From the NCBI RefSeq assembly GCF_002994005.1, contig NZ_POSN01000002.1:127855-191854 (forward strand): a stretch of DNA of 64,000 nt. The letters run 5' to 3'. Shown in pieces: positions 1 through 64,000 of this stretch (the stretch's first letter is position 1; every line of letters begins with the position of its first letter). The translations under genes and the position numbers were made by a program. This stretch comes from Apilactobacillus quenuiae. Lineage in GTDB: Bacteria; Bacillota; Bacilli; Lactobacillales; Lactobacillaceae. The notes beneath the pieces are model-generated. The model ran no database searches, was not told where the DNA came from, and saw nothing but the letters and a program-made list of their open reading frames with translations.

Positions 1-24
1 CTTAGAGACCATGAAAGGAGTATT

Positions 25-1650
25 ATGAAAAAAAATAATAATTCAGGAAAGATAGGTTTATTTCAGATTGTAATGTTGGGACTTAGTTCCATTATTGGTT
101 CAGGTTGGTTATTTGGATCTTGGGAGGCTTCCAAGGTTGCAGGACCAGCTGCTATTCTATCTTGGATCATTGGTGCTATTGTTATTGGTGCTATTGCATT
201 CAACTATATTGAACTTGGTTCTATGTTCCCAGAAAGTGGTGGAATGAGTAAATATGCTCAATACACCCACGGTTCTTTACTAGGATTTATAGCTGCTTGG
301 GCTAACTGGGTATCATTGGTTACTTTGATTCCAATCGAAGCAGTTGCAGCGGTACAATACATGGGTTCTTGGCCTTGGAAATGGGCACACTGGACACATG
401 GATTCTTGGTAAATGGTGAAATATCCAATACCGGTTTATTTGTCGTTTTTCTTTTCATATTAGTCTTTACATTATTAAACTATTGGTCTGTTAATTTATT
501 AGCTAGATTCACTAGTTTTATTTCAATTTTTAAACTAGGAATTCCATTATTAACAATAATCATGTTATTAATGTCTGGTTTCCACTCAGGAAACTTTAAT
601 TCTCAAGGATTTATGCCTTATGGTAGTGCTGCTATTTTCTCAGCTACAACTGCTTCTGGTATTATTTTCTCTTATAATGCATTCCAAGTTGTTATCAACA
701 TGGGGAAAGAAATTAAAAATCCTAAGAGAAATATTGCATTAGGAATTACAATTTCACTTGCAATTAGTATTGTAATTTATGTTCTATTACAATTTACATT
801 TATTGGTACAATTGTACCTCAAGATTTAGCAAACGGTTGGCATGGAGTTGATTTCCAATCACCATTTGCTGATTTAGCTATCTTGCTAGGTATTCATTGG
901 TTAGCCGTATTATTGTATTTTGATGCTTTTATATCACCATTTGGTACCGGAGTTTCATTCGTTGCTCAAACTGGTCGTACATTAGCAGCTATGGTTCAAA
1001 ATGAACACATGCCTAAGTTTATTGGTAAAATTAATAAACGTTGGGGTGTACCAAGAATGGCTATGGTAGTTAATCTTGTAATTAGTGTATTATTAGTAGC
1101 AATATTCAGAAGTTGGGGTACACTTGCTAGTGTTATTTCTACTTCTACTTTAATCGCTTACTTAACTGGTCCAGTCACGGTTACTGCACTAAGACAAATG
1201 GCACCAAACTTCAAGCGTCCTATTCGTTTGAAGTTACTAAAAGTTATGGCTCCATTAGCCTTCGTCCTTGCTAGTTTAGCAACTTACTGGGCAATGTGGC
1301 CAACAACTGTTAAAGTAATTCTTGTTATCTTGCTAGGTTTACCATTCTACTTCTACTTTGAATGGAAGACTGGTTGGAAGAAAACTAGAAACCAATTTAC
1401 TGGAAGTTTCTGGATGATTGGTTATTTAATCTTTATTTCAATCATTTCTTACATGGGATCAACACCATTTGGTGGTCAAAACTGGATTCCATATCCATTA
1501 GACTTTGTTGTTATCATTATTTCATCACTTGTATTCTACAAATGGGGAATTTCAAGTGCTATGGTAACTAAAGATCTTCACAATGCTAAAGAAGTAAATG
1601 ATGAAATCAACTTAGAAGATTTCGAAGATGAAGACAACAAAGATAAATAA
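25..1650 (+). CDS. APC-superfamily amino acid permease
   Basis: A 541-residue polytopic membrane protein that should exchange or import amino acids with protons across the cytoplasmic membrane. Near residues 18-30 it has the APC entry motif (GLSSIIGSGWLFG), followed by about 12-14 hydrophobic segments and an acidic cytoplasmic C-tail (EDFEDEDNKDK). It most resembles the aspartate/glutamate:proton symporter branch; the substrate is inferred. The start follows AAAGGAG at 14-20 with good spacing. A terminator follows directly, so it is probably monocistronic or the last gene of a unit beginning outside the window. It sits just upstream of an amino-acid ABC importer but is separated from it by a terminator and a new promoter. 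Confidence 0.85.
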   Translation: MKKNNNSGKIGLFQIVMLGLSSIIGSGWLFGSWEASKVAGPAAILSWIIGAIVIGAIAFNYIELGSMFPESGGMSKYAQYTHGSLLGFIAAWANWVSLVTLIPIEAVAAVQYMGSWPWKWAHWTHGFLVNGEISNTGLFVVFLFILVFTLLNYWSVNLLARFTSFISIFKLGIPLLTIIMLLMSGFHSGNFNSQGFMPYGSAAIFSATTASGIIFSYNAFQVVINMGKEIKNPKRNIALGITISLAISIVIYVLLQFTFIGTIVPQDLANGWHGVDFQSPFADLAILLGIHWLAVLLYFDAFISPFGTGVSFVAQTGRTLAAMVQNEHMPKFIGKINKRWGVPRMAMVVNLVISVLLVAIFRSWGTLASVISTSTLIAYLTGPVTVTALRQMAPNFKRPIRLKLLKVMAPLAFVLASLATYWAMWPTTVKVILVILLGLPFYFYFEWKTGWKKTRNQFTGSFWMIGYLIFISIISYMGSTPFGGQNWIPYPLDFVVIIISSLVFYKWGISSAMVTKDLHNAKEVNDEINLEDFEDEDNKDK

Positions 1651-1673
1651 GACAAATAAAATGAATCTGCATA

Positions 1674-1703
1674 AGAGTAAGCTATAATGTTTACTCTTTT
1701 TTA
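1674..1703 (+). terminator. Intrinsic terminator of the APC permease gene
   Basis: AGAGTAA at 1674-1680 pairs with TTACTCT at 1691-1697 and is followed by a run of T. It ends the permease transcript before the promoter of the next unit. Confidence 0.8.
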
Positions 1704-1709
1704 TTATGC

Positions 1710-1738
1710 TTGACTTTTATAAGATGTAATTTTAAAAT
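1710..1738 (+). promoter_or_regulatory. Sigma-A promoter of the Trp leader-ABC operon
   Basis: TTGACT at 1710-1715 and TAAAAT at 1733-1738 are separated by 17 bp. Transcription would begin near 1745, 25 nt before the leader peptide start. Confidence 0.7.
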
Positions 1739-1769
1739 TAATATTAATAAATGAAAGGAGAAAGAGTCC

Positions 1770-1829
1770 ATGAGAAATATTTTAAAACATTTATTATTAG
1801 TTTCTACTTGGCAAAGCTGGTGTTATTAA
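1770..1829 (+). CDS. Tryptophan-rich leader peptide (19 aa)
   Basis: A short ORF, ATG at 1770, with AAAGGAG at 1754-1760 (9-nt spacing). It reads MRNILKHLLLVSTWQSWCY and stops at 1827-1829. Two Trp codons (1809-1811 and 1818-1820) lie within four codons, close to the stop, in a 19-residue peptide; this is unusual for a rare residue and typical of attenuator leaders. The stop codon lies inside the left arm of a 12-bp hairpin (1825-1836 with 1849-1860). The reading is that ribosome position over the Trp and stop codons controls folding of the following RNA and read-through of the terminator at 1971-2008. Peptide and hairpins are seen directly; the control function is inferred. Confidence 0.8.
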   Translation: MRNILKHLLLVSTWQSWCY

Positions 1830-2008
1830 ATCGCATTAATATATACAGATGCGATTTAATTAGATGTCTATATAATTAAGCGCATCTGTACCGGCTTCTT
1901 TCTCGCGAATAATAAAAGCCTGTGCGGAATAAATTCAAAACACCACAGGTATTGATATAACTTTTAATTAAGCGGATAACCTGTAATGTTTGGGTTATCC
2001 GCTTTTTT
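1825..2008 (+). promoter_or_regulatory. Transcription attenuator of the Trp-family ABC operon
   Basis: A chain of mutually exclusive pairings can be read. A (1825-1836) pairs with B (1849-1860) over 12 bp. B (1844-1853 and 1856-1862) can instead pair with C (1881-1890 and 1873-1879). C (1893-1897, 1881-1884) can pair with D (1916-1920, 1923-1926). D (1919-1924) can pair with E (1944-1949). E (1945-1950) can pair with F (1979-1984). F (1971-1981) pairs with G (1993-2003) over 11 bp, followed by T6, which is the terminator. No T-box sequence is present. The alternation lets ribosome position on the leader peptide decide whether F is sequestered by E (read-through) or forms the terminator. C:D is the weakest pairing. 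Confidence 0.7.
1971..2008 (+). terminator. Attenuator terminator before the Trp ABC genes
   Basis: AGCGGATAACC (1971-1981) pairs perfectly with GGTTATCCGCT (1993-2003), with an 11-nt loop, and six T follow. It lies between the leader peptide and the first structural gene, so it must be regulated rather than an ordinary gene end. Confidence 0.85.
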
Positions 2009-2052
2009 ATTGGAATAATTTATTAATAACATCGAAAAAGGAGTTAGAACAA

Positions 2053-3048
2053 ATGAAACGCTTATATTCAGTAATTATATTATTATGTCTAATATTGGCA
2101 TTTGGTTACTACAAAGAACAACAACCAGCTAAAATCAGTCGTGATCATACTCCAGAAGTTGGAATTTTACAATTGACTGAACACCCTGCATTAGATGCAA
2201 TTCATCACGGAATTATTCAAGGATTAAAAGAATCTGGCTTTCAGCCTGGGAAAAATATCAAAATTGATTTTCAAAATGCTGAAAATGATCAAAGTAATCT
2301 AAAAACTATGAGTACTAAATTTGCCAATGAAAATGTAGATTTATCAATTGGAATTGCTACTCCTTCAGCACAAGTATTAGCAAACACTGTTAAAAATAGC
2401 CCCCTAGTTTTAGGTGCTATCACTGATCCTAAATCTGCTGGACTAGTTGATTCTAATCAAAAACCTGATAGAAACACTACTGGGGTTTCTGATTTACCTC
2501 CTATGAAGCAGCAACTAGATTTAATCAAGCAAATCATGCCTCATATGAAAACTCTTGGGGTTATTTATACTTCTAGTGATGATTCAGCAACTAGTCAGTA
2601 TCAAAGATTTACCCAAATGTGTAAACAAGCAGGTATTAAAGTTAAGGGATATTCTATTGCAAACACTAATGATTTAAATCAGGTAGCTACACAAATGGTT
2701 CAAAACGTTGATGCTGTATATGTTCCAAACGATAATACTGTCGCTTCAGCCATTCAAACTTTAGTCGCAGTAGCAAATAAACGTAATGTTCCAATCTTCC
2801 CTACTGCATCCAATGTTGTAAAAAACGGTGGTTTAGCAACATATGGATTAAATCAATTTAAACTAGGTGTTGAAACTGGAAAAGTAACAGCACAAATTTT
2901 AAAAGGAAAAAATGCCTCTGATATGCCAATTAAAACTTTAAATCATGGTGATTTAGCTATTAATTTAAATCAAGCTAAAAAATTAGGTATTCACATTCCA
3001 AAATCATTAATTCAAAAAGCTGAAAAACAAGGAGTGATCTACAAATGA
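2053..3048 (+). CDS. trpX: ABC transporter substrate-binding protein, TrpX-like
   Basis: A 331-residue extracytoplasmic solute-binding protein of the ABC_sub_bind (DUF534) family that lactic acid bacteria use in the tryptophan importer TrpXYP. The N-terminus has a hydrophobic segment (residues 5-18) but no acceptable lipobox, so it is probably held by an uncleaved helix. A family-typical core follows (VGILQLTEHPALD, IGIATPSAQ, GAITDPKSAG). The longest ORF begins at 1990 inside the terminator; I use ATG 2053 because AAAGGAG lies at 2037-2043. Its stop overlaps the next gene's ATG. Tryptophan specificity rests on family resemblance plus the Trp codons in the leader. Confidence 0.8.
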   Translation: MKRLYSVIILLCLILAFGYYKEQQPAKISRDHTPEVGILQLTEHPALDAIHHGIIQGLKESGFQPGKNIKIDFQNAENDQSNLKTMSTKFANENVDLSIGIATPSAQVLANTVKNSPLVLGAITDPKSAGLVDSNQKPDRNTTGVSDLPPMKQQLDLIKQIMPHMKTLGVIYTSSDDSATSQYQRFTQMCKQAGIKVKGYSIANTNDLNQVATQMVQNVDAVYVPNDNTVASAIQTLVAVANKRNVPIFPTASNVVKNGGLATYGLNQFKLGVETGKVTAQILKGKNASDMPIKTLNHGDLAINLNQAKKLGIHIPKSLIQKAEKQGVIYK

Positions 3049-3941
3049 GTTTAATAATTTCTGCAATCGGACAAGGGTTATTATGGGCAGTTATTGGAGT
3101 TGGCCTTTACCTAACCTTTAGAATCTTAGATTTTCCTGATATGACCGTTGAAGGGACTTTTCCAATGGGGGCAGCTACTGCTGTCACTGCTATCGCACAT
3201 GGCATTTCACCTATTATTGCAACTATTCTGGCTTTCTTAGTTGGTTGTGTTGCTGGATTAGTAACTGGACTCCTATATACAAAGGCTAAAATTCCAGTAT
3301 TATTAGCTGGAATTTTGGTAATGACTGCTTCTTATTCGATTGATTTAAGAATCATGGGTAAACCCAATCAATCATTACTTGGTATGCCTACCCTATTAAG
3401 TAGTAAGTTTTTCCAATCATTGCCACCCTACTTTGATAGTGTTGCTTTAGGATTTATTGTAATTGTAATTGTCACAACTATTTTAGTTTACTTCTTGCAA
3501 ACAGATTTGGGTCAAGCTTTTATTGCTACTGGTGATAATGAAAATATGGCTGAATCATTAGGTATCAACACTGATAACATGAAAATAATGGGGGTAAGTG
3601 TTTCAAATGGCTTAATTGCACTAGGTGGTGCTTTAGTAGCTCAAAATAATGGATATTCAGATGTGAACATGGGAATTGGGATTATTGTGGTTGCCCTTGC
3701 CTCAATTATCATTGGTGAAGTTATTTTTGGTGAGTTAACCATGGTTCAAAGATTAATTGCTGTCACTATTGGTAGTATTATCTATCGTTTAGTCTTATTA
3801 CTGGTTCTACAATTAGGTTTCAATGCTACTGATTTAAACTTAATTTCATCCATACTATTAGCAATTTTCATGGGATTACCAGCATTAGAAAGTAAATTTC
3901 ATTTAAAACATGTCTTGAAACGGGGGTTAAAAAATGACTAA
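3045..3941 (+). CDS. trpY: ABC transporter permease, TrpY-like
   Basis: A 298-residue permease with about 8-9 hydrophobic segments, related to the branched-chain/simple-sugar permease fold. It shows the typical early motif (LTFRILDFPDMTVEGTF) and a cytoplasmic coupling loop near TGDNENMAESLGI. It would form the membrane channel of the Trp-family importer with the preceding binding protein and the following ATPase. The start overlaps the binding-protein stop as ATGA, indicating translational coupling. The assignment to the uncharacterised/tryptophan ABC permease family is firm; the substrate is inferred. Confidence 0.8.
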   Translation: MSLIISAIGQGLLWAVIGVGLYLTFRILDFPDMTVEGTFPMGAATAVTAIAHGISPIIATILAFLVGCVAGLVTGLLYTKAKIPVLLAGILVMTASYSIDLRIMGKPNQSLLGMPTLLSSKFFQSLPPYFDSVALGFIVIVIVTTILVYFLQTDLGQAFIATGDNENMAESLGINTDNMKIMGVSVSNGLIALGGALVAQNNGYSDVNMGIGIIVVALASIIIGEVIFGELTMVQRLIAVTIGSIIYRLVLLLVLQLGFNATDLNLISSILLAIFMGLPALESKFHLKHVLKRGLKND

Positions 3942-4704
3942 ACCAATCTTTCAATTAAAAAACATCGTGAAAACAGTAAATGAAGGCACTCCTGAACAAT
4001 TAAACATATTAGATAATATCAATTTAGACATTTATTCAGGAGATTTTATTACCATTCTAGGATCAAATGGAGCCGGTAAATCTACGCTTTTTAATACCAT
4101 TGGTGGTAATTTAAAACCTAACTCTGGTCAAGTCATTTATAATGGTAAGGATATCACCAGAATGTCAGTGGTAAGAAGAACCGAATTCTTAAGTCGAGTT
4201 TTTCAAGATCCTAAATTAGGTACTGCTCCTCGAATGACCGTCGCTGAAAATTTATTATTAGCTGAAAAACGTGGTAAAAAGCATTCATTAATTCCTCGCA
4301 ATCTTAAAAGTCAAATGAATAAATTCAAAAAAATAACCGCTAAAATGAATAATAATTTAGATGAAAGATTGGAAACTGCTACTGGTAACTTATCCGGTGG
4401 TCAAAGACAAACTTTAAGCTTCTTAATGGCCACTATTAATAGACCTGGTATATTATTATTAGATGAGCACACTGCTGCATTGGATCCTAAAACTTCAGAG
4501 CAATTAATGAACATTACTGAAAATACTATTAATAAAGAAAAATTAACTTGCTTAATGATTACTCATCACTTAGATGATGCTATTAAATATGGGAACCGAT
4601 TAATAGTCCTTCATCAAGGTAAAATCTCATATGATATTTCAGGAGAAGAAAAAAAACATTTAACCAAAGAAAAACTACTAACTTTCTTTAATGACATTCA
4701 ATAA
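3934..4704 (+). CDS. ABC transporter ATP-binding protein, TrpP-like
   Basis: A 256-residue nucleotide-binding subunit. Walker A is GSNGAGKST (about residue 44), the signature is LSGGQRQ, Walker B is LLLLDEHTAALD, and the H-loop is MITHH. It overlaps the permease gene by 8 nt, completing the binding protein-permease-ATPase operon under the Trp-codon leader. A terminator follows. It should power uptake by ATP hydrolysis at the inner face of the membrane. Confidence 0.85.
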   Translation: MTKPIFQLKNIVKTVNEGTPEQLNILDNINLDIYSGDFITILGSNGAGKSTLFNTIGGNLKPNSGQVIYNGKDITRMSVVRRTEFLSRVFQDPKLGTAPRMTVAENLLLAEKRGKKHSLIPRNLKSQMNKFKKITAKMNNNLDERLETATGNLSGGQRQTLSFLMATINRPGILLLDEHTAALDPKTSEQLMNITENTINKEKLTCLMITHHLDDAIKYGNRLIVLHQGKISYDISGEEKKHLTKEKLLTFFNDIQ

Positions 4705-4705
4705 G

Positions 4706-4746
4706 AAATAGCTATACTGACTTATTAGTCAATTTAGCTATTTTTT
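4706..4746 (+). terminator. Terminator of the Trp ABC operon
   Basis: The outer stem AAATAGCTA (4706-4714) pairs with TAGCTATTT (4735-4743), with a small inner TGAC/GTCA stem and a T-run. Confidence 0.8.
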
Positions 4747-4810
4747 AGTTTTAAAGATATCTCATATAAGATGTTTAAGTTCCAATAATTATACGAAAAT
4801 ATAGAAACTT

Positions 4811-4819
4811 TGTTATAAT
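4811..4819 (+). promoter_or_regulatory. Extended -10 promoter
   Basis: TGTTATAAT (4811-4819) is an extended -10 element. No good -35 is seen at the expected distance. It would start a transcript about 40 nt upstream of the Asn-rich protein gene. Confidence 0.5.
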
Positions 4820-4868
4820 ATAGATTGTTGTAATCTATTTTACTTGAAATGGAGTGGAATATTCATAT

Positions 4869-5390
4869 ATGAATAATGACGAAAATAATCGCATTAAGAA
4901 ATATGACTTTAACGAAGAAGAATATGGGAATAAAAAGTCACCTTCTTCAAATGTCAGTATTTGGCCAATTATTATTTTTATCGTTGTAATCGCTGCCTTA
5001 ATTATTGGTGGAGTAAAAGCAGTAACCCATTTTACTTCTAACAATAATAGTCCGAAAACAGAACTAACATCTAATAAAGAAAATAATCAAAATAGTACAA
5101 CTCAAGAAAATAATACTAAGAATTATTATAAAGAATACAATAGTAAAAACAGTTCTGAACCAAAAATTAATAACTCTAATGACAGTAATGAAAATAATAC
5201 TAATAGTAAAAATAATCAAAATACTAATAATGAAAATGATATATTTTCACAACCGCATACTTTTAGTTCAGTAGCAGATGCACAAAATTATGCTAAAGCT
5301 ACTCAAAGTAAGTGGTTAAATGACGGATATAACACTTACACTGTTAGTTCTGATAGCCAAGGTTATTATACTTTAAAGTTTGTTAAATAA
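4869..5390 (+). CDS. Asn-rich single-pass membrane protein with a small conserved-looking C-terminal domain
   Basis: A 173-residue protein of unknown function. A charged cytoplasmic N-terminus (about 30 residues) precedes one transmembrane helix (about 31-53, WPIIIFIVVIAALIIGGV), so the rest should be outside. Residues 55-125 are a low-complexity linker dominated by Asn, Ser, Lys and Glu. The last 50 residues look folded (SSVADAQNYAKATQSKW, YTVSSDSQGYYTLKFVK). The alternative GTG at 4854 is rejected because it lies within GGAG, the only Shine-Dalgarno-like sequence; ATG 4869 is used. It has its own promoter and a shared terminator. The layout suggests a surface-displayed or wall-spanning protein; no function is claimed. 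Confidence 0.65.
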   Translation: MNNDENNRIKKYDFNEEEYGNKKSPSSNVSIWPIIIFIVVIAALIIGGVKAVTHFTSNNNSPKTELTSNKENNQNSTTQENNTKNYYKEYNSKNSSEPKINNSNDSNENNTNSKNNQNTNNENDIFSQPHTFSSVADAQNYAKATQSKWLNDGYNTYTVSSDSQGYYTLKFVK

Positions 5391-5398
5391 TTTATTAA

Positions 5399-5440
5399 AA
5401 AGAACCATAACTACTAAATTTAGTAGTTATGGTTCTTTTA
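5399..5440. terminator. Bidirectional terminator between convergent genes
   Basis: A perfect 36-bp palindrome (5401-5418 against 5419-5436) flanked by A and T runs. It can terminate both the plus-strand Asn-rich gene and the minus-strand exporter gene. Confidence 0.9.
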
Positions 5441-5444
5441 TTTA

Positions 5445-6827
5445 TTATTTTTCTTTTTTAACGACTTTGTTTAAAATAAATGCTGCTAATAACAGCAGAA
5501 TAATCAATAAAATAAATCCATGTTCAGATCCAACTGCAGTTCCTAATTCCTTACTGTAACTAGGATTCATTTGACTGATAGCAACAATTGCAGAAATAAT
5601 TGAAGTACTAATTGCACCAGAAATTTGTTGAATCGTGTTAAATATCGCATTTCCATGAGAAGCATCATTTGCACTTAATGTACTTAATCCACTAGTCATA
5701 ATATTTCCAAATGAAAGTCCTAAACAGAACATGTAAATAAGATAGAATATTAGAATCATAGCATCTGATAAATGAGTACCAAAAATAGCAAACAACATTA
5801 GCCCAATTAAACCTGCAAGCATTCCAAATAAGATAGGTTTATAGGCACCAACTTTATCCATGATTTTACCAGCTAATGGTGCAAAAACAGCTCCCAATGC
5901 AGCTCCAGGTAAAACAACTAATCCAGCAATAAATGCAGATTGTTTATTCACTATCTGAACATAATTAGGAAGGATGAATGACATTCCTAATGTAATAAAT
6001 TGTAGAATAAAGAATGCTAAAACATGACCAGAAAATTTTGAATTTCTTAATATTGATAGTTTAACAATTGGATTATCAATCCTAACTGATCGTCTATATA
6101 AAGCAAATAAGGCAATTAGACCAATAATGATTGGAAATAAAACTTTAATACTAAGAATGCTACCACTGCCCATACTACTAAATCCATAAACTAATCCAGC
6201 AAAAGTAATAACAATCAAGATTAAACTAAGAAAATCTAATTTTGTACGTTCAACAACACTTTTTTGTTCAATAGCAAAAATTCCTATTATCAAAGAAATA
6301 ACTAAAATAGGTAATAAAATTAGAAAAATATATCTCCAACCAATTGAAGAAACAACAATTCCACCAAAAGTAGGCCCCACTGCTGGTGCAATGGCTGTTA
6401 TTAAATTACCTACCCCCATCATAAGACCAATTTTCTTGTTAGGAACTTGTTCCAATATAATGTTAAACATTAGTGGTAAAGCAATTCCTGTACCTAATCC
6501 TTGAACTAATCGTCCAATAATTAATAAAGAAAAACTGGGTGCAATTAAATCAATTAATACACCTAAAATAAATAATAGATTAGCAGTAATAAATAATGGC
6601 TTAGTTTTAAAATTTCGTTTTAAAATTGCAGATAATGGTACTACTACAGAAACAACTAGTAAATAAATGGTAGTCATCCATTGCACAGTACTTGTATTAA
6701 TATCAAAGTCTTTCATTAAAGTTGGAAATGTTATATTCATAGAAGTTTCAATAATAACTCCACTAAAAGACATAATACCAGCTGCAATGACTGACATTAG
6801 TACTTTTAAAGAAATTTTGTCATTCAT
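5445..6827 (-). CDS. DHA2-family MFS multidrug exporter
   Basis: A 460-residue major facilitator with about 14 hydrophobic segments. The N-terminal segment FPTLMKDFDINTSTVQWMTTIYLL and motif C-like GPTFGG place it in the DHA2 (EmrB/QacA) drug:proton antiporters. It lies in an operon with an upstream MarR regulator; the start overlaps the regulator's end by 8 nt, so translation is coupled. The pairing implies de-repression of efflux by a small lipophilic or phenolic compound, as is usual for MarR-exporter pairs; the actual ligand is unknown. Confidence 0.85.
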   Translation of the reverse strand: MNDKISLKVLMSVIAAGIMSFSGVIIETSMNITFPTLMKDFDINTSTVQWMTTIYLLVVSVVVPLSAILKRNFKTKPLFITANLLFILGVLIDLIAPSFSLLIIGRLVQGLGTGIALPLMFNIILEQVPNKKIGLMMGVGNLITAIAPAVGPTFGGIVVSSIGWRYIFLILLPILVISLIIGIFAIEQKSVVERTKLDFLSLILIVITFAGLVYGFSSMGSGSILSIKVLFPIIIGLIALFALYRRSVRIDNPIVKLSILRNSKFSGHVLAFFILQFITLGMSFILPNYVQIVNKQSAFIAGLVVLPGAALGAVFAPLAGKIMDKVGAYKPILFGMLAGLIGLMLFAIFGTHLSDAMILIFYLIYMFCLGLSFGNIMTSGLSTLSANDASHGNAIFNTIQQISGAISTSIISAIVAISQMNPSYSKELGTAVGSEHGFILLIILLLLAAFILNKVVKKEK

Positions 6828-7254
6828 ATTTTTTATCCCCCAAAATAGAAATTAATTTTTTTAGTCCTTTAGTTAATTCATTCAAATCTTTATCAGAAAA
6901 ATTATCATTTATTAAACTTTGATTTTCGTTCATAAATTCAATTATCTTTGATTGTAGTTTTACTGACTTATCAGTAAGTATAACTTGCTTTTTTCTTGCG
7001 TCTGATAACGAAGAAATTCTTTTAATCAATTGCTTATCTTCCATCCTTTTTAATAGCACTGAAGCAGTAGAACGTTGAATATAAAACTCTTCTTCAATAT
7101 CTTTTTGAAATATTTCTTTTTCTTTATTAATTCTAAGAAAATCAATAATCGACATTTGAGTACTAGTTAATCCATATTTACTTGCTATATTATCAAAATG
7201 TTTGACAAATTGAATAGATGCTATTTTTACTAAACGACCTATGTTTTCTTTCAA
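6820..7254 (-). CDS. MarR-family transcriptional regulator
   Basis: A 144-residue winged-helix dimer. The DNA-binding core is in residues 45-100 (GLTSTQMSIIDFLR, FYIQRSTASVLLKRMEDKQLIKR, DARKKQVILTDK). It is the first gene of a two-gene operon with the DHA2 exporter, which it probably represses together with itself. A perfect GTTAGCTAAC palindrome lies at its own promoter. Confidence 0.85.
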   Translation of the reverse strand: MKENIGRLVKIASIQFVKHFDNIASKYGLTSTQMSIIDFLRINKEKEIFQKDIEEEFYIQRSTASVLLKRMEDKQLIKRISSLSDARKKQVILTDKSVKLQSKIIEFMNENQSLINDNFSDKDLNELTKGLKKLISILGDKKYE

Positions 7255-7274
7255 ATATATTTCACCTCAATTTC

Positions 7275-7317
7275 GTTAGCTAACTAACTATTATAAACGA
7301 TTTGTTTTTATTTTCAA
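7275..7317 (-). promoter_or_regulatory. MarR-exporter promoter with candidate operator
   Basis: On the minus strand, TTGAAA (7312-7317) and TATAAT (7290-7295) are 16 bp apart. The 10-bp palindrome GTTAGCTAAC (7275-7284), extended on one side by a further GTTAG repeat, covers the expected start site. A repressor bound here would block the operon. Confidence 0.6.
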
Positions 7318-7358
7318 GATAAATTAGTTAAGATTAAGTTAAATGGAGGTTTTTATTT

Positions 7359-7868
7359 ATGGATATTACAGTTCCAACAAAAAATGGTAATTTATTAGAT
7401 AAATACACAAAACATACAGATAATAAGTATAAAGAAAACGGTAGACCCTTTATCTCATTTCCAATCAATATTAATAATATTCCAGCTGACACGAAATCTT
7501 TAGCTTTTGCATTAACCGATTTAGATTCAATCCCAGTATGTGGATTTGAATGGATTCACTGGATAGGTGCTAATATTGACCCTAGAATAAAGCAAATTCC
7601 AGAAAATGCTGCCAAAGAAAATTCAGTTGAGTTTAATCATGGGTATAATAGTTTGGCTGGTAGTTTAATAGATATGAAGAGTGATGCAATGAGTTTAGGA
7701 TATGTTGGTCCCACTCCTCCTAATAAAAAACATAATTATACTTTTACCGTATATGCGTTAGATAAAAAATTGGAGTTAACAGATGGCTTTTGGTATAACG
7801 AAATGATCCATAAGATGGATGGTCATATTATTGAAAAAGAAATTTTAAATCTTCCAGTTAAAAATTAA
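7359..7868 (+). CDS. PEBP-family (YbhB/YbcL-like) protein
   Basis: A 169-residue phosphatidylethanolamine-binding-protein-like protein. Family motifs are DLDSIP...EWIHW (about residues 54-69) and GYVGPTPPNKKHNYTFTVYALD (about 116-137), which form the anion-binding pocket. There is no signal peptide, so it should be cytosolic. Bacterial members have no settled role. It starts after GGAGG with its own short upstream region, divergent from the MarR operon, and ends at a bidirectional terminator. Confidence 0.85.
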   Translation: MDITVPTKNGNLLDKYTKHTDNKYKENGRPFISFPININNIPADTKSLAFALTDLDSIPVCGFEWIHWIGANIDPRIKQIPENAAKENSVEFNHGYNSLAGSLIDMKSDAMSLGYVGPTPPNKKHNYTFTVYALDKKLELTDGFWYNEMIHKMDGHIIEKEILNLPVKN

Positions 7869-7872
7869 ATAA

Positions 7873-7902
7873 AAAACGGCTAGTTAATAACTAGTCGTTT
7901 TA
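7873..7902. terminator. Bidirectional terminator
   Basis: AAAACGGCTAGTTA (from 7873) pairs with TAACTAGTCGTTTT (to 7901) with one G-T pair. It lies between two convergent genes. Confidence 0.85.
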
Positions 7903-7903
7903 T

Positions 7904-8230
7904 TTACATTTTAGCAATTTTAATGGCTTCATCCTCTAATCTAAAACAAAGTTCCATAGCATCTCTTTTAAAATCTGATACAAAATCTTTTTCTTTTGAT
8001 TTAAAAGAAGTAATTTCATTGCCAGTAACGTCGATAACGCTGATTGTATCAGCATTTAAATTAGCAGTATCATAATGACCCTCTTCAGCTTCATCCAAAT
8101 AATCCTGAAACAAATCACTAACTGCTTTAGTTATAATCTCATCTTCATTTACATTTTTATGACCATCAATCGTTAAACGTGCCATCTTTAATTTTACTTC
8201 ATCCATACTTTCTGGAATTGATTCGCTCAT
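7904..8230 (-). CDS. Small acidic protein of unknown function
   Basis: A 108-residue soluble protein that I do not recognise. It is acidic, with mostly helical-looking ends and a central strand-like part (NADTISVIDVTGNEITSFKSKEKDFVSDF). No signal peptide or membrane segment. The start has a purine-rich AAGGATGG upstream on the minus strand. It is monocistronic, divergent from the flavoprotein gene, and ends at a shared terminator. Confidence 0.6.
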   Translation of the reverse strand: MSESIPESMDEVKLKMARLTIDGHKNVNEDEIITKAVSDLFQDYLDEAEEGHYDTANLNADTISVIDVTGNEITSFKSKEKDFVSDFKRDAMELCFRLEDEAIKIAKM

Positions 8231-8351
8231 TTATAACACCATCCTTAATTATAATTTTATCACATCAGCTTGGTTTATTTTAAAATCAAAAATACAAATT
8301 TTAAATCATTTCATGTTAACATTATTATTATGATAAAGGAGTGCTGAATAT

Positions 8352-10196
8352 ATGGAAATAGCAATTATTGGAGCAGGTCCTAGAGGATTACTCTTGTTAA
8401 ATAATTTAATACAAAACAATAATCAACAAATAAACATTTATCTGTTTGATCGAAAAAATATTGGTGGTCGTGTTTGGAAAATAAATCAACCAATTGATTT
8501 AATTATGAATACACCTGCTAATGAACTAACGTTGTTTAATGACAACCAAAAAAATAGTTATTCAATTGCAGATTGGATAAAATCAGATCAATCTAAAAAA
8601 TTTATTAAATCATTAGATGAAAATAAATATCCAAATAAAAATGAATTAATAAATGCAATTAAAAGTCTAAAAGAAAATAGTTATGTTCCTAGAGCAATTT
8701 GTGGAGCATACTGCAATTGGTTCTTTAAACTATTAACAAATGAAATTAGCAAAGATAATAATATTAATTTATCATTGCATCTTAATCAAACAGTAACTGA
8801 TATTCAAAAAAATAATGATAAATTCATTGTAAAATCAAATGATGCTTATAATGTTGATAAAGTTGTCTTTAGTTTAGGACAACAAGAAAATCAGTTATCT
8901 AATACTGAGAAGTCATTTAAAAAATATGCTACTGAGAACAATTTAACTTATATTTTTCCTGAATATGCAGATGAAGTTGATTTGTCAAAAATCAATAATC
9001 AAAATACTGTAATTATTCGCGGACTAGGTCTTAGCTTTAATGATTATGTAAGTCGCCTAACTAAAGAACGTGGTGGTAAATTTACTAAAGATGCAAATGG
9101 TGGCTTAATTTATCATAAATCTGAAAAAGAACCTAAAATTATTGCTGGATCCAGACGTGGAATTCCATATTATCCAAAAGCAATTAGTCAAAAAAAATTT
9201 GATGAAAACTATTCTGCTTATTTCTTAACTAAAGATAACATTAATAAACATCTTAAAAATGGTAAATTACCGTTTGAGGATTTTCAAAGACTATTAAGAT
9301 TAGATGTTGAATATCGTTATTATACGTTCTTAATTAAAAAAGATTATCCTAATATTAACTTAAAAGAATTTCAAGATGATTTTTTAAAGAGTAATAGTCC
9401 AATTGATGTCGTTAAAAAATCAGAATTATCTAGTGAATCATTATTCAACTGGGACTTAATTTTGAATCCCGTTGCTGGTATAAAAATAACCAATATGGAA
9501 GACTATCAAGGCCATGTAAAGAAATGGTTATCGGCAGTAATAAAAGATGCTCGATTAGGATCTAAAACTGGCCCTATTATCGGTGCATTAGAAATGCTAA
9601 GAGACTTAAGAAATAATATTAGATATGTTTTAGCTAATAATTTATTATCAAACGAAGACTACGTAAACAAATATAAAGGACAATTTTCTTCAAATATTAA
9701 GTTCTTATCAATGGGCGCTCCTGTAATTAGAAGTGAAGAACTTTTAGCTTTAATTAATGCTGGTATTGTTGAAATTTTACCCCCTCAAATGCAAGTTATT
9801 GGTGCTAATCATAAATTTATAACTCGTTCTGCTTTCTATGGACACCAAATCATACAAGGTGATGCTTTGATTGAAGCAAGAACAAATGCACCTAATATAA
9901 ATATTACCGATAACCCATTACTAACTAATTTAAAGAAAAACAATATTATCAAACCACAAGTAATTCATTTATCTGATAATAATGTTAATAATTCCTCTAT
10001 TGATATTGATGTGAAAAGTGATCAAGTCAAAGACGAACCTAATATGTTCACTTGGGGACTAAATACAGAAGGATTGTATTTTGTTACAAGTGCTATCCCT
10101 CGTCCTGGAGTTAAAGATGATATTCTGACGGCTGCTGATAATATTAGTAAAAATATCTTAAATATTTCTGTAAATAATCCAACAAAATATATGTAA
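8352..10196 (+). CDS. FAD/NAD(P)-binding flavoprotein
   Basis: A 614-residue protein with an N-terminal Rossmann dinucleotide motif (IIGAGPRGLLLLNN, residues 5-18) typical of the FAD-NAD(P)-binding (NAD_binding_9) family common in lactobacilli. Further conserved-looking segments include NTPANELTLF, VVFSLGQQE and a C-terminal TSAIPRPGVKDD. Probably a cytosolic oxidoreductase; the substrate is not known. AAAGGAG precedes the start by about 10 nt. It is a single-gene unit flanked by a divergent small gene and a strong terminator. Confidence 0.75.
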   Translation: MEIAIIGAGPRGLLLLNNLIQNNNQQINIYLFDRKNIGGRVWKINQPIDLIMNTPANELTLFNDNQKNSYSIADWIKSDQSKKFIKSLDENKYPNKNELINAIKSLKENSYVPRAICGAYCNWFFKLLTNEISKDNNINLSLHLNQTVTDIQKNNDKFIVKSNDAYNVDKVVFSLGQQENQLSNTEKSFKKYATENNLTYIFPEYADEVDLSKINNQNTVIIRGLGLSFNDYVSRLTKERGGKFTKDANGGLIYHKSEKEPKIIAGSRRGIPYYPKAISQKKFDENYSAYFLTKDNINKHLKNGKLPFEDFQRLLRLDVEYRYYTFLIKKDYPNINLKEFQDDFLKSNSPIDVVKKSELSSESLFNWDLILNPVAGIKITNMEDYQGHVKKWLSAVIKDARLGSKTGPIIGALEMLRDLRNNIRYVLANNLLSNEDYVNKYKGQFSSNIKFLSMGAPVIRSEELLALINAGIVEILPPQMQVIGANHKFITRSAFYGHQIIQGDALIEARTNAPNINITDNPLLTNLKKNNIIKPQVIHLSDNNVNNSSIDIDVKSDQVKDEPNMFTWGLNTEGLYFVTSAIPRPGVKDDILTAADNISKNILNISVNNPTKYM

Positions 10197-10234
10197 AAAA
10201 TAGTCCAACAATTAAAATTGTTGGACTATTTTTT
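10195..10234. terminator. Bidirectional terminator
   Basis: A long stem, AATAGTCCAACAATT against its perfect complement, with A and T runs on either side. It overlaps the ends of both convergent genes. Confidence 0.9.
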
Positions 10235-10850
10235 AACTTGTATATATAAATGAGCTATCTGGAACCCTAATCAATGTATACTCATGTGCTTGTTTACCTG
10301 CATGTAAACCTATGCCATTTAAAAAATTATTTTTATAAGTAGCTTTAACTTTAACTACCCAAGCTTTTTGATAATGATCATCTAATTTTTTTATACTTTG
10401 ATTTTTCCAATCAAATGCAAAATCAGGAATATTGACTGCATTGTTATTTCCAGTCAAAACATTAGATGTATTACTAGAAACTTGATTCTTTTTATTTTTA
10501 ATTAAATATGAATAAGACTGATTCAAGTTAGGAGTTTTTTGTTTTAAAACTTTAACATAGTAAGAATTTTTACCATTAGTGTCTAATACCAAGGGATTAT
10601 ATTCTCTTTTAATTGCAATGTCTTTAGTCCTAACATTTGAATTAAATGTTTCAAATAACATAAATCCTAATCCTAAAAATAAAATAATAAGCTGTGCCAA
10701 AGTTTTAAACAAATGATTCCATGAAAAGGAATAATTGTTGTTTAAAATGATTCTACTTCTTCTTACACCAATATTATGTACTACAAACGTAGCATAAATA
10801 ATTAAAGCAATCCAAAAAATCAAACCAATTAAATTCCAGCCCGATTTCAT
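10233..10850 (-). CDS. Two-helix membrane protein with extracytoplasmic domain (LVIS_2131-like)
   Basis: A 205-residue protein with transmembrane helices at about residues 5-24 and 47-67, then about 135 residues that should face outward (LDTNGKNSYYVKVLKQK through AHEYTLIRVPDSSF). It resembles the LVIS_2131 family of uncharacterised lactobacillus membrane proteins; this name is from memory and should be confirmed. The minus-strand start is preceded by AGAAGGAG. It lies 110 bp downstream of the D,D-carboxypeptidase gene on the same strand, with an inverted repeat between them. Confidence 0.65.
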   Translation of the reverse strand: MKSGWNLIGLIFWIALIIYATFVVHNIGVRRSRIILNNNYSFSWNHLFKTLAQLIILFLGLGFMLFETFNSNVRTKDIAIKREYNPLVLDTNGKNSYYVKVLKQKTPNLNQSYSYLIKNKKNQVSSNTSNVLTGNNNAVNIPDFAFDWKNQSIKKLDDHYQKAWVVKVKATYKNNFLNGIGLHAGKQAHEYTLIRVPDSSFIYTS

Positions 10851-10906
10851 AAATCTTCTCCTTCTATAAAGCTAATTATATAAAAACGCAAAATTACATA
10901 ATGAGT

Positions 10907-10929
10907 ATTTTACACTATATATGTAAAAT
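10907..10929. promoter_or_regulatory. Inverted repeat upstream of the membrane-protein gene
   Basis: ATTTTACA (10907-10914) and TGTAAAAT (10922-10929) form an 8-7-8 inverted repeat with no T-run after it on either strand. It may be an operator or a hairpin in the message; nothing more can be said. Confidence 0.4.
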
Positions 10930-10960
10930 TACCAAATTCTTATTATAATGATTAGATTGT

Positions 10961-11956
10961 TTAATTGTATAAAGAAGAATTTTTGTACACAAATTTCATT
11001 AGACGAATAGTATTACTAAATTCATCACTATCATTTAAAGTAACAGTTACTAAACGATCCTTATTCTTTATTTTTCCAGTACCAACAAAACACAACCCAG
11101 CATTATCAGTATACCCCGTTTTTAATCCATCAATATTTAAACTAGGATCATAAAACTCTTTACCTGGTAATAGATTATTCTCATTATAAATATCTTGATC
11201 ACCATCATAAGTAGCAGTTTTTTTTGAATCATTCACAATTGCCGGGTATTCTTTTAAAATATAGACTGCAATTTCACCAATTGCTTTTGCAGAAACTTCA
11301 TTACCATCATTAATATCACCCAACTGATTATAGCTATAATGTTTCAAATCATTATTTTCTAAGCCAGATGATGAAACAAAGTGCGCCTTTAATTGCCAAA
11401 TTTTAGCCTGTTGATTCATCATGTGAATAAACTTTTTATTGCTACCAGCTACCCATTCTCCAAGTGCAATCGCAGCATTATTTGAAGAACGAATTAAAGC
11501 TGCTTTATAAAGTTCCCTAACTGTGTATTTGTGATGCTTGTGAAAATCAAAACCACCCAAGTCATAGCTTTGTCCCATTCTTATTAAATTGGGATTAGAT
11601 GTATTAACTACTTGACTCCATCCATTTATTTTTTGAGCCTTTTGAATAACTAAATATAGAGTCATTAATTTAGACAAAGATGCAATTTTTTCTGGTTTGT
11701 TTTCATTATGTGCGTAAACTATTTGGCCAGTCTTAGCATCGATTGCTACCATTGCCTCTGGTTTGCTTAATAAATCCGGGTTTAATTTTTTGGAAATTAA
11801 ATTATATTTAAAATTAATATTATGATTTTTATCCTCGAATGAGTCTTCAATTTTATTAAAAGATTTTTTGAATATGGAATCCTTGTTAATAAATCCAAGT
11901 CCTAATATAACAACAACTATTATAGCAACAAAAAAGGCTAATTTTTTTCTATTCAT
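10961..11956 (-). CDS. D-alanyl-D-alanine carboxypeptidase (serine-type, PBP5-like)
   Basis: A 331-residue low-molecular-weight penicillin-binding protein that trims the terminal D-Ala of peptidoglycan stem peptides. An N-terminal hydrophobic helix (about residues 7-23) anchors or exports it. The active-site triad is SLSK (about residue 93), SSN (in RSSNNAAIALGEW) and KTG (DGLKTGYTDNAG). It ends soon after the catalytic domain, without the C-terminal amphipathic anchor of classical DacA, so the N-terminal helix is probably the membrane anchor. Divergent from the thiamine transporter operon. Confidence 0.88.
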   Translation of the reverse strand: MNRKKLAFFVAIIVVVILGLGFINKDSIFKKSFNKIEDSFEDKNHNINFKYNLISKKLNPDLLSKPEAMVAIDAKTGQIVYAHNENKPEKIASLSKLMTLYLVIQKAQKINGWSQVVNTSNPNLIRMGQSYDLGGFDFHKHHKYTVRELYKAALIRSSNNAAIALGEWVAGSNKKFIHMMNQQAKIWQLKAHFVSSSGLENNDLKHYSYNQLGDINDGNEVSAKAIGEIAVYILKEYPAIVNDSKKTATYDGDQDIYNENNLLPGKEFYDPSLNIDGLKTGYTDNAGLCFVGTGKIKNKDRLVTVTLNDSDEFSNTIRLMKFVYKNSSLYN

Positions 11957-11988
11957 CTTCGATTCTACTTTCTGTATATAAATATAGG

Positions 11989-12017
11989 TTGATTTTAGTT
12001 TAATTTAATTGTATAGT
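11989..12017 (+). promoter_or_regulatory. Promoter of the TPP-riboswitch ykoEDC operon
   Basis: TTGATT (11989-11994) and TATAGT (12012-12017) are 17 bp apart. Transcription would begin about 20 nt before the riboswitch. Confidence 0.65.
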
Positions 12018-12042
12018 ACTTATAAAATAAATATTATTAATG

Positions 12043-12117
12043 TTTGGGGTGCCTTTTAGGCTGAGATAAACCCATTGTACCTGATTCAGGATAATCCCTG
12101 CGAAGGAAAACAATACC
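12043..12117 (+). ncRNA. TPP (thiamine pyrophosphate) riboswitch, THI element
   Basis: The conserved THI-box core is unmistakable: GGGGTGCC, GGCTGAGATAAACCC, ACCTGATTCAGGATAAT and CCTGCGAAGGAAA in order. It precedes a terminator and the ykoEDC thiamine/HMP transporter genes, so thiamine pyrophosphate should switch the operon off by termination. Confidence 0.95.
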
Positions 12118-12150
12118 TTTTACCTTATATCATTGTGCATTTAACAATAA

Positions 12151-12187
12151 TTTAAAGGGTCCCAAACTTTTTGGGACTCTTTTTTTA
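12151..12187 (+). terminator. Expression-platform terminator of the TPP riboswitch
   Basis: GTCCCAAA (12159-12166) pairs with TTTGGGAC (12170-12177), extended by flanking A/T and G-T pairs, followed by T7. It sits between aptamer and first gene. Confidence 0.88.
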
Positions 12188-12208
12188 TGTCCTTGAAAGG
12201 AGAACAAC

Positions 12209-12763
12209 ATGCAAAAAATTTGGAATTTAAGAAACATTATATTATTAACATTAATCTCTATCATATGCGGAATTATTTTCTTCGCTACTGGTTTTATATA
12301 TAATTCTTTATCACTAATGTTAACCCCCTTTGGTTTAGCACCATTCGCCAATGATATATTAATTGGTTTATGGATAATGGCAGCTCCATTAGCTGGATTT
12401 ATTTTTAAAAAACCCGGAGCTGCTATATTATCAGAAATACTAGGATCTATTGTAGAGATGTTTCTAGGTGGACAATGGGGAGCATCAACTTTAATTAGTG
12501 GTTTTATCCAAGGAGTGGCTTCTGAATTAGGATTTGCTGTAACAAAATATAAGCACTATGATTGGATTGGAATTATCAGCACTACTATAACTACAACCAT
12601 TATCACATTTATATGGGATTGGTTCAAAAATGGTTACAGCTCATATGCTCCTAATATGCTAATTCTATTGTTTATTACTAGAATGCTATCAGTATTTTTA
12701 TTTGGTGGAATTTTAACCAAATTAATTAATAATATGTTATCCAAAAGTAATGTAATTAAGTAA
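12209..12763 (+). CDS. ykoE: ECF transporter S component YkoE (thiamine/HMP)
   Basis: A 184-residue, roughly six-helix substrate-binding S component that captures thiamine or its HMP moiety. The YkoE signature region (GLWIMAAPLAGFIFKKPGAA, EILGSIVEMFLGGQWG) is clear. AAAGGAG at 12196-12202 sets the start. First gene of ykoE-ykoD-ykoC behind a TPP riboswitch, which supports the substrate assignment. Confidence 0.92.
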   Translation: MQKIWNLRNIILLTLISIICGIIFFATGFIYNSLSLMLTPFGLAPFANDILIGLWIMAAPLAGFIFKKPGAAILSEILGSIVEMFLGGQWGASTLISGFIQGVASELGFAVTKYKHYDWIGIISTTITTTIITFIWDWFKNGYSSYAPNMLILLFITRMLSVFLFGGILTKLINNMLSKSNVIK

Positions 12764-12779
12764 TAGGAGTAATGATAAT

Positions 12780-14186
12780 TTGGCTACGTTAAATCTTAAG
12801 AATTTAAAGTTCAATTACGAAGACAGTAAATTTCCAATATTTAGTAATGTAAGTTTAGAATTCAAATCTAATACCATTTCAATAATTCATGGACCATCTG
12901 GATGTGGAAAGTCCACTTTATTAAAAATAATAGCAAGATTATATCCAAAATATAATGAAGGTGTCACCTCAGGTAAAATTTTATTAAATCAAAAAAGTAT
13001 AAATTCAATTAACGAAATATCATTTAGAAAAAAAGTAGCTATGATGTTTCAAAATCCTAATCAGCAATTCTGCATGCAAAATGGATATGATGAACTAATA
13101 TTTACCATGGAAAACCTACAGTTATCAAAAGAACAAATCGTTAATAAAATTGATAAAGCCATTAAGTTTGGTAACATCCAACAAATAATATCCCATCCAT
13201 TTGATACATTATCAGGTGGCGAAAAACAAAGAATGGCTTTATCAATAATATATGCTATTAATCCAGATATCATTTTATTAGATGAGCCCTTCGCTAGTGT
13301 TGATTATGAAACAAGAAAAATAATGATTAATAAATTACATCAATTAAAAGATATGGGAAAAACAATCATTATTGTTGATCATGATTTATCTTTATACGAA
13401 AATATATTTAATAATTTAATCATATATCATGATAATACTTTTAAATCAAATTCATATGAAACGGCAATTAGAAAGTTCAAAGAATTTCAATTATCTTCAT
13501 CAATAAAATGCTCTATCCCTGATAAGCAACCTATTATCCTATCCCTTAAAAATCTATCTATCAGTAACGGTGATAAGGATTTAATTAAAGACAGTAATAT
13601 TAACTTCTATAAAGGATATACAACTTTAATCACCGGTAAGAATGGATCTGGTAAAACTTCATTGTTCAATACACTAATTAAAAATCATTCATTTGATGGC
13701 GAGATATTATTGAATCAAAAAAGCATAAAAAAAATAAGAAGTTTGAAATACTACAAAAAAGTAGGAATTATCTTTCAAGAATCAGAAAAACAGTTCATTA
13801 AACTAACTGTAAAAGAAGAGATTAAATTATCAATAAAGAAACATAATCATAAATTATTTTCTCAAACAGAAATTGATAATTTTATTAATAGTTTAGGCTT
13901 AACATCACTACTAGACCAAGTAGTATATTCATTAAGTGAAGGTCAAAAAAAGAAACTACAAATTTTGTCGATGGTAATTATGGGCCATTCAGTTTTATTA
14001 TTAGATGAACCCTTCGAAGGATTAGATTTGAAATCAATAAAGGCTATAACTAATATCATTAAATTAGCTAAACAAAGAGGTCAAACACAAATAATTATTA
14101 GTCATCAAAGATATCAGCTAGAAGAACTAATAGATTTTCATGTCCAATTAAGCAATAATAAATTGGAGTATAAGGAGTCTTTTTAA
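12780..14186 (+). CDS. ykoD: ECF transporter double ATP-binding protein YkoD
   Basis: A 468-residue energising subunit with two fused ABC domains. The first has Walker A GPSGCGKST, signature LSGGEKQ and Walker B IILLDEPFASVD. The second has Walker A GKNGSGKTS, signature LSEGQKK and Walker B VLLLDEPFEGLD. The start is TTG at 12780, chosen because AGGAG lies at 12765-12769 and the nearby ATG frame closes after six codons. It follows ykoE by 16 nt and is immediately followed by ykoC. Confidence 0.92.
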   Translation: MATLNLKNLKFNYEDSKFPIFSNVSLEFKSNTISIIHGPSGCGKSTLLKIIARLYPKYNEGVTSGKILLNQKSINSINEISFRKKVAMMFQNPNQQFCMQNGYDELIFTMENLQLSKEQIVNKIDKAIKFGNIQQIISHPFDTLSGGEKQRMALSIIYAINPDIILLDEPFASVDYETRKIMINKLHQLKDMGKTIIIVDHDLSLYENIFNNLIIYHDNTFKSNSYETAIRKFKEFQLSSSIKCSIPDKQPIILSLKNLSISNGDKDLIKDSNINFYKGYTTLITGKNGSGKTSLFNTLIKNHSFDGEILLNQKSIKKIRSLKYYKKVGIIFQESEKQFIKLTVKEEIKLSIKKHNHKLFSQTEIDNFINSLGLTSLLDQVVYSLSEGQKKKLQILSMVIMGHSVLLLDEPFEGLDLKSIKAITNIIKLAKQRGQTQIIISHQRYQLEELIDFHVQLSNNKLEYKESF

Positions 14187-14828
14187 ATGGATCCAGCACT
14201 TAAATTAATAACTATATTAATAATTGCATTTGAAATATCATTTACCCAAAACTTAATATTGAATTTTATTATAATCGCTTTTAGTCTATTAATACTAATA
14301 TTGAACAAGATAAAGATTAAGAGCTTATTGCATATTCTAATTATCCCTATTATTCCAGCTATTGGTATTTATTCTTCTCAGTTGATAAATGGTAGTGCAA
14401 ATTATGGAATAATCCTTGCAACAAGAGTTTATGCATACGTATTTTTAGGAGCTACCTTTACTAAAACCTCATCAATTGAGGATTTAGCTTTTACACTTGA
14501 ACAAAATTTCAATCTACCTTCTAAATTTGCATATGGTGTATTAGGTGCTTTTAATTTAACAGAAACTATAAAAAAAGAAATTAAGCAAATTAAGATGTCA
14601 GCTACGATGAGAAACTTACACTTAACTTTCTTATCCCCTACTTTATACTTTAAAAGTATTATGTCAGCTTTAAACTGGTCTAATTTATTAGCTGAAGGTA
14701 TGACCTCACATTTATTTGTTGAAAATAATCCTAGAACTCATTTTAAGATTATACATATAAATAAATTTGATTATGTAAAAATAATTATTACAATTGTGGT
14801 TGTTCAATTGATACTAATTGCATTTTGA
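14187..14828 (+). CDS. ykoC: ECF transporter T component YkoC
   Basis: A 213-residue transmembrane coupling protein (EcfT/CbiQ family) linking YkoE to the YkoD ATPase domains. It has hydrophobic N-terminal helices, then the coupling-helix region (KEIKQIKMSATMRN; an A-R-G-like motif reads SATMRN). Its ATG abuts the ykoD stop, with TAAGGAG at 14171-14177 inside ykoD. Last gene of the thiamine transporter operon. Confidence 0.88.
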   Translation: MDPALKLITILIIAFEISFTQNLILNFIIIAFSLLILILNKIKIKSLLHILIIPIIPAIGIYSSQLINGSANYGIILATRVYAYVFLGATFTKTSSIEDLAFTLEQNFNLPSKFAYGVLGAFNLTETIKKEIKQIKMSATMRNLHLTFLSPTLYFKSIMSALNWSNLLAEGMTSHLFVENNPRTHFKIIHINKFDYVKIIITIVVVQLILIAF

Positions 14829-14860
14829 AACTAAATTAATGTGTAAATTCATAATTACGT

Positions 14861-14866
14861 TATAAT
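14861..14866 (+). promoter_or_regulatory. Probable -10 box of the 60-aa protein gene
   Basis: TATAAT lies 35 nt before the ATG at 14902. No convincing -35 is seen at 17 bp. Confidence 0.4.
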
Positions 14867-14901
14867 GAAATTGAACGCTAATTACATAGGGGGAATTTCA
14901 G

Positions 14902-15084
14902 ATGGAACGTAAAATGAATAATATTGCCGAAGAAATAATTAATTATCAAAAGGATCATGATATCCCAGATACTTTGTTAGCTTTTAAACTACATTTTAGC
15001 GTGGAAGAACTACATGATATTAAAAGTATGGAAAAGTCACCAAATCAAGACGAAGTTAATATAATCAAACAAACTTTAGCCTAA
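14902..15084 (+). CDS. Small helical protein (LBP_cg2779-like), unknown function
   Basis: A 60-residue protein. The pattern IAEEIINYQKDHDIPDTLLAFKLHFSVEELHDIKS looks like a degenerate helix-turn-helix seen in small lactobacillus proteins named LBP_cg2779 family; that name is from memory. A strong AGGGGG site precedes the start, and a strong terminator follows, so it is an independent small gene. A DNA-binding role is possible but unproven. Confidence 0.65.
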   Translation: MERKMNNIAEEIINYQKDHDIPDTLLAFKLHFSVEELHDIKSMEKSPNQDEVNIIKQTLA

Positions 15085-15099
15085 TCTGAAATTCATGAT

Positions 15100-15137
15100 A
15101 AAAAAGATACTATGCATATGCATAGTATCTTTTTTTA
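15100..15137. terminator. Bidirectional terminator
   Basis: A palindrome of about 36 bp centred at 15117/15118 (GATACTATGCAT and its complement) with A6 and T7 flanks, between convergent genes. Confidence 0.9.
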
Positions 15138-16298
15138 TAAATCTCCATTTAATTTTAAACGACGTTCATCTAAATAAGCTTGTATATAGTCAAAACCAAT
15201 TTCAGCAATATCATTTACCGGAATTTCTTTATCATTAATGAAGAAAGTTCTGGTTTCATCTAAAAAATTAAATTTAATATATTCATTAGTAATTAATGAT
15301 GGATAGCCCAAAAATACATTGCCGTTCTTTAATTGTAACCTAATCAAATGCTTCATACCCAATGATTGATTCAACAGTAATAATAAATTATTTTCAGTTA
15401 CATCAAATTGACGATCTGCATTTAAGACTGGTTGTTCTTCAGTTGATTGTTGAATATTGTTTTGAACCATTAATTGCATAATATTTAAATAATCAGTATC
15501 AACGGTCACACTATCAATAGCCAACATCCTCATTAATACATATCCACCAAATTGTCCAGCCATATCAACAACTTTTAAAACAATGCTATCCTCATTAATC
15601 ATAATGACTTTACCCACATAAAAATAATTATGATTATATCTGGCATTAACTTCAACAAAACTTTGTTGATCAAAAGAATGAGTCAGCATTTCAACAATAT
15701 GATTAATAGATTTAGCTGTATGGGCAATTAAATTGCTAGGTTGCACTTTATCAATTACCTTACTCATTGTTTCAAGTTCTCTGCCTTGAAATTCAATTAA
15801 TCTAATATTTCCAAATGCAAAACTTGTTAAATAATTTTCAGATAATTTAAATTTATTAATAACCAAAAGCTCAATACCATCATTATTAACTTTTTTAATA
15901 ATCCCAGTATAAAACTTTGCTGAATCATTTTCTTGTATCAATATCATTTGTTTGTCTAAATAACTTTGAATCAAAATTTGCTGAAATAAGTTAACCTTAC
16001 TAGCAAAATTAATTGATTTTGGAGAAAATTGTAATAAATTATCATTTTCAACAACTACCATTTTCTCTTCTATTCGATCTAAATCTTCACTCTTATGTTC
16101 AATACTTTCAATTGAAAAAAGCTTAATTGCGACAAATCCATCAGCCATCGCGGTAGATTCATAAGTTTTGATTAAAACTTCATGATCATTATATCGATCA
16201 ATATAACCAGTATAAAAAATATCTCCAGATACCAAATAAATATTAACTAACAAATGATTTAGGTATGCTTTTTTTATTTCTTCTAATACATACTCCAT
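15135..16298 (-). CDS. Protein with four tandem beta-rich repeats resembling Sm-like domains, unknown function
   Basis: A 387-residue soluble protein that I do not recognise. It contains four divergent repeats of roughly 90-100 residues. Each has an amphipathic helix, then strands ending in F-Y/L-x-G, a short turn with Asn, a V/I-rich strand, and a closing I-x-x-I/V strand: LVNIYLVSGDIFYTGYIDRY, KFYTGIIKKVNNDGIELLVI, YFYVGKVIMINEDSIVLKVV, NVFLGYPSLITNEYIKFNF. The pattern recalls the Sm1/Sm2 fold of Hfq and LSm proteins. Start at ATG 16298, because the longer TTG start sits inside the only Shine-Dalgarno (TTGAGG). It lies 18 nt after the asparaginase stop, so they are co-transcribed. RNA binding is inference only. 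Confidence 0.65.
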   Translation of the reverse strand: MEYVLEEIKKAYLNHLLVNIYLVSGDIFYTGYIDRYNDHEVLIKTYESTAMADGFVAIKLFSIESIEHKSEDLDRIEEKMVVVENDNLLQFSPKSINFASKVNLFQQILIQSYLDKQMILIQENDSAKFYTGIIKKVNNDGIELLVINKFKLSENYLTSFAFGNIRLIEFQGRELETMSKVIDKVQPSNLIAHTAKSINHIVEMLTHSFDQQSFVEVNARYNHNYFYVGKVIMINEDSIVLKVVDMAGQFGGYVLMRMLAIDSVTVDTDYLNIMQLMVQNNIQQSTEEQPVLNADRQFDVTENNLLLLLNQSLGMKHLIRLQLKNGNVFLGYPSLITNEYIKFNFLDETRTFFINDKEIPVNDIAEIGFDYIQAYLDERRLKLNGDL

Positions 16299-16316
16299 AT
16301 TTAAAAACCTCAATTT

Positions 16317-17291
16317 TTAAGAAATTGCGTTCCCCATAAAGTGAGCTAATTCTTTGCCTGATTTACCAGCGCTAATACCCACTATTAATTTAATTCTAGC
16401 TTTCTGGCCATTTAATCCATGACAAATCGTTAATCCCATATCTTGCAACTCAATGCCACCACCATGGTAAGCATAGATGTCTTGAGCGACTCCATTAATA
16501 CATCTTGAAACTAAAATGATAGGAATATTTCGATCCAATAGTTTTTGTAATGATGGCAAGGTTGCAGGTGGTAAATTACCAGCGCCAAGGCCTTCAATTA
16601 CTAATCCTTTAGTCTGGTCATTATCCAAAGCATCGAATAATGTACCATCCATCCCTGCAAAGCCCTTAATCAAATAAACACCATCAACTACATTATTAAT
16701 ATCTACAACTTCACTTTTAATTAATTCTTGGAAGAATGATGGATGATGTTTACTAATAATTCCAATTGGCCCAAAGGTTGGGGTTCTAAAAGTTGCTACA
16801 TTGGTAGTATGTGTTTTAGTTACATATCTAGCAGTATGAATTTCATCATTCATTACTACTAAGACCCCCTTACCTTTGGCATTTTCATTGGCTGCAGTAG
16901 CAGCAGCATTCAACAAATTATAAAGACCATCAGAACCAATTTCATTAGAAGAACGCATTGCACCTGTAACAACTACTGGCATATCATTTTTCAAAGTTAA
17001 GTCTAAAAAGTATGCTGTTTCTTCCAAAGTATCCGTTCCATGAGTAACCACTACACCGTAGTAGCCTTCATTTTTTGCTTGCTTAATACGATTTACGATT
17101 TTCAACATTACTTTAGGCGTAATGTGTGGTGAAGGTAAATTAAATAACTCTTCATTTACAATTTTAATATTACGACCTAATAAATTATTTTGATTCGCAA
17201 TAGGATTTTCTTTATTTTGAACTACTTCCCCACTATCATCTTGAGACATAGAGATAGTTCCACCTGTATGGATTGCTAAAATTTTCTTCAA
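16317..17291 (-). CDS. ansA: Type I L-asparaginase
   Basis: A 324-residue cytosolic asparaginase hydrolysing L-asparagine to aspartate and ammonia. The two catalytic threonine motifs are visible: HTGGTISMS (about residue 12) and VVTHGTDTLEETA (about residues 84-96). No signal peptide, in line with type I. The start codon is TTG at 17291, with AGGAGG nine nt upstream. First gene of a two-gene operon with the four-repeat protein. Confidence 0.9.
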   Translation of the reverse strand: MKKILAIHTGGTISMSQDDSGEVVQNKENPIANQNNLLGRNIKIVNEELFNLPSPHITPKVMLKIVNRIKQAKNEGYYGVVVTHGTDTLEETAYFLDLTLKNDMPVVVTGAMRSSNEIGSDGLYNLLNAAATAANENAKGKGVLVVMNDEIHTARYVTKTHTTNVATFRTPTFGPIGIISKHHPSFFQELIKSEVVDINNVVDGVYLIKGFAGMDGTLFDALDNDQTKGLVIEGLGAGNLPPATLPSLQKLLDRNIPIILVSRCINGVAQDIYAYHGGGIELQDMGLTICHGLNGQKARIKLIVGISAGKSGKELAHFMGNAIS

Positions 17292-17331
17292 GACAAAATG
17301 CCTCCTAATAATATAAAAACTAATACTTTAC

Positions 17332-17360
17332 ATTGTACATTTAATTAATTGCTATCACAA
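17332..17360 (-). promoter_or_regulatory. Promoter of the asparaginase operon
   Basis: On the minus strand, TTGTGA (17355-17360) and TACAAT (17332-17337) are separated by 17 bp, about 40 nt upstream of the TTG start. Confidence 0.65.
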
Positions 17361-17432
17361 TTATAGAATATGATAAGGTTGATTTTTTAAATATTTTAAT
17401 ATACTATTTATCTTAATAATATATATTTTATT

Positions 17433-17499
17433 GCCTATATAATTACTAAAATATGGTTAGTAAGTTTCTACCTGAAACCTTAAATTTCAGACTATAAGC
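17433..17499 (+). ncRNA. Purine riboswitch, guanine-type
   Basis: The aptamer core reads ATATGG, AAGTTTCTACC, a P3 hairpin (CTGAAA/TTTCAG) and GACTATAAG, matching the xpt-class purine riboswitch. P1 is formed by 17433-17439 with 17493-17499. The base corresponding to position 74 is C (17492), which specifies guanine or hypoxanthine rather than adenine. The 3' P1 strand (17494-17499) can alternatively pair with GCTTAT (17520-17525), freeing or blocking the downstream terminator. Confidence 0.93.
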
Positions 17500-17509
17500 G
17501 AAAAGATTT

Positions 17510-17542
17510 AAATCCTTTTGCTTATGCATGAGGATTTTTTTG
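17510..17542 (+). terminator. Expression-platform terminator of the purine riboswitch
   Basis: AAATCC (17510-17515) pairs with GGATTT (17532-17537), followed by T-run. It competes with the antiterminator 17494-17505 : 17515-17525. Ligand-stabilised P1 should favour termination, so purine shuts off the permease. Confidence 0.7.
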
Positions 17543-17588
17543 TTTGCTTATTTACATATAGGTCAATAGTAAATTTAGGAGGATTATT

Positions 17589-18896
17589 TTGGACAATAGT
17601 GAAAAAGATTTAAAACAAGTCTCACATCTAAAAGCTGCTGTTTTAGGTCTACAACATTTATTAGCTATGTATTCTGGTGATATCATAGTACCTTTATTAA
17701 TTGGAGCGTTTCTACATTTTAATGCTGCTCAAATGACTTATTTAGTCTCTGCAGATATTTTTATGTGTGGTATTGCAACCCTGCTTCAACTTAAACGTAC
17801 TCCTATTACGGGAATTGGATTACCAGTTGTGTTAGGATGTGCTGTTCAGGTTATTACCCCACTTGAAACAATTGGTGGTACTTTGGGAGTTACTTATATT
17901 TATGGTGCTATTATTTGTTCTGGATTATTTGTGTTCTTAATCTCTGGACTTTTCTCGAAATTAAGAAGATTTTTCCCACCAGTTGTTACCGGATCATTAA
18001 TTACAATTATTGGTTTCTCTTTGGTCCCAGTTGCTGTGCAAGATTTAGGTGGTGGTGATGCCAGTGCCAAAACTTTTGCAAATGCTCAAAACTTAACCGT
18101 TGGTTTAGTTACAATGGTTGTTGTATTATTAATTAATATTTTTGGCAAAGGATTTTTAAGATCTATTTCAGTATTAATTGGAATGGTCGTTGGAACTGGA
18201 TTAGCTGGTGCTATGGGAATGATTTCATTAAGCTCAGTTTCCAGCGCCAGTTGGTTCAAATTGCCACAACCATTTTACTTTGGTACTCCACATTTTAGCT
18301 GGTCCGCAATCTTGACAATGATTTTAGTATCATTAACTACAATGGTTGAATCTACTGGAGTATTTTTAGCTTTAGGTGATTTAACTGGTCGCAAATTAAG
18401 TAGTAAAGAATTAGCAAAAGGATATCGTGCAGAAGGAATTGCAGCCATGCTTGGTGGAATTTTTAATACTTTCCCATACTCAACATTTTCTGAAAATGTT
18501 GGAGTTGTCCAATTATCAGGAATCAAAACTAAGCGTCCTATTTATTACGCCGGCTTATTTTTATTAATCTTAGGACTATTGCCTAAGGTTGGTGCTTTTG
18601 CTACAGTTGTACCTAGTTCCGTACTTGGTGGTGCAATGATTGTAATGTTTGGAATGGTTGGAGTTCAAGGGATTAGAATTCTTCAACAAGTTGATTTTAA
18701 TAAAAATGCTAACTTATTAATTGTTGCAATTGCTGTAGGTTCAGGAATTGGTGTTACCGTTTATCCGCAAATCTTTGCATCATTTCCTAAAGCAGCACAA
18801 ATCATTTTAGATAATGGAATTGTTGTTGGTGGCTTTATGGCTGTACTATTAACTGTACTATTTAGTATTAGTGGGCAAATTAAATTAGATAAATAA
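17589..18896 (+). CDS. Purine (xanthine/guanine-type) permease, NCS2 family
   Basis: A 435-residue NCS2 nucleobase:cation symporter with about 12-14 hydrophobic segments and the family motifs QHLLAMYSGDIIVPLLIG (residues 18-35), VVGTGLAG and NTFPYSTFSENVGVV. Resemblance is to the xanthine/uric-acid permease branch (PbuX-like). The start is TTG at 17589, six nt after AGGAGG. Control by a guanine-type riboswitch supports a purine substrate. Confidence 0.88.
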   Translation: MDNSEKDLKQVSHLKAAVLGLQHLLAMYSGDIIVPLLIGAFLHFNAAQMTYLVSADIFMCGIATLLQLKRTPITGIGLPVVLGCAVQVITPLETIGGTLGVTYIYGAIICSGLFVFLISGLFSKLRRFFPPVVTGSLITIIGFSLVPVAVQDLGGGDASAKTFANAQNLTVGLVTMVVVLLINIFGKGFLRSISVLIGMVVGTGLAGAMGMISLSSVSSASWFKLPQPFYFGTPHFSWSAILTMILVSLTTMVESTGVFLALGDLTGRKLSSKELAKGYRAEGIAAMLGGIFNTFPYSTFSENVGVVQLSGIKTKRPIYYAGLFLLILGLLPKVGAFATVVPSSVLGGAMIVMFGMVGVQGIRILQQVDFNKNANLLIVAIAVGSGIGVTVYPQIFASFPKAAQIILDNGIVVGGFMAVLLTVLFSISGQIKLDK

Positions 18897-18902
18897 TAAT
18901 AT

Positions 18903-18940
18903 AATAATCACTATACATGATGTATAGTGATTATTTTTTT
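18903..18940 (+). terminator. Terminator of the purine permease gene
   Basis: AATAATCACTATACA (18903-18917) pairs with TGTATAGTGATTATT (18921-18935), followed by T-run. Confidence 0.88.
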
Positions 18941-19002
18941 ACAAACAATCCGCTTGATAATAAATTGCCTCTAGAATTAGAATTAATTATGAGGTGATTA
19001 AA

Positions 19003-19338
19003 ATGACCAAAAAGAAAATACTTAATATGGAAGAAAAAATTATCCATGATATGGATGACTTTTTGGTAGAATACGGAACTAAAAAATTAGGTAACAATGT
19101 TGATGTTGCCAAAAAGATTTATGAGTCCGGTAAAGATGATATTAAAAATTTAGATAATTTATTTAATGATCAAGGCTTTGGTAGAACTGAAAAGTTTTAC
19201 AATATTGGTGTTGGGTATCTCAACGATGTTTATGATCATGATAGTAAAATTGTAAATAAAAAGGCACCTGAAATTGCTAAAAGAGCTTTCAATTACTTAG
19301 GTAAAAATGAAAAAGTCTTAGACAATTGGGAAGCATAA
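19003..19338 (+). CDS. Small charged protein of unknown function
   Basis: A 111-residue soluble, probably mostly helical protein, rich in Lys, Asp and Asn (KKIYESGKDDIKNLDNLFNDQGFGRTEKFYNIGVGYLNDVYDHDSK). I do not recognise a family. Start at ATG 19003, because the longer GTG start lies inside the Shine-Dalgarno GAGGTG. It is flanked by terminators on both sides, so it is a single-gene unit. Confidence 0.6.
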   Translation: MTKKKILNMEEKIIHDMDDFLVEYGTKKLGNNVDVAKKIYESGKDDIKNLDNLFNDQGFGRTEKFYNIGVGYLNDVYDHDSKIVNKKAPEIAKRAFNYLGKNEKVLDNWEA

Positions 19339-19371
19339 AAAAGCAAGCCTATATTTATGGCTTGCTTTTTT
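19337..19371 (+). terminator. Terminator of the small charged protein gene
   Basis: AAAAAAGCAAGCC (19337-19349) pairs with GGCTTGCTTTTTT (19359-19371). Confidence 0.9.
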
Positions 19372-19427
19372 CAGATTAATATTATTTAATTTTAATATAA
19401 AATATTTAGTAAAGGAGGAATCGTTCA

Positions 19428-20117
19428 ATGAAATCATTATTAGGTGAGTTTATCGGTACATATATAATGTTATCGCTTGGTCTAGTAAGTAGTGTTGTAA
19501 TTAACTATTTCTTATTTCCAAAACATCAAAGCCGTTTCCTAACAGGATTTTATTGGGGACTTAGTATCCTAATTCCTTCGTTTATCACTACTATTTTCTT
19601 TGGTACTGCTGGATTTAATCCTGTAGTTTCATTAACATTAGCAGTAAGTGGCAAAATCAGTTTTTGGATATTTGTTGGTGAAGTTATTACACAAATATTT
19701 GGGGCATGGTTAGCGTCACTAACCGTTAAACTAGTTTGGTCTAAATGGTTAAGAAGCTTGCCTTTAAACCTTAATTTTTATGCAACTGTACCAAGAAATA
19801 TTAATAATTGGCGTGCTAATTTTGGTTGGGAAATTTTTGGTACATTTTTAATTGTTGTAAATACCCAAACAATATCTAACGTCGAAAGTCCTTGGTGGAT
19901 TAAGACTATTTGGTCATCAATATTAATGACTATTATAATTTCTGTTATCGCACCAATTACCGGTGCTGCTTTTAATCCAACTCGTGATATTATACCTAGA
20001 TTCTTTTTCTCAAGAACCTATGATAAAAGATTATCACAATGGAAGTACTCTATTGTGCCATTGTTAGGACCAATTATTGGTGGTATTTTAGGAATAATAT
20101 TTAGTTTTTTCCTTTAG
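19428..20117 (+). CDS. MIP-family channel (aquaporin/glycerol facilitator) with altered NPA motifs
   Basis: A 229-residue MIP protein with six hydrophobic segments and two half-helix loops. The usual first NPA is NPV (GFNPVVSL, about residue 64) and the second is NPT (AAFNPTRDIIPR, about residue 184). The Asp after Arg in the second motif (NPxRD) is kept, as in glycerol-facilitator-type members. Both alanines of the selectivity-helix caps are replaced, so conductance may differ. The start follows AGGAGG. The 3' end overlaps the convergent DegV gene by 17 nt with no terminator between. Confidence 0.8.
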   Translation: MKSLLGEFIGTYIMLSLGLVSSVVINYFLFPKHQSRFLTGFYWGLSILIPSFITTIFFGTAGFNPVVSLTLAVSGKISFWIFVGEVITQIFGAWLASLTVKLVWSKWLRSLPLNLNFYATVPRNINNWRANFGWEIFGTFLIVVNTQTISNVESPWWIKTIWSSILMTIIISVIAPITGAAFNPTRDIIPRFFFSRTYDKRLSQWKYSIVPLLGPIIGGILGIIFSFFL

Positions 20118-20961
20118 ACCAATTTTTGCAAGTCATAACGGCAAATGCATTGTTACCGGTATGTGTTGCTACAATTGCAGAAGTGTATAACATTGAAATT
20201 TCAACGTCTGGGAACAATTCTTCCAGACGTCTTTTTATTTCTAATGGGAAAGTATCATCTCCTGTATAACTGATTCCAATGAATTCAAATCCTTCATTTT
20301 CTACACTTTCACAGTATCTGTCTAGCCACTTAGTAAAAGTCTTCTTACCACGACCTTTGACCTGTAAGTCCATATCCTTTGGCAACACTTCAAAAATAAC
20401 ATGTAGGTTAATTAGCTTTGAAATAATTCCCTTAGCTTTACTAATTCTACCTCCCCTAACTAGGTTTTCTAGAGTGCTAGCGCCAATATATAAATTACTG
20501 TTTTCAATCATTTTATCCACAGCAGCTGAAATTTCATCAAGATTATACTCATTAGAATTAGCTAATTTGGCTGCACTAATTACAATATGACCTAAACTTT
20601 GGTCAATGAAATGAGAATTAACAACTTTAACATTCCCATCTGCAATTTGTGCAGCTTGTTGAGCAGCATGTACTGTTCCACTTAATAAATCTGTCATATG
20701 AATGGATAAAACAGTATCTCCATTAGCGGTAATACTATTATATAATTCAACAAAATCTCCAATTGATGGTTGGCTGGTAATTGGAAAATCACCTTTCGGA
20801 TTCTCCTCAATATCTTTAATTAACTTTTTACCATTAATATCAATATCATCTTTAAAAGATTGCTCACCAATACTTACATTTAATGGAATAACTTTAATTC
20901 CTAACTCTTCAACTACTTTATCTGGAATTAATGCTGTTGAATCAGTTACGATTTTAATCAT
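20101..20961 (-). CDS. DegV family protein (fatty-acid-binding, FakB-like)
   Basis: A 286-residue DegV protein. N-terminal KIVTDSTALIPDKVVEELGIKVIPLNV and the central FPITSQPSIGDF and SGTVHAAQQAA segments bind the acyl chain and carboxylate in FakB homologues. FakB proteins hand fatty acids to FakA kinase for phospholipid synthesis; no fakA is in the window, so the role is by family only. The 3' end overlaps the convergent MIP gene. Confidence 0.85.
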   Translation of the reverse strand: MIKIVTDSTALIPDKVVEELGIKVIPLNVSIGEQSFKDDIDINGKKLIKDIEENPKGDFPITSQPSIGDFVELYNSITANGDTVLSIHMTDLLSGTVHAAQQAAQIADGNVKVVNSHFIDQSLGHIVISAAKLANSNEYNLDEISAAVDKMIENSNLYIGASTLENLVRGGRISKAKGIISKLINLHVIFEVLPKDMDLQVKGRGKKTFTKWLDRYCESVENEGFEFIGISYTGDDTFPLEIKRRLEELFPDVEISMLYTSAIVATHTGNNAFAVMTCKNWSKGKN

Positions 20962-21054
20962 TTTAATTCTCCTTTAGTTTGCGTATTCATATATTCCTAT
21001 GATAAATGTATTTGCATATTTTTTCACTATCTTTTTATAAGTATCAATCTAAAA

Positions 21055-21088
21055 TAAAAAAATAGACAGCTAAATATAGCCATCTATC
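21055..21088 (-). terminator. Terminator of the DUF2798 gene
   Basis: ATAGA...GCTA (from 21062) pairs with TAGC...TCTAT (to 21087) with two internal mismatches, and runs into seven T on the minus strand. Confidence 0.6.
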
Positions 21089-21093
21089 TTTGT

Positions 21094-21576
21094 TTAAATT
21101 TCATTAGAATTACCACTTGATGATTGAATTTTATTTAGTCCCATACGACTAATAGGACCAACAATTATTAACTGTAATGGTAAGGCAACAATTAAATTAA
21201 AAATCCATGCATGGGCATAAATTCCAAAAGAAATATTGTCTAAACCAAATGTTACAATAATCCCAAATAGTGACATTAGTGTAACCATTCCTAAAACCAT
21301 TAAGCATGAAATCCATAGAGCAATTTTGATTGGTGTTTCTTCCCATTCTGGTTTAAAAATAAATTTAAAAAAGACACCTTTAACTATTGGACCCACTAAT
21401 GCTAAATCTAAAATAGCTGCAACAATCAAAGCTAACGGATATCCCTTTAAGATTTCTAAAATAGATTCTGAATCAACCCCGCTTGAAATGGCAATATTAT
21501 ATGCTTCCATAACAATAACCATCATTCCGGCCATCATTCCAGTAAACATCAATTCCTCTTTAAAATTTCTTGGCAT
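21094..21576 (-). CDS. DUF2798 membrane protein, two-repeat
   Basis: A 160-residue protein with four hydrophobic helices arranged as two DUF2798 repeats. Each begins with a hydrophobic helix containing a His/Glu-Ala-Tyr/Trp-like motif (VIVMEAYN and IYAHAWIFN) and ends in LVGPIVKG or IVGPISRM. Function is unknown for the family. Single gene, ending at a weak terminator. Confidence 0.8.
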   Translation of the reverse strand: MPRNFKEELMFTGMMAGMMVIVMEAYNIAISSGVDSESILEILKGYPLALIVAAILDLALVGPIVKGVFFKFIFKPEWEETPIKIALWISCLMVLGMVTLMSLFGIIVTFGLDNISFGIYAHAWIFNLIVALPLQLIIVGPISRMGLNKIQSSSGNSNEI

Positions 21577-21662
21577 TAATACAATCTCCTTATTAAACTA
21601 GTAAATTTATCAACAAGTTCAACCATACCATGCTAAAAAATTCTTCGTAAGTTACAATTATA

Positions 21663-21881
21663 TTACATTTTCCATATATCTTTAATTATTTGATTCTGCA
21701 TAAATCTACATATTAATTCAACCATTTGATCTAGCATATAAGTACCAGCATTTAATTGAGCTGGTTGACGATTAATTTTAGTAATCATTAAGCCATTATA
21801 CTCAATCTTTATATTATATTTTTCAAAAGCTACAGCTAGCTTTTGTAATTCATTTTCATTCATATACATAACTACTTTCAT
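21663..21881 (-). CDS. Small hypothetical protein (72 aa)
   Basis: A 72-residue ORF with protein-like composition (NELQKLAVAFEKYNIKIEYNGLMITKI, then helical VELICRFMQNQIIKDIW). No recognised family. No clear Shine-Dalgarno, and its start is only 27 bp from the divergent helicase start, so its promoter would overlap that gene. Existence is likely but not certain. Confidence 0.45.
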   Translation of the reverse strand: MKVVMYMNENELQKLAVAFEKYNIKIEYNGLMITKINRQPAQLNAGTYMLDQMVELICRFMQNQIIKDIWKM

Positions 21882-21908
21882 AATTTATTTGTTAAGGAGG
21901 GTTTTATT

Positions 21909-24269
21909 ATTAATAAAATAGGCGTTCGTGAATTAGTCGAATTCACACTTAGAAGTGGTGATTTAAATACTAAGTTAAATAGTAATAACACTGCTCAACA
22001 AGGATCTAAAATTCATCGTAAATTACAAAAAAAACATGGCAAAGAATACAAAGCTGAAGTCTCTCTTTATAAAAAAATAAAGATGAATAATATTGATTTT
22101 CAAATTGATGGTAGAATTGATGGTCTTGTTTTAAAACAAACTTCTGCTGAAATTGAAGAAATTAAAACTTCAGACACTATATTTGAAGAATTACCCGATA
22201 GCATTTTAAAACTATATTGGGGACAAATAAAAGCGTATGCTTATTTATTAATGGATTCAAACCCTAAAATAAAAAAAGCTAAACTTAAATTAACATATGT
22301 ACAAACACCTGATGAGAAAATATCAACTCAGTTTAAAGAAATCAATCGAGATGACGCTAAAAATTTCTTTCAGGCATTAATTAAAGAATATGAAGAATGG
22401 TTAAAACTACGCAACGACATTATTCAAAAACGTAATAAATCAGCTAAATCTATGATTTTTCCCTTTAAAGATTTTCGTAAGGGTCAACGTGAATTATCTG
22501 CAGCTGTTTATAAATCAATTGCATTTAATAAGCACTTATTTGCACAAGCCCCTACTGGTACAGGCAAAACTATTTCAACACTATTTCCGGCTATCAAAGC
22601 AATGGGTGAAAAATTATGTAATCGAATTTTTTATTTTACAGCTAAACAAAGTACGCAACAAGTAGCTGAAAGTACTATTAACTTAATGGCCCAAAAGAAT
22701 TTATATATCAAGAGCATCACCCTAACTTCAAAAGATAAGATAACTTTTGATGAAGAAAAGGATTTGAAACCAGAAGATAATCCTTACATGATAGGATACT
22801 ATGACCGGTTAAAACCAGCAATCAAACAAATATTGAAACATGAAAATCAAATAACTAGAGTAACAGTACAAGAATATGCAAAAAAGTACACCCTAGATCC
22901 ATTTGAGTTTTCACTAGATTTAAGTCTTTTTTGTGATGTTATTATTGGAGATTACAATTATCTATTTGACCCTCAAGTATACTTGCAAAGATTTTTTGCA
23001 GTAGAAGATTTAGATAATGTATTTTTAATTGATGAAGCTCACAACTTAGTAAATCGATCTCGTGATATGTATTCTGCTGCATTAAGCGATAGTAAATTAA
23101 AAGATTTAATAAAAATGAGTAAAAATAATCCTGATATTAATGATAAATTAAATCGTTCTCTAAAATTATTTAGTCGCTCGTTTCACATCCACACTAAAAT
23201 TTTAAAAAATAATAACATCGATCAAATAAGTATATCAGAACCACTAGATGCATTTAACAAACAAGTTAATAAATTAATTGAAAGCATCCATGATTGGCTA
23301 AGGAAGGAACATCCAGAAGATCAATTAAATGATGAAATTTTAGATTATTATTTTAAATTGCTTCATTATCAAAAAATCAATGAATATTATGATGATACTT
23401 ATAAAACTAGAATTTATCATACTTATGATAAAAATATTATTATCAAACTTTTCTGTATGGATCCTAGTCCTAATCTTGGTGAATCATTAAGATTGGGTGG
23501 TAGTGCCATTTTATTTTCTGCAACATTATCACCAATTGATTATTATCAAAGAGTTTTAGGAAACGAAGAAGATAGCTTAGCTTTTGAGATTGAATCCCCT
23601 TTTCCAGTTAATAATCAGCAAGTAATTGGTACAAACTATATTGAAACTACTTATAAAAAAAGAAATAATAGCCTCAATCTAATTATTGAAAGTATATACG
23701 ATATGATTAGTAGTAAAAAAGGTCATTATATTATTTTTGCTCCATCAAATAAATACTTATCAATAATATTTGAAGCCTTCATAAAAAAATATCCTAATAT
23801 ACAAACAATTTGTCAAAAGTCCTCAATGGAAGATAAAGAAAGAAAATCATTCATTAATCAATTTGAAGCTAATCAAGCTAATACTTTAGTTGGCTTTGCA
23901 TTGTTAGGTGGCATTTTTAGTGAGGGAATTGATTTAAAGCATGATGCTTTAATTGGCGTTGGCATTGTTTCAGTTGGTTTACCTGGATTAAATGCGGAAA
24001 ATAATTTAATTAGAGATTTTTTCAATAAAGAAAATGGTCATGGCTTTGAATATGCTTACCAGCTTCCTGGACTTAATAATGTGATGCAGGCAGCCGGCAG
24101 ATTAATTAGAACTGAGTATGATGTAGGAAATATTATGCTTATGGATCTTAGATTCAATCAACAAAGATACCAAAAGTTTTTTCCAAAAAATTGGAACTTA
24201 AAAATTTCTTATAATAAAGCAACTACTAAATATTTAATAAATAAATTTTGGCATAATAAAAAAAAATAA
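21909..24269 (+). CDS. DinG/Rad3-like helicase with N-terminal nuclease-type domain, apparent AUU start
   Basis: A 786-residue superfamily 2 helicase of the XPD/DinG type. Motif I is APTGTGKT (about residue 213 of the full protein), motif II is DEAH (IDEAHNLVNRS), and motif VI is the QAAGRLIR box near the end. The first 110 residues (KIGVRELVEFTLRSGD..., QIDGRIDGLV, EEIKTSD) look like a PD-(D/E)XK nuclease domain, with the D and E-x-K pattern visible. No ATG, GTG or TTG exists in frame before 22083, which would delete part of this domain. AAGGAGGG lies at 21894-21901, seven nt before an ATT at 21909, so AUU is the likely start codon. Likely role: DNA repair or processing. Confidence 0.8.
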   Translation: MNKIGVRELVEFTLRSGDLNTKLNSNNTAQQGSKIHRKLQKKHGKEYKAEVSLYKKIKMNNIDFQIDGRIDGLVLKQTSAEIEEIKTSDTIFEELPDSILKLYWGQIKAYAYLLMDSNPKIKKAKLKLTYVQTPDEKISTQFKEINRDDAKNFFQALIKEYEEWLKLRNDIIQKRNKSAKSMIFPFKDFRKGQRELSAAVYKSIAFNKHLFAQAPTGTGKTISTLFPAIKAMGEKLCNRIFYFTAKQSTQQVAESTINLMAQKNLYIKSITLTSKDKITFDEEKDLKPEDNPYMIGYYDRLKPAIKQILKHENQITRVTVQEYAKKYTLDPFEFSLDLSLFCDVIIGDYNYLFDPQVYLQRFFAVEDLDNVFLIDEAHNLVNRSRDMYSAALSDSKLKDLIKMSKNNPDINDKLNRSLKLFSRSFHIHTKILKNNNIDQISISEPLDAFNKQVNKLIESIHDWLRKEHPEDQLNDEILDYYFKLLHYQKINEYYDDTYKTRIYHTYDKNIIIKLFCMDPSPNLGESLRLGGSAILFSATLSPIDYYQRVLGNEEDSLAFEIESPFPVNNQQVIGTNYIETTYKKRNNSLNLIIESIYDMISSKKGHYIIFAPSNKYLSIIFEAFIKKYPNIQTICQKSSMEDKERKSFINQFEANQANTLVGFALLGGIFSEGIDLKHDALIGVGIVSVGLPGLNAENNLIRDFFNKENGHGFEYAYQLPGLNNVMQAAGRLIRTEYDVGNIMLMDLRFNQQRYQKFFPKNWNLKISYNKATTKYLINKFWHNKKK

Positions 24270-24296
24270 CGCACTTAACTGTGCGTTATTTTTTAT
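24262..24296. terminator. Bidirectional terminator
   Basis: AATAACGCAC and GTGCGTTATT (stem 24262-24274 with 24281-24293), A and T flanks, between convergent helicase and lactonase genes. Confidence 0.88.
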
Positions 24297-24298
24297 AA

Positions 24299-25336
24299 TT
24301 AATATTCTTGAGCTACACAAACACCTTCTGGCACCATAAAGTCTTTTTGAATAACTGATAATTTACCATTTTCTTTATCACGAGAATATAGTGTAGCATT
24401 ATCACTATTTTGATTAACAGCAATTATGAAACTTTCATCAGAATTAAAGTTAAAATCACGTGGAAAGTCACCTTCAGTTGGGATTAATTGAATACGCTCA
24501 ACTTTAGCATTATCTTTAGCTTCAAATACAGCTAGACTATTGTTTCCACGATTTGAAACATAAATAAAGCGACCATCAGCAGACATTCTGATTGCAGCAG
24601 ATCCATTATGGTCAGCCCAATCATGTGGAATTGTGTCTACAATATGTTTAACTTCAAACGAACCATTCTCAGCATCGTATTTTAGAACTGCTAACTTACT
24701 ACTTAATTCACCTACTAAGTAGGCAAGATGCTTCTTTTCATCAAATACAATATGTCTGGGACCGAAGCCTGCTTCCATTTGTAAACATGAAACTTCAGTT
24801 AAGCTACCATCTTCATCATTAATATTATAAACATAAACACGGTCTTGGCCTAAATCAACAACCACTAAACGGTTATCTGGAGTTAAATCTGCATAGTGAG
24901 GATGCGCACCATTTTGTTGTTCAGGTCTTGGTCCAACATGACCTTCATGAACAACTTTGTTTTGAAAATCAATAGAACCATCTGATTCAATTTTATATAC
25001 CATTACTTCTCCTGTATGGTAGTTAGCAGTATATACAAATTGACGTTGCTCATCCACAGTAATGTAAGCAGGATTCGTTGCTTCATTAATACAACGATTT
25101 ATTTCTGTAGTAGGACGAATAGAAGCATCTAAAGCCATTGCTCCACCGGCCCCATTTTCAGCTTTATCAACTGAATAAATTTTATTATCCTTTGACATAG
25201 CTACATATGTAGGATTTTTACCTTTAGCAACAAATTGTAAATTATTTAATTCTTTTTTATCAGTGTCTAAATCAATTTCATAAACACCTTTACTAAGTTT
25301 AGTAGTATATGTTCCAATTAAGAACTTTTCAATCAT
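24299..25336 (-). CDS. Lactonase family beta-propeller protein (6-phosphogluconolactonase-like)
   Basis: A 345-residue seven-bladed propeller of the YbhE/Pgl lactonase family. Motifs include LIGTYT at the start, QNGAHPHYADLTPDNRLVVVDLG (about residues 140-162) and GFGPRHIVFDE. In lactobacilli these enzymes hydrolyse 6-phosphogluconolactone in the phosphoketolase/pentose route, fitting a heterofermentative host, but other lactone substrates are possible. Cytosolic; single gene divergent from the T-box operon. Confidence 0.82.
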   Translation of the reverse strand: MIEKFLIGTYTTKLSKGVYEIDLDTDKKELNNLQFVAKGKNPTYVAMSKDNKIYSVDKAENGAGGAMALDASIRPTTEINRCINEATNPAYITVDEQRQFVYTANYHTGEVMVYKIESDGSIDFQNKVVHEGHVGPRPEQQNGAHPHYADLTPDNRLVVVDLGQDRVYVYNINDEDGSLTEVSCLQMEAGFGPRHIVFDEKKHLAYLVGELSSKLAVLKYDAENGSFEVKHIVDTIPHDWADHNGSAAIRMSADGRFIYVSNRGNNSLAVFEAKDNAKVERIQLIPTEGDFPRDFNFNSDESFIIAVNQNSDNATLYSRDKENGKLSVIQKDFMVPEGVCVAQEY

Positions 25337-25441
25337 GTTAAAATCTCACTTTCAACTAGAATTATATTAATAATATACCTCTATTATACATATTTTTATA
25401 TCAATCAGAAATGGTTTGATAATCTTATTATTTATTTTAAA

Positions 25442-25469
25442 TTGACTATTCACAAATTATAATTATAAT
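25442..25469 (+). promoter_or_regulatory. Promoter of the methionine T-box operon
   Basis: TTGACT (25442-25447) and TATAAT (25464-25469), 16-bp spacer. The transcript would start near 25476, just before T-box stem I. Confidence 0.7.
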
Positions 25470-25489
25470 TATTAATAATAAATTAAATA

Positions 25490-25746
25490 ATTAGGTTTTG
25501 ATGAGAAAAGTAGTTAAATAATAATTTTTCAGAAAACTCATGGTTGATGCAAATGGGTATATTATTGTTAATGAAAATGGTCTTTGAACCTTTATGAGTG
25601 ATATTTAACTCATATCGGAAAGTGCACGATATAGCACAAAGGAATATGTAAGAAGTTCTGGATAAGGTAGTTTTGAATAAGACTATAAATTAAGGTGGTA
25701 CAGCGAAGCATTCGCCCTTTTAAATAAGGGCGAGTGCTTTTTTCTT
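25490..25746 (+). ncRNA. T-box leader, methionine specifier
   Basis: Stem I opens with GATGAGAAAAGTAGT and closes with GAAAATGGTCTTTGAACC, which aligns with the specifier region of known T-boxes. AGGTT (from 25493) can pair with AACCT at its base. The specifier triplet is then ATG (25577-25579), followed by a purine. The T-box sequence AAGGTGGTACAGCGAA (25692-25707) carries the bulge TGGT (25696-25699), whose T would pair with a discriminator A. A terminator follows. Uncharged tRNA-Met should switch on the permease-methyltransferase operon. Confidence 0.9.
25707..25746 (+). terminator. T-box regulated terminator
   Basis: AGCATTCGCCCTT (25707-25719) pairs with AAGGGCGAGTGCT (25726-25738), with G-T allowed, followed by T-run. 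It competes with the T-box antiterminator. Confidence 0.88.
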
Positions 25747-25763
25747 TTTAAGGAGTGATAAAT

Positions 25764-27134
25764 ATGGGCAAACAAAGTTTATCTAAAGATTTACAAAGTA
25801 GACACTTAATTACAATGTCATTAGGTGGTGTTATTGGTACTGGAATTTTTATGAGTACTGGGTACTCAATTCAATTTGCTGGTCCCATCGGTACGATTAT
25901 TGCATATGTTATCGGATCATTATTAGTATGCATGGTAATGGCATGTTTGGGTGAGTTATCAGTTCATAATCCTAGTACTGGAGCATTCCATACATATGCT
26001 AGCAAATATATTAGTCCAGCTATGGGCTTTGTCGTAGCTTGGATGTACTGGCTAACTTGGACCATTGCATTAGGATCTGAGTTCATTGCTTTATCGACTA
26101 TTATCAAGCAATATGTAAATTTCATTCCCGTTTGGGGATACAGCTTAATTTTTGCCATTGTAATTTTATTATTAAATATGATTAATATGAATTTATTTGC
26201 AAAAAGTGAATTTTATATGTCGTTAATCAAAGTAATTGCCCTAGCTATATTTCTAACTATTAGTATTTTAATAATCTTTAAAATTATACCTTTTCATCAC
26301 CAAAACTTTACTCCCTTTTTTGGTCAATTATTCAAAAATGGAATTTTACCAAATGGTATATCACCCGTTATTTCAATCATTCTATCTGCTAATTTTGCTT
26401 TTTCAGGAACTGAAATGATTGCTGTGGGAGCTGGTGAAAGTAAAGATCCTAAAAAGTCAGTTCCTAAAGCAATTCGTAAAACATTAATTACTCTAGTTAT
26501 CTTATTTATTGGTACTATTATTGCACTTGGTTCTATCTTACCGCAGAGCTCTTCTTCACTATCACAAAGTCCATTCGTAACTGTTTTACAATCAATAAAC
26601 ATCCCCTATGCATCTGATATTATGAACATAATTTTATTCATCACAATTTTTTCAGGTGCCAATTCCGGAATTTATGCTGCTTCTAGAATGATCTGGTCAT
26701 TAGCAGAAAAGCAAACTTTACCAAAAAAATTATCTAAATTAAGCAAAAATGGTATCCCAATATATGGTTTAGGATTAACTATTTTAGGTGGCTTTTTATC
26801 ATTATTTTCTAGTATTTATGCGCCTAACACCGTTTACTTAGCATTAACTGCTATTTCAGCATTTGCAGTCGTCGTAGTTTGGTTGATAATAGGATGGTCA
26901 CAATTAAATTTTAGGAAACAATTCATTAAAAATGGTCATTCAATAAATGAATTATCTTATAAAACACCACTTTATCCACTTATGCCATGGTTAGTAATTA
27001 TTATTTGTTTATTATCACTAATAGGTATAACTTTTGATCCTAATCAACGGATCGCCATTATTATTGGAGTTCCTTTTTCAGTAATTTGCTATGGCTCCTA
27101 TAAAATATTCTATTCAAGAAAGGATGTTGAATAA
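25764..27134 (+). CDS. mmuP: Amino acid permease, S-methylmethionine/methionine-type (MmuP-like)
   Basis: A 456-residue AAT-family (APC) permease with 12 hydrophobic segments. The signature is LQSRHLITMSLGGVIGTGIF (about residues 10-29), with FAFSGTEMIAVGAGES at about 210. Start at ATG 25764 with AAGGAG at 25750-25755; the longer GTG start lies inside that site. Two nt separate it from the homocysteine methyltransferase gene. The Met T-box and the mmuM partner point to S-methylmethionine uptake. Confidence 0.83.
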   Translation: MGKQSLSKDLQSRHLITMSLGGVIGTGIFMSTGYSIQFAGPIGTIIAYVIGSLLVCMVMACLGELSVHNPSTGAFHTYASKYISPAMGFVVAWMYWLTWTIALGSEFIALSTIIKQYVNFIPVWGYSLIFAIVILLLNMINMNLFAKSEFYMSLIKVIALAIFLTISILIIFKIIPFHHQNFTPFFGQLFKNGILPNGISPVISIILSANFAFSGTEMIAVGAGESKDPKKSVPKAIRKTLITLVILFIGTIIALGSILPQSSSSLSQSPFVTVLQSINIPYASDIMNIILFITIFSGANSGIYAASRMIWSLAEKQTLPKKLSKLSKNGIPIYGLGLTILGGFLSLFSSIYAPNTVYLALTAISAFAVVVVWLIIGWSQLNFRKQFIKNGHSINELSYKTPLYPLMPWLVIIICLLSLIGITFDPNQRIAIIIGVPFSVICYGSYKIFYSRKDVE

Positions 27135-27136
27135 AA

Positions 27137-28054
27137 ATGAACAACTTTGCAAAATGGGCAGCTAAACAAAAAAGAATTTTAATTGATAGTTCAATGTCAA
27201 CTGGGCTAGAAGAACGCGGATTGAATCTCAATGGAAAATTATGGACAGCTAAAGCATTAGAAAAAAATAGTGATTTAATTAAAGACGTTCATAAATCATA
27301 TTTTGATGCTGGTTCTTCATTAACTACTATTAATACTTATCAGGCTAGTATCAGTGGATTGATGAAAAATGCTGGTTACAGTCATAAAGAAGCTCGTAAA
27401 CTAATTCAAAAAGCTTTCGATGTTGCTAAAGATGCACAAAAGATTTCAAATAATCATCCAACTTGGTTGGCAGCTGGGATTGGTCCATATGGAGCATACT
27501 TAGCCAACGGAGCTGAATATACTGGTGATTATCATTTATCTGACAATGAATACGTAAAATTCCATAAAGAACGAATTGAGATATTAGTAAATACTGGAGT
27601 CGATGTATTATTGTTAGAAACACTGCCTAATTTTCAAGAAATAAAAGCATTAGTTACATTTACTAAACAATTTAATGTTCCTTCAATAGTTGCTTGTTCA
27701 ATGAAAGATGCTACCCATTTGGCAGACGGCACTAATTTTAAATTTGTACAAGCATTCTTAGAACAACAAGAAAACGTTATTGCATATGGATTAAACTGTA
27801 CGGATCCAAGAATTGTAACCAATACATTAAAAGAATTTGTGCATAATGAGCCTAAACACAAGGACTTAATTGCTTTTCCCAATTCTGGTGCACGTTATAA
27901 TCCTAAGGTAAAAAAATGGGACAATCGCGGTATCAGTACAAAAGACTTTAATGCATTAGTTAAAGAATGGCTAAACATCGGACTAAAATATGTTGGTGGA
28001 TGTTGTTGTATGTCGGAAAAACAGACTGCTTCCATTAATGAACATTTCTTTTAA
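27137..28054 (+). CDS. mmuM: Homocysteine S-methyltransferase (MmuM-like)
   Basis: A 305-residue zinc-dependent methyltransferase making methionine from homocysteine, typically with S-methylmethionine as donor. Zinc ligands are the Cys in YGLNCTDP (about residue 222) and the GGCC pair near the C-terminus (VGGCCCM). N-terminal LIDSSMSTGLEERG matches the family. It forms an operon with the preceding permease under a methionine T-box, a coherent methionine-salvage unit. Confidence 0.9.
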   Translation: MNNFAKWAAKQKRILIDSSMSTGLEERGLNLNGKLWTAKALEKNSDLIKDVHKSYFDAGSSLTTINTYQASISGLMKNAGYSHKEARKLIQKAFDVAKDAQKISNNHPTWLAAGIGPYGAYLANGAEYTGDYHLSDNEYVKFHKERIEILVNTGVDVLLLETLPNFQEIKALVTFTKQFNVPSIVACSMKDATHLADGTNFKFVQAFLEQQENVIAYGLNCTDPRIVTNTLKEFVHNEPKHKDLIAFPNSGARYNPKVKKWDNRGISTKDFNALVKEWLNIGLKYVGGCCCMSEKQTASINEHFF

Positions 28055-28071
28055 AAACAATTTTTATGGAA

Positions 28072-28108
28072 TATAATTAAGCTATGAACTTAATAAAGGA
28101 GCTTAATT
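28072..28108 (+). promoter_or_regulatory. Inverted repeat around the -10 box and ribosome binding site of the GNAT-like gene
   Basis: AATTAAGCT (28075-28083) and AGCTTAATT (28100-28108) form a perfect 9-bp inverted repeat. It overlaps a TATAAT (28072-28077) on the left and the end of AAAGGAG (28095-28101) on the right, directly before ATG 28112. It could be an operator or a hairpin limiting ribosome access. Confidence 0.45.
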
Positions 28109-28111
28109 AAT

Positions 28112-28540
28112 ATGAAAAATTTTGAGGGCATACACCCAATTTTAACCAATCATTTAAGATTAGATTGGTTAACAGAATTTAAATTACAAGATGTTATTGA
28201 TTTTCAAAAAAAATTCGATAAAAATGCTGATATAAAATCAACTGGAGATTTTATCAATGAAGCTATGAAAGATGTCATGAGACAAAAAGCTCTATTATGG
28301 GGAATTGAAAATAAAGAAACTCATGAATTTATGGGAATGGGCGGTATTGCTAACATTAGCAAGGATGACACTGCTCCTACTATTTATATCCAAGCCATTG
28401 ATAACATTGATACTAGCTTAGAAATAGAATTAATTAACCGTATTCATATATTAGCAAAAAATTACTGGCCCACTGCCAAATTTAGTTATAATGTTTATCC
28501 TTCTAATGCAGAAATTGAACGTCATCTTAACCTTTACTAA
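28112..28540 (+). CDS. Small GNAT-like protein
   Basis: A 142-residue cytosolic protein with a weak N-acetyltransferase pattern: LRLDWLTEFKLQDVIDFQK at the start, then LLWGIENKETHEFMGMGGIANI resembling the central GNAT strands. The acetyl-CoA pyrophosphate-binding loop (Q/R-x-x-G-x-G/A) is not obvious, so it may be degenerate or not bind acetyl-CoA. Starts after AAAGGAG. Follows the methionine operon but has its own -10 box. Confidence 0.55.
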   Translation: MKNFEGIHPILTNHLRLDWLTEFKLQDVIDFQKKFDKNADIKSTGDFINEAMKDVMRQKALLWGIENKETHEFMGMGGIANISKDDTAPTIYIQAIDNIDTSLEIELINRIHILAKNYWPTAKFSYNVYPSNAEIERHLNLY

Positions 28541-28601
28541 ACTAATCTTTATTTAATAGCTATTTATTTGATTTATTATGTAATTAATTTTATTATTAAG
28601 A

Positions 28602-28616
28602 TAATAATTATTCTAA
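28602..28616 (+). promoter_or_regulatory. Candidate PerR/Fur box at the perR promoter
   Basis: TAATAATTATTCTAA matches the PerR consensus TTATAATnATTATAA at 12 of 14 defined positions, 31 nt before the perR start. It suggests autoregulation. Confidence 0.5.
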
Positions 28617-28646
28617 ACTAGCTTATTATTTAAGGAGGGATATTAT

Positions 28647-29096
28647 ATGTCTAATAAAGCATATCAAAAAGCTTTAGATACTTTGCGTGAAAGTAAGGTT
28701 AGAATTACTCCGCAACGACAAATTATTCTCAAGTATTTGATCAATCATGATAATCATCCTTCTGTAGATACTATTTATGAAGCCCTAAAACAAGAATTTT
28801 CTAATCTGAGTGTTGCTACTATTTATAATAGTTTACAATTATTTGAAAAACTAGGAATTATTATTGAATTGCCTGCTGAAGATGGTGGCATTCGTTATGA
28901 TTTCTTTGGTAATCCACATTTTCATGCAATTTGTGAAAACTGCGGTAAAATTATTGATGTAGAATATCCAGATTACAAGAGCTTAGAACAATCATTAAGT
29001 CAAACTACAGAAGAACAAACTGGATTTAAGGTTAGACAAAGTCATGTTGAAGTTTATGGTTTATGTAAAGAATGTCAGACAAAATTAAGTAAATAA
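28647..29096 (+). CDS. perR: Fur-family regulator, PerR-type
   Basis: A 149-residue metal-dependent repressor. DNA-binding domain VRITPQRQIILKYLINHDNHPSVDTIYEAL (about residues 18-47) is followed by SVATIYNSL. PerR-type regulatory metal ligands appear to be present: His in NHPSVD, Asp in RYDFFGNP, the His pair in HFHAICENC, and Asp in IIDVEYP. Zinc site: CxxC (CENC and CKEC). Oxidisable ligand histidines argue for peroxide sensing rather than Fur. Likely targets include the VIT metal transporter genes at 43.7 kb, whose promoter has similar boxes. Confidence 0.85.
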   Translation: MSNKAYQKALDTLRESKVRITPQRQIILKYLINHDNHPSVDTIYEALKQEFSNLSVATIYNSLQLFEKLGIIIELPAEDGGIRYDFFGNPHFHAICENCGKIIDVEYPDYKSLEQSLSQTTEEQTGFKVRQSHVEVYGLCKECQTKLSK

Positions 29097-29097
29097 A

Positions 29098-29133
29098 AAA
29101 TAGTCATCAGATAAATCTGATGACTATTTTTGT
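29098..29133. terminator. Bidirectional terminator
   Basis: AAATAGTCATCAGAT pairs with ATCTGATGACTATTT around an AA loop, T-run after it; between convergent perR and asd. Confidence 0.88.
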
Positions 29134-29143
29134 ATCTAATTTA

Positions 29144-30217
29144 TCATTGGTAATAGTCCTTTGGGACTCTTATTAAATCTTCATCAACTAAGCGTTCAGC
29201 ATTTTCAACTGTATTCCATGCAGCACCTTTTAATAGGTTATCTGCAACAACCCACATGTTAAAGCATCCCTTATTTTCTTGATCGGGACGAATTCTTCCA
29301 GCAAAGGTTTCACGTTTACCCTCAGCATTTAATGGTTGAGGATATACTTGATGATCAGGATCATCTTGTAAAGTTACTCCTGCAGCATCACTAATGGCCT
29401 TTTTAATATCAGCTGCACTTGCATTTTTATCTTCTACTTCAAAATAAACTGATTCACCATGTGAAATTGGAACTGGGACACGAACACAAGTAGCAGTAAC
29501 TTTTAAATCAGAAGCATTCATATCATTAAGCATAATTTTCTTAGTTTCATGAATCATCTTCCATTCTTCATGAGTGTATCCTTCGTCCTCAAAAACATCA
29601 ATTTGAGGAAGCAAATTAAATGCTAATGGATAATGTTTCTTGTCACCAGCTGTTGGTAAAATATCAGCAGACATTTGCTTACCATCTAGGTAATCTCTTG
29701 CTTGTTGATAAAATTCATTCAAAGCAGATTGTCCAGCACCTGAAGCCGCTTGATATGTAGAAACAATAACTTGCTTTAATCCATATTTCTTAAAAACTGG
29801 GGCTAAAGCAACTACCATTTGGATAGTAGAACAATTTGGATTTGCGATAATCCCCTTATGATTCTTTAATTGTTCTGAATTAACTTCTGGAACAACTAAT
29901 GGCACTTTAGGATCCATTCTAAATGCACTTGTGTTGTCAACACAGACAGCTCCACGCTTAACGGCTTCTGGTAGAAATTTCTTAGAAGCAGATCCACCAG
30001 CTGAAGCTAACACTAAATCAACATTATTAAATGAATCATTAGTTGTTTCTTCAACCGTTATTTTTTCACCATTAAATTCCATTTGCTTGCCAGCAGAACG
30101 AGCTGAAGCTAATAATTTCAAGGATTTAACTGGAACTGTTGAATTAGCTAATTGATCAATCATTCTCATTCCAACCGCACCAGTTGCACCTAAAATTGCT
30201 ACATTGTATTCCTTCAT
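29144..30217 (-). CDS. asd: Aspartate-semialdehyde dehydrogenase
   Basis: A 357-residue NADP-dependent enzyme reducing aspartyl phosphate to aspartate semialdehyde, the branch-point precursor of lysine, threonine and methionine. N-terminal nucleotide motif [12 protein letters not shown] (residues 8-19), catalytic Cys in NPNCSTIQ (about residue 128), and the substrate region VPISHGE. Last gene of the seven-gene lysine operon, 14 nt after patA. Confidence 0.92.
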
Positions 30218-30231
30218 GATAATTACCTTCT

Positions 30232-31410
30232 TTAATTATTTAAAAATTGTTCAATTCTCTTTATTGCTTCTTTGATATTTTCTTTCGAGGCAGCATAAGA
30301 TAAGCGAATGTATCCTTGACCGCCCTCACCAAAACAACTTCCTGGAATTACTCCTACTTTAGCTTGTTTAGCTAAAGACAAAGCAAATTTAGTATCATTT
30401 TTACCAAAACGAGCAGGAATTTTTACAAATACATAAAAAGCTCCACTAGGCATAGCCATTTTAAAGCCCAAAGCAGTTAGTTTTTCACTAATAAAATCAC
30501 GACGACGCTTATAAATATCACGCATTTGTTTAGAGTCTTTCAAACCATTTTGTAATGCTTCATAAGCAGCCATTTGAGTTACATCAGGTGGACATGTCAC
30601 CATAAATGCGTGTACCATTAACAACTTTTTGATAAATGAATGTGGTCCACAAACATAGCCAATGCGCCAACCAGTCATTGCATGGGACTTAGATAAACCA
30701 TTAATATAAATAGTTTGTTCTGGAAGAAACTTAGCTAAAGACTCATGACGAACATCGTATGTTAATTCACAATAAATTTCATCGGTTATTGCAAAAATAT
30801 CATATTGTTTAATCACATTTGCTAGTGCTTTTACTTCATCAACTGAATATTCAATTCCTGTAGGATTTCCTGGATAATTAAGTAATACTGCTTTAACTTG
30901 ATCACCATATTGATCTAAAACTTTCTTTAATAATTCTGGTTTTAATTTAAAACTATCACTTGAAGTATCTAGATCAATAGCCTTACCACCCAATAAAGTA
31001 ATAATTGGTTCATACAATGAAAACAATGGTGTCGGTAGGATTACTGCATCCCCCGGATTAAGCAATGTTTCAAAAGTTGCATAGATAGCTTCTGTAGCAC
31101 CAATTGTAACTACAATTTCATCTTCTGAATTATAATCCAATCCATAATCATTAAATAAATAATTATGAATAGCTTTACGTAATTGTAATTTTCCAGCTTG
31201 ATTTGAATAATGAGAATCATCATCATCAATATTTCTTTTAGCAGCGTTTTTTATATGATCAGGTGTATTCAAATCAGGTTCACCAATCGTTAACTTAATA
31301 ATATCTTTTATTTTAGAAATTTGATTATCAAAACCTCTAATATTAGAAGGCTGAATTAAATTCAAACGTCGATTATAAGTCTTAGTTAGACCTTCAGACA
31401 ATTCAGGCAT
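30232..31410 (-). CDS. patA: Aminotransferase, PatA-type (N-acetyl-LL-diaminopimelate aminotransferase)
   Basis: A 392-residue PLP-dependent class I aminotransferase. Motifs are [11 protein letters not shown] (about residues 41-51), NYPGNPTG (about 179), and the PLP lysine in [12 protein letters not shown] (about 231-242). Its place between dapB and asd in the lysine operon fits conversion of N-acetyl-2-amino-6-oxopimelate to N-acetyl-LL-DAP. A clear paralogue lies at 42234-43406. Confidence 0.87.
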
Positions 31411-31425
31411 TTTATATCATCTTTT

Positions 31426-32202
31426 CTATAGAATATTTTCTAAACCAATTACTAAGTGGTCTAAGTTACTAACTTTTTGAATTGCAACTTTGACCCCTTT
31501 CATAAATGAACCACGGTCGAATGAGTCTTGACGAAGTGTTAATGCTTCGCCATCACCACCAAATAATACTTGTTCATGTGCAACATATCCGGGCAAACGA
31601 ACGGCATGCACATGCACACCATCATATGTTCCACCACGAGATCCAGATAAATTATCTTTAGTTTCATCAGCACTAACGGCACTACTATCACGATTTTGAC
31701 CAATAATTTTAGCAGTATTTAAAGCTGTACCAGATGGAGCATCTTTTTTATCTTGGTGATGCATTTCAATCACTTCAGCATCAGGAAAGTATTTAGCAGC
31801 TTCACCGGCAAATTTCATTAATAAAACCGCTGACAAACCAAAGTTAGGTGCAATAATTCCACCAACTCGTTTATTTTTAGCTAAATTAATTAATTCTTTT
31901 TGATGCTCATCACTCATGCCACTAGTTCCGACTACTGGATGAATATCATGTTCAATGGCAAATTTGGTATTTTCATAAACTGCATCCGGTTGAGTAAAGT
32001 CTACCCAAACATCAAAATCACCATCAATTTGATTTAATGAATTATAAATATTAACTTCATTAGATAAATTATATTTAGAATGATCATCAACACAATGTGG
32101 TGAGTAGACGCCACTCAATTGCATATCATCATTATTGCTTATTAAATTAATTGTTTTTTGTCCCATTGAACCAGTAAAACCGGCTAATAAAATTTTAATC
32201 AT
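31426..32202 (-). CDS. dapB: 4-hydroxy-tetrahydrodipicolinate reductase
   Basis: A 258-residue NAD(P)H enzyme making tetrahydrodipicolinate. Nucleotide motif [14 protein letters not shown] (residues 5-18) and the substrate signature [15 protein letters not shown] (about residues 142-156) with its catalytic His pair. Its ATG overlaps the dapA stop as ATGA. Confidence 0.94.
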
Positions 32203-33113
32203 AAATTTAACTCCTTTGGTAATGAATTTAACAAAGCATCGTGTTCTAATCCCAAATTATCAGCTAAGTGTTGTTTTTCTTCATTATCTAATGAAAGAAT
32301 TGGTAAACGGCAAGCACCAACTTGATATCCTTGCGCCTTCATAACTGCTTTTACAGGAGATGGTGATGGATACATAAATAATGCTGACATTCTAGGCGTT
32401 AACTTTCTTTGTATTGCACCAGCTACTTTGTAATTTCCAGCATCTAAATCATCATACATTTCTCGCATTGCACTGCCATAAATATGAGATGCTACTGAGA
32501 TGACACCATTAGCACCAATCGTCTTAGCAAATAATGCTTGAGCATCCTCACCAGTATAAATATTAAAGTCAGCATCGGTATGTTCAACTAAGTATTCCAA
32601 ATCTTCCATTGGGGTACATTGTTTAACTCCAACAATATTTTCATTATGTGATAATTCAACCACTGTTTCATTGCTCATAGTAACTCCCGTTCTGCCGGGA
32701 ATATTATAAATAATAATTGGTACATTAGATTGCTTAGCAACTGCTTCAAAATGAGCCTTCATACAGCGTTGATTAGGTTTATTATAATAAGGTACTACTA
32801 CTAAAGCTGCATCAATACCTTTAATCATACTAACTTCTTTAGTAAGGGACATTGTTTCTTGAGTATTATTACTACCAGTTCCCGCAATAATTGAACCGCG
32901 ACCATCAACAATGTCAACAAAGCGACGATATAGTTCAATTTTCTCATCATGAGTTAATGTAGGAGTTTCTCCAGTAGTACCACCAATAACAAAGCCTCGG
33001 CTACCAGTATTTAAACAATGATCAGTAATTTCTTTTAAAGCATCGAAATCAATTTTTCCTTCACTATCAAAAGGAGTAATAATTGCCGTCATTAGATCTA
33101 CATTTTCAAACAT
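32199..33113 (-). CDS. dapA: 4-hydroxy-tetrahydrodipicolinate synthase
   Basis: A 304-residue class I aldolase condensing pyruvate with aspartate semialdehyde. Motifs: [16 protein letters not shown] (about residue 43), YNIPGRTGV (about 132-140) with catalytic Tyr, and the Schiff-base Lys in VGVKQCT (about 160). Start at ATG 33113, because the longer GTG start lies inside AGGTGA. Confidence 0.94.
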
Positions 33114-33122
33114 AACTATCAC

Positions 33123-34265
33123 CTATTCTTTCATTCGATTTTCTAAGAAACTAATAATTGCATTAACACCTTTACCAATAGAACTTTCATCAGGCGTTAA
33201 AGTTGATGTATGCAGAGATGAGTCATCACCAACACCTAGCCAAAACATGGTTCCTGGAATCTTAGATAATAAATAGCCAAAATCTTCTCCAGTCATTGCT
33301 GGTTTTGTTTCAATGAAATCAACATCTGCATTATTTTTCATAAATTGAATAAAGTTATCAGTTAATACTGGATTATTTTCTACTGGATAATAACCACCTT
33401 GATTTAATTCTAAATTAACTTTACAACCATAACTTAATTCAATGCCATGACAAACATCTTTCAATCTTTGATCAATTAATTCAATCATTGATTGCGTTAA
33501 ACCACGAATTGTTCCTTCAATTCTGGCATGACCAGCAATTACATTCCGAATGGTTCCAGCTTCAATTTTTCCTAAAGTGATAACTCCGCTTTGAATTGGA
33601 TCAATACTTCTAGAAATAATTGTTTGAACTTGATTAATTAATTGAGCGGCTGCCACAACCATATCATTAGCATTTTGGGGATAAGCAGCATGGCCACCTT
33701 TACCATTCAGGTCAATATTAACTTCCGTAGTTCCAGCAAATAAAGTCCCCATTCGACATCCAATTGAACCAGCCGGTAGACTAGGATTATCATGCAATCC
33801 ATAAAATTCATCGATCTTAAACTGCCCGCTAAATGCATTTGCTTCATATGCTAATCGTCCACCACTTTCACTCTCTTCAGCTGGTTGAAAGAAGAATACC
33901 ATATTATCTTTAGGTTTATGCTCAGCAAAATGATGTAAAATTCCCAAAGCAACTGTCATATGTACATCATGTCCACATGCGTGCATAATTCCTGAATGAG
34001 TTGATGAAAATGGTAAATTAGTTTGTTCTTCGATTGGTAATGCATCAATATCAGTTCGATATCCAATAGTACGTTTAGGATTGCTTCCCTGAATTCTTAC
34101 CAAAATAGCAGTAGGCAAAGATTCAATACTACCAAAAGTTAAATATTTTTGCTTAAAACTTCCTATTATATGCAATAAATAATCATGTGTTTGATTTTCA
34201 TGCAATGCTAATTCAGGAATTTTATGCAAATGACGTCTAATATCGATTAAATTAATTTCAGACAT
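33123..34265 (-). CDS. N-acetyldiaminopimelate deacetylase (M20D)
   Basis: A 380-residue metallopeptidase-fold amidohydrolase. Motifs RRHLHKIPELALHE (residues 9-22), YRTDIDALPI, HACGHDVHMTVALG (about 92-105) and FFFQPAEE place it in the M20D family. In this operon it should remove acetyl from N-acetyl-LL-DAP, matching DapH (acetyl transfer) and PatA. Five nt separate it from dapH. Confidence 0.9.
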   Translation of the reverse strand: MSEINLIDIRRHLHKIPELALHENQTHDYLLHIIGSFKQKYLTFGSIESLPTAILVRIQGSNPKRTIGYRTDIDALPIEEQTNLPFSSTHSGIMHACGHDVHMTVALGILHHFAEHKPKDNMVFFFQPAEESESGGRLAYEANAFSGQFKIDEFYGLHDNPSLPAGSIGCRMGTLFAGTTEVNIDLNGKGGHAAYPQNANDMVVAAAQLINQVQTIISRSIDPIQSGVITLGKIEAGTIRNVIAGHARIEGTIRGLTQSMIELIDQRLKDVCHGIELSYGCKVNLELNQGGYYPVENNPVLTDNFIQFMKNNADVDFIETKPAMTGEDFGYLLSKIPGTMFWLGVGDDSSLHTSTLTPDESSIGKGVNAIISFLENRMKE

Positions 34266-34270
34266 TTAAA

Positions 34271-34975
34271 TCACAACTTTCTTAAATCATCTTCAAGACT
34301 AGTTTTAGATTGTGTTTTAGCATCAACATCCTTAATTTTACGAGCCGGAGTGCCAGCAACCATTGTATATGGAGCAACATCTGAGGTAACAATTGCACCA
34401 GCTGCTACAACTGCACCTTTACCAACATGAACTCCTTCGATGACTACAGCATTGGCACCAATTAAAACACCATCATCAATTTGTACTGGTTTAGCTGATG
34501 CTGGTTCAATAACACCAGCTAAAACAGCACCAGCACCAATATGTGAATGGTTTCCAACAAGCGCACGTCCACCCATTACAACACCCATATCAATCATGGA
34601 ACCTTCTCCAATTTCACAACCGATATTTATAATGGCGCCCATCATAACTACAGCATTATCAGCAATTTTTACTTGGTCACGAATAACAGCACCTGGTTCA
34701 ATTCGTGCATTTAATTTTTTTAAATCTAATAATGGGACTGCTGAATTACGAGCATTATTCTCGATTTCATAATCATCAATCAAATCAGATTGTAGTAATG
34801 GTTCTACATCTTTCCAATCACCAAAAATAGTAGCTGTGTGTTGTTCTTTAAATACTTTAATTGAATTTGGAAAATCAATTTTGTCCATTTGGCCACTAAT
34901 ATAAACTTTAACTGGAGTTTTCTTCTCTGCATTTCCAATATAGTTGATAATTTCATGTGCATCTAAATTTGCCAT
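34271..34975 (-). CDS. dapH: Tetrahydrodipicolinate N-acetyltransferase
   Basis: A 234-residue left-handed beta-helix acyltransferase. Hexapeptide repeats run through about residues 90-215 ([20 protein letters not shown]..., [21 protein letters not shown]), with the typical end [11 protein letters not shown]. The N-terminal [10 protein letters not shown] region and length match the DapD/DapH acetyltransferase of lactobacilli, so lysine here is made through acetylated intermediates. Confidence 0.92.
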
Positions 34976-34989
34976 TTTAAAATCTCCTT

Positions 34990-36297
34990 TTATTTCAATT
35001 GATTATCTAATGAATATAAATCTGTATAGTTTTGGCGACGAGTTACTAATTGAGCTTTACCATTTTCAACAAAAACAATTGCTGGTTTAGGATTTAAATT
35101 ATAATTAGATGCCATTGAATAACCATAGGCACCCGTATCCAACATTACAATTACATCTCCGGGTTTGGTTTTTGGTAATGGTTGATTCTTAATCAAAACA
35201 TCACCAGATTCACAATATTTACCAACTAAATGAACATTCTCAATTGTGCTACGCAATGGATGATCAGCCATTACTGCTTCATATTTAGCGTCATACAACA
35301 TTGGTCTAATATTATCACCCATGCCACCATCAACAGAAACATAGGATTTAATTCCAGGAACATCTTTTCTGGAACCAATCCGATATAAGTTATAACCAGC
35401 ATTCCCAACAATTGAACGTCCTGGTTCAATCCAAATCGCTGGCATCTTTAAACCTTCAGCTCTAGTTCTATCCTTAACAGTCTCAACAATTTTTTGGACG
35501 AATGCTTCTGGTTTCAATGGATCGTCTGCATCTGTATATTTAATTCCAAAGCCACCACCGACATTGATCACTTGAGTTTCATATCCATATTCAAGTTTCC
35601 ATTCGGCTGCTAAATCAACTAGCTTACTAGCGGCCATCTCAAAACCCTTTAACTCAAAAACTTGCGAGCCAATATGGGCATGAATTCCTAATAAATTCAT
35701 TGATTGATTAGTATTAACGATTTCAAAAGCTTTTTTGGCTTCACCAGATTCTAGGTCAAAGCCAAACTTACTATCAGTTTGACCAGTTTGAATAAATTCA
35801 TGCGTATGCGCTGAAATGCCAGGGGTAATTCTTAACATCACATCACAACTAGTATTCATATTGATTAACAATTGACTTAATAAATCAATTTCATGAAAGT
35901 TATCCAGCATAATCACCCCGACATGATTTTCCAAAGCCATCCTTAATTCATCTTCAGATTTGTTATTACCATGAAAACTAATTCTATCGGCTGGAAAATC
36001 TGCATGTAATGCCATTGCTAATTCGCCACCAGAAACCACATCAATATGACCTTGCTCTTGATTAACTAATTGATACATTGCAGTGTTAACAAAAGCCTTA
36101 CTGGCATAACAAACCGCATAATCAATATTACTTTCTTCAAAAACTGCCTTAAATTTTCTAAACTGTGATCTAATTTTGCTAGTATCATATACAACCAATG
36201 GCGTTCCAAATTGATTTGCTAAATCAATGGCATCACATCCACCAATTTCTAAATGTCCTGCATTATTAATATTTTTTTTAGTTACTTGTTTAGTCAT
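34990..36297 (-). CDS. lysA: Diaminopimelate decarboxylase
   Basis: A 435-residue PLP enzyme making lysine from meso-DAP. PLP lysine in [10 protein letters not shown] (about residues 57-66), HGNNKS, the IHAHIGSQ motif (about 204), GGGFGIKY and the CESGD active-site Cys near 343. Start at ATG 36297 with AAGGGC upstream; an ATG nine nt earlier overlaps that site. First gene after the lysine riboswitch. Confidence 0.92.
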
Positions 36298-36346
36298 TAT
36301 AAACATGCCCTTCTATCGAATATTTTCGTTCGATTTCGGCAAATTG

Positions 36347-36400
36347 AAAACAAAAAGGATCCCTTTGCATGAATGTGGTTACACTCGTACAAAAGAATCC
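36347..36400 (-). terminator. Lysine riboswitch terminator
   Basis: On the minus strand, GGATTCTTTTG (36400-36390) pairs with CAAAGGGATCC (36367-36357), with an inner GAGTGT/ACATTC stem, then TTTTTGTTTT. It lies between aptamer and lysA. Confidence 0.85.
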
Positions 36401-36429
36401 AAATTTAATGTTCTTCTCATTTTCGGTTT

Positions 36430-36615
36430 CAATTGTCGAAAGCGCTCCACAAGAAGTATATTTCTTGTGACAGTCCATGATCTATTGAACCATGTCCCAG
36501 CAGACAAATACCTACAAGTATTTATTGCTTCGGCAACCTCGCCTTTCAATAAACTGTAAAAATCATTGTAGTGACTGAGTTTATCTAATATTTTCGGCTG
36601 CGACCTCTTCGATTA
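36430..36615 (-). ncRNA. Lysine riboswitch (L box)
   Basis: Reading the minus strand, the L-box landmarks occur in order: GAAGAGGTCGCAGCC, GGCGAGGTTGCCGAAGCAAT, GTCTGCTGGGACATGG, GGACTGTCACAAGAAA and TTCTTGTGGAGCGC. TCGAAG and CTTTCGA close P1. A terminator and the whole DAP-lysine operon follow, so lysine should cause premature termination. Confidence 0.95.
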
Positions 36616-36620
36616 ATTAC

Positions 36621-36650
36621 ATAATAAAACTATTTACCTACCTACGTCAA
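36621..36650 (-). promoter_or_regulatory. Promoter of the lysine operon
   Basis: Minus strand TTGACG (36645-36650) and TATTAT (36621-36626), 18-bp spacer. The start site falls at the 5' end of the lysine aptamer. Confidence 0.7.
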
Positions 36651-36733
36651 CTATTTTTTCATAATATATTTTTTATATTTTTTATTTACTATATATGCAT
36701 TTAAAAAATGCAGTAATCAAACAAATATGTTTC

Positions 36734-36761
36734 TTGTCTAATTTTATTTTAATGTTAGAAT
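36734..36761 (+). promoter_or_regulatory. Promoter of aspartokinase-dapF
   Basis: TTGTCT (36734-36739) and TAGAAT (36756-36761) with a TG extension, 16-bp spacer. The leader is only about 35 nt, too short for a lysine riboswitch. Confidence 0.65.
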
Positions 36762-36801
36762 GCAAATTAATTAGAAAGATTAAATTGTGAGATGATATTA
36801 A

Positions 36802-38157
36802 ATGACAAAGTTAATAAAATTCGGTGGTAGTTCATTAGCTAATGGTGAACAATACCAAAAGGTAATTAACATAATTAAGAAAGATAAGAGCCGTCAAATT
36901 ATTGTTCTATCAGCTCCTGGAAAAAGATTTGATAACGATATTAAGGTAACAGATTTACTAATTAAATATGCACAAGCTGTTATAAATAAAAAAGATTATG
37001 GCAACATATTGAATAATATTATTGGACGATATAAAAACATTGCTGATACATATGAAATTAGTGATGCTGAATTCGCTCCAATTGTAAATATATTTAGCGA
37101 TCTACCTAATAAAAAGTATCCTAATAAAGAATATCTATTAGCTGCTTTTAAAGCCCATGGTGAAAGAATGAATGCTAAATTAATGGCAATTATTCTTAAC
37201 CATTTAAAAATAACAGCTAAATTTGTCGATCCTAAGGAACTAGGTATTGTTGTTTCGAAAGAAAATCCTAATGCTGCTGATGTATTAAAAGAAACATATG
37301 AAAACTTAGGTCACTTTGGTTATGGTAATGAAAAATTAGTTATACCTGGATTCTTTGGGTATACAAAAGATGGTGATATGGCAACTTTTGCACGTGGTGG
37401 TTCAGATATAACTGGTTCAATTATTGCAAATGGACTAAATATTCCTATGTATGAAAATTTCACTGATGTTAGTTCAATTTATTCTGCTAATCCAAAAATT
37501 GTTAATCATCCTGCTCCAATTAAAAAGATGACTTACCGTGAAATGCGTGAGCTTGCATATGCCGGCTTTTCAGTTTTTAATGATGAAGCAATTATTCCTG
37601 CCATTAAAGGAAATGTCACCATCAATATTAAGAACACTAACAAACCAGATGATCCTGGAACAATGATTGTTCCAGAAGGATCATTTCAACCTGAGCATCC
37701 CATCACAGGTGTTTCATCTTCTAAGCGTTTTTCAGCACTGTATTTACATAAATACTTGCTAAATAAAGAAGTTGGAATCACATTAAAATTACTTCAAATT
37801 TTTCAAAAATATGATATTTCATATGAACACATGCCATCTGGAATTGATGACTTAACCGTTATTTTTAATAAAGAAAATTTAGATAAAAATACAGTTAAAA
37901 GTTTATGCAAGGAAATTCAAGAAACTATTGAACCTGATAAATTAAACTGGATTGATGACTATGCTATTATCATGGTAGTTGGTGAAGGTATGCGTGATTC
38001 TGCAAACACTATTAGTGATATTATTGATCCAATTACTAATGAAAACATCCCTATTCACATGATTAATCAAGGTGCTTCTCAAATTTCTATCATGATTGGT
38101 ACTAGAGAAGCTAATGCTAATCAAGCAGTCAAAAGCATTTATAATGAATTCTTTTAA
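36802..38157 (+). CDS. lysC: Aspartokinase
   Basis: A 451-residue monofunctional aspartate kinase, first step of the aspartate family. Kinase motif KFGGSSLANGEQY (residues 6-18), FARGGSDITGS (about 197-207), and C-terminal paired ACT domains (from about 310) for allosteric control. Divergent from the lysine operon and followed by dapF. Which end-product inhibits it cannot be read from sequence. Confidence 0.92.
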   Translation: MTKLIKFGGSSLANGEQYQKVINIIKKDKSRQIIVLSAPGKRFDNDIKVTDLLIKYAQAVINKKDYGNILNNIIGRYKNIADTYEISDAEFAPIVNIFSDLPNKKYPNKEYLLAAFKAHGERMNAKLMAIILNHLKITAKFVDPKELGIVVSKENPNAADVLKETYENLGHFGYGNEKLVIPGFFGYTKDGDMATFARGGSDITGSIIANGLNIPMYENFTDVSSIYSANPKIVNHPAPIKKMTYREMRELAYAGFSVFNDEAIIPAIKGNVTINIKNTNKPDDPGTMIVPEGSFQPEHPITGVSSSKRFSALYLHKYLLNKEVGITLKLLQIFQKYDISYEHMPSGIDDLTVIFNKENLDKNTVKSLCKEIQETIEPDKLNWIDDYAIIMVVGEGMRDSANTISDIIDPITNENIPIHMINQGASQISIMIGTREANANQAVKSIYNEFF

Positions 38158-38172
38158 TAAGGAGCAATCAAT

Positions 38173-39147
38173 ATGATTAATTTATTTTATGTTCATGGTT
38201 CTGAAAATCATTTTTATCTTTTAGATCAAACATTATTAACAAGTGAACTGAATGATAACGAGTTAATAAATTTAACAAAAACAATAACTAATAAAAGTAA
38301 TGATTTGAATCCGGCTGATGGTTTATTAGTTATTAACAACTCTAAACATAAAGATGCTTTGGCTCAAATGCGGGTAATAAATGCTGATGGCAGTGAAGCA
38401 TCAATGTGTGGAAATGGCTTAAGATGTGTAGCCAGATACTTATCTAATAAATACCATAAAGATAGTTTTAAAGTTGAAACTAAATCTGCTGACTTATTAG
38501 TCAATAAACACAAAGATTTAGCAAATAATGTTGCTGCATTTAGTGTGGAAATATCACCAGTTTATTTCGATAGTAAATATTTTCCATTTGAAAATTTAAA
38601 CACTACCAGCATTTTAAATACTGCATTACCACAATTAAGCGACCATTTAAGATTTACTGCAATTGCAGTTCCTAATCCACACTTAATTAGTTTTGTAGAA
38701 AATGATCATGATTTAAACGAAACTTTAGGTGAGATCGGTAAAAAGTTAAATGAGCCTAATCCATATTTTACTGATGGCGTTAATGTTAACTTTGCTAAAA
38801 TCTTGAGTCGTAATAAATTATTTGTGCATACTTATGAACGTGGTGTTGGTTTTACTAATGCTTGTGGAACTGGTATGTCAGCAACTTCATTGGCATTTGC
38901 CATTAATTTTCCTAATTTAGTTGATACTAAAGAACAAATTGATGTATATAATCCTGGCGGTATGGTCCAAACTAAAGTTCATAACACGCCTAATAATCAA
39001 TGGATCGAATTAATTGGTAATGCAACTTTTGTCGGAAAAATATCAATCTCAGAAAAAAAACTACATTCTGCAACAGTTGATAATATTAACTTTACCGATA
39101 CAGGTGAAGAAACAGATTATCAAAAATTTGTTGGCTCAATTAAATAA
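38173..39147 (+). CDS. dapF: Diaminopimelate epimerase
   Basis: A 324-residue cofactor-independent epimerase converting LL-DAP to meso-DAP for lysine and peptidoglycan. Its two catalytic cysteines are in EASMCGNGLRC (about residue 78) and TNACGTGMSA (about 230). A non-typical C-terminal tail of about 20-25 residues follows the usual end. It lies 15 nt after lysC, completing the pathway outside the riboswitch operon. Confidence 0.93.
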   Translation: MINLFYVHGSENHFYLLDQTLLTSELNDNELINLTKTITNKSNDLNPADGLLVINNSKHKDALAQMRVINADGSEASMCGNGLRCVARYLSNKYHKDSFKVETKSADLLVNKHKDLANNVAAFSVEISPVYFDSKYFPFENLNTTSILNTALPQLSDHLRFTAIAVPNPHLISFVENDHDLNETLGEIGKKLNEPNPYFTDGVNVNFAKILSRNKLFVHTYERGVGFTNACGTGMSATSLAFAINFPNLVDTKEQIDVYNPGGMVQTKVHNTPNNQWIELIGNATFVGKISISEKKLHSATVDNINFTDTGEETDYQKFVGSIK

Positions 39148-39153
39148 AAAAAT

Positions 39154-39186
39154 AAAGGAGTTCACTGAAAGTGAATTCCTTTTTAG
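39154..39186 (+). terminator. Terminator of lysC-dapF
   Basis: AAAGGAGTTCACT pairs with AGTGAATTCCTTT (one G-T), then T-run. Confidence 0.85.
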
Positions 39187-39207
39187 TTAATGAAACTTCA
39201 TTTTATC

Positions 39208-39216
39208 TGATACAAT
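39208..39216 (+). promoter_or_regulatory. Extended -10 promoter of the MFS gene
   Basis: TGATACAAT (39208-39216) is an extended -10, about 30 nt before the start. The -35 is weak. Confidence 0.45.
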
Positions 39217-39246
39217 ATTAGATAATTAATTTAAGGAAGTGAAAAT

Positions 39247-40656
39247 ATGAAGCATAAACAAATGCTTATTATTTTATCCGTAGCAATAGTTTCATTTTTA
39301 GGAACTGTTGATATGAGCATTGTAAATACTGCATTACCACAAATTTCTAAGGACCTAAACGTCCCGATGAATCAAGCAGAGTGGATTTCATCAGCATATT
39401 TAGTTCTAATATGCATGTCATTAATTCTTTTTGGAAAACTAGGTGATCAATTAAGTAAAGCTAAAATTTTTCAATTGGGAACTTTAGTTTTTACAATTAG
39501 TTCCTTAGCTTGCGGGATTAGTACTAATTTAGTTGTATTGTTAATTGCTCGTTGTTTGCAAGGATTGGGTGCATCAATGACTATGGCAACTAATTTAGGC
39601 ATTATCACTGAATCAGTCCCTTTTAGTTCACGTGGTAAAGCATTAGGAATTAATACCACAATTGGACAATTAGGATATATCGCTGGACCTGCAGTGGCTG
39701 GAATCATCTTATCAATTGCTAGTTGGAACTGGATATTTTTATTCAATGTACCGATTGGCATTGCAGCATTTATTTTTGGTGAATTTGTTTATAGTAAACC
39801 TGATAAAAACAAATCTAAGCCTAGATTAAATATTGACTATTTAGGATTTATAACATTAGCACTGGCTATTGGTTTATTCTTTATTACAATTTTCACCGGC
39901 CAAGAAATTGGTTTTAGCAATTTAGGTATAATTATAGCTTTCATCATTACTGCGATTTTAATTATCACTTTTATTAGAATTGAGTTAAAGGTCGCTGAAC
40001 CTATTTTAGATTTGTCATTATTTAAAAATCCTGGTTTCACAATCAGTATTATTTCTTTAATGTTCATGTATATTATTATTTACTTTAATAACGTGTTATT
40101 GCCATTTTATATTCAAGACAATCTAAAATTTTCTCCTTCTAAGACTGGTTTCATGATGAGTGTCCTACCGGTTGTAAATGTCTTTACAGCTTATCTAGGC
40201 GGTGTGCTTTGTGACAAATATGGTGCAGTTAAAATGTCATTTAGAGCATCCATTATCTTTGTAGTTGCTGAAATCATCTTTGCGGTGGTTCAACCAACTT
40301 GGCCATTAGCAATTCTATTATTTGGTTTTATGGTGTTTGCAACTGCAAATGGATTATTCCAAAACAACCCCATGGTAATGGAAAATGCTAGTAAGGATCA
40401 GCAAGGAGTTGCTGGATCGGTATTAGCATTAAGTCGTAATATTGGTTTTACTGTTGGATTATCCCTATCAACATCACTGTTATATACCGGAATGAGTTTG
40501 AAAGCTCAAAAATCAATAACTACATATCCATTTGGACATGATGATTGGTTCTTATTTGGAATGCATTTTACCTATTGGATAGCCGCTTTAATTATGGTGA
40601 CAGTTACTATAATGCTAATTTGGCTAATGAGACATCGTAAAAATATAAAACAATAA
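39247..40656 (+). CDS. DHA2-family MFS transporter
   Basis: A 469-residue, about 14-helix drug:proton antiporter of the EmrB/QacA type. It has VDMSIVNTALPQISKDL and QAEWISSAYLV at the start, motif A GKLGDQLSKAK, and motif C YIAGPAVAG. It is separately transcribed, ending at a bidirectional terminator. No adjacent regulator, so substrate and control are unknown. Confidence 0.85.
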   Translation: MKHKQMLIILSVAIVSFLGTVDMSIVNTALPQISKDLNVPMNQAEWISSAYLVLICMSLILFGKLGDQLSKAKIFQLGTLVFTISSLACGISTNLVVLLIARCLQGLGASMTMATNLGIITESVPFSSRGKALGINTTIGQLGYIAGPAVAGIILSIASWNWIFLFNVPIGIAAFIFGEFVYSKPDKNKSKPRLNIDYLGFITLALAIGLFFITIFTGQEIGFSNLGIIIAFIITAILIITFIRIELKVAEPILDLSLFKNPGFTISIISLMFMYIIIYFNNVLLPFYIQDNLKFSPSKTGFMMSVLPVVNVFTAYLGGVLCDKYGAVKMSFRASIIFVVAEIIFAVVQPTWPLAILLFGFMVFATANGLFQNNPMVMENASKDQQGVAGSVLALSRNIGFTVGLSLSTSLLYTGMSLKAQKSITTYPFGHDDWFLFGMHFTYWIAALIMVTVTIMLIWLMRHRKNIKQ

Positions 40657-40696
40657 ATAAAGCCACTACTAAAATTAATTAGTAGTGGCTTTATTT
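40656..40696. terminator. Bidirectional terminator
   Basis: AATAAAGCCACTACT (40656-40670) pairs with AGTAGTGGCTTTATT (40681-40695), between convergent MFS and PEP carboxylase genes. Confidence 0.9.
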
Positions 40697-40697
40697 A

Positions 40698-42209
40698 TTA
40701 TCCTAAGAAATGTCTTATTTTCGCCATTTTTTCAATTAAAATATTACGAACTTCTTCATCATCAATTCTAACTAAATCATTAGCTAACTTGGCATGTTCA
40801 ATTTCATCTTCATCAGTTGGACCAGCGGTAATATCAAAGATATCTTGAATGGCATCAACATCTTCTTTTACGCCTTTCCAATTATCATTTTGGGCAATTA
40901 ATGAATCTAATGCATTGGAACTAAAGTATTTTAATACATGTTCAAAATCATGTTTAATATTTGGATAATATTGGGTTAAAGTTTTAAATTCTGCTTTATC
41001 CAATTTCTTCAAAATACGACCCGTTCCAAGCACTTCTGGTGGCACTCCTACTGAATATAAGGAGCCAGTAAAAGTAATTGCACGAGGCATTTTATATCCG
41101 TCAACGTCACGAGAATATCCAATAATGCCAACATGTTGATGACGATCACGACGTTTTGGAAATGCATCAAAAACAGATTGTAAATCATTAATTAAAGGAT
41201 CTAGCGTTTTATGATATTCAGCTGCTGCTTTGTCTGCAACATTTAGCAAAGTTTGTTGATCTTCATCATTGATAATTTTAAAAGCATTATGTTGTAAACC
41301 ATCACGTAATTTAGCAATTGCTGGTTTAACCACTGAATCTAGTGGATAGTCATATCTAAATGCTGACTGAATGGTTGCAGTCTTTAATCCCGGGAATTCT
41401 TCTAGATAACGATCAATTAGTTTAGGTGATAAACCACCTCTAAAAATAGTACTACCAGTACCAGCAATTGGATAAATATCAATTCCAGATTCAGTTGAAA
41501 ATTCACCTAACTTAGTTAAAGCTAGTTTATTTCCAATAATACTATTTAAGAATCCATTTGATAATGCTGAATCAGAGCCAGCTAAAAATACACGCATATA
41601 TTTTAAATCTTCACCAAAATTTTTCTTATATAATTCTACATATTTTTTTAAAATTTTAGGTGCATTATATTGCGCTTTAAAGCTTTCAAATAATGGAATC
41701 ATCCTGAGACGGTCAGTGTTTTTGTGCCCATTACCAAACTCACGATCTTTAAAATGAGCTAAACTAGAAAACTTTTCTTCCATTTTTAGCAACTGATCAG
41801 CCGTTCTAGCCATTGGCAAAATTGCTTCAAATAATGGACGATTTTTAAACTTCAAATCATCAGCAAAATCTTCTGCTAATAAAATTGTTGTCATCGCCTG
41901 CATTAAACTATATCCTTTTTCTTCCCAGATATTAGGTAATCTAAAAGTAAGAAATTTATCATTTCCTAGTGGATGTTGTTTAAAGTATTCATAATGTTCT
42001 GAATATAATCGGTCAATAACTGAGGAGTCAGCATGTTTTCCTTCCCAATCCCACATATATTCATCAGCATCCAAAAAAGAATAATTTTGGTATGCTTCGT
42101 TAATTTCGTTAAATGCTGAAACAAATGGTTCGCCGTCTTTTTTAAAAAATGGAACATTTGCGTTATCTGGGTGTTGAGTACCCATAATGTTTGGTATTCT
42201 TCTATCCAT
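40698..42209 (-). CDS. ppcA: Phosphoenolpyruvate carboxylase, archaeal type
   Basis: A 503-residue enzyme, about half the length of ordinary PEP carboxylase, with the archaeal-type (PpcA) signatures PNIMGTQHPDNANVPFF at the N-terminus, WDWEGKHADSSVIDRL and GYSRDVDGYKMPRAI. It makes oxaloacetate from PEP and bicarbonate. Start at ATG 42209, because the longer TTG start overlaps GGGGG, the ribosome binding site. It follows an aminotransferase gene by 24 nt, suggesting oxaloacetate is aminated to aspartate. Confidence 0.9.
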   Translation of the reverse strand: MDRRIPNIMGTQHPDNANVPFFKKDGEPFVSAFNEINEAYQNYSFLDADEYMWDWEGKHADSSVIDRLYSEHYEYFKQHPLGNDKFLTFRLPNIWEEKGYSLMQAMTTILLAEDFADDLKFKNRPLFEAILPMARTADQLLKMEEKFSSLAHFKDREFGNGHKNTDRLRMIPLFESFKAQYNAPKILKKYVELYKKNFGEDLKYMRVFLAGSDSALSNGFLNSIIGNKLALTKLGEFSTESGIDIYPIAGTGSTIFRGGLSPKLIDRYLEEFPGLKTATIQSAFRYDYPLDSVVKPAIAKLRDGLQHNAFKIINDEDQQTLLNVADKAAAEYHKTLDPLINDLQSVFDAFPKRRDRHQHVGIIGYSRDVDGYKMPRAITFTGSLYSVGVPPEVLGTGRILKKLDKAEFKTLTQYYPNIKHDFEHVLKYFSSNALDSLIAQNDNWKGVKEDVDAIQDIFDITAGPTDEDEIEHAKLANDLVRIDDEEVRNILIEKMAKIRHFLG

Positions 42210-42233
42210 AATAATTACCCCCAAATAATCTAA

Positions 42234-43406
42234 TTATAAATATGCTTTAATTCTTTTTAACGCTTCATGAATTGTTTCATCAGATGCAGCATAAGAAAAT
42301 CTAATATGACCTTCACCACCAGGACCAAATGCACTACCTGGGATTACACCAACTTTAGCTTTTTTAGCCAAATCTAATGCAAAAGCTTCATCATCTTTAC
42401 CAAATTGATCAGGGATTTTAGCAAACATATAAAAGGCCCCTTTTGGTTGTGGCATGCTAAAGCCTAATTCAGTTAATCCTTTTTGTAAGATATCACGACG
42501 TTTTTTATAAATTTTGCTCATTTCAGCTGGATCTTGCATTCCATTTTTTAATGCCTCAGTCGCTGCAACTTGTGCAGAATTGGTTGTGGCAGTGACTAAA
42601 AATGCATGCACCATTGATAATTTTTTAATAATTGGACTAGGTCCACAAATGTATCCCACTCGATATCCTGTCATCGCATGTGACTTAGATAATCCGCTAA
42701 TATATAAAGTTTGTTCTGGAAGCATTTCAGCAATTGAATGATGTTTTACATCATAGGTAATATCACTATAAATTTCATCAGAAATAACAAATAATTTACG
42801 CTCTTTAATAACATTAGCTAATTTTTGCAAATCAGTTTTTGAATATTCAACTCCTGTTGGATTACCCGGATAATTTAATAAAACCGATTTAACCGATGAT
42901 CCTTCTTTATCTAGAGTTGCTTTTAATTTTTCTGGACTTAAAATAAAATCGTTTTCGGAAGTATCAACTTTAATAGGAGTTGCTCCTAAAATTTCAATAA
43001 TTGGGAAATATAAAGCAAATGTAGGTGTAGGAACAATTACTTTATCACCTTTATTTAAAATAGTCTGAAAAGCTGCATAGATTGCTTCAGTAGCTCCCAC
43101 AGTCACAACAACTTCAGATTCAGCATCATAATTTAAGTTATGCATTTTATCCAAATAATTAGCAATTGCATCCCTTAATTCCTGCTTACCAGTTTGACTA
43201 GCATAATGAGAATCATTATTCATGATGCTATCAACTCCAGCTTTTTTAACATGTTCAGGGGTATTTAAATCAGGTTCCCCAATTGTTAATTTAATAATCC
43301 CATCCACATTAGAAATTTTTTTGTCAAAACTTCTAATTCCAGATGGTGCTAATGAATCTAAACTTTTATTGTATACATCGTTTAATGATGAAGCTAATTT
43401 TGGCAT
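42234..43406 (-). CDS. Class I aminotransferase, PatA paralogue (possible aspartate aminotransferase)
   Basis: A 390-residue PLP enzyme clearly paralogous to the patA product in the lysine operon, sharing [25 protein letters not shown] and [13 protein letters not shown] (PLP lysine). Co-transcription with archaeal-type PEP carboxylase suggests it transaminates oxaloacetate to aspartate, feeding asd/lysC, but N-acetyl-DAP aminotransferase activity is an alternative. AGGAGG precedes the start. The leader contains an intrinsic terminator. Confidence 0.82.
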   Translation of the reverse strand: MPKLASSLNDVYNKSLDSLAPSGIRSFDKKISNVDGIIKLTIGEPDLNTPEHVKKAGVDSIMNNDSHYASQTGKQELRDAIANYLDKMHNLNYDAESEVVVTVGATEAIYAAFQTILNKGDKVIVPTPTFALYFPIIEILGATPIKVDTSENDFILSPEKLKATLDKEGSSVKSVLLNYPGNPTGVEYSKTDLQKLANVIKERKLFVISDEIYSDITYDVKHHSIAEMLPEQTLYISGLSKSHAMTGYRVGYICGPSPIIKKLSMVHAFLVTATTNSAQVAATEALKNGMQDPAEMSKIYKKRRDILQKGLTELGFSMPQPKGAFYMFAKIPDQFGKDDEAFALDLAKKAKVGVIPGSAFGPGGEGHIRFSYAASDETIHEALKRIKAYL

Positions 43407-43426
43407 TACTTTTCCTCCTAAATTAA

Positions 43427-43466
43427 CAAAAAAGACCCTTGTTTTTACATAAAAACAGAGAGTCTC
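43427..43466 (-). terminator. Leader terminator (attenuator) of the aminotransferase-ppcA operon
   Basis: On the minus strand an arm at 43465-43450 pairs with 43449-43433 over about 15 bp with one bulged C, then T6 (43428-43433). It is inside the 5' untranslated region; no upstream minus-strand gene needs it, so it is probably conditional. No known aptamer, T-box or leader peptide is seen in the roughly 30 nt before it. Confidence 0.75.
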
Positions 43467-43502
43467 TTTTCAACGTTCAATTCACATTTTAATGTTAATA
43501 AA

Positions 43503-43531
43503 ATAATAGTATAACTTACTAATAAAATCAA
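43503..43531 (-). promoter_or_regulatory. Probable promoter of the aminotransferase-ppcA operon
   Basis: Minus strand TTGATT (43526-43531) and TATTAT (43503-43508) are 17 bp apart. The rest of the region to 43690 is AT-rich with no supported gene. Confidence 0.5.
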
Positions 43532-43696
43532 CATTGTTTTATAACCATATTATAATCAACAATTTACTTTCATTTTTAAAACCTATGATACAGGCTTTTA
43601 CATCAATTTTTAAGTTATTTTTTGGTTTGCCTAACTTTTTCTTTAAATATACAATATTCTATAAATGCTTTACAAGATCGTATTTTAATAATATAG

Positions 43697-43728
43697 TTAT
43701 AATTGTTATTAATTAATAATCATTATAA
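43697..43728 (+). promoter_or_regulatory. Double PerR/Fur-box-like palindrome upstream of VIT genes
   Basis: TAATAATCATTATAA (43714-43728) matches the PerR box consensus at all but one defined position. A second, weaker copy lies at 43697-43711, and the whole 32 bp is itself nearly palindromic. It overlaps a TATAAT (43698-43703) and ends 20 nt before the first VIT start, an ideal repressor position. Confidence 0.6.
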
Positions 43729-43748
43729 AGTAACGAGGTGGATATTTA

Positions 43749-44435
43749 ATGAAAAACAAAAAAAGTTTAGCTCAAAAAATAAATGTAATTAGAGCTAGTG
43801 TAATGGGTTCTAACGATGGAATCCTTTCTGTTGCTGGAATTGTAATTGGGGTTGCTGGAGCAACTACTAACGCTTTTTCAATTTTCATTTCAGGAATTGC
43901 TGGAATGATTGCTGGAACCGTTTCAATGGCAATGGGTGAATATGTATCAGTTAATACTGAAAGTGATTCCCAAAAAAGAGCTGTTATGAATGAAAAGTTT
44001 GCTTTAAAAAACAACTATGAAGAAGAATTTAATTTTGTTAAAAATAAATACATGCAGAGTGGCATTTCAGCAGAATTATCTGAGAAAGCAACTAAAGAAA
44101 TGATGAACAAAGATGCGTTAGTCACAACTGTTCGTGAAAAATATGGTTTTATCGTTAATAATTTCACCAGTCCCTACGATGCAGCCATCGCATCAATGAT
44201 TTCATTTCCAATTGGATCAATATTACCGCTATTAGCTATCTCAATATTTCCTTCAGGAATAAACATTATAACAACATTTATTGCGGTCGTTATTGCTCTT
44301 GCTATTACTGGATATATTGCAGCAATTCTAAGTCGTGCTAATAAGCTAAAATCAATAATCAGAAATGTTACATCTGGAATGTTAACAATGATTGTTACAT
44401 ATTTAATCGGTTTATTAGTAGGAATATTGAGTTAA
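43749..44435 (+). CDS. VIT-family (CCC1/VIT1) metal transporter, copy 1
   Basis: A 228-residue membrane protein of the vacuolar-iron-transporter family that moves Fe2+ or Mn2+. Signature IRASVMGSNDGILSVAGIVIGVAGA (about residues 14-38), GEYVSVNTESD (about 64-74), and a charged cytoplasmic metal-binding helix (about 75-125), then three C-terminal helices. First of two tandem copies, behind PerR-like boxes, suggesting metal or peroxide control. Confidence 0.87.
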   Translation: MKNKKSLAQKINVIRASVMGSNDGILSVAGIVIGVAGATTNAFSIFISGIAGMIAGTVSMAMGEYVSVNTESDSQKRAVMNEKFALKNNYEEEFNFVKNKYMQSGISAELSEKATKEMMNKDALVTTVREKYGFIVNNFTSPYDAAIASMISFPIGSILPLLAISIFPSGINIITTFIAVVIALAITGYIAAILSRANKLKSIIRNVTSGMLTMIVTYLIGLLVGILS

Positions 44436-44450
44436 TAGGAGAAAATTAAT

Positions 44451-45137
44451 ATGCAAAAGAAAAAACAAACTATGAACGAAAAATTAAATACATTAAGAGC
44501 TGGTGTTTTGGGATCTAATGATGGAATTTTAACGGTTGTAGGTGTTCTCTTCTCAGTGGCTGTTGCTACTCCAAATATATTTACTATTTTTATTGCTGGG
44601 CTATCTGACTTGTTAGCATGTGCCTTTTCAATGGCTTCCGGTGAATATGCTTCGGTTAGTTCACAAAGAGATGCCGAAAGTTCTGCTGTAAAGGTAGAAC
44701 AAAGCTTATTAAAACATGATATAGATAGTGAAGTTAATGCCGTTAAACAATACTATGTAAAAAGAGGTATTAGTGATGAAACATCTACTGAAATTGCTAA
44801 AGAATTAATCGACAAAAAACCATTAGATACAGTTGTTAATACTAAATATGGAATTCAATTAGGTCACTACATGAGTCCATGGAATGCTGCTTTTTCATCA
44901 CTGATTTCTGCAGCACTAGGTGGTATTTTTCCATTATTAGCGATGAGCTTAACTAGTGGTATCTATCGTTGGCCAGCTACGATTTCCGCTGTAATTCTAT
45001 CAGTTGCTATAACTGGTTTTCTAAGTGCAAAATTGGGTAATGGTTTAGCTAAAACTGCTGTCATTCGTAATATAATTATCGGAATTTTAACTATGATTAT
45101 TCACTTTGCTCTTGGAAAGTTAATGAATCAATTTTAA
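44451..45137 (+). CDS. VIT-family metal transporter, copy 2
   Basis: A 228-residue paralogue of the preceding gene, the same length, 15 nt downstream. Signature LRAGVLGSNDGILTVVGVLFSVAVA and GEYASVSSQRDAE. The pair could form a heteromer or have different metal preference. Operon partner of copy 1; no strong terminator is seen immediately after. Confidence 0.87.
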   Translation: MQKKKQTMNEKLNTLRAGVLGSNDGILTVVGVLFSVAVATPNIFTIFIAGLSDLLACAFSMASGEYASVSSQRDAESSAVKVEQSLLKHDIDSEVNAVKQYYVKRGISDETSTEIAKELIDKKPLDTVVNTKYGIQLGHYMSPWNAAFSSLISAALGGIFPLLAMSLTSGIYRWPATISAVILSVAITGFLSAKLGNGLAKTAVIRNIIIGILTMIIHFALGKLMNQF

Positions 45138-45215
45138 TCAAAATCTAATATTGATTTTTTAGTTATTATCCCATAGAATTATTCTAATCGTTATATGATT
45201 TTAGGAGGATGTTCT

Positions 45216-46472
45216 ATGGAAAAAGTTGAAAAAATTAAAATTTTAAAGAACATTGTAAATATGCCCACTGTTGATGATAATGAGAACGATGTTGCAAAAT
45301 ATCTATTAGATACCTTCAAAAAACATGGTATTGATGGAAAGTTAATCATGCAATATCACGGTCGTAGTAATTTAATTGTTGAAATTGGCAATGGTGAACA
45401 TCCTAAATTAGGCTTGAGTGGTCATTTGGATACTGTGCATCAAGGTGATGAACGTACTTGGCTATCTGACCCTTTCACCGCCAATATTAATAATGGTCGT
45501 TTATATGGCCGTGGAGCTTCTGATATGAAATCGGGGATTGCTCAAATGGTAATTTCAATGATTGAATTATATGAATCATCCTCTAAAATTAACGGTACAA
45601 TTAGATTTATAGCTACAATTGGTGAAGAATTGAGTGCGGCTGGTGCAAAATATTTAACTGATAAAGGCTTTGTCGATGATTTAGATGCAATGATCATTGC
45701 TGAACCTAGTGGTGTAAATCTTCATCGCTTAAGAAAATATGTAAATAGTGACGGTGTAACTATTGCACCTGAAACACTAAAAGAATTATTAAAAAAATCC
45801 TTTCTATCAGATGCTAATGAGCAGCACTTTATAATTAATGCTCATAAAGGATGGATGGCTTATCGAGTCACTGCACATGGTAAAGCTGTCCACAGTTCAA
45901 TGCCTCGTATGGGAATTAATGCTATTGATACTTTAATTAAATATTATTTAAAAGAAAAAGAGTTTTATGCTCAATTAAAGGAATCAGATTCTGAATTAGG
46001 AAGAACCGTCTACTCCCCTGATATTTTTCGTGGTGGTAAACAAATTAATTCAGTACCTGATTTAGCATATGAAATTGTTAAAGTTAGAACCATCCCACAA
46101 GTGGATAATGAAGAATTAACTAATCGTCTGCAATGTATGATTGATAAAATGAACACAGAACCTGGAATTAATTTAGAATTAACAATTGAACATAGTGAAC
46201 TACCTGTTAAAAGTGATAATCACACTGGATTAATTCAAATTTTACAAAAAAACGCTAAAAACATTATGGATGAACCCATGCCTTTACCAAAAATTGGTGT
46301 ATCATTAGGTACCGATGCATCAGAATTTAGACTCCATAACAAAGACATGGATGTTATTATCTTGGGGCCTGGAAACACTACCGCACATAGTCCTAATGAG
46401 TATGTAGATATGCCCAGTTATTTCAATATGATTGACTTACTAAAAAAGACTATTAAAGACTTTATGAAATAA
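45216..46472 (+). CDS. ArgE/DapE-family M20 deacylase
   Basis: A 418-residue zinc amidohydrolase. Metal motifs: LSGHLDTVH (about residue 66), GRGASDMKSG (about 100), GEELSAAGAKYL (about 135), AEPSG, and SLGTDASEFR plus GPGNTTAHSPNEYV at the end. A roughly 40-residue insert before HKGWMAYRVTAHGKAVHSS is usual for the lactobacillus form. Annotated elsewhere as succinyl-DAP desuccinylase, but the lysine operon already has its own deacetylase, so the natural substrate is open. Start at ATG 45216 with AGGAGG at 45203-45208. Confidence 0.82.
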   Translation: MEKVEKIKILKNIVNMPTVDDNENDVAKYLLDTFKKHGIDGKLIMQYHGRSNLIVEIGNGEHPKLGLSGHLDTVHQGDERTWLSDPFTANINNGRLYGRGASDMKSGIAQMVISMIELYESSSKINGTIRFIATIGEELSAAGAKYLTDKGFVDDLDAMIIAEPSGVNLHRLRKYVNSDGVTIAPETLKELLKKSFLSDANEQHFIINAHKGWMAYRVTAHGKAVHSSMPRMGINAIDTLIKYYLKEKEFYAQLKESDSELGRTVYSPDIFRGGKQINSVPDLAYEIVKVRTIPQVDNEELTNRLQCMIDKMNTEPGINLELTIEHSELPVKSDNHTGLIQILQKNAKNIMDEPMPLPKIGVSLGTDASEFRLHNKDMDVIILGPGNTTAHSPNEYVDMPSYFNMIDLLKKTIKDFMK

Positions 46473-46514
46473 AAGAACCGCTAATCTAAAAAATAGATTA
46501 GCGGTTTTATTTTT
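46473..46514. terminator. Bidirectional terminator
   Basis: ACCGCTAATCTA (46477-46488) pairs with TAGATTAGCGGT (46494-46505), with A and T flanks, between convergent genes. Confidence 0.88.
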
Positions 46515-46515
46515 A

Positions 46516-47004
46516 CTAAAGTAGAGTAAAGCCTTGCGCATATAACAATTCAAATAGTAGCTCAAATACATCTACAGCAATAAATATTCCAATCATTGTA
46601 AAGAAAGTTAATTTATTCGATTGCTGCTTTAATTTCAAGGTTTCTTTATCATATTGCCAAAGTTTTTTAATGAAGTTAGTATTTTTAAATTCATTAATAA
46701 TATAAATAGCTTCTACAACTATTAAAATCAAAATTATCCAATTATTTGCAATTTGTGCATAAAAAATACTTAATACAAAGATTGTAAATATAATTGCCAT
46801 TAAACCATAACGAAGATTTAGCCCGCTTATTTGTTTATTTTGATTATTGAGCTTTGTAATCAACGCCTTATCACTTAATGAAGTCGTAATATTTTTATGG
46901 AGTTGATTATTAAGCTTACGAATTTTAGGATAAACTTCTAATAATCCAAATAATACAGCAGCTGCTAATACAAATAACAAAACAATATAAACCATGGTGT
47001 TCAT
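46516..47004 (-). CDS. Four-helix membrane protein of unknown function
   Basis: A 162-residue protein with hydrophobic segments at about residues 3-24, 66-82, 88-104 and 132-152, and a basic Asn-rich loop between the first two (KIRKLNNQLHKNITTSLSDKALITKLNNQNKQ). No recognised family. The ribosome binding site is weak (GTGAAGTGA). It follows the YibE/F pair on the same strand, 76 bp downstream, and could be co-transcribed. Confidence 0.6.
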   Translation of the reverse strand: MNTMVYIVLLFVLAAAVLFGLLEVYPKIRKLNNQLHKNITTSLSDKALITKLNNQNKQISGLNLRYGLMAIIFTIFVLSIFYAQIANNWIILILIVVEAIYIINEFKNTNFIKKLWQYDKETLKLKQQSNKLTFFTMIGIFIAVDVFELLFELLYAQGFTLL

Positions 47005-47080
47005 AAATTTTCACTTCACTTTCTTATGTATTTTCATTTACATTATCACATTAATTTTACAAATACTCTATTTTATCCTC

Positions 47081-47836
47081 TTATTTATTATCTTTTCGCC
47101 ATTTTTCAGCCATTACTAATGAAGTAATCGGAATGGTTAAAATAACCCCTATTAACGAAAATAAAATGACAATTAACTGAGCATCAAAAACTTTATCATT
47201 TAAAATATCACCAAATGAATAATTTAAACTATGAAACCAAACAAATAAAGATAAAGAACCACCAAATAGACCAAAGAATAATGTATTTAATGTAGTCCCA
47301 ATAATTTGTTTACCAACATAGATACCATCAAATAATAATCGACTTGGCTTAATTTCCGGATGTTGTTCCTTAATTTCATCTAATCCAGAAGCAATTGCCA
47401 TGGTTGCTTCAGCAATGGCACCTAAAGTACTTAAAATAGCTGTAGCTATTTCAATTTTAACGAAATTAATGCCAATCAAAATAGATAAACCTTCTAAATC
47501 ATCACTATCTTCTAATCCAAATCCTTGAACTTGTGCCCAATTCTCTATCGGAATAATAAGTAATACTAAAATAAATAGTACTAAAATTGAAGCCACAAAA
47601 GCTAATCCACTAGTACTATCATTAGTCCCGCTTAAAAAGATAGTCAAAGCTAATACAATAATTCCAGTTACAATCGTTACGATAATTGGTGGAAAATGAA
47701 ACGCAATTAAAACAATTGCAAAAAACAAAAAGCCAAAATTTAAGATTAAGCTTAAGAAAGATTGTAGTCCTTGTTTTCCACCAATTAATATCATCAAAAT
47801 AAATAAAACAATGCCTAACACAATAATTGCACTCAT
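47081..47836 (-). CDS. YibE/F-family membrane protein, second of pair
   Basis: A 251-residue polytopic protein, about seven hydrophobic segments, with YibE/F motifs LSTLGAIAEATMAIASGLDEI (about residues 133-153) and GKQIIGTTLNTLFFGLFGG. It overlaps the preceding YibE/F gene by four nt. The function of this family is unsettled. The pair probably forms a heteromeric membrane complex. Confidence 0.82.
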   Translation of the reverse strand: MSAIIVLGIVLFILMILIGGKQGLQSFLSLILNFGFLFFAIVLIAFHFPPIIVTIVTGIIVLALTIFLSGTNDSTSGLAFVASILVLFILVLLIIPIENWAQVQGFGLEDSDDLEGLSILIGINFVKIEIATAILSTLGAIAEATMAIASGLDEIKEQHPEIKPSRLLFDGIYVGKQIIGTTLNTLFFGLFGGSLSLFVWFHSLNYSFGDILNDKVFDAQLIVILFSLIGVILTIPITSLVMAEKWRKDNK

Positions 47837-48933
47837 TTTTGACTCTCCTTAGCAAATAAACTAGTTAATGCACTAGCAACTGGAATAGCTAAAACAATAC
47901 CAATTCCACTAATTAAGCTTTGTACCATTCCTAATGACATATTCATAGAAAAAGAATAACCCCAACTATTACCATTTTTTAAAAATAATAAAGTCATTGA
48001 TAATGTCTCACCCATAAAAATAAAGAACAATACATTGATTAAGGGGCCCATAATAGATTTACCAATATTTCTACCCGATAAAAATAACTGTTTTTTAGAT
48101 ATTTGAGGACGTTCCATTTTCAAAGCAAATAAAGAGGAAATTATATCAGTTGATTCATCCATAACAGCACCTAATGATCCAATAATCGTTGATGCTAAAA
48201 ATAATGGACGTGGTGGTTGTGTAACATACTGCATTGACTCATAGAAGATGCCTTTTTCATGCGTAAATTTGAAAACAATTAAACTTATAATAATCGAAAT
48301 AAGTGTACATATTAAGGTTGATGCAAGCGTTACATACATTTGTCTATTGTGTCCAATAATGACGAATAAAGTCACAGCTGAAAATATGGAAGCTAAGGCA
48401 CTAAAAATCAGCAAAACATTGTTTCCATTATTAAAGCCATCTAAATATATAGCAAATATAAATAAAATACTGTTAATAATAATACTGCCAATAGCAGTAA
48501 TTCCAGAAAATTTTAAGAAAATACATAGCAAGGCAATTGCTAAATATATTAAAAATATAATAGGAACATCTCTTTTATAATCTTTGATTGTAGCGCTCCC
48601 ACTAGAGTTATGTAATGTTATGAAAGCCTTTTGTCTGGGCAGATATTTATGATCCATTGCACTAGACATTGTGTAACTATTATTAATAGATAATTTTTTA
48701 CCTTTATATTGACCATTTATAACATGTCCCGTCAATTCTTGTTGATAATTATAATCGGTATTTTGAAAACTATCTTTACTTTTAGTGATACTAATTTGTC
48801 TAACTGTTTCTACTTTAAAAATTGGCTTTTGGTATAAGAAGTCATCATGATTAGCAAATGTAATTAATAAGATTCCTCCTAACAAAAATCCTAGAATCAT
48901 CTTAATCGGTAATTTTTTAAATAAATTGACCAT
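47833..48933 (-). CDS. YibE/F-family membrane protein with extracytoplasmic N-terminal domain
   Basis: A 366-residue protein. One N-terminal helix, about 100 residues probably outside (KVETVRQISITKSKDSF, YQQELTGHVINGQYKGKKLSI), then about seven helices with the family motifs GSLGAVMDESTDIISSLFALK and GRNIGKSIMGPLINVLFF. It matches the longer (YibE-like) member of the lactobacillus pair. Weak ribosome binding site. Divergent from the betaine transporter operon. Confidence 0.82.
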   Translation of the reverse strand: MVNLFKKLPIKMILGFLLGGILLITFANHDDFLYQKPIFKVETVRQISITKSKDSFQNTDYNYQQELTGHVINGQYKGKKLSINNSYTMSSAMDHKYLPRQKAFITLHNSSGSATIKDYKRDVPIIFLIYLAIALLCIFLKFSGITAIGSIIINSILFIFAIYLDGFNNGNNVLLIFSALASIFSAVTLFVIIGHNRQMYVTLASTLICTLISIIISLIVFKFTHEKGIFYESMQYVTQPPRPLFLASTIIGSLGAVMDESTDIISSLFALKMERPQISKKQLFLSGRNIGKSIMGPLINVLFFIFMGETLSMTLLFLKNGNSWGYSFSMNMSLGMVQSLISGIGIVLAIPVASALTSLFAKESQK

Positions 48934-48989
48934 GCACTTTTCATCTCATCTTTTGTTATTTGTACTACAATGTAATATAGATAAAATAA

Positions 48990-49006
48990 TTTTAACATAG
49001 TTAAAA
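48990..49006. promoter_or_regulatory. 7-3-7 inverted repeat between yibE/F and the betaine ABC operon
   Basis: TTTTAAC (48990-48996) and GTTAAAA (49000-49006) form a perfect inverted repeat in the divergent region. No T-run follows, so an operator is more likely than a terminator. Confidence 0.4.
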
Positions 49007-49025
49007 TAAAATACTAACAAAGTGC

Positions 49026-49116
49026 ATAGCTATAAGCTATAGAAGCATTTCATCCCGTCAAATCAGCTTTTCAAAATGGTACAAGATTTGACATAACTGT
49101 TACTTTCTTGTAATAA
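49026..49116 (+). promoter_or_regulatory. Promoter and inverted repeats of the glycine betaine ABC operon
   Basis: TTGACA (49088-49093) and TAATAA (49111-49116) are 17 bp apart. The -35 is part of a long-spaced inverted repeat, GTCAAATC (49057-49064) with GATTTGAC (49085-49092). A further 6-3-6 repeat, ATAGCT/AGCTAT, lies at 49026-49040. Together they look like an osmotic-regulator binding region; the regulator is not in the window. Confidence 0.5.
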
Positions 49117-49172
49117 TGTTATCTATGCGTTTACACTTATTATAGTATCTATAATTTTTAAGGAGGAATTTT

Positions 49173-50372
49173 ATGACCAAAAAGGTTGAAGTTAAACACC
49201 TAACTAAAATTTTCGGTCATCATGCTGGTCGTGCAAAAGAAATGATCAGTGATGGTAAATCCAAAGATGAAATTTTAGCAAAAACTAATAGCGTTGTTGG
49301 TGTTCATGACGCCAACTTCGATGTTAATGAAAATGAAATCTTTGTTATTATGGGACTATCCGGAAGTGGTAAGTCTACATTAATCAGAATGTTAAATCGT
49401 TTATATGAACCAACTAGTGGTGAAATTATCCTAGATGGACAAAACGTTACTAATTTTGATAAAAAACAATTACGTGAATTTAGACGTAAAAAAATGAGCA
49501 TGGTTTTCCAAAACTTTGCTTTATTCCCTAATCGTACAATTTTAGGTAATACCTCTTATGGATTAGAAATTCAGGGTGTTGATAAGGCTACTCGTGATAA
49601 GAAAGCTCATGAATGTCTAGAATTAGTTGGTCTTCATGGATATGATGATCGCTATCCCAATGAACTATCTGGTGGTCAACAGCAACGTGTTGGGTTAGCT
49701 CGTGGATTAGCTAATGATCCCGAAATTCTATTAATGGATGAAGCTTTCTCAGCACTAGATCCACTTAATAGAAAAGAAATGCAAGATGAATTACTTGAAT
49801 TACAAGCACACCTAAAGAAAACAATTATCTTTATTTCACATGATTTGAATGAAGCTTTACGTATTGGTGATCGTATTATGATTATGCGTGATGGTGAAAT
49901 CGTTCAAATTGGTGGACCAGAAGATATTTTACAACATCCTAAAAATGAATATGTTGAAAAATTCATTGAAGGTGTTGATCGTACTAAGATTCTTACTGCT
50001 AGTCGTGTTATGATTCGTCCAAATGTTGTAAACATTGAAAAAGACGGTCCAAGAACTGCTCTAAGATTAATGCAACATAATGAAGTTTCAAGTGTATTTG
50101 TTGTTGATTCACAACATCATTTCAAAGGTTTGGTTGATGCTAAAGAAGTTATCAAATTAATTGAAAATGATAAACGTGATCTTAATGAAATTTTGAATAC
50201 TAATATTCCAACAACCTCCCCTGATACTCCTATCAAGTCAATCTTGAATGATATTTCTAAAACTTCTGTTCCATTCTCAGTTGTTGATAATGAAGATCGT
50301 TTATTAGGAATTATTCTTAGAAGTTCTGTTCTTGAAGCAATTTCTGGAAGTGAGGTTGAAAATGATGGCTAA
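49173..50372 (+). CDS. Glycine betaine/proline ABC transporter ATP-binding protein
   Basis: A 399-residue OpuAA/ProV-type ATPase. N-terminal family segment KIFGHHAGRAKEMISDGKSKDEIL, Walker A GLSGSGKST (about residue 62), signature LSGGQQQ, Walker B ILLMDEAFSALD. Two CBS domains occupy about residues 275-395 and probably sense ionic strength or cyclic nucleotides as in OpuA. First gene of the ATPase-permease-binding protein operon for osmoprotectant uptake. Confidence 0.92.
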   Translation: MTKKVEVKHLTKIFGHHAGRAKEMISDGKSKDEILAKTNSVVGVHDANFDVNENEIFVIMGLSGSGKSTLIRMLNRLYEPTSGEIILDGQNVTNFDKKQLREFRRKKMSMVFQNFALFPNRTILGNTSYGLEIQGVDKATRDKKAHECLELVGLHGYDDRYPNELSGGQQQRVGLARGLANDPEILLMDEAFSALDPLNRKEMQDELLELQAHLKKTIIFISHDLNEALRIGDRIMIMRDGEIVQIGGPEDILQHPKNEYVEKFIEGVDRTKILTASRVMIRPNVVNIEKDGPRTALRLMQHNEVSSVFVVDSQHHFKGLVDAKEVIKLIENDKRDLNEILNTNIPTTSPDTPIKSILNDISKTSVPFSVVDNEDRLLGIILRSSVLEAISGSEVENDG

Positions 50373-51231
50373 TTTACTTATGTTAAATATGACACAAATT
50401 CCTTTAGCAGATTGGATCAATAAATTTGTTAATTGGTTGACTCAATTCGTTGGATTCTTTAATGGTATTACTAATTTTATTGGTGGAATTGTTAATGGTT
50501 TCCAAGCTATTTTTGATATCCTACCAGTTTGGCTATTTATTATTATTATTTTAGGTATCACTTACTGGGCTTTACATGATAGTAAACATTGGGGATTAAT
50601 GTTATTTGAACTATTAGGTTTATTACTAATTTATAATCAAGGTTACTGGCGCGATATGACTCAAACTTTAACTCTAGTTTTAACTTCTAGTTTAATCATC
50701 GTAATTATTGGTATTCCACTTGGTATTTGGATGGCTAAAAGTCATACTGTTCATTTGATTGTTAAACCAATCTTAGACTTTATGCAAACCATGCCTGCCT
50801 TCGTTTACTTAATTCCTGCTGTATCATTATTTGGTATCGGAATGGTGCCAGGAGTTATTGCTTCAGTTATCTTCTCACTACCCCCAGTAGTTAGAATGAC
50901 TGATTTAGGTATTCAACAAGTCCCTGCTGATTTAGTTGAAGCTGCTGATTCATTTGGTTCAACTGGTTGGCAAAAACTAATTAAAGTTGAATTACCAATT
51001 GCAAAGAGCACATTAATGTCTGGTGTAAACCAAGGTATGATGTTAGCACTATCAATGGTTGTTATTGCTTCTATGATTGGTGCTACTGGTCTAGGTGCTC
51101 AAGTTTACTTTGCCGTTGGTAGAAATAATGCTGGTTCAGGATTTGCTGCTGGTATTGCTATTGTTATCTTGGCAATTATCTTAGACCGTATTACTCAAGC
51201 ATTTAATAAAAATAAAAAGAGTTCAGACTAA
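50362..51231 (+). CDS. Glycine betaine/proline ABC transporter permease
   Basis: A 289-residue ProW/OpuAB-type permease with six or so helices. It has the binding-protein-dependent motif EAADSFGSTGWQKLIKVELPIA (about residues 192-213) and KPILDFMQTMPAFVYLIP. Overlaps the ATPase end; ATG at 50362 or 50365 follows GAGG at 50352-50355, and the longer TTG start has no ribosome binding site. Not fused to its binding protein. Confidence 0.9.
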   Translation: MMANLLMLNMTQIPLADWINKFVNWLTQFVGFFNGITNFIGGIVNGFQAIFDILPVWLFIIIILGITYWALHDSKHWGLMLFELLGLLLIYNQGYWRDMTQTLTLVLTSSLIIVIIGIPLGIWMAKSHTVHLIVKPILDFMQTMPAFVYLIPAVSLFGIGMVPGVIASVIFSLPPVVRMTDLGIQQVPADLVEAADSFGSTGWQKLIKVELPIAKSTLMSGVNQGMMLALSMVVIASMIGATGLGAQVYFAVGRNNAGSGFAAGIAIVILAIILDRITQAFNKNKKSSD

Positions 51232-51243
51232 TTAAGGAGGATT

Positions 51244-52155
51244 ATGATGAGAAAGAGACTTAAATTTGTTCTTGGAACTTTATCAATGTTTCTTCTTGCT
51301 ACAGTATTGACTGCTTGCAGTAGTGCTACTTCACCTTATAATTCTCATAAGAAGTTAGGACCTCAAATCAATTACACTATTACTGGAATTGATGCTGGTG
51401 CTGGTATTATGGCTTCTACTCAAAATGCTTTAAAGGAATACCCTTTAGCAAAAAATAATTGGCAATTACAAACAAGTTCTACTGCTGCTATGACAAGTAC
51501 TTTAGGCAAAGCAATTAAGTATAAACAACCAATTGTTGTAACTGGTTGGCAACCACACTGGATGTTTAAGAAGTTTCCTATTAAGTTCTTAAAAGATCCT
51601 AAAAATGTGTATGGTAAAGCTGAACAAATTCATACCATTGCAAGAGTTGGTTTGAAAAAGGATAATCCTGGTGCCTATCAACTTCTAAAACAATTCCATT
51701 GGACCCCTGCTCAAATGTCCGATGTCATGTTAAAGACAAATGCCGGAGTTGATCCTAAAAAAGCTGCCGATGATTTCATTAAGAATAATCCAAAATTAGT
51801 GGCTGAATGGACTAAAGGTGTTCCAAAGGGAAATGGTAAGTCAATTAAATTATCTTATGTAGCATGGGATTCTGAAATCGCATCTACTAATGTTATGGCT
51901 GAATTATTAAATCATTTAGGCTATAAGGCAAATATCCAAGCTCTAGAAATGCAACCAATGTTCGCATCAATTGCAACTAATGCTGCTGATGCTTCACTAG
52001 CTGCCTGGTTACCAAACACTGCTGGCCTTTACATGAAACAATATAAAGGCAAAATTGATGATGTTGGTACCAACCTAAATGGTGCAAAAGTTGGATTAGC
52101 TGTTCCAAAATATATGAAAAATATTAATTCAATTGATGATTTAATTAACAAATAA
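51244..52155 (+). CDS. Glycine betaine-binding lipoprotein
   Basis: A 303-residue OpuAC-type binding protein. The lipoprotein signal is LLATVLTAC (Cys about residue 25), to be lipidated at the outer membrane face. The quaternary-ammonium pocket residues include tryptophans in VVTGWQPHWMF, YVAWDSEIAS and LAAWLPN. 12 nt after the permease, with AAGGAGG. Last gene of the operon. Confidence 0.92.
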   Translation: MMRKRLKFVLGTLSMFLLATVLTACSSATSPYNSHKKLGPQINYTITGIDAGAGIMASTQNALKEYPLAKNNWQLQTSSTAAMTSTLGKAIKYKQPIVVTGWQPHWMFKKFPIKFLKDPKNVYGKAEQIHTIARVGLKKDNPGAYQLLKQFHWTPAQMSDVMLKTNAGVDPKKAADDFIKNNPKLVAEWTKGVPKGNGKSIKLSYVAWDSEIASTNVMAELLNHLGYKANIQALEMQPMFASIATNAADASLAAWLPNTAGLYMKQYKGKIDDVGTNLNGAKVGLAVPKYMKNINSIDDLINK

Positions 52156-52160
52156 AATTA

Positions 52161-52194
52161 AAAACCATTCGCATAGCTTGTGAATGGTTTTTTT
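52161..52194 (+). terminator. Terminator of the betaine ABC operon
   Basis: AAAACCATTC (52161-52170) pairs with GAATGGTTTT (52182-52191), then T-run. Confidence 0.85.
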
Positions 52195-52242
52195 GTATAT
52201 TATAGTTTGATGTAGAGTATATTTATAAAACGAGGTGTTCTA

Positions 52243-54165
52243 ATGAATAATAAGGAAATTAGTGATTCAAAAATTAGAAATAATTTTTATGATGCTGTGA
52301 ATGGTGAATGGATTAAAAACGCTACCATACCTAGTGATCATTCATCTACTGGTGGTTTTATGGACTTAGTAGATAATATTGATAAAACATTAATGAATGA
52401 TTTTGAAGATATAAAATCGGGTAAAATTAAACCTCAAAACAATGATATGGTTGAATTTAAAAAACTATATGAATTAGCTACTGATTTTGATAAACGTGAA
52501 AAAGATGGTGCAAAACCAGTTAAACCCATTTTGGAAAAAATTGAAAATATTAAATCATTTGATGATTTAAACAATCAATTAGCCAACTGGACTTTAGATG
52601 GGCTTCCACTTCCATTTAATTTTGGTATTGAAGCTGATATGAAGAATGCTAAATATAATGCTTTATATGCAAGTGGAGCTGGAACTTTCTTACCAGATAA
52701 AACTTATTACGATAAGGAAAATTCTGCTGGAGCAAAATTAATGCCAGTATTTAAAGATATGTCTAAAAAATTACTAGTAATGGCTGGATACAATGAAGCA
52801 CAAGCTAAAAACATTGTAAATTCTGCTGAAGAATTTGATCGCTTAATTGCACCAAATATTAAATCAGCCGAAGAAAGTGCTGACTTTACAAAAATGTATA
52901 ATCCTATGTCATTTGATTCTTTATCAAATAAAGTAGACAAATTTAATTTAAATAGTTATGTAAAGGGTTTAATTGGACAAGAGCCAGATCAAGTAATTGT
53001 ATCAGAACCTGAATATTTTGATGCATTTAACAAAATTGTAAATGATGATACTTTTGCGATGATGAAAAACTGGATGCTAGTTAAAACCATCAATGCTTCC
53101 ACTGGTCTTCTAACTGAAGAATTTAGACAAGTTGGTGGCGAATTCTCTAGAACTCTATCTGGTAAGAAATCAGCTGTTAAGAAAGAAAAAGCTGCTTATT
53201 ACCTTGCATCAGGAACTTTTGATCAAGTAATTGGTGACTATTATGGTCATAAATACTTTGGTGAAAAGGCTAAACAAAATGTCCATGATATGGTTGTTAA
53301 AATGATCAATGTCTATGAGAAACGTTTGAGTAATAATACTTGGTTAAGTGAAGATACCAAAAAAATGGCCATTAAAAAATTAAATGCTCTACAAATTCAT
53401 GTTGGTTATCCAGACAAAATCAATCCACTTTTTGATACTTTCAAAGTTAACGGTAAAGATGAAAACGGTGACTTATTCACTAATATTCATAATATTAGTA
53501 AATTAGTCATTAAAAATGAATTTAGTAAATGGAACAAACCTGTTGATAAAAGCTTATGGGATATGAGCGCTAATACAGTGAATGCCTATTATTCACCATT
53601 AGAAAATGTGATTGTCTTCCCTGCTGCTATTTTACAGGCACCTTTCTATAGCTTAAAACAATCATCAAGTGAAAACTTTGGTGGTATTGGTGCGGTAATT
53701 GCGCATGAAATATCACATGCGTTTGATAATAACGGATGTCAATTTGATGAAGACGGTAATTTGAATAACTGGTGGACCAAAGAAGATCATGAACATTTTG
53801 ATAAGCTAGCTCAAAGTATGATTAAAGAATTCGATGGTATCCCATTTGCTGGGCAAAAAGTTAACGGTAAGCTTACCGTTTCTGAAAACATTGCCGATGG
53901 TGGTGGATTAAGTTGTGCTGAAGAAGCTGCCAAAGGCGAAGCAGATTGCAACTTACGTGATTTCTTCATTAATTGGGCTAAAATTTGGCGTACAAAGTCA
54001 ACTGAACAATTTAAACAATTACTATTATCAATTGATGTCCATGCTCCTTCCGAATTAAGAGCACAGGTTCAAGTTAAGAATCTATCTGATTTCTATACTA
54101 CATTTGATGTTAAACCTGATGATGGTATGTACATGAAACCTGAAGATCGAGTAAATATTTGGTAA
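52243..54165 (+). CDS. pepO: Endopeptidase O (M13, neprilysin-like)
   Basis: A 640-residue cytosolic zinc oligoendopeptidase. HEISH zinc motif in VIAHEISHAFDNNG (about residues 487-500), ENIADGGG with the third ligand Glu (about 547), and NAYYSPLENVIVFPAAIL upstream. No signal peptide. It degrades medium-length peptides in lactic acid bacteria. Single gene with own terminator. Confidence 0.94.
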   Translation: MNNKEISDSKIRNNFYDAVNGEWIKNATIPSDHSSTGGFMDLVDNIDKTLMNDFEDIKSGKIKPQNNDMVEFKKLYELATDFDKREKDGAKPVKPILEKIENIKSFDDLNNQLANWTLDGLPLPFNFGIEADMKNAKYNALYASGAGTFLPDKTYYDKENSAGAKLMPVFKDMSKKLLVMAGYNEAQAKNIVNSAEEFDRLIAPNIKSAEESADFTKMYNPMSFDSLSNKVDKFNLNSYVKGLIGQEPDQVIVSEPEYFDAFNKIVNDDTFAMMKNWMLVKTINASTGLLTEEFRQVGGEFSRTLSGKKSAVKKEKAAYYLASGTFDQVIGDYYGHKYFGEKAKQNVHDMVVKMINVYEKRLSNNTWLSEDTKKMAIKKLNALQIHVGYPDKINPLFDTFKVNGKDENGDLFTNIHNISKLVIKNEFSKWNKPVDKSLWDMSANTVNAYYSPLENVIVFPAAILQAPFYSLKQSSSENFGGIGAVIAHEISHAFDNNGCQFDEDGNLNNWWTKEDHEHFDKLAQSMIKEFDGIPFAGQKVNGKLTVSENIADGGGLSCAEEAAKGEADCNLRDFFINWAKIWRTKSTEQFKQLLLSIDVHAPSELRAQVQVKNLSDFYTTFDVKPDDGMYMKPEDRVNIW

Positions 54166-54176
54166 TTAATATAACT

Positions 54177-54211
54177 AAAAAGGACTGTCTTTATAAGGAC
54201 AGCCCTTTTTT
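54177..54211. terminator. Bidirectional terminator
   Basis: AAAAGG-CTGTC pairs with GACAG-CCTTTT with a short mismatch, A and T flanks; between convergent pepO and ABC exporter operon. Confidence 0.8.
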
Positions 54212-54212
54212 A

Positions 54213-55085
54213 TTAACTTTGTTTAACTTTTGTTTTAAAAATTTCATCTAAAGTAGGATAATGCTGATTAAAAACTGGTAAATAGCCTTCTTTAGTTACC
54301 TCATCAAAAATATATTTTCCAAAGCTCACATCATTTAATGTTATATGCGCAGAATAGTCATTAATCATGTCTATATGTTTAATTCCATTCATTCCTTCAA
54401 ATTTTTGTAAGTTATTATAGCCTACAATATCAAGTTTAGATCTACCAAATTGATTATATATATCCTTAAGGGTTCCTTTTAGAACTGTCTTTCCATGACT
54501 TAACATAACAACATAATCAGATAGTTTTTCAACATTCTCCATATTATGTGTCGAAAATATAATCATTGTTCCTGACTTTTTAGCTTCCAACACTGCTTTG
54601 ATTAACAGATCAGCATTAACTGGATCCAATCCAGAGAAGGGTTCATCCAATATTAATAAGTCTGGATTAAACATTAAACATGCAATTAGTTGTACCTTTT
54701 GCGCATTACCTTTAGAAAGACTTTCTACTTTATCTTCAACATCACCAACTACATTTAATTTTTTCATCCATAATTTTATATTCTTTAAAGCTTCGCTGCG
54801 TTTCATTCCATGCAAAGAAGCAAAGTAAAGCATTTGATTCTTAATACTTTCTTTCAAATATAAACCACGTTCTTCTGGCATATATCCTACGTTTAGATTA
54901 TTATTTCTATTAATGTTACCATTACTGGGCTTTATAAAATCTAGCAGCATATGAAAAGTTGTTGACTTACCTGCACCATTTTGACCAATTAAGCTTAATA
55001 TTTCTCCTTTGTGCAATTGAAAGGATAAATTATTAACTGCTTGAAATCCATCATAACTTTTTGATACATTTTTAAATTCAATCAA
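54213..55085 (-). CDS. ABC-2 type exporter ATP-binding protein
   Basis: A 290-residue ATPase with Walker A GQNGAGKST (about residue 35), signature LSKGNAQK (the second Gly is Asn), Walker B LLILDEPFSGLD, H-loop FSTHN. The C-terminal DUF4162-like region (about 220-290) is typical of NatA/YhaQ-type ATPases for Na+ or antibiotic export. Start is TTG 55085, six nt after GAGGTG; the longer GTG start lies inside that site. Third gene of a permease-permease-ATPase operon. Confidence 0.83.
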   Translation of the reverse strand: MIEFKNVSKSYDGFQAVNNLSFQLHKGEILSLIGQNGAGKSTTFHMLLDFIKPSNGNINRNNNLNVGYMPEERGLYLKESIKNQMLYFASLHGMKRSEALKNIKLWMKKLNVVGDVEDKVESLSKGNAQKVQLIACLMFNPDLLILDEPFSGLDPVNADLLIKAVLEAKKSGTMIIFSTHNMENVEKLSDYVVMLSHGKTVLKGTLKDIYNQFGRSKLDIVGYNNLQKFEGMNGIKHIDMINDYSAHITLNDVSFGKYIFDEVTKEGYLPVFNQHYPTLDEIFKTKVKQS

Positions 55086-55104
55086 TATAAGCACCTCAAA
55101 ATAA

Positions 55105-55965
55105 TTATCTAAATTTAAATCCTTCTATGAAAATATTCTTCTTTTTGTTGGATAATAATCCATATTTAAATACATGAATTGACTTAACATATAATATATA
55201 CATTATTATAATTTGAATAATAAGTGTAGAATATGAAAATAAATATGAAATATTACCTGATGCTATTAAGGATGGTGTAAGCATTGATCCAACAGGTGGC
55301 CACATACATATTATATAAAAAATCCAAATCATATTATCTCCATCAAATCCTACAGAATTATATAATAAAGATAAACTAAAAAATTCTAACAAAAAAATCA
55401 TTGGTGGCATTGTAGCTGAACTAATTTGACTAGTATCAGTTATAAAACATGAGAATTGTACCGTGATTGCTAAAAACATAAATAATGAAACAAATAATGC
55501 TAGTATTGAATAAATTATTAGCCCTATTTTTACATGGCTAATAAATAAAAATAGAAAACTATTATTCATTACTTTGCTTAAAATTAATATAAAAATAGTA
55601 TAAAAAGCAATTTGAAAACATAGTAATAAGTAAATTCCCAACATTTTACCATTTATTTGTTCTTTCGCATCAACAATTGACATTAACATTTCAGATAATT
55701 TAGATGTTTTATCTCTTGCAACAGAATTAGCTATTATTCCTATATAAATTAGACAAAAGAAAAATGTTAACACTGGTATAGAAAATCCCCAAATCATATT
55801 TATAAAATTGGAATTATTAAAATTAAATTTTAAATTTCCATATTTAAATAATGATGTAATAAAAATTAGAGGTATAACAACCATCATCCAATAAGAAAGA
55901 CTCTTAAATTGATTTAAGAATTCGTGTCTAGCGACCACAAGTAATTGTCTCATTTTGAAGTTCAA
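55105..55965 (-). CDS. ABC-2 type exporter permease A
   Basis: A 286-residue permease with one N-terminal helix, an extracytoplasmic gap and five further helices (NatB/YhaP fold). N-terminal MRQLLVVARHEFLNQF, and VARDKTSKLSEMLMSIVDAKEQINGKMLGI is the typical cytoplasmic loop. Start taken as TTG 55965 after GGAAGTG; ATG 55953 is the alternative. It works with the following ATPase and the preceding permease. Confidence 0.75.
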   Translation of the reverse strand: MNFKMRQLLVVARHEFLNQFKSLSYWMMVVIPLIFITSLFKYGNLKFNFNNSNFINMIWGFSIPVLTFFFCLIYIGIIANSVARDKTSKLSEMLMSIVDAKEQINGKMLGIYLLLCFQIAFYTIFILILSKVMNNSFLFLFISHVKIGLIIYSILALFVSLFMFLAITVQFSCFITDTSQISSATMPPMIFLLEFFSLSLLYNSVGFDGDNMIWIFYIICMWPPVGSMLTPSLIASGNISYLFSYSTLIIQIIIMYILYVKSIHVFKYGLLSNKKKNIFIEGFKFR

Positions 55966-55987
55966 AATATCACTTCCATAATAAATT

Positions 55988-56782
55988 TTATTTAAATAAA
56001 TATTTTTTATGTTCTTTATTAAAAAATCTAGCAAATATATATATTTCTAAAAATTGAATAATTATTTCTGCAATCAATAAATAAATATTATAATTGTCCA
56101 ATAATAATAATTTAGCACTAAATAATTGCGATAATATTGGTAGAAACATAGAAATAATAATCAAACTTTTAGCATAAAAATGTAAAGTTATAAATGCAGA
56201 TACTACTATAAATAGATAAATTGGTAATAATGAGTATAAAATTTTTTTCTTATTTTTCACAAAAATGCTAATAAAAGAAGCAAATAAAATAGTCCATATA
56301 ATTCCTAGTATCATTAGAACAAATAATTGGATTAATGTTATTGTCCCTATATATGTATATATTTTTGAAAAAGTTATTTTAATTTCATTTTCATTAAAAA
56401 TAACAATTAGAAATAAGCAAAAATAAGTTAATAACGTAAAAAATATTAAATTAATAATGCCTAAAATTTTACCAAAAATAATATTTTGACTATTACTAAT
56501 AGAAAAAAGATACTCATTAATTTTTGACGAACGATCATCAATTAATTCATTACTAATGATAGGAGAAAAAAACATAGCAATAAATAATACCAAAGATATC
56601 ATTATAGTTAATAAACTAAATCTACAATTATAACTATTAATATAATTTTTATTTAATAAAAGCATTGTAAATAAAAAAATAGAAGTAGATATTGGTAGAG
56701 TAAACCAAATCCAATAAGACATTTTTTTAATATTAGTTTTAAAGGTAAATTTAGCAACTGAACTTAAATTATGCATATTCAT
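55988..56782 (-). CDS. ABC-2 type exporter permease B
   Basis: A 264-residue permease of similar plan to its neighbour: N-terminal helix, then five helices, with the loop LIDDRSSKINEYLFSISNSQNIIFGKILGI matching permease A. Start at ATG 56782 after GGATGG; ORF extensions upstream lack a site. Very high Ile/Lys/Asn content. First gene of the exporter operon, 22 nt before permease A. Confidence 0.7.
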   Translation of the reverse strand: MNMHNLSSVAKFTFKTNIKKMSYWIWFTLPISTSIFLFTMLLLNKNYINSYNCRFSLLTIMISLVLFIAMFFSPIISNELIDDRSSKINEYLFSISNSQNIIFGKILGIINLIFFTLLTYFCLFLIVIFNENEIKITFSKIYTYIGTITLIQLFVLMILGIIWTILFASFISIFVKNKKKILYSLLPIYLFIVVSAFITLHFYAKSLIIISMFLPILSQLFSAKLLLLDNYNIYLLIAEIIIQFLEIYIFARFFNKEHKKYLFK

Positions 56783-56847
56783 ATTAATACCATCCATCCT
56801 ATAACTAATTATCATTAGACTAAAACTAATGGAAATATAAGTCAATA

Positions 56848-56886
56848 CAAAAAAGCTTCTTAAACATTGTTTAAGAAGCTTTTTAA
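56848..56886 (-). terminator. Terminator of the DHA2 exporter gene
   Basis: AAAAAGCTTCTTAAAC pairs with GTTTAAGAAGCTTTTT; on the minus strand it follows the exporter stop and precedes the ABC exporter operon. Confidence 0.88.
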
Positions 56887-56894
56887 TAAATTTT

Positions 56895-58310
56895 TTATTT
56901 TTCTTTTTTAGTATTTTTTAACATTAAAGCCATTATTAATCCAATAACTTCAATTATAAAGAACGTAATGAAAACGACATGATAACCGCTTTGTTGTGCC
57001 AATGTATGACTCATGCCACTAGATAAATTATTAGTCATAACATTTGATAATATCAATGTTGCAACTAACACTCCAGTTGATCCTAAAATTTGTCTAAAGG
57101 TACTAACAACAGCCGTCCCATCAGAAATAAATTCATTAGGCAATGAATTAGCTCCCATAGTTACCGCTGGCATCATAACAAAAGCATTTCCACCTTCAAT
57201 TAAGGCTGCTAAGATCATCATTGGCACTAAATTAATTGTAGCACCAACAACACTTAATGTTCCCCAACCAATTAGTATCATTATCATACCAATCAGCATT
57301 ACACGTTTAAAGCCAATTTTATCAGCTAGCTTACCAGTAATTGGATTTAATAAGCTTAATAAAATAGCTCCTGGTGCTAATGCTAAACCTGAGATGGTTT
57401 TAGAAACACCTAAAACATTTTGATAATACAATGGGAAAATAACTGTAACTACGATTAAAGCAATATAAGATGCTCCAGTCAATCCAATTGATAAATCATA
57501 ATTAAAGCTCTTTAATACTCTTAACTGTAATAATGGTTGTTTAATTTTAAATTGTCTAAATACAAATACAACAATCATTAAAATACTTACAATCAATATA
57601 GTTAAAGCTATCGTTAAATCAATATTAGCTTTACCAATCATATTTACTACATACAAAATACCAATTAAACCAAATGACATAATAACAGATGTAATATCTA
57701 AATGACTTTCTCTTTGTGGCATAACATCTTTAATTGCATATAAAGAAATTACAAATAGTATACTGATAATAACCATAAATACTATAAACAAGCCTCTCCA
57801 TGCAGAAAAATGTAAAACAACTGCTGAAAGAATCGGTCCACAAGCAAGTGCAGAACCCATAATCAGTCCAGCATACCCCATCGTTGAACCACGCTTTGCT
57901 TCAGGGGTAATATAAAGTAAGACTGATTGATAAGAAGGAAATAAAATTCCAACGGCAACTGCTTCTAGTGCACGTCCTAACATCATAATCGAAAAATTAG
58001 GCGCAATAACAACAATCAAAGTGCCAACATCAAAGATTGCCAATATCATTAAAAATAATTGCTTAAACTTTATATTATTTAATAGCCAAGGACTAACTGG
58101 CATCATGACACACATGATTAACATAAACCCAGTAGTTAACCATTGAACTGTAGATGCATCAATACCGAAAAATTGCATCAATGTTGGATATGCTGTCGAA
58201 ATAGAAGATTGACTAATCGACATCGTAAAGCTACCTAACAACATAATAAAAACAAAAAGGACTCGATTATAAGACTTTCCATTTAAATCATAGTTTTTCA
58301 CAAATTTCAC
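56895..58310 (-). CDS. DHA2-family MFS transporter (LmrB-like)
   Basis: A 471-residue, about 14-helix drug antiporter. Start region SISQSSISTAYPTLMQFFGIDASTVQWLTTGFML, motif C GSALACGPILSAVVL. The third DHA2 protein in the window. It has its own terminator; an adjacent regulator is not seen. Confidence 0.85.
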   Translation of the reverse strand: MKFVKNYDLNGKSYNRVLFVFIMLLGSFTMSISQSSISTAYPTLMQFFGIDASTVQWLTTGFMLIMCVMMPVSPWLLNNIKFKQLFLMILAIFDVGTLIVVIAPNFSIMMLGRALEAVAVGILFPSYQSVLLYITPEAKRGSTMGYAGLIMGSALACGPILSAVVLHFSAWRGLFIVFMVIISILFVISLYAIKDVMPQRESHLDITSVIMSFGLIGILYVVNMIGKANIDLTIALTILIVSILMIVVFVFRQFKIKQPLLQLRVLKSFNYDLSIGLTGASYIALIVVTVIFPLYYQNVLGVSKTISGLALAPGAILLSLLNPITGKLADKIGFKRVMLIGMIMILIGWGTLSVVGATINLVPMMILAALIEGGNAFVMMPAVTMGANSLPNEFISDGTAVVSTFRQILGSTGVLVATLILSNVMTNNLSSGMSHTLAQQSGYHVVFITFFIIEVIGLIMALMLKNTKKEK

Positions 58311-58388
58311 CTTCCAGTTTAGAATGTTTATAATTTAATAACAATATCAATTCTATACCAAAAATAAAATAAGTAAAATATCTTGCTT

Positions 58389-59273
58389 TTAATTTCGATC
58401 AAACAAAAAGCGAGAAATAATATGATCAACAACAATATTATTGTGAAGCATTGAGTGCTGACCATTATATCCATAAATTGGAATTTCTTGATAGTCATTC
58501 ACTCGCTTAGAAATTAAATATTTCATTGATCTAGCAGAAGAAGTAGAAACAATCCCATCAGAGTTTGTATTACTATTATCATTTCCATAGATGTTTAATA
58601 TTTCTACATTAGTAGGGAAATCTTTACAGTCATTCAATAATGATGTATATGCTGGATACCATTTATTAGCTGGATACATAATACTTGGTTTCCCGTTACT
58701 ATTAATGTAATTAGTGTTCGGACGATCATTGATAGTTAAAATGCCATCATATGGTCCTGCAATAGATACAAATTTTTGTAATTTAGGCATATCTTTATCA
58801 TTATTATGCTTTGCTACTGTTTCAAGGATAGCTATTGCTCCTGTTGAATGACCAACTGCATTATATGCACTAAATCCATAATGATCTTTCAATCTTTTGA
58901 AAATTCTATGAAGCCACTTAGTTTGCTGCTTCACTGGTGTAAATTTTTTCTTAAATATAACCTGAATTAATGGCTTACTAGTTTTTAAATTTAAGTTTCC
59001 CTTATAGTTAATCGTTCCATCTTTTTCAACAAAAACAGCTAATGCTTTATGTCCACCATCACGACTAGCTATTTTTGTTAAATGAGATGTAGATTTAGTA
59101 GACCCGCGCATCCCATGAACATAAATTGTAGGAATATTATAACTACCAAAAGATCCACTAGTTTTACTATTATTTATAATACGATCACTTCTAATTGCAA
59201 AAAAGACGGCAAAAAAAGCAACAATAATTGTAATAATTATTAATATAACATTGGTTCTTGCTGTTTTACTCAA
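58389..59273 (-). CDS. DUF915 alpha/beta hydrolase
   Basis: A 294-residue hydrolase anchored by one N-terminal helix (about residues 8-27), catalytic domain outside. HGMRGS oxyanion region, nucleophile Ser in AVGHSTGA (about residue 140), Asp in NSDGIVS, His in GQHSMLH. Start is TTG 59273 eight nt after GGGAGGAG. Substrate unknown for this lactobacillus family. Confidence 0.87.
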   Translation of the reverse strand: MSKTARTNVILIIITIIVAFFAVFFAIRSDRIINNSKTSGSFGSYNIPTIYVHGMRGSTKSTSHLTKIASRDGGHKALAVFVEKDGTINYKGNLNLKTSKPLIQVIFKKKFTPVKQQTKWLHRIFKRLKDHYGFSAYNAVGHSTGAIAILETVAKHNNDKDMPKLQKFVSIAGPYDGILTINDRPNTNYINSNGKPSIMYPANKWYPAYTSLLNDCKDFPTNVEILNIYGNDNSNTNSDGIVSTSSARSMKYLISKRVNDYQEIPIYGYNGQHSMLHNNIVVDHIISRFLFDRN

Positions 59274-59415
59274 GAAAAAACTCCTCCCTTGTTTCTATTA
59301 TTATGATACTAGAAAATCTAAAAAATTACATTAATTATTATAATTAGCCAAATCATCCAAAATGTAGTAGATTAGAGATATAGATTCATTATTCAATATC
59401 AAAGGAGAATTTATT

Positions 59416-60216
59416 TTGATTACATTAAAATCACCAAGAGAAATTGAAATGATGGCTAAATCAGGTGCTGTTTTAGCTGGTGTCCACAAAGGACTAAGAA
59501 AAATAATTAAACCAGGACTAGATACTTGGGAAATTGAAGAATTTGCTAACAAATATATCACTGAACATGGTGCAACTCCTTCAGAAAAGGGATTTGATGG
59601 ATACAAATTTGCTACTTGTGTTTCAATCAACGATGAAGTAGCTCATGGAATCCCACGTAAAGGCCTTTTATTAAAAGAAGGCGATGTCTTAAAAGTTGAT
59701 ATGACTGTTAACAAAGATGGATTCGAAAGTGATTCATGCTGGACTTATAAAGTTGGTAAAATGTCAGCAGAAGATGAAAAATTAATGCAAGTTTGTCATG
59801 ATGCTTTATATCGTGGTATTGACCAAGCTGTTATTGGTAACCGTTTAGGCGATATTGGTTTTGCTTGCCAAGACTATATTGAAAATAAAAATCATATGGG
59901 TGATGTTCGTGAACTAATTGGCCATGGTATTCAACCTACTATGCATGAAAAGCCAAATGTTCCAGCTTACGGTGAAAAAGGACAAGGTCTTCGTCTAAAA
60001 GAAGGTATGACTATTACTATTGAACCTATGGTTAACTTGGGAACTTGGGAAATCACTGATCGTTACGATAAAAAGGACGACTGGACATATTATGTTTCTG
60101 CTGATGGAACTAATTCAGCTCAATATGAACATACTATTGCAATTACAAAAGATGGTCCTAAAATATTAACATCACAAGATGATGCCATCGATGAAAAATA
60201 TAAATTAAACTTTTAA
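59416..60216 (+). CDS. map: Methionine aminopeptidase, type I
   Basis: A 266-residue dinuclear-metal enzyme removing N-terminal Met. Metal ligands: DEVAHGIP His, DMTV Asp and SDSCW Asp (about residues 95 and 107), GHGIQPTMHE (His about 174), TIEPMV Glu, and the C-terminal EHT Glu. The start is TTG 59416 with AAAGGAG at 59401-59407; MITLKSPREIEMM is the family N-terminus. Single gene with a bidirectional terminator. Confidence 0.94.
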   Translation: MITLKSPREIEMMAKSGAVLAGVHKGLRKIIKPGLDTWEIEEFANKYITEHGATPSEKGFDGYKFATCVSINDEVAHGIPRKGLLLKEGDVLKVDMTVNKDGFESDSCWTYKVGKMSAEDEKLMQVCHDALYRGIDQAVIGNRLGDIGFACQDYIENKNHMGDVRELIGHGIQPTMHEKPNVPAYGEKGQGLRLKEGMTITIEPMVNLGTWEITDRYDKKDDWTYYVSADGTNSAQYEHTIAITKDGPKILTSQDDAIDEKYKLNF

Positions 60217-60220
60217 GCTA

Positions 60221-60256
60221 AAAAATAACCACTAACAACTGTCAGTGGTTATTTTT
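60221..60256. terminator. Bidirectional terminator
   Basis: AAAAATAACCACT (60221-60233) pairs with AGTGGTTATTTTT (60244-60256), between convergent map and dehydrogenase genes. Confidence 0.88.
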
Positions 60257-61195
60257 TTATTCTAATCCATTTACACAATGATTAGGTTTTTCACCATTTA
60301 GAACTTTATTGATTTCACTAACATCCATATTAGCAATTTTAGTAAATGATTCAATTGAATTACTTGCACTGTGTGGTGTCAAAAATACATTGTCTAATTT
60401 TCTTAATTCACTGTTCATTGGTAGTGGTTCTTTTTCATAAACATCCAAACCAGCTCCGGCAATTTCACCATTTTTTAAAGCACTAACTAAATCAGATTGA
60501 TTAATAACAGCTCCACGAGCGAAGTTTATAATATACGCTGAATTTTTCATCATCTTAAATGAATCTTTATTAATAGAACCAATCGTTCCTTTAACCGCTG
60601 GAATGTGTAATGTAACAAAATCAGATTGTTTAAGTAGTTCATCCCACTCCACAAATTTACCATATGAAGATTCTTTTTTAGTGCGATTCCAAATCAAAAT
60701 ATTAACGCCAAAGCTAGATAACAACTTAGCCACATATTGTCCAATATTACCATAGCCAATAATCCCAACTGTTTTTCCTTTTAAATCTCTTGAAGGATTA
60801 TCAAAGGCATATGCATCATCGCCATTACGCATATGTTGAGATACATTGTATAAATCTTTGGATATTAATAACATATCAGTTACAGCATTTTCAGCAACTG
60901 ATATTTCATTGCCTGCAGGTGTATTAGTTACATATATGCCTCTTTTATTAGTATAATCTAAATCAACATTATTATAACCAACTCCAAAACGGGAAATAAC
61001 TTTTAAATTAGGCATTTGATCTAAAATAGTTTTAGATAAAGGAGAAGTGTTAACTACAATTCCTGAAGCATCCTTATGTTCTAAGATTGCTTTTTCATTT
61101 TCACTAATCAATGAAATAACTTCAAAACCCTTTTCTTCTAATGAGGGTCTCAAATAGTTTTCGAATTCTTTAGGAACAATAATCTTTTCCGTCAT
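60257..61195 (-). CDS. D-isomer 2-hydroxyacid dehydrogenase (phosphoglycerate dehydrogenase-like)
   Basis: A 312-residue NAD-dependent dehydrogenase. NAD motif GIIGYGNIGQYVAKLL (about residues 138-153), ARGAVI with Arg, conserved Glu (YEKEP), and the catalytic His in LTPHSASNS (about 276). Start at ATG 61195 with CGGAGG; the longer ORF has no site. SerA-like, but substrate (hydroxypyruvate, 2-oxoacid or phosphoglycerate) cannot be told. Confidence 0.85.
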   Translation of the reverse strand: MTEKIIVPKEFENYLRPSLEEKGFEVISLISENEKAILEHKDASGIVVNTSPLSKTILDQMPNLKVISRFGVGYNNVDLDYTNKRGIYVTNTPAGNEISVAENAVTDMLLISKDLYNVSQHMRNGDDAYAFDNPSRDLKGKTVGIIGYGNIGQYVAKLLSSFGVNILIWNRTKKESSYGKFVEWDELLKQSDFVTLHIPAVKGTIGSINKDSFKMMKNSAYIINFARGAVINQSDLVSALKNGEIAGAGLDVYEKEPLPMNSELRKLDNVFLTPHSASNSIESFTKIANMDVSEINKVLNGEKPNHCVNGLE

Positions 61196-61243
61196 GTTGA
61201 TACCTCCGATATTTAAATAATATATAAATACTACCATAAAAAT

Positions 61244-61284
61244 AAAAGAAGCACTTATTAATTTGCTTAATAAGTGCTTCTTTT
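61244..61284 (-). terminator. Terminator of the BCCT transporter gene
   Basis: AAAAGAAGCACTTATTAA (61244-61261) pairs perfectly with its complement at 61267-61284, T-rich on both sides. Confidence 0.9.
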
Positions 61285-61288
61285 ATTT

Positions 61289-62923
61289 TTATTTATGTTT
61301 TTTATTAATTGTATTTTTAGGCCACAAGATTAATTTACCTTTAATAGCACTTCTTCTTTCGGCAGTAGCAATCTTCTTACGACGTCTGCGATTGATATAA
61401 CTTTTAGTACTAATAATTGATTTATCCTGTCTAATCATTTTAAAGACTGACATAATAATCAAGATACATACAAACATTAATGGAAATCCTGCTAGTGTAC
61501 AGAATGTCTGAACAGTTTCAAATCCACCAACTAATACCAAACTAAAGGAGAAGATAATGAAAACCACTACCCAGGTCATTCGATTAACTCGACTAGGTTC
61601 TTTACCAGGTTTTAAAGGTAAACTAGTAAAGGATGAAAGAACAAATGCTGATGAAGAGATAGTAGTTGCCAAGAATACAAAACAAGACAAGAAATAAATA
61701 GCAAACATTAAGTATTTCATTGGCAATGACCCTACAACTGCTGAAATAACGGCAGCCTGTCCTTGCGTATTTAAGATATGAACTAAATCAACAGTTCCCG
61801 TCTTTTGTAGCCATAATGAATATCCACCTAAAACTGCATAGAAACTCATACAACCTAAGGCACCATAAGTAAGCATCCCTACTAAGACCTGGCGAATGGT
61901 ACGACCACGTGATAACTTCGCAATAAACAATCCCATAAATGGCATATAAGATAACCACCAACCCCAATAGAAGATGGTTTCTTGTTGTTCAATACTAGGA
62001 TTACCATTAGGCACCGTGTTTAAACTCATTGGAATAAATTTTTGAATTAATACCCCAACACTATTTGTTTCAGATTTCAGAATATAAACAGTTGGTCCTA
62101 ATAAAAGTACAATTGCTAAGAAAATAATAGCTGTCCAAATATGAGCATTACTTAATTTATCAATTCCACCATTAAGTCCCTTAAATACAGCAGCAGAGAA
62201 AATAACAAATAGAACAAAGAATAATCCTATTTTCATATATAAATTATCTGGTAGTCCGGTTAAAGAACTTAATACATTTGATATAATAGGAATTTCTAAA
62301 CCAACGGAGGCACCTACACCCCCCATAATACCAAATACAACCAAAATGTTTACAATCTTTTTAGCAACATTCTTCCAAAGTGAGTCACCATCTAGAATGG
62401 TAATTGCATCACTTAATGATTGAATTTTACGTTTTTTATTGTACATCATATAACCAATTGCAATTGTAGGAGCTCCAAACATTAACCATGCCATAGGTCC
62501 CCAATCATATTGACCATACATATGTGCCAAATTATAAGCAGTTTCAGAAAATGGTTTAACATTGCCTTCAGGGCTTTGAACATATCTTAAAGGATCAACC
62601 ATACTTAACATTAAGATACTTGCATCAATTGCTGTGGCAAAAACCATACTACCCCATTGGAAGTTACTATATGCAGGTTTTTCATCAGCAGCACCTAAAC
62701 GAATATTTCCATATTTGGAAAATATTAAGTACCCGAAGAAAATAAAATTAATTATGTAAATCCACATATATCCCCATCCCATGTTACCAGTTACCCAGTT
62801 TAGGACGGTTTGTAAAACTCCCTGTAGTGAAGATCCACCGATCATTAGAAAAATGGAAACTGCAAAGAATAAAATTACAGTAGGAATAAAGACTAATTTG
62901 TCAATATTTTTACTTTTAAAAAT
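61289..62923 (-). CDS. BCCT-family betaine/choline/carnitine-type transporter, possible AUU start
   Basis: A roughly 544-residue, 12-helix Na+ or H+ coupled importer of quaternary ammonium compounds. BCCT signature FYWGWWLSYMPFMGLFIAKLSRGRTIR lies at about residues 320-345, followed by a basic C-tail (RRRRKKIATAERR) typical of osmosensing. AGGAGG (62930-62935) is followed six nt later by an ATT codon at 62923. The ATGs at 62938 and 62947 overlap or precede that site and have none of their own, so AUU may be the start; otherwise the gene runs to 62947. A palindrome and a good promoter lie upstream. Confidence 0.85.
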   Translation of the reverse strand: MFKSKNIDKLVFIPTVILFFAVSIFLMIGGSSLQGVLQTVLNWVTGNMGWGYMWIYIINFIFFGYLIFSKYGNIRLGAADEKPAYSNFQWGSMVFATAIDASILMLSMVDPLRYVQSPEGNVKPFSETAYNLAHMYGQYDWGPMAWLMFGAPTIAIGYMMYNKKRKIQSLSDAITILDGDSLWKNVAKKIVNILVVFGIMGGVGASVGLEIPIISNVLSSLTGLPDNLYMKIGLFFVLFVIFSAAVFKGLNGGIDKLSNAHIWTAIIFLAIVLLLGPTVYILKSETNSVGVLIQKFIPMSLNTVPNGNPSIEQQETIFYWGWWLSYMPFMGLFIAKLSRGRTIRQVLVGMLTYGALGCMSFYAVLGGYSLWLQKTGTVDLVHILNTQGQAAVISAVVGSLPMKYLMFAIYFLSCFVFLATTISSSAFVLSSFTSLPLKPGKEPSRVNRMTWVVVFIIFSFSLVLVGGFETVQTFCTLAGFPLMFVCILIIMSVFKMIRQDKSIISTKSYINRRRRKKIATAERRSAIKGKLILWPKNTINKKHK

Positions 62924-62990
62924 AGTAATCCTCCTCATGATATTCATGATATTTATAAACCCATTTTACGCAAAAAGCTGCCAAAAAGTG

Positions 62991-63006
62991 ATTCGTAATT
63001 ACGAAT
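62991..63006. promoter_or_regulatory. Perfect 16-bp palindrome in the BCCT leader
   Basis: ATTCGTAATTACGAAT is fully palindromic and lies between the BCCT promoter and its start. Probably an operator for a dimeric repressor, or a hairpin in the leader. Confidence 0.55.
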
Positions 63007-63072
63007 AACTATTTGCACAGCTTTGTTAAGGTTATACAAAATAAGTTAATTTTATATTTACATATCAATTAT

Positions 63073-63100
63073 ATTATACACAAATAAGAAAATATGTAAA
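63073..63100 (-). promoter_or_regulatory. Promoter of the BCCT transporter gene
   Basis: Minus strand TTTACA (63095-63100) and TATAAT (63073-63078), 16-bp spacer; start near 63066. Confidence 0.65.
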
Positions 63101-63125
63101 ATGCTTTAGGTAAGGGATTTATAGT

Positions 63126-63677
63126 TTATTTTACTGTTTTGATTACGCGTGCGGGATTTCCTACTAAAACAACATTATCACCAAAAGATTTTGTAACAAC
63201 CGATCCAGCACCAACAACAACATTTTCACCTAGCGTAACACCTGGTAATACCGTAACATGGCCACCAAACCAACAATTATTGCCAATTGTTATTGGTTTT
63301 CCAGATTCAACATCCGCTTTTCTTTGGTCTGGATCAATAGGATGAACTGGCGTATACAATCCAACATCTGGACCAAAATAACAATTATCACCAATTGTTA
63401 TTGGACAAGTATCCAGTAATGTTAAATGATAATTTCCATAAAATGAATCTCCAATATGAATATTATATCCATAATCAAATTCTAGTCCATCTTCAATCCA
63501 AAGATTCTTTCCACAACTACCTAATAATTGAGAAACAAGAGAATTTTGTTTTCCATTATCATCAAGTTTAGAAATCATTTTTAATTGTTTACGAATAAAA
63601 CGGCGACGGGCTTGTAGTTCTTCGTCAAATTGTTCATAAGATTCACCATCAGTCATCTTTTGTCGTTCAGTTTTCAT
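63126..63677 (-). CDS. Maltose/galactoside O-acetyltransferase-like enzyme
   Basis: A 183-residue hexapeptide-repeat acetyltransferase of the LacA/Maa family. N-terminal MTDGESYEQFDEELQARRRFIRKQLKMI, then FDYGYNIHIGDSFYGNYHLTLLD, and the catalytic His in VGLYTPVHPIDP (about residue 111). Start at ATG 63677; an ATG six codons earlier lacks a ribosome binding site. Acetylates a sugar with acetyl-CoA; the exact sugar is unknown. Confidence 0.88.
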   Translation of the reverse strand: MKTERQKMTDGESYEQFDEELQARRRFIRKQLKMISKLDDNGKQNSLVSQLLGSCGKNLWIEDGLEFDYGYNIHIGDSFYGNYHLTLLDTCPITIGDNCYFGPDVGLYTPVHPIDPDQRKADVESGKPITIGNNCWFGGHVTVLPGVTLGENVVVGAGSVVTKSFGDNVVLVGNPARVIKTVK

Positions 63678-63728
63678 TAAAGGTCCCACTTTCATGTATT
63701 TAAAATTAATTATATCACAATAATAAAA

Positions 63729-64000
63729 TTAACTAAAAAATCCCATTTGTTTCAAATTGTTTTCTATATTATTAACTGATTTTTCTTTATCAATATAATT
63801 GTCTGTATTTTTCATTTTATTTTTACTTTTTATAGTATCTGAAGTTTTATTTTCATTTAGCTGTTTTAAATTCATTTTTTTGCCATTCTCTAAATCATCC
63901 ATTGTTTTATTTAGCAAATGGTCCACAAAATTATTGCCTTCATCATTAGAATGACCTTTCGTCCAATAAAAATGAATATTGGGAAACTTAGATAATAAGC
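63729..64000 (-). CDS. rnhA: Ribonuclease HI, C-terminal part (runs off the window)
   Basis: Reading from the window edge, the minus-strand frame continues upstream of the GTG at 63926 as NIHFYWTKGHSNDEGNNFVDHLLNK, the C-terminal end of RNase HI with its catalytic His (KGH) and Asp (FVD). About 90 codons are present; the N-terminus lies beyond 64000. After the RNase H core there is an unusually long, Lys/Asn-rich tail of some 55 residues ending KSVNNIENNLKQMGFFS. Removes RNA from RNA-DNA hybrids. Confidence 0.85.
   Translation of the reverse strand, partial: LLSKFPNIHFYWTKGHSNDEGNNFVDHLLNKTMDDLENGKKMNLKQLNENKTSDTIKSKNKMKNTDNYIDKEKSVNNIENNLKQMGFFS

Follow-up and report, generated by a model that had tools for sequence, protein, structure and literature searches.

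A probable ribosome-mediated tryptophan attenuator upstream of trpX in Apilactobacillus quenuiae and its relation to the trpB motif RNA (RF04312)

Introduction

How does a lactobacillus match the expression of a tryptophan importer to its tryptophan supply? The question is raised by a locus in a 64,000-nucleotide stretch of Apilactobacillus quenuiae DNA (hereafter, the window), in which a short open reading frame (ORF) containing Trp codons and a series of potential RNA hairpins precede an importer operon. An earlier note on this DNA interpreted the region as a leader-peptide attenuator with seven pairing segments (A to G), and took it for a notable alternative to T-box control, which it considered frequent among Lactobacillus Trp importers.

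Leader-peptide attenuation is well known from the trp operon of Escherichia coli. Its leader carries a short ORF with two Trp codons whose stop codon lies in the first arm of the RNA, alternative antiterminator and terminator structures, and an OFF state in the absence of translation. A different solution has been established experimentally for the trpXYZ operon of Streptococcus suis, which is controlled by a T-box (PMC9382623). This system serves the same importer family as that in the window and likewise responds to low tRNA-Trp charging with antitermination, hence the ON state, but there the tRNA is bound directly by the RNA; the term 'leader peptide' is absent from the main text of that paper (PMC9382623).

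A third possibility is offered by RF04312, the trpB motif, published in 2024 by Narunsky et al. as an orphan riboswitch candidate (PMC11109978). According to the main text of that paper, over 900 representatives of the motif occur among Firmicutes and Fusobacteria, and its usual neighbour is an uncharacterised amino-acid ABC transporter, with trpB also found. The authors speculated that it is a riboswitch, placing it among the strong candidates, and also allowed for a classic attenuator; 'leader peptide' has no occurrence in the main text (PMC11109978).

Results

Architecture of the leader and its operon

The features of the leader and its operon are all located on the forward strand. The gene that follows the leader, trpX (2053-3048), encodes a tryptophan ABC transporter substrate-binding protein (NF041285, 451.6 bits against a cut-off of 390; PF04392). 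It is followed by the genes of an importer permease (BPD_transp_2, PF02653; 3045-3941) and an importer ATPase (PF00005; 3934-4704), which bears out the earlier description of a TrpXYP-like importer. An amino-acid permease gene (25-1650) with its own terminator-like hairpin (1673-1698) lies directly upstream of the attenuator. Elsewhere in the window, TPP, purine and lysine riboswitches were found above the Rfam gathering score (12035-12125, 17415-17514 and 36431-36617).

A putative sigma-70-type promoter was identified at 1710-1738 (-35 TTGACT, spacer of 17, -10 TAAAAT; 10 of 12 consensus positions), and promoter-like hexamers were recognisable by eye in other leaders of the genus. A consensus scan of both strands of 1640-2060 returned two terminators and five promoter-like sites in total, against 0.2 and 2.5 in shuffled sequences. 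Close to the promoter, the ribosome-binding site GGAG (1757-1760), read from the sequence and matched by a purine-rich site in other genus rows, precedes an ORF of 19 codons, MRNILKHLLLVSTWQSWCY (1770-1829), with the peptide end STWQSWCY. Codons 14 (1809-1811, -18 from the stop) and 17 (1818-1820, -9 from the stop) are the Trp control codons. The stop codon (1827-1829) lies within segment A (1825-1837), the first hairpin arm, as the earlier note had described.

The alternative pairings are arranged as a chain in which most segments have two partners. Segment B (1844-1860) pairs with A through 1848-1860 and with C through 1844-1853. Segment C (1881-1891), which the alignment identifies as the right side of P1 in RF04312, pairs with B through 1881-1890 and with D through 1885-1891, the latter pairing being the antiterminator. 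Segments A and D (1918-1928) were taken from the stem listing and the genus alignment. Segment D also pairs with E (1944-1950); D:E takes the position of the terminator of canonical RF04312 members and here lacks a U tract. Segment F (1970-1983; stem listing, alignment and consensus scan) is the 5' arm of the terminator, and segment G with the U tract covers 1991-2008 (alignment count of the OFF set and consensus scan). The scan gave this U-tailed terminator, claimed earlier, 14 pairs over 1970-2004, with the U tract at 2003-2008.

A stem listing of the window leader, limited to stems of at least seven pairs, returned A:B, B:C, C:D, D:E and F:G, with pairing energies of -13.8, -14.5, -7.0, -9.7 and -21.1 kcal/mol. 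The remaining link of the proposed chain, E:F, stood only as a 6-bp core, ACAGGT:ACCTGT (1945-1950 with 1979-1984), read from the sequence and the alignment. Two pairings that the earlier note had not listed involve the strand after P1, GTACCGGCTTCTTTCTC (1888-1904), as a possible partner of the leader codons (1814-1823 with 1888-1897) and of the ribosome site (1758-1766 with 1896-1904).

Conservation within Apilactobacillus

Sequence conservation among close relatives can indicate which parts of an RNA are kept by function. TrpX and the same leader were found in all 16 Apilactobacillus genomes searched, each with a leader ORF of the same type in which both Trp codons are invariant. The in-frame peptide ends (n=16) were WQSWC in 13, WQSWS in one and WQGWQ in two leaders. 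Conservation of the ORF is thereby a computed observation.

The two alternative sets of helices were assessed in the genus alignment. In the ON set (A:B, C:D and E:F), 93.9% of the alignment cells held standard pairs, against 23.9-43.1% when the partners were slid, and in the OFF set (B:C, D:E and F:G) the value was 96.8%, against 29.3-41.2%. In the covariation check that the earlier note had proposed, the OFF set had two-sided changes in four pairs (reached in 4 of 500 shuffles) and a covariation score matched by 1 of 500. For the ON set the covariation score was matched by just 3 of 500 shuffles, and its two-sided changes (two pairs) were not above shuffles, 330 of 500 being as high.

The helix named as the weakest link in the earlier note, C:D, was paired in all 16 sequences with hardly any variation. 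The poorest-paired helix of the ON set was instead E:F, in which 85.4% of cells held standard pairs. The loop-side pair of E:F is missing from 11 of the 16 sequences and its outer pair from three; its inner four pairs (1946-1949 with 1980-1983) form in all 16 and a fifth in 13.

Relation to RF04312 and breadth of the family

In a permissive Rfam scan the window matched RF04312 with 30.0 bits over 1842-1961, below the gathering cut-off of 59. The alignment and the TrpX gene downstream showed that the window shares P1, the strand after P1, the next hairpin and the gene context with this class. The second hairpin of RF04312 is an intrinsic terminator; in the window the corresponding D:E (1918-1950) lacks a U tract, and F:G is the terminator. 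When 30 loci from other genera of the family were first screened by script, 27 proved to carry an SD-led Trp ORF, and the RF04312 members above the cut-off have the same type of leader peptide as the window.

The class was sampled in 295 genomes of the order at E<=1e-4, which gave 145 matches in 133 genomes, all of which were examined. A leader was scored when the stop codon of an SD-led Trp ORF fell in the interval from 60 nt upstream to 10 nt downstream of the point where the match begins. Such a short Trp-codon ORF was found upstream of 140 of the 145 matches. The same detector fired in 4.4% of dinucleotide shuffles (20 each), at 88 of 1134 random places and on 3 of 145 opposite strands, and a chance ORF was ruled out by these three backgrounds. 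The five matches without a Trp leader comprise one with Trp codons and no standard start (L212), one leaderless match that adjoins a tRNA-like stretch and looks like a false match (L224), and three with Tyr/Phe leaders. Across the phylum, RF04312 was matched at E<=1e-4 in 2 of 398 genomes, one of these in the order.

A second sample was based on the protein, through a TrpX alignment search, and consisted of the best 80 of at least 555 confirmed TrpX loci. A Trp leader was present in 76 of these best 80, with 75 found by script and one added by eye, that of Oenococcus oeni (L139), which has WWW and no clear ribosome site. The four leaderless loci were L093, L094, L098 and L118, and the sequence upstream of L093, L094 and L118 looks coding by eye. 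RF04312 passed its own cut-off in only 9 of the best 80, so the curated model covers only part of the family. Because the two samples partly overlap and the loci are related, the 145-match and 80-locus counts are descriptive and not independent.

The peptide end also varies within the family. Eight leaders (L132-L134, L137, L138, L140, L147 and L150) end in WWRR or WWRS in place of WQSR; their hosts are Leuconostoc, Weissella and one unclassified Lactobacillaceae. At L019, another ORF lies about 550 nt on (after 1607) where the close relative L018 has trpX, which may reflect an inserted element.

The T-box question

The window contained no T-box (RF00230) at the gathering cut-off, and none was found up to E=5 within 1650-2060. 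On the strand of trpX, none of the best 80 of at least 555 TrpX loci had a T-box at the Rfam gathering cut-off, which at 93 bits is high, so that weak T-boxes could escape; a T-box on the opposite strand occurred in 2 of the 80. With no T-box set against 76 Trp leaders in these best 80 loci, the premise that Lactobacillus Trp importers are T-box controlled does not hold for this sample. Judged from the sequences, leader-peptide control appears to be the rule in this group of TrpX loci and not the exception.

Folding of the core with ribosomes at defined positions

The fate of an attenuator is determined by the RNA that is free to pair while transcription proceeds. Folding was performed on 139 of the 140 Trp leaders, one being left out as no terminator was given for it. 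The folded stretch of nascent RNA began at the front edge of the ribosome (A site +14 nt) and ended immediately ahead of the 3' arm of the terminator, and capture was defined as the share of the terminator 5' arm bound by upstream RNA.

Mean capture (n=139) was 0.79 with the ribosome at the first Trp codon, 0.75 at the last Trp codon, 0.39 at the stop codon and 0.42 without a ribosome. Between the first Trp codon and the stop, capture was higher at the Trp codon in 130 of the 139 leaders and lower in three; with the front edge at +11 nt the values were 0.74 and 0.43 (120 up, 5 down). A sweep of ribosome positions up to the stop codon in every second leader (70 of 139) gave peaks at -18 and -12 (0.72) and a minimum at the stop (0.39), and past the stop, where there is no translating ribosome, capture climbed again as B was covered. 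When the stretch before P1 was shuffled, capture dropped from 0.74 to 0.48 and was lower in 65 of the 70 leaders. The A:B pairing was better than all 20 shuffles in 102 of 139 leaders and C:D in 97 of 139, with 6.6 expected. The terminator prevailed in all states when full-length RNA was folded at equilibrium (mean 0.93), so the choice has to be a kinetic one, made during transcription. The folds thus place an exclusive antiterminator and terminator under the control of ribosome position, clearly for the core and weakly for the last hairpin of Apilactobacillus.

In the genus, mean capture of segment D was 0.09 without a ribosome, 0.87 at the first Trp codon, 0.63 at the second and 0.47 at the stop; in the window itself the values were 0.10, 0.82, 0.71 and 0.49. 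The ribosome-constrained folds called for in the earlier note accordingly agree with its stall/stop model for the core (A:B and C:D versus B:C), and in the window they show only a slight effect on the E:F/F:G step. The positions of the window Trp codons, at -18 and -9, and the re-coded Tyr/Phe and His leaders described below are also consistent with the core model. The pairing of the leader codons and of the ribosome site with the strand after P1 was rejected as a general feature, as it beat all 20 shuffles in 20 and 11 of 139 leaders with 6.6 expected; it is kept as a lineage feature, with weak support outside the genus.

Control codons follow the regulated genes

If the leader ORF is the sensor, its codons should correspond to the genes that follow. 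A gene of the TrpX family followed 135 of the 145 RF04312 matches, including two with Tyr/Phe leaders; trpB followed five and another gene the other five. Leaders with Tyr/Phe codons were found at three of the 145 matches (L254, L233 and L262). The L254 leader, NNYYFSYFR*, precedes an operon with aroE, DAHP synthase, prephenate dehydrogenase (tyrA) and prephenate dehydratase (pheA), to which aroB, aroC, aroA and aroK were added by eye, and the same genome additionally has a Trp leader before trpX (L206). The other two, FYFSYFR (L233) and FNFSYFR (L262), stand before TrpX paralogs that score 319 and 336 bits, below the cut-off of 390. Computation thereby establishes a match between control codons and regulated pathway.

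A His-coded version was found at L023, a match above the RF04312 cut-off (62.2 bits), where HHHLHR* precedes a basic amino-acid antiporter (TIGR00905, 449 bits; cut-off 409). It is the single case in 28 genomes of its genus. A search for more His leaders in this genus gave ten matches, of which one was the known leader (L307), eight had no SD-led ORF by script and one, L309, had a short SD-led ORF, MITQTSHHLHR, which was taken as chance because the sequence that follows is unlike the platform by eye. After the His-led antiporter, L267 encodes a 262-residue protein (1844-2629) that has no Pfam match at E<=0.001.

These variants were also folded with ribosomes at defined positions. Capture in L254 was 0.99 at the Tyr codons -18 and -9 and 0.39 at the stop. 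The first three His codons of L023 gave 0.98-0.99, its last His codon 0.67 and its stop 0.48, and in L262 capture was 0.92-1.00 at -24 to -18, but 0.51 at the Phe codon -15; the stop values of these three span 0.38-0.48. L233 displayed a small change (0.58 versus 0.44). Without a ribosome, capture was 0.99 in L254 and 0.95 in L077, a Phe-rich leader described below, contrary to an OFF default.

A degenerate DNA pattern for the Tyr/Phe leader end was found in 207 of 395 genomes, and the reversed pattern matches some as well. Thirty pattern loci comprised 19 SD-led in-frame leaders, one leader in frame without an SD (L297) and ten other contexts. In 17 of the resulting 20 Tyr/Phe leaders, no more than 2 of 50 shuffles equalled or surpassed A:B. 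Inspection by eye of the initial residues encoded by the downstream genes recognised, among others, prephenate dehydratase, shikimate dehydrogenase and TrpX-like proteins. Eighteen of the 20 leaders were scored at a later terminator and depended little on ribosome state (7 up, 4 down); the remaining two gave no terminator.

Two further leaders were observed with other gene contexts. L022 (1501-1603) carries WQSWQS* before an Opp4A-like oligopeptide-binding protein, whose truncated sequence scored 318 bits, below the model's 650; peptide uptake may here be under Trp control. Outside the order, the RF04312 match L077 (1501-1621) carries the Phe-rich IQIFFNNHFR* before a sodium:neurotransmitter symporter. 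It is possibly a Phe version of the leader, and its folding was without the expected state dependence.

The additional relay and later terminators

The leaders of the wider family were compared for the number and place of their terminators. Of the 72 named TrpX leaders with a terminator, 28 had two, 34 a late one only and 10 an early one only. Because late and double terminators are this common in relatives, a seven-segment chain unique to Apilactobacillus was ruled out, and the long relay is shared beyond this genome. In leaders with two terminators, the first responded to ribosome state in 25 of 28 (1 opposite) and the last in 13 of 28 (4 opposite). Single late terminators responded in 11 of 34 (3 opposite) and single early ones in 8 of 10 (1 opposite). 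We infer from these sequences that D:E may be the ancestral terminator, which in Apilactobacillus is without a U tract, and that control would have been handed to F:G.

How far the signal reaches F:G is the least certain part of the reading. Mean capture of segment F in the genus was 0.26 without a ribosome, 0.64 at the first Trp codon, 0.45 at the second and 0.44 at the stop, and in the window it was 0.01, 0.61, 0.58 and 0.55; by these window values, the last step distinguishes RNA with and without translation better than it distinguishes starvation from sufficiency. It is quite conceivable, if short of an even chance, that the core works as proposed but that F:G of Apilactobacillus stands outside the relay, with E:F too slow to form. 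This would fit the poor pairing of E:F relative to the other ON helices, an F capture that barely changes with ribosome state in 7 of the 16 genus members and changes slightly in the window, and the minority response of last terminators elsewhere. It is opposed by the rise of F capture at the first Trp codon, by more than 0.05 above the stop value, in 9 of the 16 members, and by the four E:F pairs that form throughout the genus and the fifth that forms in 13 members. Support is good for the core from A to E and weaker for the E:F/F:G extension, also in the window.

Discussion

The window leader is very probably a ribosome-mediated transcription attenuator that senses charged tRNA-Trp and belongs to a widespread Lactobacillales family including RF04312. 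In this model the leader ORF would be translated, and a ribosome short of Trp-tRNA would stall when codon 14 or 17, both Trp, enters its A site. This would leave segment A free to capture B, so that C could pair with D, the antiterminator, and transcription would continue into trpX. Under an ample Trp supply, a ribosome at the stop codon would cover A, so that B:C (P1), D:E and the terminator could form and transcription would presumably end in vivo. In canonical members D:E itself would be the terminator, and in Apilactobacillus the signal is perhaps relayed through E:F to the second hairpin, F:G. An untranslated Apilactobacillus leader is predicted to adopt the OFF fold with its ribosome site paired.

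Three other explanations of the locus have to be weighed against ribosome-mediated attenuation. Under a metabolite riboswitch, P1 and the strand after it would bind tryptophan or a related ligand and the short ORF would be incidental. The strong conservation of P1 and the CCGGCU strand would suit such a reading, as would the rank given to the trpB motif by its authors (PMC11109978); yet the leader ORF is near-universal in the samples examined, its codons switch to Tyr/Phe or His along with the regulated genes while the RNA frame is unchanged, and segment A and the stop codon are placed where a terminating ribosome would cover them, which leaves a riboswitch very improbable. The conserved peptide end could also point to a TnaC-like arrest peptide, in which a WQSR or WQNWRR chain stalls the ribosome on free Trp and not in response to tRNA charging. 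The first Trp is followed by CAA (Gln) in 115 of 139 leaders and then, in most, by Ser or Asn, and only one Trp codon is present in 46 of the 139. Against this, the codons are as constrained as the residues (CAA 115, CAG 0; AGC 60, AGT 2), so that constraint on the RNA may explain the conserved residues; Trp is swapped for Tyr/Phe or His in relatives; and, by reasoning, a ribosome that stalls when Trp is abundant would, with these pairings, switch an importer in the wrong direction. We regard an arrest peptide as highly unlikely. A T-box or a protein-bound, TRAP-like leader has the experimentally known T-box of S. suis trpXYZ in its favour (PMC9382623), but the window gave no T-box at the gathering cut-off, nor any up to E=5 within 1650-2060, and the 80 loci had none at that cut-off on the strand of trpX; T-box control of the window leader was rejected, and the probability left to this explanation as a whole is close to nil.

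Ribosome-mediated attenuation in the window can be compared with systems already described. With the E. coli trp leader it appears, by analogy, to share the ORF with two Trp codons, the stop codon in the first arm, the choice between antiterminator and terminator and the OFF state of untranslated RNA. The family differs from that leader in its arms (A:B, B:C, C:D and D:E), in that about a third of the leaders examined have a single Trp codon, in having relatives with Tyr/Phe or His codons, and in the E:F/F:G step added in the genus. The published trpB motif resembles the window in P1, a CCGGCU-type strand, a P1 right side that serves as antiterminator and the hairpin that follows, and its published description, in the available text, includes neither a leader ORF nor segment A; the window copy departs from RF04312 in its score under the gathering cut-off and in a D:E without a U tract.

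His leader peptides have been described in Bacillota (Naville and Gautheret, 2010, PMC2965389; also PMC9413887), in bacilli, the B. cereus group, Eubacteriales and Erysipelotrichales according to the available text of these papers. They are like the window leader in being Gram-positive leader-peptide attenuation where T-boxes would be expected, and unlike it in their amino acid, genes and lineages; Trp or Tyr/Phe leaders do not appear in the available text of either (PMC2965389, PMC9413887). The literature accessible to us yielded no Trp or Tyr/Phe leader-peptide attenuator for Lactobacillales, and an earlier account in print is possible.

Taken as a class, RF04312 is likely to be a leader-peptide attenuator platform of Lactobacillales and not a riboswitch: a counterpart, in the uptake and synthesis of aromatic amino acids, of the T-box, with exchangeable codons and with a second relay in Apilactobacillus and other lactobacilli. 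The codons exchanged on this platform would be Trp, Tyr/Phe, His and perhaps Phe. The novel elements are an explanation for an orphan class, control codons that can be exchanged and a relay that has been extended; we claim no new physical principle.

The analysis offers a testable function for a published orphan RNA class, and it corrects the expectation that the Trp importers of lactobacilli and their relatives are run by T-boxes. On the attenuator frame, amino-acid specificity seems to evolve through codon swaps. The leader parts are short and portable, and since fermentation and gut lactobacilli rely on amino-acid import, the circuit may be of practical use.
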